Origin: Paludibacter propionicigenes
GTDB lineage: Bacteria > Bacteroidota > Bacteroidia > Bacteroidales > JAIFNL01
Direction: 5' to 3'
NCBI GenBank assembly: GCA_020721325.1
Contig: DYNA01000024.1
Location: forward strand, 1-36,439
DNA length: 36,439 bases
A program made the position numbers and the translations under genes. Below the pieces are notes generated by a model. It did no database searches. It was not told the DNA's origin and saw only the letters and a program-made list of their open reading frames with translations. This document shows, piece after piece, positions 1 through 36,439 of this stretch. Numbering within the stretch: position 1 is the first letter of the stretch; the number at the start of each line of letters is the position of its first letter.

Positions 1-88
1 TAAATTAAAAAAAAAATAAAATTTATAAAATAAAAAAATCACGTAATTTTAAAAAATGATTATTTTTGCAAAAAAAAAATTAAAAATA

Positions 89-1528
89 ATGAAAAATATC
101 TCTTTTTTTATTTTAAGCTTTTTTGTATTTGTTATTTCTTGCCAAAAAGAAACAATTTTAGATGACCCTTCGGCACATTTAGAATTTTCAACCGATACTG
201 TATGTTTTGACACTGTTTTCACTACTATAGGCTCAGTAACTCAGGAACTTAAAATTTACAATCGTTACAATCAAACCCTTGTTATCGAAGAAATTAAATT
301 GGTACAAGAGTATGATTATTTTCGATTAAATATCAATGGAACTTCTGCTAACAACTTGAAAAACATTGAAATAGAAGCAAAAGACAGCTTATATATTTTT
401 ATTGAAGTAACAGTAAATCCAAATTTACAAAATGCACCCATCGAAATACTTGATTCAATAATATTTATAACAAATAAAAACGTTCAAAATGTAAAACTCC
501 AAGCATTTGGTCAAGACATGCATCTTCTTGATGGTCAATATATTAATACTCAAATTTGGCAAGCCGACAAGCCTTATTATATTATAAATTCGATGCTAAT
601 TGATTCGCTCGAAACACTCACTATTGAGGCTGGAGCAAAGCTGCATTTTTCAAGAAATTCGACACTTTATGTAAAGGGAACTCTCTTAATCAAAGGCGAT
701 TATGAAAATGAAGTGATTCTTCAAGGTAGCCGACTCGAACATATTTACACAGACGTTGCTGGGCAATGGAATGGCATCGTTTTCCTTGATGGGAGTCAAA
801 ACAATGAAATAGACTATGCAATTATAAAAAATGCCGTAATTGGTTTAAACATTGGATTTATAAAAAATAATTTGCGTCCATCGCTAAAAATCAGCAACTC
901 ACGCATTGAGCATCATACCTATTCGGGTATTTATGCTCTGGATTCAAAAATATTAGCAACTAATTGTATAATAAGCAATTGTGGGTATTATTTAACTGCT
1001 TTGGTCAATGGAGGAAATTATGAATTTTACCATTGTACTTTTTCAAATTATTGGAATTTATCCGTTAGAAATGAGCCAAGTTTAGTCATAACAAATTTTT
1101 TAGATGCAACTAATTTTAACGGACAATTTTATTCCAATCCATTAGAAAAAGCTTTTTTTGGCAATTCTATTGTATATGGAACAAATATAAATGAGATTGG
1201 GTTTGGAAAAAAAGAAGATATTCAATTTAACTATCTCTTTGAAAACGTATTATTGAAGGCAGACCAATCGGAAATAAGTGAAGAATTAAACAACATAAAT
1301 CATTTTAAATCAATTGTTTATGCCAATAATTCAAGTAAGATTTTTGTTAATCCGATGAAATACAATTTTAATTTAGACACAATAGAAAGTCTTGCAAAAG
1401 ATAAAGGGAATTTGAATTTCATAAACTCCTATCCTACTCTATTACAATTAGATATGATTAAAAAAGATAGAACAGCCGATTTTAAGCCCGATTTAGGTGC
1501 TTTGGAACAAAAAGAAAAAAATAAATAA
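89..1528 (+). CDS. Lipoprotein with probable right-handed parallel beta-helix
   Basis: Predicted surface or periplasmic lipoprotein of 479 residues. I chose the ATG at 89 over the in-frame ATG at 56 because it places a clean lipoprotein signal at the N-terminus: a basic start, a Phe-rich core and the lipobox VISC with lipidated Cys18. The 11 extra residues from position 56 are Lys-rich and come from an A-tract. After the lipobox, an Ig-like region (about residues 20-140) leads into many short beta-strand stretches with G/N turns (about 150-400), as in parallel beta-helix proteins. No catalytic motif is evident. The EEP-family gene follows after 41 bases on the same strand, so the two may be co-transcribed. 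The beta-helix call is from sequence texture; substrate and role are unknown. Confidence 0.75.
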   Translation: MKNISFFILSFFVFVISCQKETILDDPSAHLEFSTDTVCFDTVFTTIGSVTQELKIYNRYNQTLVIEEIKLVQEYDYFRLNINGTSANNLKNIEIEAKDSLYIFIEVTVNPNLQNAPIEILDSIIFITNKNVQNVKLQAFGQDMHLLDGQYINTQIWQADKPYYIINSMLIDSLETLTIEAGAKLHFSRNSTLYVKGTLLIKGDYENEVILQGSRLEHIYTDVAGQWNGIVFLDGSQNNEIDYAIIKNAVIGLNIGFIKNNLRPSLKISNSRIEHHTYSGIYALDSKILATNCIISNCGYYLTALVNGGNYEFYHCTFSNYWNLSVRNEPSLVITNFLDATNFNGQFYSNPLEKAFFGNSIVYGTNINEIGFGKKEDIQFNYLFENVLLKADQSEISEELNNINHFKSIVYANNSSKIFVNPMKYNFNLDTIESLAKDKGNLNFINSYPTLLQLDMIKKDRTADFKPDLGALEQKEKNK

Positions 1529-1569
1529 ACCGATTTATTCATAAAATTAAAATTATAAATTTTTATAAT

Positions 1570-2610
1570 ATGGGAAAAAAAATATTTGCGCTAATATTTT
1601 TAAACTTGCTCATTAACAATTTATTAGCACAAAATCAAATGCAAGATAAACGTGACATGCGCATCATGTTTTATAATGTAGAAAATTTATTTGATACCGA
1701 AAACGATAGCCTAACTAACGACGATGAATTTACAAAAGAAGGTGAAAAGCGTTGGAATTCAACTAAATACTACGACAAATTAACAAAAATAGCCAAAGTA
1801 ATTATTGCCATAGGCGAATGGTCTTCGCCTGATATTGTAGGCGTTTGCGAAATAGAAAATAGGCATGTATTGGAAGGTCTTACCCATTTTTCGCCATTAA
1901 AAAATATTAAATATAAGATTATTCACCAAGATTCGCCTGATAAAAGAGGAATTGATGTTGCTCTTTTGTATCGTCCAGAAAAATTTGAACCGATTGATTT
2001 TCAAGCTATTGAAATTCAGTTTCCCAATGCACCGGAGCATAAAACACGTGATATACTGCATGTTACCGGAATTGCGAATAATAAAGATACGTTGAATATT
2101 TTTGTAAATCACTGGCCCAGCCGTTGGGGAGGTCAATTAGAATCGGAAGAAAATAGAATGTTTGTGGCAAGTATTCTCCGTCAAAAAATAGATTCAATTT
2201 TTACCAACGATAAAACACCTAACATATTGATTATAGGTGATTTGAACGACTACCCTGAAAATAAAAGTTTAATTGAAATTTTAAAAACAAAACATGATTA
2301 TTTAGAAAAAAATACCAAAGAACTTTATAATTTGTCGTGGTATTTACAAGAAGAAAAAAATTTGGGAACTCACAAATATAATGGAGAATGGGGTGTTTTA
2401 GATCAAATAATTGTTTCAGGTGATTTTTTACAGTCGAATAATTCATTTCAAACAAGTAGTGAAAATGCACATGTTTTTAATGCCGACTTTTTATTAGAAG
2501 ACGATAAAAATTTTACCGGAAAAAAACCGTTTAGAACTTACAACGGGTATAAATACAATGGTGGTTTTGCTGACCACTTACCCGTATTTTTAGATTTATT
2601 TTTCAAATAA
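1570..2610 (+). CDS. Exported endonuclease/exonuclease/phosphatase (EEP) family protein
   Basis: Metal-dependent phosphoesterase of the DNase I-like EEP fold, 346 residues, with a Sec-type signal peptide ending near LLAQ (residue 21). The family signatures appear in order: FYNVENLFD (Asn36, where the metal site begins), CEIEN (Glu94/Glu96, metal ligand region), NHWPSRWGG in the middle, GDLND (Asp224, Asn226), and a C-terminal DHLPV (Asp335, His336, the general base pair). All key residues are present, so it should be active. The family includes nucleases, inositol-phosphate phosphatases and sphingomyelinases; an exported Bacteroidota member could serve nucleic-acid or phosphate scavenging. 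Substrate cannot be read from sequence. It follows the beta-helix lipoprotein and converges on the membrane-protein gene downstream. Confidence 0.85.
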   Translation: MGKKIFALIFLNLLINNLLAQNQMQDKRDMRIMFYNVENLFDTENDSLTNDDEFTKEGEKRWNSTKYYDKLTKIAKVIIAIGEWSSPDIVGVCEIENRHVLEGLTHFSPLKNIKYKIIHQDSPDKRGIDVALLYRPEKFEPIDFQAIEIQFPNAPEHKTRDILHVTGIANNKDTLNIFVNHWPSRWGGQLESEENRMFVASILRQKIDSIFTNDKTPNILIIGDLNDYPENKSLIEILKTKHDYLEKNTKELYNLSWYLQEEKNLGTHKYNGEWGVLDQIIVSGDFLQSNNSFQTSSENAHVFNADFLLEDDKNFTGKKPFRTYNGYKYNGGFADHLPVFLDLFFK

Positions 2611-2633
2611 TTTTTTATAAAAAAAAAAAAAGA

Positions 2634-3491
2634 TTATATTTTTTTTATATCAAATTGACCAAATTTATTATAAACCAAAGTTAAGAAAATAGCAAATAAT
2701 ACAGCCGAACTACCAATAATTCCATTGATATAAATGGGTGCTGAAAGGGCTAAACGTATCATAACCGTGGTAAGTGCAAATCCTGAATTTCTAAATAAAA
2801 TTAAATACGAATAACTATAACGCATAGAAATAAGTACTAATAAAATATCAGTAAAAATGAGTATGTTATAAAAATTATGAAAAAAATCTGATTTTTGATG
2901 AAAAAACAAATATTCTACTATACTTTCTATACCAATAATAACAAATGTCAAAAGCATAATAAGTGCAAGTACTTTCTTTATATTCACATAGTTAAGCTGC
3001 TCTTCTGCTGTACGTGTAATGGATTTATGTTTTTGAATTTTCAAGAAAAAAGCGACGCAAAAAAAGATAAAAAGCGCACTAAAAGCATCGGAAGCTATCC
3101 TTAAAATGGGTTCAATATTTTGCCAATCTAAGTGCGCTTCGAATTGCGCAAATTCTTTAAAAGACTGTCGCAGCAAAATTAACGACAGAATTTCAAATTG
3201 TTTAGCCATAGCATCTGATACAGAGCGCGATAGAATTAAAATCATCTCCATAATTTCTACAATTAAAAGAAATGTAAAAACAACTTCAATAGCACTAAAA
3301 AGATTTTTAGGAAATAAAAATTGGATAAAATCGGGTAAAAGTTCTAATTTATTTAAACCGATAAATACAAGCGAAAATATAAAAACAAGCACCAAAATAG
3401 TACTAACTTTTTTGTGCATAGCTTGACTTTCAATGGTTTGCGAAAGAAAATCAAAAAAACGAACTGAACCATTCAAATATTTCATAATCAA
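2634..3491 (-). CDS. Polytopic inner-membrane protein, unknown function
   Basis: A 285-residue hydrophobic protein that I do not recognise. About six or seven membrane helices can be seen, near residues 30-52, 64-88, 137-155, 171-192, 205-222, 226-246 and 250-275. Between the second and third helices is a soluble stretch with conserved-looking charge (SVSDAMAKQFEIL, then LLRQSFKEF). A later segment carries spaced Arg/Tyr residues (MRYSYSYLILFR) at a membrane edge. No enzyme, transporter or channel signature is clear. The start could be Met1 or Met3, six bases apart. The gene stands alone, converges on the EEP gene with only 23 bases between stops, and diverges from porZ. Confidence 0.75.
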   Translation of the reverse strand: MIMKYLNGSVRFFDFLSQTIESQAMHKKVSTILVLVFIFSLVFIGLNKLELLPDFIQFLFPKNLFSAIEVVFTFLLIVEIMEMILILSRSVSDAMAKQFEILSLILLRQSFKEFAQFEAHLDWQNIEPILRIASDAFSALFIFFCVAFFLKIQKHKSITRTAEEQLNYVNIKKVLALIMLLTFVIIGIESIVEYLFFHQKSDFFHNFYNILIFTDILLVLISMRYSYSYLILFRNSGFALTTVMIRLALSAPIYINGIIGSSAVLFAIFLTLVYNKFGQFDIKKI

Positions 3492-3549
3492 TTTTATTGA
3501 AAAAAAATTTTATCTAAATTACAAAAAAAAATTGATTTCAATCATTTTT

Positions 3550-3580
3550 TTTGAAAAAAAGTATTTTTTTTTTAGTTTTG
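3550..3580 (+). promoter_or_regulatory. Putative promoter of the porZ operon
   Basis: TTTG at 3550-3553, 19 bases, then TAGTTTTG at 3573-3580: a good Bacteroidota -33/-7 pair. The leader to the porZ ATG at 3626 would be about 40 bases and is A-rich with no Shine-Dalgarno site. Confidence 0.6.
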
Positions 3581-3625
3581 TATAAAATTTAATATAAAAT
3601 TTTATTTAAAGAAAAAAGATAAAAA

Positions 3626-5923
3626 ATGAAAAAAACAATAGTTATACTGTTTTTATTTTTATTTGCTTTTGGGCAAGCACAAAATTATATTGGCGATTGG
3701 CAAGTGCATCTTCCTTATTATAGGGGAGTTATGGTAAGTAAAAATAATGATATAATTTATTGCGTTACCGAAGGTGGAATTTTTAGATACAATGAAGTGG
3801 ACGATGAATTATCAAATTTTTCAAAGGTTAATGGCTTGTCTGATAGCGATGTATCGGCTATCTGCAGCAATGAATTACTTAAAACTACTATTATTGCATA
3901 CGAAAATTCAAATATTGATATAATTAAAGATAATAAAATTACAAATATTCCCGACATTAAAAACAAGCAAATAATTGGAAGTAAGAGAATTAACTCAATT
4001 CTTTTTGTCAAAAATTATGCGTATTTAGCCATTGGTTTTGGAATTATTAAGTTAAATTTGGAAAAAAATGAAATTTCTGATACGTATTACATCGGAGAAA
4101 ATGGTAACAATTTAGTAGTCAATGAATTAGCTTATGATGAAACATACTTATATGCAGCCACAGAAAATGGAATTTTTTATATTAAAGAAGATTTGAATAC
4201 AATAAATGATTATCAAAGTTGGGAAAAAATGGACTTTTTGCCAACGGCAGATAAATCGTTTTTTAATGTGGTAAAGCTTGAAAATTCATTATTTGTTCTT
4301 GGCTATTATTCTGAAAATGAAAAAGTTATATATGAAATTTATGAAACCGATACCGGATTTGTTTATGAAACTCATGCAGATGAAGTTTTAATAAAAAATA
4401 AGCTAAAAAAAACAGCGAATGATTTGTTTTTACTTTCCGATACGGTAATGTACAAATTCAATATAAATAATTCGGTATTTGAACCACAAAAAAATGCCTT
4501 TCCTTCACCAAGGCCGCGCGATGTGATTTTAACTCATAATAGCGTATATATAGCTGATAATCTGAGAGGTATCGTTTTAATTAGAGGCGAAAACAAATAT
4601 TACTTTTATCCGGACGGAACGCACGAATTAAATATAGAAGAAATGGATATTGTAAATAATGAATTATGGGCAACTTATGGTGGAAGAAATGCGCTTTTAA
4701 GCGGAAAAAATTATTATGGCATGGTCAATAAATATTTCGACAATAAATGGACACATTTGAGCGGAACAAATACATTGGATTGGACTGAAATTAAGATAGT
4801 TCCGAGTGACCCAAAGCACATTTTCATTGGAACAATCGGCTACGGGATAGTAGAAATTTATGACAACAAAGTAAAAAAGATATATGACCGTAATAACTTT
4901 TCAGAGCATACCCTTCAATCGATTATTGAAGGAAATTTTATTCGCATTGGTGGGTTAGCTTTCGATAAAAATGAAAATTTATGGATTACCAACTGGGGCG
5001 TTGATGAACCAATATCTGTAATTAAAAAAGATGGTACTTGGAAAAGTTTTAAATACAAAGATGCAATCAATTTTCCGTATATGACAGATATTATTATTAC
5101 CAAAACCGATAATAAATGGTGCATTTTGCCGCGTGGAGAAGGTCTTTTCGTATTTAATAACAATGGAACAATAGACAACGAAAATGACGATTTACTTTAC
5201 AAATTTCAGAATAAAGACCGCGATGGAGCAATCCTTTCAAACAACATCAACTGCATAACCGAAGACCGTGAAGGAATTATTTGGGTAGGAACCGATGAAG
5301 GCGTTGTAGTTTACTATAATCCTGATAATGTGTTTGATAACCGCGATTATTTTTACGCATCACAAATAATTATTGAGGTAAATGGCGAACCTAAGCATCT
5401 TTTAAAAACGGAATTAATTCAAACCATTGAAATTGATGGAGCGAACCGAAAATGGATTGGTACTGAAAAATCGGGACTTTACATTCTATCGCCCGATGGA
5501 ACAAGCGAAATTGCTCACTTTACTGCCGAAAATAGCCCTTTACTTTCAAATAATGTTACAAAAATTAAAATAAATCCGCAAAACGGTATAGCTTATATAG
5601 CAACCAATAAAGGGTTAATGAGCTATAAATCAGCAACAACTGAACCTAATGACTATTTTGAGAAAGTGTTGGTTTATCCCAATCCGGTTCGAAATACTTA
5701 TCAAGGCGATGTGGTGATTAGTGGCTTAGTAGAAGATACTAATGTGAAAATCACTGATATAGCCGGTAATTTTGTATTTGAAACCCAATCGCTTGGTGGT
5801 CAAGCGACATGGAACGGAAAAACTTTACAAGGCGACCGAGTTAAAACTGGTATTTATTTAATATTTCTTTCCAATGAAGATGGTTCTAAAACATTTATAA
5901 CCAAGTTATTATTCATAAATTAG
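3626..5923 (+). CDS. porZ: Type IX secretion system component PorZ-like, two propellers plus CTD
   Basis: Best match by recall is PorZ, the T9SS cell-surface protein that binds A-LPS and works with the PorU sortase to anchor cargo. Length, 765 residues, fits the P. gingivalis protein. A signal peptide ends near FGQAQ (about residue 19). The mature N-terminus begins with the typical IGDWQVHLPY stretch, followed by ITEGG-like and KVNGLSD blade motifs of two-component-regulator-type beta-propellers; two propellers fill about residues 20-660. The end (about 678-765) is a type A sorting domain with VYPNPV near its start and KTGIYLIF near its end. The gene leads an operon: the next start is 2 bases after its stop. 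A good TTTG/TAnnTTTG promoter lies upstream. Confidence is high for the architecture and somewhat lower for orthology. Confidence 0.85.
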   Translation: MKKTIVILFLFLFAFGQAQNYIGDWQVHLPYYRGVMVSKNNDIIYCVTEGGIFRYNEVDDELSNFSKVNGLSDSDVSAICSNELLKTTIIAYENSNIDIIKDNKITNIPDIKNKQIIGSKRINSILFVKNYAYLAIGFGIIKLNLEKNEISDTYYIGENGNNLVVNELAYDETYLYAATENGIFYIKEDLNTINDYQSWEKMDFLPTADKSFFNVVKLENSLFVLGYYSENEKVIYEIYETDTGFVYETHADEVLIKNKLKKTANDLFLLSDTVMYKFNINNSVFEPQKNAFPSPRPRDVILTHNSVYIADNLRGIVLIRGENKYYFYPDGTHELNIEEMDIVNNELWATYGGRNALLSGKNYYGMVNKYFDNKWTHLSGTNTLDWTEIKIVPSDPKHIFIGTIGYGIVEIYDNKVKKIYDRNNFSEHTLQSIIEGNFIRIGGLAFDKNENLWITNWGVDEPISVIKKDGTWKSFKYKDAINFPYMTDIIITKTDNKWCILPRGEGLFVFNNNGTIDNENDDLLYKFQNKDRDGAILSNNINCITEDREGIIWVGTDEGVVVYYNPDNVFDNRDYFYASQIIIEVNGEPKHLLKTELIQTIEIDGANRKWIGTEKSGLYILSPDGTSEIAHFTAENSPLLSNNVTKIKINPQNGIAYIATNKGLMSYKSATTEPNDYFEKVLVYPNPVRNTYQGDVVISGLVEDTNVKITDIAGNFVFETQSLGGQATWNGKTLQGDRVKTGIYLIFLSNEDGSKTFITKLLFIN

Positions 5924-5925
5924 AA

Positions 5926-7467
5926 ATGATTTTATTTTTCAAAAAAAATCAACTTTTTTATATTTTCTTAATAGCTAATATAATATTTTCAGGTATTTTT
6001 ATACTCACTGGAAACTACATTAATTTACCAAAAAATCAATTTTCCGATTATCTTCAAACATTTATACATTGGAGTATAATAAGTGCTGCCTATGGTATAA
6101 TTATCTATTTATTAGCACTTTACAAAAAAATATTTACATTTATTTTCCCTCTTTTACAAACTATTTCGGCTTTACTAATTTATTTTGTAGTACAATTTGA
6201 TATTACCATTAATTCATTTTTAATTTCATCATTTTTTAATACAAATATAGATGAAGTTACCGGTTTAATTTCTTTAAAACTTATCTTATATTTACTTTTT
6301 ATTTTGGTATTTTCGTTTATTTCCACATTTTTTCGTTCAAAAATTGAAGTTCAAAATATTAAACTTCACTTTACCATTTTATTTATTTTCACTTTTTTTA
6401 TTTTTACAATAAATAATATACGTTATAAAACAGTAAGTCAAAGAGTTCCATTTTCAATTTACTTAGCTATTAAAGAATATAAACTTGAAATAAATCAGTT
6501 AAATGAAATTAAAATCGATGCAGCGAAAAATACAAATTGTAATCAAGATACATTAACGGTGGTTTTAATAATAGGAGAAGCACTTAGGGCAGACCATCTT
6601 AGCTTAAATGGCTATAAAAGAGAAACTTGTCCGAGTTTAAAAAAACAAAATATTCTTTCATTTTCCAACGTTTATACACAATGGACTCATACAAATAGCA
6701 GTATTCCACACATTTTAACACGTGCCGATAGCACTAATTACAAACCGGCTTTAACAGAAAAATCTGTTATAAATCTATTTAATAAATGCAATTACAAAAC
6801 ATATTGGCTTGGTAATCAAGAACCTGCAAATACATATATTTCTTTTGTAAAAGAATGTGATACGGTTATTTTAAATAAACCTATGCAAACGGTTTATAAT
6901 TTTTCTAAAAAAATAGATGGCGATTTACTTCCTCATTTTCAAAATTTTACGAAGCAAAAATATCCAAAAAAATTTATTATAGTACACTTAATCGGTAGCC
7001 ATTGGTTTTATCCATCTCACTATCCTATTGATTTTGAGATATTTAAACCCACTATAAAAGGTAAAAGTTTTACTAACAAAGATAAACAAAAAATGATAAA
7101 TGCTTATGATAACTCCATTTTATACACCGATTATATTGTAAATGAGTTTATTAAAAATTTAAAAAACGAAAATTCAATATTACTCTTTTTATCAGACCAT
7201 GGAGAACTATTAGGCGAAAATGGAAAATGGTTACATGCGCAAGATACAGAATTTGAAAAAAATCCCGCTTTTTTTATTTGGTTTTCGCAAAAATTTAAAG
7301 AAAAAAATCTGGTAAAATTAAATCATGCCGAAAAGTATAAAAAAACACATTTTCGCAACGATTTTTTATTTCATTCGCTTTTGTACATTGCATCAATAGA
7401 AACGTCAATTTTAGATAGTACATTAGTTATTTTTGACCCAAAATTTAAAAAATTCAACAAAAATTAG
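5926..7467 (+). CDS. Phosphoethanolamine transferase-like, EptA/sulfatase superfamily
   Basis: Inner-membrane enzyme of 513 residues that probably moves phosphoethanolamine, or a related phospho-group, from phospholipid to a glycolipid or glycan on the periplasmic face. Four or five N-terminal helices (about residues 9-28, 47-65, 70-92, 115-134, 147-163) precede a periplasmic alkaline-phosphatase-fold domain. The family signs are there: NTNIDE (about 105-110, like the TNxxE loop of EptA), IIGEALRADH with metal ligand Glu218, SLNGY, Thr256 in HTNSSIP at the position of the phospho-accepting threonine, and SDHGE with Asp424/His425. It sits 2 bases after porZ and 6 before the methyltransferase-like gene, so it is surely co-transcribed. 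The target (lipid A, A-LPS-like glycan or other) is inference. Confidence 0.85.
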   Translation: MILFFKKNQLFYIFLIANIIFSGIFILTGNYINLPKNQFSDYLQTFIHWSIISAAYGIIIYLLALYKKIFTFIFPLLQTISALLIYFVVQFDITINSFLISSFFNTNIDEVTGLISLKLILYLLFILVFSFISTFFRSKIEVQNIKLHFTILFIFTFFIFTINNIRYKTVSQRVPFSIYLAIKEYKLEINQLNEIKIDAAKNTNCNQDTLTVVLIIGEALRADHLSLNGYKRETCPSLKKQNILSFSNVYTQWTHTNSSIPHILTRADSTNYKPALTEKSVINLFNKCNYKTYWLGNQEPANTYISFVKECDTVILNKPMQTVYNFSKKIDGDLLPHFQNFTKQKYPKKFIIVHLIGSHWFYPSHYPIDFEIFKPTIKGKSFTNKDKQKMINAYDNSILYTDYIVNEFIKNLKNENSILLFLSDHGELLGENGKWLHAQDTEFEKNPAFFIWFSQKFKEKNLVKLNHAEKYKKTHFRNDFLFHSLLYIASIETSILDSTLVIFDPKFKKFNKN

Positions 7468-7473
7468 AAAAAT

Positions 7474-8334
7474 ATGTTCAAAATATTAAAAAATTTTATA
7501 AAAAGGAAATTTCTTATTCTAAAAATAAGAAACCGTTTTTTTGCATCGGTGCAAATTGAGCAAAGAAAATTATACCTGAAATATCAAGAATTAGCTAAAA
7601 ATAACCAACTTCCAAAACTTTCCGAAACCGGATTTAGAGTATTTTCGCAATTTGAAGAAGATGGAAAATTACTGTTTATTTTTTCAGTTCTTGGAATGCC
7701 CCAAAAAACATTTGTTGAAATTGGTTCTGACGATGGAATAAACAGCAATTCAGCCAATTTGTATTTTCATTTTGGCTGGTATGGTTTGTTTATAGATGCT
7801 AATAATGAGAGTATTAAGCGCGGGAAAGATTTTTTTTCAAAATATCCACATTCGTGGTTTTATCCTCCCAAATTTGCTCATGCAAAAGTTACGAGCGAAA
7901 ATATCAATCAAATAATTGAAAATAAAGGCTTTAAAGGTGAAATTGGGCTACTTTCCATTGATATTGACGGAAACGATTATTGGATATGGAATGCTATTGA
8001 AATAATTGAACCACAAGTAGTTATAATTGAAACACACATCGAATTTGGTTACAACAGCATAGTTGTTCCATACAACCCTGAGTACCAATTTCCGGGCAAA
8101 CACCCGATTTATCACGGAGCTTCGCCTGTAGCCATGACAAAATTAGCAAAGAAAAAAGGGTATCGCTTAGTGGGAGCTAATGAACTGGGTTTCAACTTTA
8201 TATTCATAAAAAATGGTTTAGCAGAAAAGCAAATTCCTGAAGTTTCGATAGAATCGGTTTTAACGCACATCTCAGTTTTAGAATCGTTTAAAGAATTTGA
8301 AAAAATAAAAAACTGGGATTTTATCCATGTTTAG
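7474..8334 (+). CDS. FkbM-like SAM-dependent methyltransferase (putative)
   Basis: A 286-residue probable class I methyltransferase. The Rossmann motif I is FVEIGSDDG (residues 80-88), an acidic residue for the SAM ribose follows in LFIDAN (Asp108), and LLSIDIDGND (159-168) resembles the IDIEG-type motif of the FkbM family, which often O-methylates sugars in LPS, capsule or antibiotics. The N-terminus is basic with no signal peptide, so it is cytoplasmic. Third gene of the porZ operon, only 6 bases after the transferase gene. The sugar or other acceptor is unknown; the motifs are weaker than in typical FkbM proteins, so a related methyltransferase-fold protein without activity is possible. 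Confidence 0.65.
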   Translation: MFKILKNFIKRKFLILKIRNRFFASVQIEQRKLYLKYQELAKNNQLPKLSETGFRVFSQFEEDGKLLFIFSVLGMPQKTFVEIGSDDGINSNSANLYFHFGWYGLFIDANNESIKRGKDFFSKYPHSWFYPPKFAHAKVTSENINQIIENKGFKGEIGLLSIDIDGNDYWIWNAIEIIEPQVVIIETHIEFGYNSIVVPYNPEYQFPGKHPIYHGASPVAMTKLAKKKGYRLVGANELGFNFIFIKNGLAEKQIPEVSIESVLTHISVLESFKEFEKIKNWDFIHV

Positions 8335-8402
8335 TAAATAAAATTTTATAATATTTTATTATTTAAACTAATTATTTAAAACATTTTTCATTCATATTTA
8401 AC

Positions 8403-9902
8403 ATGGTATTTCCCAAAAAAGTAAAATGGCTAACTATTTATAGTTTACTTTTTTTTATCAGCTTATTTTATTATTTTTATCCAACAAACAACAGTAGTTT
8501 AGATGCTTACAACTATGCTGGCTGTATAAAATATGGCGAAAACTTATTCTTTGCGCATCATCTTTTTTACAATGCTTTTTTATATCTCGTTTTAAATCCA
8601 TTTACATACTTATTTGATATAGAAGTTCTTATATTATTAAAAATTATAAATTCAAGCTTTGTTTTATTTAGCCTTTTTTTATTGTATAAAATTTTAAAAA
8701 ATATACAAATCAATGAAAATGAAATATTTGCAATTATAATAAGTTTAAGTTTTAGTTTTACACTTTGGCGATATGGAACTGAAAACGAAACCTATATTAT
8801 CCCCATAAGTCTTTCATTATTAGCAAGTTTAAATTTTCAACTCTTTCAATTTTATAAAAAAAATAAATACATTTTTATATCCGGATTCTTTGCTGCTTTT
8901 GCCTGCTTATTCCACCAAATTCACTTTTTTTGGTGGTTGGGTTTATTAATTGGTATTTATTTATCACAAAATAAAATAAAAACTTTATTAATTTATATTC
9001 TTCCGGCTTTAATTGTTCCGATAAGTTATATTTTAGTTATAAAATTTTATAATAATCAATCGCTTAACCATCTAAATTTTATACATTTCATACTTCATGA
9101 CTATTTTGCAGGAACAGCAAAATTGCAATTTGGTTGGAAAAATATTTTTTTAACCTTGGTTTCAACCTTTCGATTGATGTTTCAAGCTCACCCGATAATT
9201 GTTAAATTAATAAATATCAGTTATTTATACATTTTACCCTTTATTCTTTTACTATTTTTAATTTTTTATTTGATTTTCTTATTTTTGAAAAAGAAACTGT
9301 TTATTAAAAAAACAAATTCCTCGCCTTTATTTGGTCATATCCATATACTTATATTTTTTTTCCACTTTCTTTTCGCGCTCTATTCAATGGGAAATAATGA
9401 ATTTATGATAGTATTACCTTTCTTATTCATAATCAGTTTTTTAAGTTTTTTTCAAATACAGAGAAAATTTCTAATTACCTTATCTCTAACACTTTTTATT
9501 TGGAATTTTTCTTATGGTATTTTTCCAAATAAAAAATATTCTTTTTACGAAAGTGAAAAATTAATTCACTTTATTCAACACAATGAAAGTGAATTGTTTA
9601 TTGTTGGCAATCAATTCATTATCAATCAGTACTATTATTTTACAGGAAAGGATAATTTCAAAAATATCATTTTTGAAGGAAAAATAAAATCATTTTCGGA
9701 ATTTAAAAATACCATCAAAAATCGTTCTTATTTTTATACCGATTTAATTGAAAAACCACAATTATTTGATAGAGCAAGCATCGTTTCTAACAAAAGCTAT
9801 ACAATTGATTTCAAAGAATTTAAGAAAGAAAAAGTAATTACAATGAACGGACTCTACGGAAAAACAATACTTTATAAAGTGTATCTAAAAAAACAAAAAT
9901 GA
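8403..9902 (+). CDS. Multi-pass membrane protein, probable GT-C type glycosyltransferase
   Basis: A 499-residue protein with about ten or more hydrophobic helices in the first 380 residues and a soluble C-terminal part (about 385-499). The short loop after helix 1 has an acidic residue in SSLDAYNYAG (Asp34), and a second acidic loop (GTENETYI) follows helix 4; this layout is typical of polyprenyl-phosphate-sugar-dependent GT-C enzymes such as the ArnT/PMT/GT39-like group. No signature is strong enough to name a family. It lies 68 bases after the FkbM-like gene in the same direction and may belong to the porZ operon; the gap is A/T-only with no clear terminator. An O-antigen polymerase-like protein is an alternative. 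Confidence 0.6.
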   Translation: MVFPKKVKWLTIYSLLFFISLFYYFYPTNNSSLDAYNYAGCIKYGENLFFAHHLFYNAFLYLVLNPFTYLFDIEVLILLKIINSSFVLFSLFLLYKILKNIQINENEIFAIIISLSFSFTLWRYGTENETYIIPISLSLLASLNFQLFQFYKKNKYIFISGFFAAFACLFHQIHFFWWLGLLIGIYLSQNKIKTLLIYILPALIVPISYILVIKFYNNQSLNHLNFIHFILHDYFAGTAKLQFGWKNIFLTLVSTFRLMFQAHPIIVKLINISYLYILPFILLLFLIFYLIFLFLKKKLFIKKTNSSPLFGHIHILIFFFHFLFALYSMGNNEFMIVLPFLFIISFLSFFQIQRKFLITLSLTLFIWNFSYGIFPNKKYSFYESEKLIHFIQHNESELFIVGNQFIINQYYYFTGKDNFKNIIFEGKIKSFSEFKNTIKNRSYFYTDLIEKPQLFDRASIVSNKSYTIDFKEFKKEKVITMNGLYGKTILYKVYLKKQK

Positions 9903-10002
9903 AGCTAAAGTATTTGATTAAATAAGAAGTTTAATAGCCTTTAAATCAAAAATTTAGCAATATTTGAATTAGATTTAACAATATTTTTATAAAAGTAATT
10001 TC

Positions 10003-10030
10003 TTTGTAAAAAAATTTTATTGTATTTTTG
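10003..10030 (+). promoter_or_regulatory. Putative promoter of parE
   Basis: TTTG at 10003-10006 and TATTTTTG at 10023-10030 match the Bacteroidota -33 and -7 elements (TTTG and TAnnTTTG), spaced 16 bases, slightly short. Transcription would start near 10037, giving a leader of about 50 bases. Confidence 0.45.
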
Positions 10031-10086
10031 TGGCTTAAAAAATAATTCGGTTTTTGTTAATACAAGAATTAATTTAGAAAAACAAA

Positions 10087-11949
10087 ATGACAGAAAATTA
10101 TTCGGAAGATAGCATTAAAACGCTTGATTGGAGAGAACATATACGCAAACGTCCGGGAATGTACATTGGTAAATTGGGCGATGGCTCAAGCCCCGATGAT
10201 GGAATTTATATTTTGATAAAAGAATCCATTGATAATTCGATTGACGAATACATGATGGGGTTTGGAAAACGTATTGATTTGACTATCAGCGAAAAAGAAG
10301 TTATTTTGCGTGATTATGGCAGGGGTGTACCGCTTGGAAAAGTAAAAGATGTTTCCTCGAAAATGAATACCGGCGCAAAATACGATTCTAAAGTTTTTAA
10401 AAAATCGGTAGGTTTGAACGGTGTTGGTATAAAAGCTGTCAATGCTTTAGCACAAAATTTTGTTATTCAGGCTTTTAGAGATGGTGAAACCAAATTAGTC
10501 GAATACAATGCCGGCTATTTGATTAACGACCCTGAAATATCTAAAACCAAAGAACCTAATGGGACTTTAATTCGATTTACCCCAGACGAAGAGATTTTTG
10601 GAGAATACCGCTTTACTTTTGAATATGTTGAAAATCTGATAAAAAATTATGTCTATCTCAATTCCGGTTTATCAATTTATTTCAACAAAGAGCGTTTTTT
10701 GTCCAAAAACGGTCTGCTGGATTTGTTAAATGACAGCATGGACGAAGAAGGTTTGTACCCGCCCATACATTTGGTTGGCGAAGACATTGAAATAGCTATG
10801 ACTCACGGCAATCAGTACGGCGAAGATTATTACAGCTTTGTAAACGGACAGCACACCACGCAAGGCGGCACGCATTTATTGGCATTTCGCGAGGCTTTGG
10901 TAAAAACGATACGCGATTTTTTCAAAAAAGATTACGATGTTTCGGATATTAGAACTGGAATTGTGGCAGCCATAAGCATCAAAGTAGAAGAACCGGTTTT
11001 TGAGTCGCAAACCAAAACCAAATTAGGCTCAAAAAATATGACTCCAGACGGCATTTCGGTGCGAAATTTTATCATGGATTTTTTAAATAAAGCCCTCGAC
11101 GATTATTTGCATAAACACCCCGAAGTGGCTAAAAATATGCAAGTTAAAATACAAGAGTCGGAAAAAGAACGAAAAGCCATTTCGGGCATTCAAAAATTAG
11201 CCCGCGACCGGGCAAAAAAAGTAAGTTTACACAACAAAAAACTTCGCGACTGTAAAATCCACTATAACACCAACTTAGAAGACAAAGAAAAAAGTACGAT
11301 TTTTATAACAGAGGGCGATTCGGCGAGCGGTTCGATAACCAAATCGCGCGATGTTAAAACTCAAGCTGTTTTTAGTTTAAAAGGTAAACCATTGAATACC
11401 TTTGGTTTAACCAAAAAAGTAATTTATGAAAACGAAGAATTTAATCTTTTGCAAGCCGCATTAAATATTGAGGAAGGCATCGAAAATTTGCGTTATAAAA
11501 AAATAGTAATTGCCACCGATGCCGATGTGGACGGAATGCACATACGACTTTTATTAATTACTTTTTTCCTAAAATTTTTTCCAGAAGTAATTAAACAAAA
11601 ATATCTGTATATTCTTCAAACTCCTTTATTTAGAGTTCGCAACAAACAAAAGACAATTTATTGTTACAGCGATGAAGAGAAAACTAAAGCGGTAAATGAA
11701 TTAAAAAACAAGCCGGAAATCACCCGATTTAAAGGACTTGGAGAAATTTCACCCGACGAATTTAAGCATTTTATTGGCGATAACATACGTTTAGAACCCG
11801 TTTTGCTAAACAAAGAAAGTTCGATAAACGAAATGCTCAGTTTTTATATGGGTAAGAATACTCCTGAACGTCAAGACTTTATAATTGAAAATTTGAAAAT
11901 TGACGAAGATGTTATAGAAGAAGAAATTTTAGAAGAAATTCAAATTTAA
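10087..11949 (+). CDS. parE: DNA topoisomerase IV subunit B (type IIA topoisomerase B subunit)
   Basis: ATPase subunit of a type IIA topoisomerase, 620 residues, the usual ParE length. The N-terminal GHKL ATPase has RKRPGMYIG (20-28) and the catalytic ESIDNSIDE (Glu46, Asn50). The transducer domain follows. The TOPRIM domain has EGDSASG from Glu409 and DADVDG (Asp478, Asp480, Asp482) for metal binding. Near the end is RFKGLGE followed by the C-terminal element of B subunits. Length and the lack of a GyrB-type insert favour ParE over GyrB. It acts with ParC in decatenating daughter chromosomes. No parC gene follows here: the next gene is the small sorting-domain protein. A TTTG/TATTTTTG promoter candidate lies upstream. 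Confidence 0.9.
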
Positions 11950-12052
11950 AAAATAAATTTTCAGCTATTTTTTCAAATTCAATTTCATAAAGAAAAAAAA
12001 TAATTACTTAAAAAAATCTAAAAATTGTAACAAACTATTGAATTTAACGTTT

Positions 12053-12060
12053 TAAATTTG
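12053..12060 (+). promoter_or_regulatory. Possible -7 box of the sorting-domain miniprotein gene
   Basis: TAAATTTG matches TAnnTTTG, 54 bases before the ATG. No TTTG at the ideal distance; a TTG lies 25 bases upstream. Such octamers also arise by chance in this A/T-rich DNA. Confidence 0.3.
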
Positions 12061-12114
12061 TATATTTATCGAAAAAATAAAAACTAATTTTGCAAATTAT
12101 AAAAAAACAAGCTT

Positions 12115-12492
12115 ATGGCTAAAATATATACAATTATTATTCTATTAGCATCTATATTTCTTTATCAATCAGATATTTATGCTCAAACAGGGAAAAAAAG
12201 CTCTGTTTCAAATTCAACAGAAATACAAACCAATGAATTTGAGATAAAAGCCTTTCCAAACCCCGTAAAATCAGGCGAATACATTTCCATCGAATTTTCT
12301 AATTTCCAAACAGAAAAACCGATTTCAATAGCATTAATCAATATTATTGGAAAGCAATTAATTAATATAGAGATAGATACAATGAATTACAAACTTCACA
12401 TAACAAAGGAAAAATTTCCAGCCGGAATTTATATTCTCAAAGCAAAACAGGACAATAAGATACGAACTATGCGTTTAAATGTAGTCCAGTAA
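12115..12492 (+). CDS. Miniprotein: signal peptide plus T9SS type A sorting domain
   Basis: A 125-residue exported protein with almost nothing but targeting signals. Residues 1-24 are a Sec signal peptide ending in DIYAQ. Residues 25-41 are a polar Ser/Lys/Thr linker. Residues 42-125 are a full type A C-terminal sorting domain: FEIKAFPNPVKSGE at its start, ALINIIGKQL in the middle, and FPAGIYILKAK plus a basic, strand-like end. Usual T9SS cargo has hundreds of residues between signal and sorting domain; here there is none. It has its own terminator and a possible -7 box, so it looks like a standalone gene rather than the tail of a broken one: no frameshifted cargo is seen upstream, where parE ends normally. 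Confidence 0.8.
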   Translation: MAKIYTIIILLASIFLYQSDIYAQTGKKSSVSNSTEIQTNEFEIKAFPNPVKSGEYISIEFSNFQTEKPISIALINIIGKQLINIEIDTMNYKLHITKEKFPAGIYILKAKQDNKIRTMRLNVVQ

Positions 12493-12534
12493 TTCATTCA
12501 TAATCAATTAATTAATTTTTATTTTAAAATTAAG

Positions 12535-12580
12535 AAAAACGAAAATTTTCAAGGCAATTCGAAAATTTTCGTTTTTTTTT
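12535..12580 (+). terminator. Strong hairpin terminator after the miniprotein gene
   Basis: Perfect 16-bp stem: 12535-12550 pairs with 12561-12576, with a 10-base loop (12551-12560), and the right arm runs into a T-tract to 12581. The inner arm gaaaattttc is itself a palindrome, so alternative pairings exist. Confidence 0.85.
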
Positions 12581-12643
12581 TATTAAAAATTGTTGAAAAA
12601 CATTCAAAAAATAAAAATTCCTTTTTTTAACAAAAAAAATATT

Positions 12644-12651
12644 TATATTTG
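12644..12651 (+). promoter_or_regulatory. Possible -7 box of the dipeptidase gene
   Basis: TATATTTG fits TAnnTTTG, 75 bases before the ATG at 12726 and after the preceding terminator. No TTG lies at the usual -33 distance. Confidence 0.35.
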
Positions 12652-12725
12652 GCAAATTTCATAAATTTGAATTTACTTAATGAAGTTAAAAAATAGATAG
12701 AAAATTAAAAAAATTAATAAAAAAG

Positions 12726-14450
12726 ATGAAGAAACTTACAATTTTATTCATCGCTTTGGCGATAATTTTAGTAACAAACATTCAATCAATAGCTTGTACC
12801 AATTTTTTGGTAACAAAAGGAGCATCAGCCGATGGCTCTACAATGATAACTTATGCTGCTGATTCTCACACACTTTATGGAGAATTGTATTTTTGGAAAT
12901 CGAAAGACTGGCCTGCCGGAAGTTTGTTGAGAGTAAACGAATGGGATACCGGAAAATTTTTGGGTGAAATAGAACAAGTGCCTCATACATACCAAGTTAT
13001 GGGCAATATGAATGAATTTCAACTTGCCATTGGCGAAACCACTTACGGCGGTCGCCCTGAATTAGGAAGCCAAAAAGGTGCCATTATCGATTACGGAAGT
13101 TTGATTTACATCACACTTTCTCGTGCCAAGACTGCCCGTGAAGCCATAAAAGTAATGGCAGAATTAGTTGCCAAATACGGCTATTACAGTTCGGGCGAAT
13201 CTTTTTCCATTCAAGACCCCAACGAAGTTTGGATTTTGGAAATGATAGGAAAAGCCGATTTTGATAAAGGTGCAGTTTGGGTAGCACGCAGAATACCAGA
13301 TGGTTACATTTCAGGACACGCCAATCATGCACGCATAGAAACGTTTCCAATAGCCAATGGAAAAACTTCCATAACCTCAAAAGATTTAGATAAAATCCAT
13401 TTAGCCGGTGTGGAAACGGTTTACGCTCACGATGTTATCTCATTTGCACGCGATAGAGGCTGGTTTAAAGGTGCCGATGCCGATTTTAACTTTTCAGAAG
13501 TCTATGCCCCCATTGATTTTGGAGGCGCACGCTTTTGCGAAGCCAGAGTTTGGGCAGGTTTTAGAAAATTTAACAGCCAAATGGAAAAATATTTGGACTA
13601 CGCAATGGGAAAAATAATTAAAGACGAAAATACCGGATTTGCTACCAACAGAATGCCTTTGTGGATAAAACCCGACCGCAAACTCACAGCAAAAGACCTC
13701 ATGGACGTAATGCGCGACCACTACGAAGGCACACCCATCGACATGACAACCGACCTTGGCGCGGGTGCGCACGGTTTGCCCTATCGTTGGCGACCGCTCA
13801 CATGGGAAGTAGAAGGTGTAGAATATTGCAACGAACGCGCAATAGCCACACAACAGACTGGTTTTGTGTTTGTTGCACAATCGCGTTCTAATTTGCCCGA
13901 ATGGATTGGAGGAATAATTTGGTGGGGCGTTGATGACGCATCAACCAGCGTTTTCATGCCCATTTATTGCGGTTTAGAAGAAGTACCGGAAAATATAAAA
14001 ACCGGAAACGGCGACATGCTTACTTATTCACCAACTTCTATGTTCTGGATTTTTAATCGCGTAAGCAACTTTGCCTATTTACGTTACAATATGATTTCCA
14101 AAGACATAAGAGAAACACAAAATGCTCTGGAAAATAAATTTATTGAAACAATTCCTCTGATAGATGCAGCCGCTCAAACTCTTTACAAAACCGATAAAAA
14201 TAAAGCACGTACTTTTGTATCGGATTATTCAAATGCACAAGTAAAAAATGTATTTGAAATATGGCAAGAACTTGACCGTTTTTTGTTAGTAAAATACCTC
14301 GATGGCAATGTAAAGAAAGAAGAAAATCGCCAATTTTTGCGCAATGGTAACGAAATTTCATTACCTCTTTCTCCAAATTTTCCGGGTTATTCAGAAGATT
14401 GGAAAAAAACAGTTATTCAAAATACGGGCGATAAATTAAAAGTTCACTAA
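12726..14450 (+). CDS. C69-family dipeptidase (Ntn hydrolase)
   Basis: Exported dipeptidase of MEROPS family C69 (former U34), 574 residues. The signal peptide ends at Ala23, so that Cys24 of ACTNFLVTKGASADGS becomes the N-terminal nucleophile, as in the Ntn-hydrolase mechanism. The start of the mature enzyme, with CTN, KGASADG and a nearby D/S-rich strand, is the best-conserved part of the family, and the total length is typical. It probably cleaves dipeptides in the periplasm for amino-acid supply, in keeping with peptide-fermenting Bacteroidota. The stretch SIAC also resembles a lipobox, but the family needs a free Cys. Single gene, flanked by terminators on both sides. The middle third (about 13.4-13.95 kb) is somewhat richer in G/C than its neighbours. 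Confidence 0.88.
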   Translation: MKKLTILFIALAIILVTNIQSIACTNFLVTKGASADGSTMITYAADSHTLYGELYFWKSKDWPAGSLLRVNEWDTGKFLGEIEQVPHTYQVMGNMNEFQLAIGETTYGGRPELGSQKGAIIDYGSLIYITLSRAKTAREAIKVMAELVAKYGYYSSGESFSIQDPNEVWILEMIGKADFDKGAVWVARRIPDGYISGHANHARIETFPIANGKTSITSKDLDKIHLAGVETVYAHDVISFARDRGWFKGADADFNFSEVYAPIDFGGARFCEARVWAGFRKFNSQMEKYLDYAMGKIIKDENTGFATNRMPLWIKPDRKLTAKDLMDVMRDHYEGTPIDMTTDLGAGAHGLPYRWRPLTWEVEGVEYCNERAIATQQTGFVFVAQSRSNLPEWIGGIIWWGVDDASTSVFMPIYCGLEEVPENIKTGNGDMLTYSPTSMFWIFNRVSNFAYLRYNMISKDIRETQNALENKFIETIPLIDAAAQTLYKTDKNKARTFVSDYSNAQVKNVFEIWQELDRFLLVKYLDGNVKKEENRQFLRNGNEISLPLSPNFPGYSEDWKKTVIQNTGDKLKVH

Positions 14451-14501
14451 AAAGAGTTTTTTCATAAATAATTGAATTTCAAGAACTAAAAAAAAAAAAA
14501 C

Positions 14502-14544
14502 AGGCATGTTTGGAAATTATAAAACAAACATGCCTTTTTTTTTT
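14502..14544 (+). terminator. Strong hairpin terminator after the dipeptidase gene
   Basis: Perfect 11-bp stem aggcatgtttg (14502-14512) with caaacatgcct (14525-14535), 12-base loop, an A-tract before and a T-tract (14536-14544) after. Confidence 0.9.
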
Positions 14545-14573
14545 GTAAAAATAATAAAAATTTTGTACATTTG
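14542..14573 (+). promoter_or_regulatory. Putative promoter of the lipoprotein A gene
   Basis: TTTG at 14542-14545, then 20 bases, then TACATTTG at 14566-14573: an almost ideal Bacteroidota -33/-7 pair. The -33 element overlaps the end of the previous terminator's T-tract. Expected leader about 58 bases. Confidence 0.6.
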
Positions 14574-14638
14574 CTTTCACAAAAATCTGATTTTTTTAAC
14601 AAAAAAAATCCATTTATAAATTAGAAAAAAACTCTATC

Positions 14639-15466
14639 ATGAAAAAAAGTTTTTACTTTATATCCCTATTTTTTTTGGGTTGGCTAATCATCGCTTCGTG
14701 TGTGAACGAAGACAGTGAAAAAGAAGATAAATTGCTTGATTCAATCCCCGATAAAAGCGAAAAAGAATTAGACAAAACAGTTTACAAACTACCCTCGCCC
14801 ATCGAATTATACAAATTTTTAAATGTAAGCGGTGCAAAATTTAACGAAAAATCGCTCAATTCGATAGAACGAAAAGAAAAATACAATACCTCTACACGAA
14901 AAGCCTTAAATTTAGGAATTTACGCTTCCGATTTGGCATACAGTGCGGTATTTGAAAAAACACAAGAAACTTTTCAGTATTTTAAAACAGCCCGTAGTTT
15001 AGCCGACGAATTAGCCATTTCAGAAGGTTTTAACGAACGAGTTGCCACGCGAATAGAAAATAATTTAGAAAATGTCGATTCGCTTTACGAAATAGCTTCC
15101 GATGCCTATTGGGACGCAACTACCTTTTTAGAAGCCGAAAATAAAACCGAATTACTTTCGTTTATAATAATCGGTAGTTGGATTGAAAGCGTGTATATAG
15201 CCAGCAATTCTGTTGAAAAATATTCTGCCAAAAATGAAATCATTGTTCGTATAGCAGAGCAAAAGTTATTACTCGAAAATCTTTTGGACTATTTAAACAG
15301 TCATGAGAAAAACGAAGAAATAAATAAAATACTCCGAAAACTGAACGAACTCGAAGAATATTTTTACAATCTTTATGACGGTTCAAACAATATCAATCTC
15401 ACAGAAGACAAATACAATAAATTGGTTGAAAAAATCAGAAATTTACGAAATGCTATTGTCTATTAA
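14639..15466 (+). CDS. Lipoprotein A, unknown family, paralog of the 17243-18157 gene
   Basis: A 275-residue lipoprotein: hydrophobic signal and lipobox IASC with Cys21, then an acidic, charged linker (residues 22-50). The remaining part is mainly alpha-helical. It aligns along nearly its whole length with the lipoprotein at 17243-18157. Shared marks are PSPIE, NLGIYASDLAY, an ExN...DSL stretch, IIGSWIESVYIASN, and LRNAIV at the C-terminus. I do not recognise the family, and no catalytic motif is seen. The acidic residue after the lipid Cys could act as a sorting or surface-export signal, as in Bacteroidota lipoproteins (inference). It has a good promoter, and an unknown exported protein follows on the same strand. 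Confidence 0.75.
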   Translation: MKKSFYFISLFFLGWLIIASCVNEDSEKEDKLLDSIPDKSEKELDKTVYKLPSPIELYKFLNVSGAKFNEKSLNSIERKEKYNTSTRKALNLGIYASDLAYSAVFEKTQETFQYFKTARSLADELAISEGFNERVATRIENNLENVDSLYEIASDAYWDATTFLEAENKTELLSFIIIGSWIESVYIASNSVEKYSAKNEIIVRIAEQKLLLENLLDYLNSHEKNEEINKILRKLNELEEYFYNLYDGSNNINLTEDKYNKLVEKIRNLRNAIVY

Positions 15467-15488
15467 TTTTTTTTTCAAAAAAAAAGAA

Positions 15489-15535
15489 AAAAAATAACAA
15501 AATTAAATAATTAGGCATAATCATTGTTATTTTTT
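15489..15535 (+). terminator. Weak A/T-rich hairpin, possible terminator of lipoprotein A
   Basis: Twelve-bp perfect stem, aaaaaataacaa (15489-15500) with ttgttatttttt (15524-15535), 23-base loop. Only one G-C pair, so stability is low; the right arm itself ends in T residues. Confidence 0.35.
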
Positions 15536-15605
15536 AATAAATTTATCCTTAAAAACAGATTTGAAAAGAGTAAAACCTTTTTAAAAAATTAAATAAGCAT
15601 TTTAT

Positions 15606-16280
15606 ATGAAAACTTTTATCAATATAGCAATTCTTTTAACAACAATCAGTTTATTAGCAGTTAGTTCTGTAAGTGGACAAAGTTGTTCAAAGAAAAAATT
15701 CTGCTCCGAAGAAGAATATGGAAATTTCGATTATAGAAGCCAGTCGAGCTATGCTATTTTATCACCGGGCGACACTGCCAGAGCTTCCATAGTGATTTAT
15801 TCCAAACAAGATGCCCGTATTTTAGTTTGCTTCGACCCTGCTTTAGGGAGTGTAAACTGGCGAATTTACGAGCCTTTGCGTTACACAAAACGCTCAGTAA
15901 AAGCAATTAACCGTACAGAAGAAGAGTTTCCGGTTTATGCAAAAGATAAATATGGCGACCCCATTATTGAGTTAGATGAAAACGGAGAACAACGTTTTGA
16001 TGAAAATTACGAACCCGTTTATAAAATTGAACGTTACGAAAAATCTATTCAAATTGATACGGTTTGGCAAACGGAAAAAATTAATACCGAAGAAGTTATT
16101 TTTGACAATATTAAAGACGGAAAAACTTATTGGCAACGTAAAAGTATTCCCGCAACAAAACGCCTCATTATTGAAGTAATTGTTCCCGAAAATGAAAATG
16201 GTTTAGAAGGTTGTGTAAATGTGGAAGTAGGTCATAAAACTTCGTCAAACAAAAAGTCTTTCCAGAAATTAGATGACTAA
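15606..16280 (+). CDS. Exported protein of unknown function with four cysteines
   Basis: A 224-residue protein that I do not recognise. A signal peptide ends near VSGQ (residue 25). The mature part has Cys27 and Cys33 near its N-terminus, Cys75 in VCFDP and Cys203 in EGCVNV, so one or two disulfides are possible. Residues 45-90 (ILSPGDTARASIVIYS and following) look like beta-strands of a sandwich domain. Residues 105-150 are dense in charged and aromatic residues with a repeated Y/D/E pattern. No metal or catalytic motif is seen. It lies between the two lipoprotein paralogs, same strand as A, 139 bases after it with a weak hairpin between, and ends at a strong terminator. Confidence 0.7.
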   Translation: MKTFINIAILLTTISLLAVSSVSGQSCSKKKFCSEEEYGNFDYRSQSSYAILSPGDTARASIVIYSKQDARILVCFDPALGSVNWRIYEPLRYTKRSVKAINRTEEEFPVYAKDKYGDPIIELDENGEQRFDENYEPVYKIERYEKSIQIDTVWQTEKINTEEVIFDNIKDGKTYWQRKSIPATKRLIIEVIVPENENGLEGCVNVEVGHKTSSNKKSFQKLDD

Positions 16281-16306
16281 ATTTTAGCTACATTTTCAAC
16301 TCGCCG

Positions 16307-16352
16307 AAAAAAAACTGAAAAAGCAATTATTTTAGCTTTTTCAGTTTTTTTT
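16307..16352. terminator. Bidirectional terminator between convergent genes
   Basis: Stem of at least 14 bp: 16311-16324 (aaaactgaaaaagc) with 16335-16348, 10-base loop, flanked by A's on the left and T's on the right, so it can end both the exported-protein gene (plus) and the pseudouridine synthase gene (minus). Confidence 0.85.
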
Positions 16353-17030
16353 TTATTCTTTAACACCTTCAAACATCAACCACATACTATCACGAGGCAA
16401 TGGGGCAACAATTTCTATGGGTGCTTTGGTAACCGGATGTTGAAAAGCAATTTTTCGGGCATGTAAATTGATGCCTCCATCGGGATTTGAACGTTCGTAA
16501 CCATATTTCAAGTCGCCGCGAATAGGGCAATTGATGTGTGCCAATTGAGTTCTAATTTGATGATGCCTTCCGGTATGCAATTCTACTTCGAGCAAAAAAT
16601 AATTGCGCGAAGCTCCGAATAATCGATAAGCGAGTGTGGCTTTTTTAGCTCCATCTTTCTCATTTTTAGCTATATACGATTTATTCTGATTTTGATTTCG
16701 GCGAATGTAATGTTCTAAAGTATCGGCATCATTTTCAGGCCTGTTTTTGACAATAGCCCAATAGATTTTTTTAACCATTTTTTCTTTAAACATCTCATTC
16801 ATACGTACTAACGCCTTACTTGTGCGTGCAAAAAGTACTACGCCCGAAACCGGCTGGTCTATTCTATGGATTACTCCTAAAAATACATCGCCGGGTTTGT
16901 TGTATTTAGCTTTAATATAAGCTTTTACAGAATCCTCCAAAGGTTTGTCCTCCGAATTTTCCGATTGAACAATTTGTCCAATTTCTTTATTTATAGCTAT
17001 TAAATGATTGTCTTCGTAAATTACTTGCAT
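16353..17030 (-). CDS. RluA-family pseudouridine synthase
   Basis: RNA uridine isomerase of the RluA family, 225 residues, catalytic domain only, with no S4 RNA-binding domain. The active-site motif is HRIDQPVSG, with catalytic Asp58. The usual HRLDRxTSG has Arg after Asp; here it is Gln60 less one, i.e. position 59, a noticeable but possibly tolerated change. VVLFARTSKAL follows as in the family. LHTGRHHQIRTQLAH and a region around CPIRGDLKYG complete the typical C-terminal half. Whether the target is rRNA or tRNA cannot be told from this sequence. Between convergent and same-strand unrelated genes; a CAAATATA (minus-strand TATATTTG) upstream at 17089-17096 may be its -7 box. Confidence 0.88.
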   Translation of the reverse strand: MQVIYEDNHLIAINKEIGQIVQSENSEDKPLEDSVKAYIKAKYNKPGDVFLGVIHRIDQPVSGVVLFARTSKALVRMNEMFKEKMVKKIYWAIVKNRPENDADTLEHYIRRNQNQNKSYIAKNEKDGAKKATLAYRLFGASRNYFLLEVELHTGRHHQIRTQLAHINCPIRGDLKYGYERSNPDGGINLHARKIAFQHPVTKAPIEIVAPLPRDSMWLMFEGVKE

Positions 17031-17088
17031 TGATTATTTTTAATTTTGAAATTTTTTAAATAAATGGTGTAAATTTTAAAAAAAAAGC

Positions 17089-17096
17089 CAAATATA
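17089..17096 (-). promoter_or_regulatory. Possible -7 box of the pseudouridine synthase gene
   Basis: On the minus strand this reads TATATTTG, matching TAnnTTTG, about 60 bases before the ATG. No clear -33 element. Confidence 0.3.
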
Positions 17097-17155
17097 ACAA
17101 TTTTTTATCATTAGTGAAAAATAAATTGTTAAAAGTTTTCTCGCTTCATAACACA

Positions 17156-17234
17156 AAATAATTTGGTAAAATGAAATTAACAGAATTAAGTAAAATTCAA
17201 AAAAAAATCACATTCATTTTTTACCAAATTTTTT
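17156..17234. repeat. Long imperfect inverted repeat behind lipoprotein B
   Basis: Arms 17156-17175 and 17213-17234 pair with one mismatch (T17159) and a two-base bulge (17221-17222). The core aatttggt/accaaatt and aaaatgaa/ttcatttt are perfect. The 37-base loop holds a smaller gaatt/aattc hairpin. It lies just after the stop of the minus-strand lipoprotein B and is followed on that strand by a T-rich stretch, so it may be a terminator or mRNA-end structure. Confidence 0.5.
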
Positions 17235-17242
17235 AAAAAAAA

Positions 17243-18157
17243 CTATTTATTTTTCACAATTGCGTTTCGCAGTGAAGCAACTATAGTGGCGATATTATCC
17301 AGCTCTTCGTTGGTAATATCAAGAGCTTCGTTGCCTTTGATGGTTATCACTTTATTGACTTTGTCCACTTCCACAATTTCTTTGTTAATAAAATTAATTT
17401 CAATTTTATCATACACCTTTTTTAATAGCAACAATTTTTTTAAATAAACCGTAACGGTTTTATCGTTTTGATTTTCACTAAGTAATTGAATAAGAGTATT
17501 TAACGAAAATTTCTGAACAACAATGCGCTCTAAAATATCTTCGTGATTTTCTTCGCGATTGTAAATATTTGTTGCAATGTAAAGAGCTTCAATCCAGCCG
17601 CCGGTAATAATCAAAGTAGCTGTACTTCTTCTATCGTTGTCTTTCAAAAATTGGTCGGCTTTTGAATAAGTTCGATTAATAATAACCAACAACGAGTCGT
17701 TTGTAGCAATATTTTTCTCCATTTCGGTAAAAACGGAAGCCGCATGTTCATCGGGAATTCCAATTTTGCTGGAAAGGTCTTTCAAAGCACCCAAAGAATT
17801 GAGTGCTTCCTGATTTTTGTTAAAAATCTTTGCATAGCTTAAATCCACACCATAAACACCAATATTTAAAGCCATATCGGCACTTGTAGAAAAACGCTCG
17901 ATATTTGCGGTGTTACTTAACAGGTCTTTATAAAAATTACCGTTTGTGCGTTGCATCAAAGTTGCCATTTCGAGTGGAGAAGGCTCTTTGTAAAAAATTT
18001 TAATCATCTTTTCAGAAAAAGCGGAATCTGTTTGTTGATTAAAAACACTTTCAGAAATCTTATTTACCTCATTTTCATTTACTTCATTTTCAGCACAACC
18101 GGTTAAAAAAATAAAAAAAATGATAACTATATAAAGAAACAAATTTTTACTATTCAT
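17243..18157 (-). CDS. Lipoprotein B, unknown family, paralog of the 14639-15466 gene
   Basis: A 304-residue lipoprotein with lipobox LTGC (Cys21) followed by AENEVNENEVN, an acidic start like its paralog's. It shares with lipoprotein A the motifs PSPLE, NIGVYGVDLSY, EKN...DSL, GGWIEALYIATN and a C-terminal LRNAIV. It differs by an insertion of about 25-30 residues near residues 255-285 (INKEIVEVDKVNKVITIKGN). The structure is probably helical. Function unknown; I do not recognise the family. Transcribed toward the pseudouridine synthase gene, with 212 bases and a long inverted repeat between them. Two diverged copies so close together suggest an old local duplication with change of strand. 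Confidence 0.75.
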   Translation of the reverse strand: MNSKNLFLYIVIIFFIFLTGCAENEVNENEVNKISESVFNQQTDSAFSEKMIKIFYKEPSPLEMATLMQRTNGNFYKDLLSNTANIERFSTSADMALNIGVYGVDLSYAKIFNKNQEALNSLGALKDLSSKIGIPDEHAASVFTEMEKNIATNDSLLVIINRTYSKADQFLKDNDRRSTATLIITGGWIEALYIATNIYNREENHEDILERIVVQKFSLNTLIQLLSENQNDKTVTVYLKKLLLLKKVYDKIEINFINKEIVEVDKVNKVITIKGNEALDITNEELDNIATIVASLRNAIVKNK

Positions 18158-18395
18158 ATTGTTTTGTATTTGTAAATTCGCGTTAATCAGTTATATTTCA
18201 ATAATTTATACTTAAAAAAACATCACTTTTTTTTTCAAAAATTTACTACTAAATTATGAATTTTTTTTAAAATAAAAAATTCTTTGCAAAAAAGTTTTAT
18301 TTTTTTAACTTTTTAAAAAAAATTCGATTTATTTTCATGGGCTATTTCTTTTATTTTAATTTTTTTTTGGTTATATAAATTTAATTATTAGCACT

Positions 18396-19610
18396 TTACG
18401 GTATAAGTAAACTACTATCGCCATAACTCAAAAATCGAAATTTTTTTTCAAGGGCAAAATTATAAACTTCTTTCCATTTTTCACCAATAAAAGCAGCAAT
18501 TAAAAGTAATAAGGTACTTTGTGGCTGATGAAAATTGGTAATCAAAACATTTACTATTTTAAACTTGTAACCCGGAACTATCATAATTTGAGTTGCTGCT
18601 TCAAAAAACTCTAATTCATTAAATTCCAAATAATTAACCAAAGCTTTTAGTGCATCATGCGCCTCAATTTCTGTTTCTAAATGATAAACTTCCCATTGAT
18701 TGAGATGCAATTCACTTGGTATTAATTTATTATTATTCAACACTTTAACTCCAAACCAAAAGATACTTTCCAAAGTTCTGACCGATGTAGTTCCGACTGC
18801 AATAATTTTTCCGGCATTTTCTATAAGATTCTTAATTTCATTTTTGCTAACAATAAAATGCTCCGTGTGCATTTCATGTTCAGAAATTGTTTCGGTTTTA
18901 ACGGGCTTGAATGTTCCAGCTCCTACATGCAAACTGATTTCAGAAATTTTAATGTTATTTTTTTTTAGTTTTGAAAAAATTTTTTCGGTAAAATGTAAAC
19001 CAGCGGTAGGAGCTGCAACCGAACCTTTTCGCTTGGAATATATGGTCTGATATCTGCTCTTATCCAATTCTTCACTTTCTCTGTTCAAGTAAGGTGGAAT
19101 TGGTGTAAGTCCATTAATTTCAATGATTTCTGAAAAGGAAAATAAACCATTCCATTCCAATTCTACTATCCAAGCATCGGGAAGTTGTTGCAATTTAGTT
19201 GCTTGAATTTGGTAGCTATTTCCTTGCCATTTAAAATACTTGAAAACTTTACCAGTTTTCCATTTTTTAGCATTTCCTATGATACATTTCCATTGAACTT
19301 TTTGCTTTGATTGAAAAGACATTTCATAATCGGAAGGTAAAAATGGTTCTAAACAGAATATCTCAATTTTTGCACCCGAATCTTTTTCAAAAAGCAAACG
19401 AGCTTGGATAACTTTTGTATTATTAAAAACTATTAAACTGTTGTTAATTAAATAATTATCAATCTCAGAAAAAAGCGTTTCCGAAATATTTCCGTCTTTA
19501 AAAACTAAAAGTTTGGAAGAATCACGTTCAGGCAAAGGATATTTTGCAATTTTATCTTCGGGTAATAAGTAAGTATAATCTTTTATATAAATTGTATTGT
19601 AAAAATTCAT
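18396..19610 (-). CDS. queA: S-adenosylmethionine:tRNA ribosyltransferase-isomerase QueA
   Basis: Adds the ribosyl part of SAM to 7-aminomethyl-7-deazaguanine in tRNA and rearranges it to epoxyqueuosine, the penultimate step in queuosine synthesis. 404 residues, longer than the about 350 of E. coli QueA. Family marks: an N-terminal YLLPEDKIAKYPLPERDSS-like start, NNTKVIQARL, SVAAPTAGLHFTEK, VGAGTFKPVKTE, EHEMHTEHF, GTTSVRTLES and TNFHQPQSTLLLL, all intact. The extra length is mainly around residues 105-155. No other queuosine genes are nearby. Divergent from the DUF2027-Smr gene; a minus-strand -7-like box lies 79 bases upstream, inside a palindrome shared with the divergent gene. Confidence 0.92.
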   Translation of the reverse strand: MNFYNTIYIKDYTYLLPEDKIAKYPLPERDSSKLLVFKDGNISETLFSEIDNYLINNSLIVFNNTKVIQARLLFEKDSGAKIEIFCLEPFLPSDYEMSFQSKQKVQWKCIIGNAKKWKTGKVFKYFKWQGNSYQIQATKLQQLPDAWIVELEWNGLFSFSEIIEINGLTPIPPYLNRESEELDKSRYQTIYSKRKGSVAAPTAGLHFTEKIFSKLKKNNIKISEISLHVGAGTFKPVKTETISEHEMHTEHFIVSKNEIKNLIENAGKIIAVGTTSVRTLESIFWFGVKVLNNNKLIPSELHLNQWEVYHLETEIEAHDALKALVNYLEFNELEFFEAATQIMIVPGYKFKIVNVLITNFHQPQSTLLLLIAAFIGEKWKEVYNFALEKKFRFLSYGDSSLLIP

Positions 19611-19687
19611 TATTTTATAAAAAAAAAGTTTTAAAAATGCTAAAAAAATTTTATTTTAAATGAAATTTTTTATTTTATTTTTTTGAT

Positions 19688-19709
19688 GCAAAAATAGTAT
19701 TATTTTTGC
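19688..19709. promoter_or_regulatory. Palindromic pair of divergent -7-like boxes
   Basis: GCAAAAATA (19688-19696), four bases, then TATTTTTGC (19701-19709): a perfect 9-bp inverted repeat. Each arm is a TAnnTTTG match pointing at its own gene, queA to the left and the DUF2027-Smr gene to the right. A TTTG at 19682-19685 is 15 bases before the right-hand box. Confidence 0.45.
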
Positions 19710-19799
19710 TAATTGAAATAAAAAAATAAATGATTCAAAAAAAAAGTTTATTTTGGCTAAAAAAAACCAATAAAACGTACAAAAAATATTAAAAAGGTC

Positions 19800-20903
19800 A
19801 TGAAATTTATAAAAGGAGAAAAAGTTAAATTTTTAAATAATGTAGGTGGTGGAGTTGTTGTTAAAATATTGAAAGACAACATGGTAGAAGTACGTACAGA
19901 CGATGGATTTGAATATCCGGTATTGGTTGATGAACTCATCAGCATTGACGAAGAAATTACGAACCGCCAATATGGCTTTACAACAGAATCGGAAAAACGA
20001 AAAATTGAGCGGATAATCCAAAATAAAAGTACAGAAAAGGACGATATTATTGATAATCAAGATATTGAAGAAGAATTTAATTGGGAAAAAAATGTAGAAA
20101 ATGAACCCCAAACCAATGATGACATCAATATCTATTTTGCATTTGTGCCGACTGTAGAAAATATTGAAAAAGCTGATTTTATGGCATATTTAGTAAACGA
20201 TTGCAATTATTCAATTTTTTATAATATTTACAGTTCTATCGAAATTTTTAGAAATAAACATGGTATTTTGTCAGCAAATTCTAAAGAATTGTTGCACACA
20301 TTTAAAAATGATAAAGTAAATGAAATTCAGAGTTTTACGTTTCAATTGATTTTTTATAAAAATGAAAAACATGATAAAAAAACAGTGATAGAAAAAGAGT
20401 TGAAAATAGATGCAAAAAGTTTTTTTTCGCCCAAAAAATTTACTGAAAACGACTTTTTTTATGAGGATTCGCTGGTTCTGTCGGTTATTAACGAAGATGG
20501 AATGCGTGCGGCGATGGAAAATTTGGTAAAAAAGGAAATTGAAAAGGCTCTGAGTGAAAAACTTAAAGCACAAAATGCCGAAAAAAAATCAAATTATATT
20601 AAGCACATTCAACCAAAAGACAATGAAAAAATAGTGGATTTACATATACACGAACTAATTGAAAATGAGGAAGGTCTATCAAGAAAAGATATATTAGACA
20701 TTCAAATGAAACGGTTTAAAGACGAATTGGAAGTTGCAATAAAAAATAAATTAGGCAGAATTATTTTCATTCATGGGGTTGGAAATGGTCGTTTAAAATT
20801 AGAAATTTGGAACGAACTTAAGAAACCAAAATTCAAAAAATTGAGTTATCAAGATGCTTCTTTTAAGGAATACGGTTACGGTGCAACTTTAGTAATTATT
20901 TGA
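19800..20903 (+). CDS. DUF2027 protein with C-terminal Smr domain
   Basis: A 367-residue cytoplasmic protein typical of Bacteroidota. Residues 1-50 form a small beta domain (KGEKVKFLNNVGGGVV, then an acidic stretch) as at the start of DUF2027 proteins. Residues 50-105 are a charged linker. A middle beta-rich domain (about 108-235) is followed by a helical connector (235-265). The Smr domain (about 275-367) has DLHIH (280-284) and HGVGNGRLK (325-333), the two marks of the family, which in MutS2 and other proteins nicks or binds nucleic acid or ribosomes. There are no MutS ATPase motifs, so this is not MutS2. Exact role unknown. The rhomboid gene follows after 27 bases. Confidence 0.85.
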   Translation: MKFIKGEKVKFLNNVGGGVVVKILKDNMVEVRTDDGFEYPVLVDELISIDEEITNRQYGFTTESEKRKIERIIQNKSTEKDDIIDNQDIEEEFNWEKNVENEPQTNDDINIYFAFVPTVENIEKADFMAYLVNDCNYSIFYNIYSSIEIFRNKHGILSANSKELLHTFKNDKVNEIQSFTFQLIFYKNEKHDKKTVIEKELKIDAKSFFSPKKFTENDFFYEDSLVLSVINEDGMRAAMENLVKKEIEKALSEKLKAQNAEKKSNYIKHIQPKDNEKIVDLHIHELIENEEGLSRKDILDIQMKRFKDELEVAIKNKLGRIIFIHGVGNGRLKLEIWNELKKPKFKKLSYQDASFKEYGYGATLVII

Positions 20904-20930
20904 ATTTTAAACAATTATGACTTATTTAAT

Positions 20931-21608
20931 ATGACTAAAAATGAAAAGCAAAAATTAATAAAAAGTATCTTTTTGCCAACTTTTTTTATAATAATTATTT
21001 GGCTAATAAAGATAATAGAAGATTTGAGCAATTTTAGTTTTTCATTTTTGGGAATTGAACCTTTAAAATTTTCTGGTATTTTAGGTATTTTTTTATCTCC
21101 ATTTGTTCATGCCGATTTTAATCATCTTTGGTCAAATAGTTTTCCGGTATTTTTGCTCAGTACTGGGATTTTCTATTTTTACCAACGTATTGCTTTACAA
21201 GTAATTAGTGTCATGTGGTTTTTAACAGGTTTAGGTGTTTGGATAATGGGACGCGAAGCTTTACACATTGGGGCAAGTGGTTTGATTTATTCATTCACTG
21301 CTTTTTTGTTTTTTAGTGGCATTTTTAGAAAATATATTCCATTGATAGCCATATCATTACTTGTAATTTTTTTATATGGAAGTATTGTATGGGGCATTTT
21401 TCCAACCGACACAAAAATATCGTGGGAAAGTCATTTAATGGGTTTTTTAAGTGGCATTGTTATTGCTTTTTATTTTAAAAAACAAGGTCCACAGCGTAAA
21501 AAATTTGATTGGGAAATAGATGTTCCTGAAAGTTTAATAAATGATAATCAGTCAAATACAATTTCAAAAGCTATTAATTTTCGGTATTTTTATAACGAAG
21601 AAGAATAA
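20931..21608 (+). CDS. Rhomboid-family intramembrane serine protease
   Basis: A 225-residue membrane protease. Six or so helices cover residues 11-185. HADFNHLWSN (His60, His65, Asn69) gives the oxyanion-side motif of helix 2. GASGLIY holds catalytic Ser116, and ESHLMGFLSG holds catalytic His168, so the Ser-His dyad is intact. A hydrophilic tail (about 183-225) follows with KKQGPQRKK. It cuts membrane proteins within or near the bilayer; substrates cannot be inferred. Same direction as the DUF2027-Smr gene, 27 bases downstream. Its stop codon is one base from the stop of the convergent HD-domain gene, leaving no room for a terminator. Confidence 0.9.
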   Translation: MTKNEKQKLIKSIFLPTFFIIIIWLIKIIEDLSNFSFSFLGIEPLKFSGILGIFLSPFVHADFNHLWSNSFPVFLLSTGIFYFYQRIALQVISVMWFLTGLGVWIMGREALHIGASGLIYSFTAFLFFSGIFRKYIPLIAISLLVIFLYGSIVWGIFPTDTKISWESHLMGFLSGIVIAFYFKKQGPQRKKFDWEIDVPESLINDNQSNTISKAINFRYFYNEEE

Positions 21609-21609
21609 T

Positions 21610-22230
21610 TTATAAATCATTGAACAATTCATATTTTATATTCCTTCTGGCTTTTTCCTCCAATTTTTCATAAAAAAAATCGGTTAAAAAAATTCTCTCA
21701 GAGTTTAAAAAATTATTTAATACCTGTTTTCTTTTTATTTTATAGAGTATTTTAGGCACAAAAGCATATTCTTTTCTAATCCTCCGAGCATAAATTTTGT
21801 ATTCTTCCAATTCGCTGGCGAGAATCATTAAATCGAGGTCGAGAAAGAATTTATTATCAAATTCATTTAATAAATCGATGTGTTTTTGGGTTGAAAGTAT
21901 CATTTTTTTAATTTTTTCGATAATAATTGGAGTGAAACCAAATTCTTGCAAGTGTTTTTCGGCAAAAAGAGCACTTTTCTCTTCATTATCCGAGTTTTTA
22001 GGTTCATAAACAACGTCATGATACAAAATGGACAAAAAAACAGCATTAAAATTATCAGTTTCCGAAATATTTTCTGTATATTTTGAAAACATTTTTTCAA
22101 TATGTATAAAATTATGATAATACCGATGTTTTTCTGAATATTTCTCAATAATTTGTTCCCAATTGAATTTTATTAAATTATTATTTTTACAAAATTTATT
22201 TACAGTGGAATAAAAAAACTTTTCTATCAT
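21610..22230 (-). CDS. HD-domain metal-dependent phosphohydrolase-like protein
   Basis: A 206-residue soluble protein of the HD superfamily, of the type often annotated as a predicted metal-dependent phosphohydrolase. YHNFIHI (His39, His43) comes first, then SILYHDVVYEP with the His71-Asp72 pair, STQKH (His117), and DLDLMIL (Asp131, Asp133) for the last metal ligand. The substrate of this family is unclear; nucleotides are likely in HD enzymes generally. It is the last gene of a minus-strand run with the propeller protein (21 bases between) and two deaminase genes upstream. It converges with the rhomboid gene, the stops one base apart. Confidence 0.82.
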   Translation of the reverse strand: MIEKFFYSTVNKFCKNNNLIKFNWEQIIEKYSEKHRYYHNFIHIEKMFSKYTENISETDNFNAVFLSILYHDVVYEPKNSDNEEKSALFAEKHLQEFGFTPIIIEKIKKMILSTQKHIDLLNEFDNKFFLDLDLMILASELEEYKIYARRIRKEYAFVPKILYKIKRKQVLNNFLNSERIFLTDFFYEKLEEKARRNIKYELFNDL

Positions 22231-22251
22231 AAAACATTATATATTAATATT

Positions 22252-23787
22252 TTACCAGTGTCCTAAACGGAAAATAAGAATGTAAAAAATTCGGTAAATA
22301 TATGAAGTAGAAGTCCCTGCAACATTGGTTGCTTTTATATAAACCCTGTTTTCTCCTTCTTTCAAATTTAGTTGAACCGAAATCATTGTATTGCAAGTAG
22401 AATCGGCACGTGAATAATTAAATGGAACATTATCTAAAAAAAGAGAATCATTATAATATACCTGAATATTTTTTAATGAATCAATAGACCGAATGCAGGC
22501 TTCAAACAAAAAACTGCTATAATCTACCGTACTAATTGTGTCAAGTGGATTGCTTACTTTAATTTGAGGTAATAAATAATCAGATATTCCATCGCGAGTA
22601 AGTTTTAATACTGCAAAATCCCAGCCCATGTGTTCGTTTGCATAAGAAGAACCGGCAATAACTAATCCTTTGTCCTTGGTTTCCACAATGTTAGTAGCAT
22701 AATCATAGCCTTTTCCACCAAATTGTTCTTCCCATTCCAATTCTCCATTTCGATTTATGTACAGAATCCAAAATTTATCAAATTGTCCACCAACATTGCG
22801 CGTAAAAGCCGAAACAGCGTAGCCACGGTCGTAAGTTTCAACAATATCGGTCGCCTCCTCCCACTCCACATCGCCGTAAGTAAAATCCCATTGTTTCGTA
22901 CCTAAATTATCTAATTTTATTACTCGCACATCGTAATTATTCTGGTTTCCGACTTTTGTAAAACCGCAAACGGCATACCCGCCATCGAAGGTTTCGGTTA
23001 TGGAAGTGCCTACGTCCCAAACACTGTGAATAAAATTTTCGTCCCACTCGTAATTACCTGAAGCATCGGACTTTAGCACCCATGTAGATTTGTAAGCACC
23101 GCCGGAGGAAGCATATCCAACAGCTATTGAGCCTCCATCTTTTGTGGGCTTTATTCGATAAAGTTCATCGGCTTTTTTTCCGCCCCAAATTTGGTCCCAA
23201 AGCATATTTCCTTGGTTATCGACTTTTATAAGCCATCCGTCTTTTTCTATTTCAGTATTAAATTCGGTAAATCCGGCAAGAACAAAACCGCCATCGGCAG
23301 CATCGTAAGACAAAGAATTTGCACCTTCATTGTATTTTCCGGCACCAAACTTTTTTTCCCAAACTTTATTTCCTTCTTTGTCCAATTTTGCAATCCAAGC
23401 ATCGGTTGTAAGCCATCTATCATTATAACAAATTCCCGCTACTGCAAAACTCGAATCGGGAAGTTGCACTACATCAGATATTTGCGCGTGATACGAATCT
23501 TGAAACGAACGTCCCCAAATTTCTTGTCCATCGGGCGTAAATTTTACCAACCAAGGGTAACGATTTCCTCTCTTTACTTCAGAAACTACGTAACCCGCTG
23601 TGCCAAAGTCTTTTTCACCCGTTTCTAAATAACCACCTACTACTATACACCCGTCTGAAGTTTCAATCACGCAACTCGCTTCGTCCCAATTACTTCCACC
23701 AATAGTTCGTCCCCAAATAGAAGTGTACTGAGCCAGCAAACTACTTGAAAATAAAGTAATTACAAAAAGAAAGAAAATTTTTTGCAT
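22252..23787 (-). CDS. Exported seven-repeat beta-propeller protein
   Basis: A 511-residue exported protein with a signal peptide ending at LLAQ (residue 20). Seven imperfect repeats of about 52 residues start near residues 30, 96, 148, 202, 253, 304 and 357. Each has a (G)G..xDEA.xI..T.DGG(Y/F).V.G(F/Y)T-like core, then W.(I/V)K.D..GN..W. Seven such units would close a seven-bladed beta-propeller. A C-terminal Ig-like strand domain (about 405-511) ends in RVYIKATNVAGT and a short hydrophobic tail. No T9SS sorting domain and no lipobox, so it is probably periplasmic or released. Function unknown. It stands 37 bases after the amidohydrolase gene and 21 before the HD gene. Confidence 0.82.
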   Translation of the reverse strand: MQKIFFLFVITLFSSSLLAQYTSIWGRTIGGSNWDEASCVIETSDGCIVVGGYLETGEKDFGTAGYVVSEVKRGNRYPWLVKFTPDGQEIWGRSFQDSYHAQISDVVQLPDSSFAVAGICYNDRWLTTDAWIAKLDKEGNKVWEKKFGAGKYNEGANSLSYDAADGGFVLAGFTEFNTEIEKDGWLIKVDNQGNMLWDQIWGGKKADELYRIKPTKDGGSIAVGYASSGGAYKSTWVLKSDASGNYEWDENFIHSVWDVGTSITETFDGGYAVCGFTKVGNQNNYDVRVIKLDNLGTKQWDFTYGDVEWEEATDIVETYDRGYAVSAFTRNVGGQFDKFWILYINRNGELEWEEQFGGKGYDYATNIVETKDKGLVIAGSSYANEHMGWDFAVLKLTRDGISDYLLPQIKVSNPLDTISTVDYSSFLFEACIRSIDSLKNIQVYYNDSLFLDNVPFNYSRADSTCNTMISVQLNLKEGENRVYIKATNVAGTSTSYIYRIFYILIFRLGHW

Positions 23788-23824
23788 GAATTGACCTGAG
23801 TTAAAATGATATATAAGAATTACA

Positions 23825-25159
23825 TCAAAAATTATACCTATTAATAAATTCCGATTTTTTTATTCGTTGCGATAATTCATTCATTTGCAACCACAAATCG
23901 GTAAAACTAAAATTAGGAATTATTCTGTTTTCCATAACTATTTTACCATTTATTATACTGGTTTCTACATCGTTACCAGTCATTGAAAAAACGATTTGCG
24001 AATAAATATCATAAATGGGAATCAAATGAGGCTTCATAAGGTCAATAATAATTAAATCGGCATTTTTACCTACTTCTATAGACCCGATTTCTTTTTCAAA
24101 TCCTAAAACCGATGCACCACCCATAGTAGCCATATAAACCATTTCTTTAGCGTTGGTTACCAATGGATTAGAATTAGATAATTTATGTAAAAAAGCAGCC
24201 GAACGAACGTCTTGAAATAAATCCAAATTATTATTACTGGCTACGCCATCTGTTCCAATTCCAACCTTCACACCGCGCGAAAGTAATTTTGGAATAGGTG
24301 CTACTCCACTGGCTAACTTCATATTACATTCCGGATTGTGAGCAACGCCAACTTTGTACTTTGCAAACAAATCGATATCAGAATCAGTTAAATGTACACT
24401 ATGCGCCGCTATCATGTTCTCATCTAAAATTCCTAAATGATGCAAATATTCAGTGGGAGTTTGGGAATACAAACGCATAATCTCATCAAATTCCCAACGA
24501 GTTTCTGCCAAATGTATATGTAGTTTAATATTATTTTTATCAGAAAATTTTTTAACTTTCTTCAATAAATCGGAAGAACAAGAATACGGAGAATGCGCAC
24601 TAATAGCAATTTTAATCAATTGATTATTTTGCCATTGTTGTAATAATTCTTCGGTATTTTTAATTCCCAATTCTGGATTCGCCGAACAAGGCGTTGGATA
24701 ATCAATGATACCTTCGCTCAGTAAGGCTCTCATTCCCATTTTTTGGGTAACTTCAGCAGCCTCATTTACAAAGAAATACATATCATTATAGGTTGTTGTT
24801 CCTGAAAGTAACATTTCGGCTACAGCCAAAGTTGTACCTAATCTAACATTTTCTTTATCAATGAATTTGGCTTCATTTGGAAAAATATATTTATGCAACC
24901 ATTCTTGCAAAGCTATATCGTCGGCAAAACCTCTAAAAATGGTCATAGCCGAATGCGTATGAACATTAATTAAACCGGGCATAATTAATTTTCCGGTAGC
25001 ATCTATTTTTTTTTCTACCAGAAAATTTTCTAAATCTAAATCAGACTTTACTATTTTATCTATTTTTCCATTTTTAATTAAAATAGTTCCATTATTAATA
25101 ATGCTAAAATCTTTGTCCATAGTCAAAATTTTAGCATTGAAAATTCCAATTTCGTACAT
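23825..25159 (-). CDS. mtaD: Amidohydrolase, probable MTA/S-adenosylhomocysteine deaminase
   Basis: Metal-dependent deaminase of the TRZ/ATZ/MtaD group, 444 residues, a TIM-barrel amidohydrolase. HTH-type metal ligands are His67 and His69 in NVHTHSAM. The next motif is LHIHLAET (His214, His216, Glu219), then AAHSVHL (His253) and GIGTDGVASNNNLD (Asp304), all as in 5-methylthioadenosine/S-adenosylhomocysteine deaminases. The C-terminal beta-sandwich has a KNADLIIIDL stretch. It would turn MTA or SAH into the inosine forms for salvage. The gene follows cytidine deaminase by 17 bases and very likely shares its mRNA, which supports nucleoside salvage. Another amino-purine or guanine-type substrate cannot be excluded. 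Confidence 0.8.
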   Translation of the reverse strand: MYEIGIFNAKILTMDKDFSIINNGTILIKNGKIDKIVKSDLDLENFLVEKKIDATGKLIMPGLINVHTHSAMTIFRGFADDIALQEWLHKYIFPNEAKFIDKENVRLGTTLAVAEMLLSGTTTYNDMYFFVNEAAEVTQKMGMRALLSEGIIDYPTPCSANPELGIKNTEELLQQWQNNQLIKIAISAHSPYSCSSDLLKKVKKFSDKNNIKLHIHLAETRWEFDEIMRLYSQTPTEYLHHLGILDENMIAAHSVHLTDSDIDLFAKYKVGVAHNPECNMKLASGVAPIPKLLSRGVKVGIGTDGVASNNNLDLFQDVRSAAFLHKLSNSNPLVTNAKEMVYMATMGGASVLGFEKEIGSIEVGKNADLIIIDLMKPHLIPIYDIYSQIVFSMTGNDVETSIINGKIVMENRIIPNFSFTDLWLQMNELSQRIKKSEFINRYNF

Positions 25160-25177
25160 AAATTTAAAATAAATAAA

Positions 25178-25660
25178 TTAATCCAGCATTTCTTTTTCAA
25201 AATTAAGCGGTAAAAGTTGCTTTGCATTTTCAATAATTTGAATTTTATCTTTGCTTATCAAAATAACTTTTATGGGTTTTTGAAACCTAATTTCGGTTTC
25301 AAGCATCACCTGACGACAAGCTCCGCAAGGTGGAACTGGCTTATTAATAAGCCCTTGAGATGTTTTAGCAGCTACCGCAATGGCTTTGACAGCTACATTG
25401 GGAAATTGCGAATTGGCATAAAACAAAGCTACTCGCTCAGCACACAAACCCGAAGGATAGGCTGCATTTTCTTGATTACTCCCAAGTATAATTTGATTGT
25501 TTTCGAGCAAAACGGCTGCTCCCACACTAAAATGGGAATAAGGCGAATAGGAATGACTTGTAATCTCTATAGCCTTATTAATCAACTGTTTATCTTCAAT
25601 CGAAACATCACTTGAATCAATATCGTATTCATAAAAAATAGTTACAAGCTCTTTTTTCAT
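25178..25660 (-). CDS. cdd: Cytidine deaminase
   Basis: Zinc enzyme that turns cytidine and deoxycytidine into uridine forms, 160 residues, single-domain type. SPYSHFSVGAAVLL is the family's substrate strand (residues 39-52). The zinc and catalytic residues are CAE (Cys73, Glu75) and PCGACRQ (Cys112, Cys115): a three-cysteine zinc site as in the tetrameric enzymes of Gram-positive type, with Cys73 in place of the His of E. coli. All are intact. First gene of a minus-strand run with the MTA/SAH deaminase gene. A minus-strand TAGTTTTG (25681-25688) is a possible -7 box just upstream. Confidence 0.92.
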   Translation of the reverse strand: MKKELVTIFYEYDIDSSDVSIEDKQLINKAIEITSHSYSPYSHFSVGAAVLLENNQIILGSNQENAAYPSGLCAERVALFYANSQFPNVAVKAIAVAAKTSQGLINKPVPPCGACRQVMLETEIRFQKPIKVILISKDKIQIIENAKQLLPLNFEKEMLD

Positions 25661-25680
25661 TTTAAGTTTATTTTTACTGT

Positions 25681-25688
25681 CAAAACTA
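25681..25688 (-). promoter_or_regulatory. Possible -7 box of cdd and its operon
   Basis: Minus strand reads TAGTTTTG, 20 bases before the cdd ATG. The nearest CAAA that could be the -33 element is only 9 bases away, so support is from one half only. Confidence 0.3.
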
Positions 25689-25849
25689 ATTATTTACCAA
25701 ATTATTTTTGTTTTTAAAAAATTGTAAGTATTACTTTTTTAAACCAATAATCAAAAAAATTAATAGAATTTAATCGCTATTACCTTTTATTATTGAAAAT
25801 AAAAAGGCATCAAAATTAATTATTTTATTCAAATTATACAATTTATTAT

Positions 25850-25857
25850 TACTTTTG
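25850..25857 (+). promoter_or_regulatory. Possible -7 box of thrC
   Basis: TACTTTTG, about 79 bases before the thrC ATG, followed by C as in the frequent TTTGC form. No TTG at the -33 distance. Confidence 0.35.
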
Positions 25858-25935
25858 CAAAAAATCTTTATTCAAAAAAATTTAAAAATAGTTTTTTTTC
25901 TTTCAATTACAATTTTTTTTTATAAAAAAAGTTAA

Positions 25936-27168
25936 ATGTCGAAATATATTTTACAATGTTGCAATTGCAATAAAACTTATGAAAGTAGAGAAATAGAGTA
26001 TTTATGCCCTGTTTGCGAACTTGAAAATTCAAATAATTTGCCTCCAAAAGGTGTTTTAAAAACAATTTATAATTACGATAAAATTATTTTTAAATACGGA
26101 AAAAATTTATTTTCAAAATTAAAAGAAAATCATTTTATCGACCTCTTACCAATCGAAAACATTGGAAATATGCCAAATTTGGCTATTGGAAATACTCCTT
26201 TGCTCAAAATTCAAAAATTTTCTCCAATTCACCACAATTTTGAAATTTTTATAAAAAATGATACCGTAAATCCGACCTTTTCATTTAAAGACAGAGCTTC
26301 TGCTTTGGTTTCGGCTTATGCCAAAGAGCAAAATAAACATACCATCGTTGCCGCTTCAACCGGCAATGCAGGTTCTTCAATAGCAGGCATTTGCGCTGCC
26401 AATGGACAAAAAGCTGTAGTTTTTGTTCCCGAAAAAGCTCCTATAGCTAAGCTCACTCAAATAATCATGTATGGCGCACAAATAGTGCCGGTTGCGGGAA
26501 ATTACGACCTTGCTTTCGATTTAAGTATAGAAGCTACGAAAAAATTTGGCTGGTACAATCGAAATACCGCTTACAACCCTTTTACCATTGAAGGTAAAAA
26601 AACAGTTGCTTTTGAAATTTATGAACAATTAAATTTTCAAAGTCCTGATAATGTGTTTGTTTCGGTAGGAGATGGTGTTATTTTATCTGGAATTTACAAA
26701 GGTTTTGAAGATTTAAAAAACTTGGGATTAATAGAAAAAATACCAACAATTTTTGCCGTTCAAGCCGAAAACAGTAGTAATTTTGCCAAAAATATTTTAT
26801 CTGAAAATTTTGTATATTCCGAAAGTAATACCATTGCAGATTCCATTTCGGTAAACATTCCGCGAAATTTTTACATGGCAAAAAATTACTTAACCAAATA
26901 TGCAGGTGAAACAATATTAGTTTCTGATTATGAAATACTTACAGCATCAAAATTTTTAAGTATAAATACCGGATTATTTGCCGAACCTGCTGCTTCAGCA
27001 GCCTATTCTGGTTTGTACAAAGCTTTTTTAGAAAATAAAATAATGCCGCAAACTAAAAACGTAGTTCTTTTGACAGGAAGCGGTTTAAAAGATTTACAAG
27101 CAGTACAAAAAATAATTGAAATGCCGGCATCAATTCATCGTATTGAAGAATTAAATAAAAATATTTAG
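25936..27168 (+). CDS. thrC: Threonine synthase
   Basis: PLP enzyme of fold type II that turns O-phosphohomoserine into threonine, 410 residues. The N-terminus has a zinc-ribbon-like CxxC pair (Cys8/Cys11, Cys24/Cys27) as in the archaeal/actinobacterial-type enzymes. IGNTPLL (85-90) and NPTFSFKDRAS with the PLP lysine Lys118 are diagnostic, and STGNAGSS forms the phosphate loop; TGSGLKD near the end is the C-terminal mark. No other threonine-pathway genes are present here. A 5'-nucleotidase gene follows after 59 bases. Clear enough to exclude cysteine synthase; a cystathionine-type enzyme is less likely. Confidence 0.88.
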   Translation: MSKYILQCCNCNKTYESREIEYLCPVCELENSNNLPPKGVLKTIYNYDKIIFKYGKNLFSKLKENHFIDLLPIENIGNMPNLAIGNTPLLKIQKFSPIHHNFEIFIKNDTVNPTFSFKDRASALVSAYAKEQNKHTIVAASTGNAGSSIAGICAANGQKAVVFVPEKAPIAKLTQIIMYGAQIVPVAGNYDLAFDLSIEATKKFGWYNRNTAYNPFTIEGKKTVAFEIYEQLNFQSPDNVFVSVGDGVILSGIYKGFEDLKNLGLIEKIPTIFAVQAENSSNFAKNILSENFVYSESNTIADSISVNIPRNFYMAKNYLTKYAGETILVSDYEILTASKFLSINTGLFAEPAASAAYSGLYKAFLENKIMPQTKNVVLLTGSGLKDLQAVQKIIEMPASIHRIEELNKNI

Positions 27169-27227
27169 CTATTTAGATTATTTTTTTTTGATAAAAAAAT
27201 ATAATTTTATAAAAAAAATAATATAAA

Positions 27228-28982
27228 ATGAAAAGAAGAAATTTTGTAAAAAATATCTTAGCAATTTCAGCATCGTTGCCATTGCTAAGTTTTAAATCTT
27301 TTAACATGGGAAATGTAAAAAAAGTAAGAATTTTAGTAACAACCGACGTGCATGGAGCAGTTTATCCGTTCGATTTTATAAATAATATTGAAGAATCAAG
27401 CTCTTTGGCGCAAGTGCATTATTATGCCGAAAGCCTTAGAAAACAAGAACTTAATGTAATTTTATGCGATAATGGAGATATACTTCAAGGGCAGCCGGTA
27501 GTTTATTATTCCAATTTTGAAAAACCAAATCAAAAGCATGTTTTGGCAAGGGTAATGAATTACATGAAATACGATAGCGGAACCATTGGAAATCACGACA
27601 TTGAAACCGGACATGAAGTTTACGACAAATTTACAAAAGAATTAAATTTTCCTTGGTTAGCCGCCAATGCATTGAGAAAAGATACGAAAGAACCTTATTT
27701 TCAACCTTATACAATAATCGAACGTGAGGGTTTAAAAATTGCAATTTTAGGCTTAATTACTCCAGCCATTCCAAAATGGTTGCCAGAAGCGATTTGGGAA
27801 GGTATGGAATTTGAAGATATGTTAGAGTCTGCAAAAAAGTGGGTTTCAATCATTTTAGAAAAAGAAAAGCCGGATTTTATGTTGGGAATTTTTCATGCGG
27901 GTATCAATTACAATTACAACAATCAAAATGCTCAAACCTACAAAAATGAAAATGCCACAAAACTTATTGCCGAGCAAATTGAAGGGTTTGATGTAATAAT
28001 AGGTGGACACGACCATCAATTATATAAAGAATGGGTAACCAATCCAAAAGGTAAAAAAGTTTTAGTAATTGACCCAAAAAATTCAGCACAGTATTTAGCT
28101 GATATAAAGTTAGTTATAGATTTAGATGAAGAAATTGATTTTTACAGAAAAAAAATTTCCGGGGATTTAATTAAGGTTTCGGAAATCCAATCTGATAAAG
28201 ATTTTTTAAAAGAATTTTTACCAGATTTTGAAGAAGTTAAAAAATATGTATCTAAAGAAATCGGGTATTTTACAAAATCCATTTCTACGCGCGATGCCTT
28301 CTTTGGTAACTCTGAATTTATCGACCTCCTTCATCAAATTCAATTTGACTTGAGCAAAGCCCAGATTTCATTGGCTTCTCCGCTATCTTTCGATGCCGAA
28401 ATAAGAAAAGGTAAAGTTTGTATTCGCGACATGTTTAAGCTCTATAAGTTTGAAAATCTGCTATATACATTAAAACTGAGCGGAAAGGAAATTAAAGATT
28501 ATTTAGAGTTTTCTTACTCAAAATGGTTCGCTACCATGGAAAGCAGAAAAGACAGTATGCTGCTCTATGAAGTGGACGAAAAAGGGAACAAAAGCCTTGC
28601 AGGTCAATTCTTTAACTTTTCATCGGCTGCCGGAATAGATTATGAAGTAGATGTTTCTAAAAAAGCAGGAAACCGGGTAAAAATTTTGCAACTATCGAAT
28701 GGACAAGAATTTAACGAAGCTGAATTTTATACAGTTGCAGTGAACTCATACAGAGGCAATGGTGGTGGAAATCACTTAACTGATGGTTCAAAAATTTCAA
28801 AAGAAGATTTAACTTCGAGAATTTTGCATTCAACTGAAAAAGATTTGCGATTTTACATTATTAAATGGATAGAAGAAAAGAAAGTAATTGAACCTAAGGC
28901 TTTTAACAATTGGAAAGTAGTTCCCGAAGCGTATTGGAAAAAGGCAAAATACAAGGATTACGATATTTTATTTAACAAATAA
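27228..28982 (+). CDS. Exported 5'-nucleotidase/metallophosphatase (Tat-type signal)
   Basis: A 584-residue bifunctional metallophosphatase/5'-nucleotidase. The N-terminus KRRNFVKN with a weak hydrophobic stretch looks like a twin-arginine signal, so it may be exported folded. Metallophosphatase ligands are TTDVHG (Asp40, His42), DNGDILQG (Asp84), GNHD (Asn122, His123) and GGHDH (His261, His263), all intact. The C-terminal nucleotide-binding domain (about 345-550) carries the family's YKFENLLYTLKLSG and YTVAVNSYRGNGGG. It should release nucleosides from extracytoplasmic nucleotides, and so fits with the salvage deaminases on the other strand. No lipobox. The mscL gene follows after 56 bases. 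Confidence 0.88.
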   Translation: MKRRNFVKNILAISASLPLLSFKSFNMGNVKKVRILVTTDVHGAVYPFDFINNIEESSSLAQVHYYAESLRKQELNVILCDNGDILQGQPVVYYSNFEKPNQKHVLARVMNYMKYDSGTIGNHDIETGHEVYDKFTKELNFPWLAANALRKDTKEPYFQPYTIIEREGLKIAILGLITPAIPKWLPEAIWEGMEFEDMLESAKKWVSIILEKEKPDFMLGIFHAGINYNYNNQNAQTYKNENATKLIAEQIEGFDVIIGGHDHQLYKEWVTNPKGKKVLVIDPKNSAQYLADIKLVIDLDEEIDFYRKKISGDLIKVSEIQSDKDFLKEFLPDFEEVKKYVSKEIGYFTKSISTRDAFFGNSEFIDLLHQIQFDLSKAQISLASPLSFDAEIRKGKVCIRDMFKLYKFENLLYTLKLSGKEIKDYLEFSYSKWFATMESRKDSMLLYEVDEKGNKSLAGQFFNFSSAAGIDYEVDVSKKAGNRVKILQLSNGQEFNEAEFYTVAVNSYRGNGGGNHLTDGSKISKEDLTSRILHSTEKDLRFYIIKWIEEKKVIEPKAFNNWKVVPEAYWKKAKYKDYDILFNK

Positions 28983-29038
28983 TTTTTTAAAGAAAAAGAT
29001 TTTATACAAAAAAAAGTTAAACTATTAATTCAAATAAC

Positions 29039-29440
29039 ATGAAATTACTAAATGAATTTAAGACATTTGCCATGAAAGGCAATGTGGTGGACATGGCTGT
29101 TGGCATCATTATAGGTGGTGCGTTCGGAAAAATAGTTACCTCCATAGTTAATGACATTATTTTGCCTCCAATTGGTGTTTTAATGGGTGGAACAAATTTT
29201 TCCGACCTCAAAATTATTTTAAAAGAAGCCGTTGGCGAAACTCCGGCAATAAGCATTAATTATGGTAATTTTGTGCAAGTTACACTTGATTTTATTATCA
29301 TTGCCTTTGCCGTTTTTATGCTGATTAAAGCCATGAATAAAATGAAAAAGAAAGAAGCTGAAGTTCCGGCAGCTCCGCCAGCTCCTTCAAAAGAAGAAGT
29401 TTTATTAACAGAAATTAGAGATTTACTAAAAAAGAAATAA
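29039..29440 (+). CDS. mscL: Large-conductance mechanosensitive channel
   Basis: Pentameric channel opened by membrane tension in hypo-osmotic shock, 133 residues, typical length. The N-terminal helix and first membrane segment ([28 protein letters not shown], in part) hold the conserved pore constriction with small residues at Gly22 and Gly26-27. The second membrane helix spans about 81-100. The cytoplasmic helix bundle at the end (120-133) is led by a Pro/Ala-rich linker. A strong bidirectional terminator follows. Confidence 0.95.
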
Positions 29441-29527
29441 GGTATTTTATTGTATTTTTTTTCCTAAATATTTTACTTATTTTATTATAAAAATTTATAC
29501 CAATTTCTTTTTTACCAAAAAAATATC

Positions 29528-29566
29528 AAAAAAATTTGCACACAAAATGCGTGCAAATTTTTTTAT
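29528..29566. terminator. Bidirectional terminator between mscL and glpD
   Basis: Perfect 14-bp stem: 29528-29541 (ending ttgcac) with 29551-29564, 9-base loop, A's at the left and T's at the right, in the 122-base gap between the convergent genes. Confidence 0.88.
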
Positions 29567-31131
29567 TTTAATAAATAACCTTGTGCTAATTCTGTAAATT
29601 CATTGATTTGATTTTCAACCCAATTTTCATCTTTATTGAGTTCAATAGCCATAATTTCAGCTACTTTGGGAGCCATTTCGATTGCTGCACGTGCATCTAA
29701 AAACAAAGCTCTTACTCTACGCGCCAAAACATCATCGAGGGTTCGAGCCATTTCTTGTCTAACAGCCCAAATAACTTCTACCTGTGTGAAATTCAATCGA
29801 TTATGCAATTTTACAGCCCAATTGGGATTCTGGGCTACCAATTCTTTTAAATATTTTTTATCAGTACCATAAATATACTGATAATCAGACCAATCAGTAT
29901 TTTTTAAATATCCATGAATAGGTAAATTTTTGGTTTCGCAAGCCCGTTCAGGCAACCCGCCAACCAAAGCAGCTTTATCAATGGTATCTTCAGCCATCTT
30001 TCGGTAAGTAGTCCATTTTCCACCAGTTATGGTAATCAAACCCGAAAGCGAAACCATAATTTTATGACTTCTTGAAATTTCTTTGGTATTTTGGTCATCG
30101 GCTTGAGGAGCTGCAAGTGGTCGCAAACCCGCAAAAATACTTAATACATCGCTTCGTTTGGGTGCTTTTTTTAAATATTCACCTGCCGTATTCAAAATAA
30201 ATTCAATTTCTTCTTCCAAAGCTCGTGGCTCAAGACTTGGCGTATCTACCTCAATATCAGTCGTTCCAACCACAACTTTATTATGCCAAGGTACGGCGAA
30301 AAGTACTCTGCCATCGGAAGTTTTTGGAATCATAATTGCCGATTCACCTTGCAAAAAAGACTTATCTAACACAATATGAATGCCTTGGCTGGGTTTAATC
30401 ATTTTAGGTTGCTTAACATCATCTAATTGCAAAATACTATCTACAAAAACACCGGTTGCATTCACAACAACCTTAGCATTCAACTGATATTCAATATTTT
30501 CCTCAATATCCAACATTTTCAAACCACAAATCATGCCTTCCGAATTTTTTACTAAATCCGTGGCTTTCATATAGTTAATTGCAACACCTGAATTTTCGAC
30601 AAAAGTTTGAGCCAAATTAATAGCCAAACGAGCATCATCAAATTGTCCATCATAATAGATTACGCCTCCAATAAGCTCTTTTTCAGATATATTAGGAATT
30701 GCCTCCAAAGTTTCTTCCTTAGAAATATGCTCCGAAGGTCCCAAGCCCAGTTTTCCAGCCATCATGTCGTAAACTTTCATTCCCAAAGTATAAAACGGAC
30801 CCGACCACCACGAATAATTAGGAATTACAAACGACTGATTTCTAACTAAATGCGGTGCATTCTGACGCAACAAACCACGCTCCTGCAAAGCCTCTAAAAC
30901 CAACGAAATGTCGCCTTGAGCTAAATAGCGCACTCCCCCATGCACCAATTTTGTACTACGGCTCGATGTTCCTTTTGCAAAATCGGATTGTTCAATCAAT
31001 AGCGTTTTGTAACCCCTTGTTACAGAGTCTAATGCAGCACCTAAACCGCTTGCTCCGCCCCCAATTATTACTATGTCCCAATTTTTGCCTTGAGGCGAAT
31101 TGAGTACATCTATCATTTCATTTCTTTTCAT
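29563..31131 (-). CDS. glpD: Glycerol-3-phosphate dehydrogenase (FAD)
   Basis: FAD enzyme that oxidises sn-glycerol-3-phosphate to dihydroxyacetone phosphate and passes electrons to quinone at the inner membrane, 522 residues. The FAD dinucleotide fold is VIIGGGASGLGAAL (21-34), ribose-binding Glu47 in LIEQSDFAKGTSS, then STKLVHGGVRYL, a strong signature of GlpD. A FAGLRPL and ITGGKWTTYR stretch further on and a helical C-terminal domain complete it. No glpK or glpF lies next to it. Its ATG faces pbpC across 238 bases; a minus-strand TATTTTTG (31250-31257) is a possible -7 box. Confidence 0.92.
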   Translation of the reverse strand: MKRNEMIDVLNSPQGKNWDIVIIGGGASGLGAALDSVTRGYKTLLIEQSDFAKGTSSRSTKLVHGGVRYLAQGDISLVLEALQERGLLRQNAPHLVRNQSFVIPNYSWWSGPFYTLGMKVYDMMAGKLGLGPSEHISKEETLEAIPNISEKELIGGVIYYDGQFDDARLAINLAQTFVENSGVAINYMKATDLVKNSEGMICGLKMLDIEENIEYQLNAKVVVNATGVFVDSILQLDDVKQPKMIKPSQGIHIVLDKSFLQGESAIMIPKTSDGRVLFAVPWHNKVVVGTTDIEVDTPSLEPRALEEEIEFILNTAGEYLKKAPKRSDVLSIFAGLRPLAAPQADDQNTKEISRSHKIMVSLSGLITITGGKWTTYRKMAEDTIDKAALVGGLPERACETKNLPIHGYLKNTDWSDYQYIYGTDKKYLKELVAQNPNWAVKLHNRLNFTQVEVIWAVRQEMARTLDDVLARRVRALFLDARAAIEMAPKVAEIMAIELNKDENWVENQINEFTELAQGYLLK

Positions 31132-31235
31132 ACATTATTTTTTTTACAAAAGTTACTTTATTTTTTCGTAAAAATTAAAATTTTCAATTCTTTTTTTTAT
31201 TTGAAAAAAATAAACAAAAATTTCCCAATTATTAC

Positions 31236-31257
31236 TACTTTTGCTGTTGCAAAAATA
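31236..31257. promoter_or_regulatory. Facing -7-like boxes in the glpD-pbpC gap
   Basis: TACTTTTGC (31236-31244), four bases, then GCAAAAATA (31249-31257): a near-perfect palindrome (8 of 9). Here each TAnnTTTG box reads across the other one, so pbpC and glpD leaders would overlap by a few bases. No -33 elements; both leaders would be about 115-120 bases. Confidence 0.35.
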
Positions 31258-31369
31258 AATAAATGATTTTATATTTTTAAATAATTCATTCATTTTCACA
31301 TTAAATATTTTAAAGCATTTAATAAAAAATAGCAAAAAAAATTTTATTTTTCAAAAAATGAATTTTTAA

Positions 31370-33787
31370 ATGAAACTTCGCAACAGAATTAATATTTTTT
31401 TCACTTTCGTAAAAAAAAAATGGAAATCATGGAATTTGATAAAAAGAATTACCTTTTTTTTAATTTTATTTTTACTTCTTTTATTTTGGTTTTCGTTACC
31501 AAAAAATCTGTTCAACAAACCGATTTCAATCGTTTTAGAAGATAAAAATGGAATTTTGTTAGCAGCAAAAATAGCCACTGATGGTCAATGGCGTTTTCCC
31601 GAAATAGAAAAAATACCTGAAAAATATAAAAAATGCCTGATTACTTATGAAGATAAACGTTTTAATTATCATTTAGGATTCGATGTATTTTCACTTCTTA
31701 GAGCCTCTTGGCAAAATATAAAATCGGATAAAGTAATAAGCGGCGCGAGTACAGTTACTATGCAGGTAATCAGACTTTCACGAAACAATCCCGACAGAAC
31801 CATATTGGAAAAAATAAAAGAAATAATATTAGCATTTCGATTAGAATTAAGATATTCAAAAGAAAAAATTTTGAAATTATATGCTTCAAACGCACCTTAC
31901 GGTGGAAATATAATAGGCTTAGAAACTGCATCTTGGCGTTATTTTGGTCGTGAACCCGAAAAACTATCATGGGCAGAAAATGCCATGTTGGCAGTTTTAC
32001 CAAATTCTCCTGCTCTAATTCATTTAAGCAAAAACAGAGAAAAACTATTAAAAAAAAGAAATAAACTCTTAAAAGCTCTATTGCACGAAAAAATAATAAA
32101 TCAGGAAACTTATGAACTCTCAATAGAAGAAAACTTACCTGAAAGTCCTAAAGTTTTTCCGCATTTTGCACCTCATTTACTTGATAGAGCAAATTTGGAA
32201 CAAAAAAGTTTTCGAGTAAAAACAACCATCGACATCGAACTACAAAAAAAAATAATTGAAATAACAAATAGACATGCTAAGTCTCACAAATCGAACCAAA
32301 TACACAATATTGCCGCATTAGTTTTAGAAGTAAAAACGGGCAATGTTTTAGCATATATCGGAAATTTGACCGATTTTAAAGACCAAAACAATGCCTCGCA
32401 AGTTGATGTAATTATGGGCGATAGAAGTACCGGAAGTATCTTAAAACCAATACTTTATGCTTCGATGCTTACTGAGGGTTTTATATTACCAAAAACACTT
32501 TTTCCCGATATACCAACTTATATAAACGGCTATACACCACAGAATTACAATCTGGAATACGATGGTGCGGTTTCAGCAGACCGAGCTTTAGCGCGTTCGT
32601 TAAATGTTCCGGCAGTATTAATGCTTCAAAAATATGGAGTTGAAAAACTTCATCACAAGCTTAAAAAACTGGGCTTGAGCAGTTTAACTTTTAATCCTGA
32701 ACATTATGGGTTATCGCTCATTTTAGGTGGTTGTGAGGGAAAACTTTGGGATGTAACCGGCATTTACGCTTCCATGGCAAGGGTTTTAAATAACTTTTCG
32801 GTACAGAACGGTTTTTACAACCCAAACGATATTCACGAACCTAATTATCTGTATAACAATGAATTAACTAATTCTTCAAACGATATTAAACAAACCTCAA
32901 GCATTTTAAGTGCGCCAGCGATTTGGCATACATTCCAAGCCATGCTTTACGTAGAACGCCCTGATGATGAGAGCAATTGGGATTTATTTGCATCAAACAG
33001 AAAAATATCGTGGAAAACCGGAACCAGTTTTGGTTTTCGCGATGCGTGGGCAATAGGTGTAACACCTGAATACGCTGTAGGTGTGTGGCTTGGCAATGCC
33101 GACGGTGAGGGGCGTCCAAATTTGGTAGGTATTCAAGCCGCGGCGCCTGTATTATTCGATATTTTTGATAAATTACCCGAAAACTTATCTGATTTTGAAA
33201 TTCCTTATGACGAAATGTACAAAGCAGCCATTTGCAAAGAAAGCGGACATTTAGCCTCAGAAAATTGCCTAAATATTGATTCGGTTTGGATTCCAAATAC
33301 CGGTTTAAGAACCGAAGTTTGTCCGTATCATAAAATTGTGCATTTGGATTTATCTGGTCAATGGCAAGTTACAAGCGACTGTGAATCTGTTAATTATATG
33401 CAAAATGTTTCGTGGTTTATTTTGCCACCTGCTATGGAATGGTACTATAAAACTAAAAATGCTAATTATAAACTCCTTCCGCCATTTAGAGAGGATTGTG
33501 ATAAGAATAAAATAAATAAAACCGGTAATATGCAATTAATTTATCCGAAACAAAATTCACAATTATATGTTCCCATCGAAATAAACGGTAAAAAAGGAAA
33601 AGCAATATTTGAAGCTGCTCACCGAATTGCCGGAACAAAAATTTATTGGCATATTGATAATCATTTTATATCGGAAACAACTGATTTCCATCAAATTGCA
33701 GTAGCTCCTCCGGTTGGTAAACATATTCTTACCCTTATTGATGAACATGGAGAAGAGTTAATAGTAAATTTTGAAATCATCGAATAA
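31370..33787 (+). CDS. pbpC: Penicillin-binding protein 1C
   Basis: Bifunctional peptidoglycan synthase of class A, 805 residues, PBP1C type. One N-terminal membrane helix (about 26-43). The GT51 transglycosylase has YEDKRFNYHLG (catalytic Glu94) and GASTVTMQ (125-132), followed by YASNAPYGGNI and AMLAVLPNSP. The transpeptidase has STGSILKP with nucleophile Ser356 and Lys359, a downstream SLN motif, and KTG from Lys549. The end (about 680-805) is the BiPBP_C domain that marks PBP1C. All motifs are intact. In many bacteria an alpha-2-macroglobulin gene sits beside pbpC; none is next to it here (glpD diverges on one side, a PLP enzyme converges on the other). Confidence 0.92.
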   Translation: MKLRNRINIFFTFVKKKWKSWNLIKRITFFLILFLLLLFWFSLPKNLFNKPISIVLEDKNGILLAAKIATDGQWRFPEIEKIPEKYKKCLITYEDKRFNYHLGFDVFSLLRASWQNIKSDKVISGASTVTMQVIRLSRNNPDRTILEKIKEIILAFRLELRYSKEKILKLYASNAPYGGNIIGLETASWRYFGREPEKLSWAENAMLAVLPNSPALIHLSKNREKLLKKRNKLLKALLHEKIINQETYELSIEENLPESPKVFPHFAPHLLDRANLEQKSFRVKTTIDIELQKKIIEITNRHAKSHKSNQIHNIAALVLEVKTGNVLAYIGNLTDFKDQNNASQVDVIMGDRSTGSILKPILYASMLTEGFILPKTLFPDIPTYINGYTPQNYNLEYDGAVSADRALARSLNVPAVLMLQKYGVEKLHHKLKKLGLSSLTFNPEHYGLSLILGGCEGKLWDVTGIYASMARVLNNFSVQNGFYNPNDIHEPNYLYNNELTNSSNDIKQTSSILSAPAIWHTFQAMLYVERPDDESNWDLFASNRKISWKTGTSFGFRDAWAIGVTPEYAVGVWLGNADGEGRPNLVGIQAAAPVLFDIFDKLPENLSDFEIPYDEMYKAAICKESGHLASENCLNIDSVWIPNTGLRTEVCPYHKIVHLDLSGQWQVTSDCESVNYMQNVSWFILPPAMEWYYKTKNANYKLLPPFREDCDKNKINKTGNMQLIYPKQNSQLYVPIEINGKKGKAIFEAAHRIAGTKIYWHIDNHFISETTDFHQIAVAPPVGKHILTLIDEHGEELIVNFEIIE

Positions 33788-33992
33788 AAAATTAATATTT
33801 ACCAATTTATTTTTAAAATACTTTTTATATTTTTAGATATTTTAAATTCCAAGAAAACTTTTCAATTAGAACTTTCTACAAAAAAAGCTTTTTACTAAAA
33901 TACAATTCAAATTTTAAGAACAAAAAATGTAATAATTTAAAAATAAAAAAAATTTCGGTATTACATAAATTGATTTTAAAAATAAAAAAACG

Positions 33993-34024
33993 AAAAAAAA
34001 GTCGTATTTTTTTATACGACTTTT
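33993..34024 (-). terminator. Hairpin terminator of the PLP-enzyme gene
   Basis: Eleven-bp stem aaaagtcgtat (33997-34007) with atacgactttt (34014-34024) and a 6-base T loop. The A-tract at 33993-34000 is the U-tract on the minus strand, so it ends the gene at 34045-35517; it may also act for pbpC, less well. Confidence 0.8.
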
Positions 34025-34044
34025 CAAATTTTACGTTAAAAAAA

Positions 34045-35517
34045 TTATATCAATCCGGTTCGCTTGTTAAAGTCTTTAATCAATTCGTCCCATCTATCTA
34101 CCTGATTGAACATGACTTGCCAAATATTTTTATCGTACCAGAGTTGATTCAAATCTTCAACACTTTTAGCTTGCTGTTCTACCCAAGTAAAATATTTCAA
34201 ATTGTGAACAGCCTTTTTATCTTTATAGTTTAATTCTTTCATGCTATCGGTTTTTTGACCTAACAAACACATTTCAAAGTCTTTAGCTGCTTGTAAACCA
34301 GAATATTCACCGCGCTCATTACGCAATTCGCTCACACGCGACTGATACATTTCAGCCGAATCGGTAGCCAGAGTAAAAATGAAATCATCGCTTGTATATT
34401 CAAAATATTTTGCCGCCTTAATTGCCGAAAGCAAATTGGAAATACCAGAAATACCCAATAAATGCAATTGTTCAATTACTTCTTTTTCAACACCTTGAGC
34501 TTTTAAATAATCCAAGCCGTCTTTTTCATTAAAAAGTCTGAAAATTCGCATACAATCTTCATCATCAATAGCAGTTATCGTGTTGGTATTCTTTACGTTA
34601 TGTATCCAAGGAATGTGTTTGTCGCCAATTCCTTCAATACGATGTGCGCCAAATCCATTTTGCAAAATAGTCGGGCATTGCAAAGCCTCAGAAGCCACCA
34701 CGTTTACATGCGGAAAAATAGTTCGCAAATAATCGCCGGCAGCAATTGTTCCCGCAGAACCGGTTGCCGAAACATAAGCAGAAAGCTGGCTATCGTTAGA
34801 TTTTAAATACCCAAAAACTTCTTCAATGGCTTGCCCCGTAACATTGTAATGCCATGCCGGATTACCAAACTCATCGAATTGATTAAAAACAACGGCTTCG
34901 GGACGAGTGCGGCGAATTTCCCAAACTTTATCATAGATTTCTTTTACATTTGACTCACTTCCGGGTGTTGCAATTACCTCAGAACCAACCTTATCACGCA
35001 ACCATTCAAAACGTTCTCGACTCATCTCTTCTGGTAAAATAGAAATTGATTCGGTTGCCATTATTTTACTGTCAAAAGCACCGCCACGGCAATAGTTTCC
35101 GGTAGAGGGCCAAACGGCTTTATTGTAATTAGGGTCGAAACCGCCCGTAATAAGCTGTGGCGCAAGACAACCATAAGCAGCACCGACTTTGTGCGCACCC
35201 GTAGGAAACCATTTGCCTATCAAAAGCACAATGCGTGCATCAACGCCCGAAACGCTTTTGGGTATTTCCAAGTAATTAACTTTAGAAAATAAACCGCCAA
35301 ATTCTTTGGGTTCATTTTTCCATGTTATTCTAAACAAATTCAATGGGTTAAAATCCCATAATCCGATGTTTTTCAATTTGTTTTTTACCTTATCTGGAAT
35401 TAATTCCGGATGACGCATTTCTTGAAAAGTTGGAAGAATAATTCCAAGTTCTTTGTAGCGTTTGATAGCACTTTCGAGTACTTTTTCGTTTTGAATACTT
35501 GTAATTGGTTTTATCAT
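34045..35517 (-). CDS. Fold-type II PLP-dependent enzyme, cysteine synthase-like, substrate unknown
   Basis: A 490-residue cytoplasmic PLP enzyme. The lysine is probably Lys110 in PTGAHKVGAA, the substrate loop is WPSTGNYCRGG (136-146, compare STGN of this fold), and ATGSAGTIAAG is the phosphate-binding loop. These place it in the cysteine synthase/tryptophan synthase beta/threonine dehydratase superfamily, but length and surrounding motifs fit none of the named enzymes closely. I cannot name its reaction. It differs from the thrC protein in the window and is not its paralog in any recent sense. Single gene between convergent pbpC and a same-strand kinase-like gene, with its own terminator. 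Confidence 0.75.
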   Translation of the reverse strand: MIKPITSIQNEKVLESAIKRYKELGIILPTFQEMRHPELIPDKVKNKLKNIGLWDFNPLNLFRITWKNEPKEFGGLFSKVNYLEIPKSVSGVDARIVLLIGKWFPTGAHKVGAAYGCLAPQLITGGFDPNYNKAVWPSTGNYCRGGAFDSKIMATESISILPEEMSRERFEWLRDKVGSEVIATPGSESNVKEIYDKVWEIRRTRPEAVVFNQFDEFGNPAWHYNVTGQAIEEVFGYLKSNDSQLSAYVSATGSAGTIAAGDYLRTIFPHVNVVASEALQCPTILQNGFGAHRIEGIGDKHIPWIHNVKNTNTITAIDDEDCMRIFRLFNEKDGLDYLKAQGVEKEVIEQLHLLGISGISNLLSAIKAAKYFEYTSDDFIFTLATDSAEMYQSRVSELRNERGEYSGLQAAKDFEMCLLGQKTDSMKELNYKDKKAVHNLKYFTWVEQQAKSVEDLNQLWYDKNIWQVMFNQVDRWDELIKDFNKRTGLI

Positions 35518-35633
35518 AAAATTATTATAATATTTCGTCTTTTTTTATATTTTTAATACTATAATTAAATATTTTTAGCAATCAATAATATTATTTTTGT
35601 ATTGCATTTTTTATATAAAAAAAAACCTTAAAA

Positions 35634-36284
35634 TTAAATTAGTTGTCGGGTTTTAGCCAACTCTATAATTGATTGAATAATAGCCATTTCGCTTAAGCGT
35701 GATTTATTGTAAATAACATCAAACAAATCAGATTCAGCTTCCTCGCCTTTGAAAAAAGTCATAAAAGTTTGTCTATGTTTGTCGGTTTCTAAAACCAAAC
35801 GTTCAGCATCGGATTTTTGCAACTTAAATGCCTTAACTATTTCATTTACACGAAATTCAAATGGAGCTATAATTCGTACATGCAAAGCTTTCTCAATGTT
35901 TTTAGCTATTACACATCCAGCTCGCCCAACAATAATGGAATGTCCTTGCTCAGCATATTTGGCAACAACATCTGTTATCGTCTTTTTAATATGGCTATCG
36001 CTGGCGTATTTCTTTTTGGCAAAGGAAGTTACAAGGTCGCCCAAAAAACTTTTTTCGTTTGCACCAAAAATGTGAGCAATCTCTTGCGTCCTGACATTCA
36101 GCTTTTTAGCTGCATCTTCTAAAATCTCCTTCGTTATATAATTCCATTTGTGCTGCGAAATTTTTGAGATTTCAATTGACAAATTGGCAGCCAAATTGGA
36201 AGCATAACAACCAAATTCGCGAGAAATGGTTATTACAGGTCCTTGAGTAATACTTTCTTTTTTTACTTCAAGGGATTTATTCAT
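35634..36284 (-). CDS. Cytidylate kinase-like protein
   Basis: A protein of the cytidylate-kinase-like family (Cytidylate_kin2 type). It has ITISREFG at the N-terminus, where CMP kinases have the P-loop lead-in, and later HSIIVGRAGC, HVRIIAPFEFRV and a C-terminal helix with YNKSRLS. After SREFG comes CYASNLA in place of the Gly-rich loop, so nucleotide binding may differ. I place the start at 36284 (216 residues), not 36308 (224), because the -7-like box at 36327-36334 would put the transcript start at about 36320, just 12 bases before the longer start; both remain possible. True substrate unknown. Same strand as the PLP-enzyme gene, 116 bases before it. Confidence 0.7.
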   Translation of the reverse strand: MNKSLEVKKESITQGPVITISREFGCYASNLAANLSIEISKISQHKWNYITKEILEDAAKKLNVRTQEIAHIFGANEKSFLGDLVTSFAKKKYASDSHIKKTITDVVAKYAEQGHSIIVGRAGCVIAKNIEKALHVRIIAPFEFRVNEIVKAFKLQKSDAERLVLETDKHRQTFMTFFKGEEAESDLFDVIYNKSRLSEMAIIQSIIELAKTRQLI

Positions 36285-36326
36285 GTATTCAAGCAAAATA
36301 TTTCCCATAGTTCAAGTTTTTAAAAT

Positions 36327-36334
36327 CAAAATTA
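36327..36334 (-). promoter_or_regulatory. Possible -7 box of the cytidylate kinase-like gene
   Basis: Minus strand reads TAATTTTG, matching TAnnTTTG. A TTG lies 13 bases upstream on that strand, too close for an ideal -33 element. Confidence 0.3.
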
Positions 36335-36439
36335 ATAGCTTAATTTTCAATACTTTAATATTTTTTATAAAATGGAAAAAAATTAAATTTTGGGTGGTGA
36401 TTCAAAAAGTATGATAAAATAAAACTATAACAATAAGGA

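Follow-up and report, generated by a model that had tools for sequence, protein, structure and literature searches.

A porZ-linked phosphoethanolamine transferase-like gene in Paludibacter propionicigenes and its recurrence beside porZ in other Bacteroidales

The porZ locus and its gene products

The window, by which we mean the whole stretch of 36,439 nucleotides of Paludibacter propionicigenes DNA that was analyzed (contig DYNA01000024.1), carries four open reading frames on the plus strand, separated by gaps of 2, 6 and 68 bases. These coordinates and gaps were given exactly in the initial annotation, and its gene identities (porZ, EptA-like, FkbM-like and GT-C-like) were borne out by the PorZ model NF052228 (631 bits), by Pfam domains and by predicted folds. 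The features of the locus are:

3550..3580, plus strand: Bacteroidota-type promoter TTTG-N19-TAGTTTTG ahead of porZ, by motif match
3626..5923, plus strand: porZ, encoding the anchor-LPS-binding protein of the T9SS attachment complex (NF052228 equivalog, PorZ_N_b_propeller, PDB 5m11)
5926..7467, plus strand: eptA-like gene for a membrane phosphoethanolamine transferase of a distinct subfamily, assigned by Pfam and NCBIfam scores, catalytic residues and the score gap around the subfamily
7474..8334, plus strand: FkbM-like SAM methyltransferase gene, assigned by predicted fold and 38% identity to an annotated plasmid gene; an insertion in this species only
8403..9902, plus strand: gene for a GT-C-fold membrane glycosyltransferase, assigned by predicted fold; an insertion in this species only
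10003..10030, plus strand: promoter-like TTTG-N16-TATTTTTG ahead of parE, by motif match; likely end of the unit
12115-12492, plus strand: small T9SS-tail gene (8794-9216 and 12094-12516 in the loci L063 and L064 of the two congeners)

The promoter motif before porZ is found at the same position in both congeners. Searching for TAnnTTTG between the eptA stop codon and the GT-C gene gave no match, and a match at 7428 falls within the end of eptA. A scan for promoters and terminators by sigma-70 rules was uninformative, finding 41 sites where 52 were expected, and the Bacteroidota motif was used instead. The operon-like layout proposed initially was thus supported by spacing, strand and the lack of this motif after eptA; a single mRNA for all four genes is plausible, and porZ and eptA are probably transcribed from one promoter.

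The porZ product is a full-length member of the NF052228 equivalog (631 bits with a cut-off of 260), carries the PorZ_N_b_propeller domain (132 bits) and a C-terminal Por_Secre_tail-like domain, and is related to PDB 5m11 (E 5e-80). PorZ binds A-LPS and delivers it to the PorU sortase, as the initial annotation had in part stated; in the same study the binding reportedly did not depend on how lipid A is acylated or phosphorylated (PMC8545088). The window genome yielded 58 matches to the T9SS sorting-tail family (E 0.001 or better) and thus has many candidate cargo proteins, indicating that the organism probably secretes or anchors many of them. Directly upstream of porZ lies a gene on the minus strand (2634-3491), kept in the genus, for a protein of 285 residues with about seven hydrophobic stretches, for which searches of Pfam and NCBIfam gave no match. 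Behind parE, each of the genus's three species encodes a small protein of 125-140 residues that consists of hardly anything besides a leader and a T9SS sorting tail. Another genome carries a tandem pair of full-length porZ genes (L066, G004:C20:212649-217296).

The eptA product matches the Pfam families Sulfatase (156 bits) and EptA_B_N (35.6 bits with a cut-off of 22.3), giving it both domains of the enzyme class, and it is similar to Neisseria meningitidis EptA (5fgn) and Campylobacter EptC (4tn0). Its best NCBIfam models are phosphoethanolamine transferases, yet it scores under their equivalog cut-offs; the best of the lipid-A-specific EptA/MCR models gave 216 bits where 500 are required. 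Since the protein falls below all lipid-A-specific cut-offs, the family assignment does not fix its acceptor. Alignment to 5fgn and 4tn0 placed E218, T256, D424 and H425, together with H359 and H437, at MCR/EptA catalytic residues, and all six are invariant across four aligned members of the subfamily. We take E218, T256, D424 and H425 to be the positions matching the EptA/MCR nucleophile and metal ligands, and H359 and H437 to be further histidines. EptA enzymes take phosphoethanolamine from phosphatidylethanolamine and act on the periplasmic side of the inner membrane, and lipid A is a common target of family members.

The third gene product scored 18.6 bits against the FkbM family (PF05050), below its cut-off of 22.7, and four of its 11 homologues matched PF05050 at E 0.01 or better. 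The top PDB matches of its AlphaFold model (pLDDT 92) were SAM-dependent methyltransferases with modest TM scores of 0.37-0.44, placing the predicted structure among the class I SAM methyltransferases with their Rossmann methyltransferase fold. Among the plasmid matches listed the best was a gene 38% identical and annotated 'FkbM family methyltransferase', and with this as the highest identity we rejected the idea that the gene is plasmid-borne. The fourth gene product had no match in Pfam or NCBIfam and so belongs to no known GT-C sequence family by these searches; one of its homologues matched PMT_2 (E 0.006). Its model, built with seven homologues (pLDDT 80), matched almost only GT-C glycosyltransferases in the PDB, e.g. 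ALG9, ArnT, PglB and OST, with a best TM score of about 0.53, indicating a predicted GT-C membrane fold and sustaining the GT-C-like label.

Conservation of the porZ-eptA pair and its additions

The two other genomes of the genus, which are also those of the family (congeners G001 and G002), have the same order as the window: two upstream genes, the reverse-strand membrane-protein gene, porZ, eptA, parE and the small T9SS-tail gene. Each of the genus's three genomes thus has eptA immediately behind porZ, and in the congeners parE directly follows eptA. In a genome of another family (G024; L114 15055-17003), the two genes upstream of porZ in the window, at 56-1528 and 1570-2610, have adjacent homologues, with porZ on a different contig. 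Neither congener has the fkbM or the GT-C gene, be it at the corresponding site or elsewhere in the genome. Given that the order is otherwise identical, the pair is most simply explained as a species-specific insertion, a recent add-on. The FkbM-like protein is 55-70% identical to the best copies in other families while the window PorZ is 33-42% identical to PorZ of two genomes (G009 and G030), and this, with the absence from the congeners, points to horizontal acquisition, so that the methyltransferase gene was probably acquired in this way. Homologues of FkbM were found in 13 of 393 genomes of the order (E 1e-50) and of GT-C in nine (E 1e-12), solitary and in unrelated contexts where inspected. 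Comparing the hit lists at these thresholds, we found FkbM and GT-C together, or either with the EptA subfamily, in none of the 393 order genomes beyond that of the window. The FkbM homologue lies 14.5 kb from porZ in G030 and on a different contig from porZ in G009 and G037; the homologue in G037 is broken by stop codons TGA and TAG (L086, G037:C276:626-1470).

To delimit the EptA subfamily, a profile built from four EptAs was run on the 393 order genomes and on 396 genomes sampled phylum-wide. Fifteen of the order genomes had a member, scoring at least 456 bits, with the next matches at 220 bits, and the phylum-wide sample added none beyond the window genome (best other match 223 bits); by these scores the subfamily is discrete. 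Most Bacteroidales with porZ are without an EptA of this subfamily, and we rejected an order-wide porZ-eptA association, the pair being absent from most order genomes. Carriage of eptA on plasmids was likewise rejected, the plasmid homologues being distant (below 32% identity among the matches listed). At five loci (L109, L140, L143, L146 and L147) the subfamily gene is paired with an acyltransferase_3 gene, even far from porZ.

In seven of the 15 genomes, from four of ten families, porZ lies at most 10 kb from the subfamily EptA, in differing arrangements:

Family f1, three genomes: porZ-eptA
Family f41 (G042): rdgB-porZ-acyltransferase_3-eptA
Family f60 (G388): eptA divergent from rdgB-porZ, with acyltransferase_3 adjoining eptA
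Family f60 (G258): eptA on the same side as in G388, with a mobile element between, 7.4 kb from porZ
Family f109 (G291): eptA divergent from rdgB-porZ, with a shortened acyltransferase_3

The stretch between rdgB-porZ and eptA in G258 (L145 3050-8893) holds integrase, mobilisation-type and DNA-methyltransferase-like genes. In the six other families (f37 with three genomes, f68, f80, f24, f105 and f29) EptA lies elsewhere than near porZ, such as behind folP (f37) or beside acyltransferase_3 (f24 and f29), and contig breaks do not explain this except in G149, where both genes are near contig ends. The subfamily is therefore not dependent on linkage to porZ. A single clade of porZ-linked EptAs was rejected (AU p 4e-35), and the conflict of the EptA and porZ trees at G265 and G291 suggests that EptA moves. 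Within the genus of G291, the same site beside porZ is without eptA in G110.

We estimated the chance of such linkage by random placement with a span of about 10 kb and one draw for each of the nine non-seed families. The probability of linkage in at least one family was about 0.07, in at least two about 0.002, and in at least three about 4e-5. A single event may underlie the linkages in both f60 and f109, and a strict count could leave one or two non-seed events (p 0.07 to 0.002). In 47 other porZ neighbourhoods, all lacking the link, neither EptA nor any close homologue of its partner acyltransferase turned up; 28 of them had rdgB and 22 had recO close to porZ. In one genome of f105 (G106, L197 5237-11629), rdgB-porZ is followed 5 bases downstream of porZ by acyltransferase_3, with a convergent MBOAT gene close by. 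Together, the data indicate that the porZ-eptA association is likely real, with modest support, and the linkage is evidence of association only. Of the four-gene unit first envisaged, the porZ-eptA part is shared by the whole genus and reappears in three other families, whereas fkbM and GT-C join it in this species only. Among open-licence papers we found no report of porZ-eptA linkage.

A possible role of EptA beside PorZ

In Porphyromonas gingivalis cargo is anchored by A-LPS, in which the linker saccharide is carried on an O-polysaccharide containing Rha(PEtN) and the core contains Kdo(PEtN)1-2 (PMC13086638). That study assigns glycosyltransferases; a phosphoethanolamine transferase was looked for in its text and not found, and we found no paper naming the enzyme that adds phosphoethanolamine to this anchor. 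We propose, with a probability of roughly 40%, that the conserved unit is porZ-eptA and that EptA, functionally coupled to PorZ, modifies LPS with phosphoethanolamine, anchor LPS for T9SS cargo included. Judging from its family, EptA would lie in the inner membrane with its catalytic domain facing the periplasm and would transfer phosphoethanolamine from phosphatidylethanolamine to LPS, the acceptor probably being core Kdo or O-polysaccharide. Since PorZ binding was reported to be insensitive to the state of lipid A, the core or O-polysaccharide would fit better than lipid A as a target relevant to PorZ. Decoration would precede dispatch of LPS to the outer membrane, where PorZ would take the anchor form of the decorated LPS and hand it to PorU to be joined to cargo, and by co-transcribing porZ and eptA the cell would keep the supply of decorated anchor LPS in step with the attachment complex. 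The methyltransferase and the GT-C glycosyltransferase, added later behind eptA in the window's species, may further decorate the same glycan. A common task in anchor glycolipid synthesis, suggested for all the enzymes, would now fall mainly to eptA. A wider proposal, that the subfamily is dedicated to anchor-LPS phosphoethanolamine and that porZ is a recurrent assembly point for lineage-specific anchor-tailoring enzymes (EptA, acyltransferase_3, MBOAT, GT-C and methyltransferase), we regard as unlikely.

EptA could instead be an ordinary LPS or lipid A phosphoethanolamine transferase serving surface charge and resistance to antimicrobial peptides, its linkage to porZ being positional or regulatory and not anchor-specific. 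The family commonly acts on lipid A, and in six of ten families the subfamily gene is unlinked to porZ, often adjoining acyltransferase_3 instead. The characterised Bacteroidota EptA, that of Capnocytophaga canimorsus, modifies lipid A together with LpxE (PMC4730577), which counts against the anchor reading, as does the reported independence of A-LPS binding by PorZ from the state of lipid A (PMC8545088). Set against these points, linkage to porZ recurs in four families with differing arrangements, and no lpxE-like partner was noticed next to the porZ-linked eptA genes. We give this explanation a substantial chance, somewhat short of even. It is also conceivable, if rather unlikely, that the porZ neighbourhood is a tolerant insertion site at which genes for envelope enzymes gather by chance and horizontal transfer. 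This would account for the two genomes of one genus with (G291, eptA and acyltransferase_3) and without (G110) the insertion beside rdgB-porZ, for the mobile element beside porZ in G258 and for porZ of the window's genus lying outside its usual rdgB-porZ-recO context. However, the enzymes encoded next to porZ repeatedly belong to one kind, EptA and acyltransferase_3 (in G106 acyltransferase_3 with a nearby MBOAT protein), and in the other sampled genomes the neighbours of porZ are mostly rdgB and recO.

The initial annotation had taken all four genes for one evolved unit that makes or decorates the anchor glycolipid. Their common strand, tight spacing and lack of an internal promoter motif after eptA speak for it, as do the glycan-modifying kinds of all three enzymes, but both congeners have porZ-eptA-parE without the other two genes, homologues of these are solitary elsewhere, and no other of the 393 order genomes combines any gene set tested at the thresholds used. 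It had named separation of the four genes in close relatives as a refutation, and the congeners come near to this, keeping the order yet without fkbM and GT-C. As a conserved unit the four-gene grouping is largely refuted by these comparisons, and its evolution as one unit for the anchor glycolipid is very improbable. For the porZ-eptA reading that we prefer, a distinct EptA subfamily found repeatedly by porZ offers a concrete candidate for the anchor phosphoethanolamine enzyme in other Bacteroidales and makes the source of anchor phosphoethanolamine a testable question.

Comparison with known systems

Like P. gingivalis PorZ (5m11; PMC8545088), the window PorZ is a full-length equivalog with the same N-terminal propeller and C-terminal tail. 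The sampled order genomes mostly have rdgB and/or recO beside porZ; in the window's genus, by contrast, porZ lies between a membrane-protein gene and parE, with eptA next downstream. The lpxE-eptA operon of C. canimorsus (PMC4730577) is likewise a two-gene operon of a Bacteroidota species with an EptA-family enzyme, but it pairs EptA with a lipid A phosphatase and is directed at position 1 of lipid A, whereas the partner of the window eptA is porZ. The fourth gene product shares its predicted fold with GT-C glycosyltransferases (ArnT, ALG9, DPY19) without a match to their sequence families, and the third resembles FkbM-family methyltransferases in its Rossmann fold, a SAM-site-like motif and similarity to annotated FkbM genes, though it is under the Pfam cut-off. 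With the EptA/MCR enzymes (5fgn, MCR-1, EptC 4tn0) the window EptA has in common a membrane domain, a sulfatase-fold domain and the same nucleophile and metal-ligand residues. Unlike them, it is without the cysteines flanking the nucleophile, carries the motif HxIGSHW where theirs is GSHGP, scores under the equivalog cut-offs, and belongs to a separate subfamily that in this sampling is confined to the window's order.
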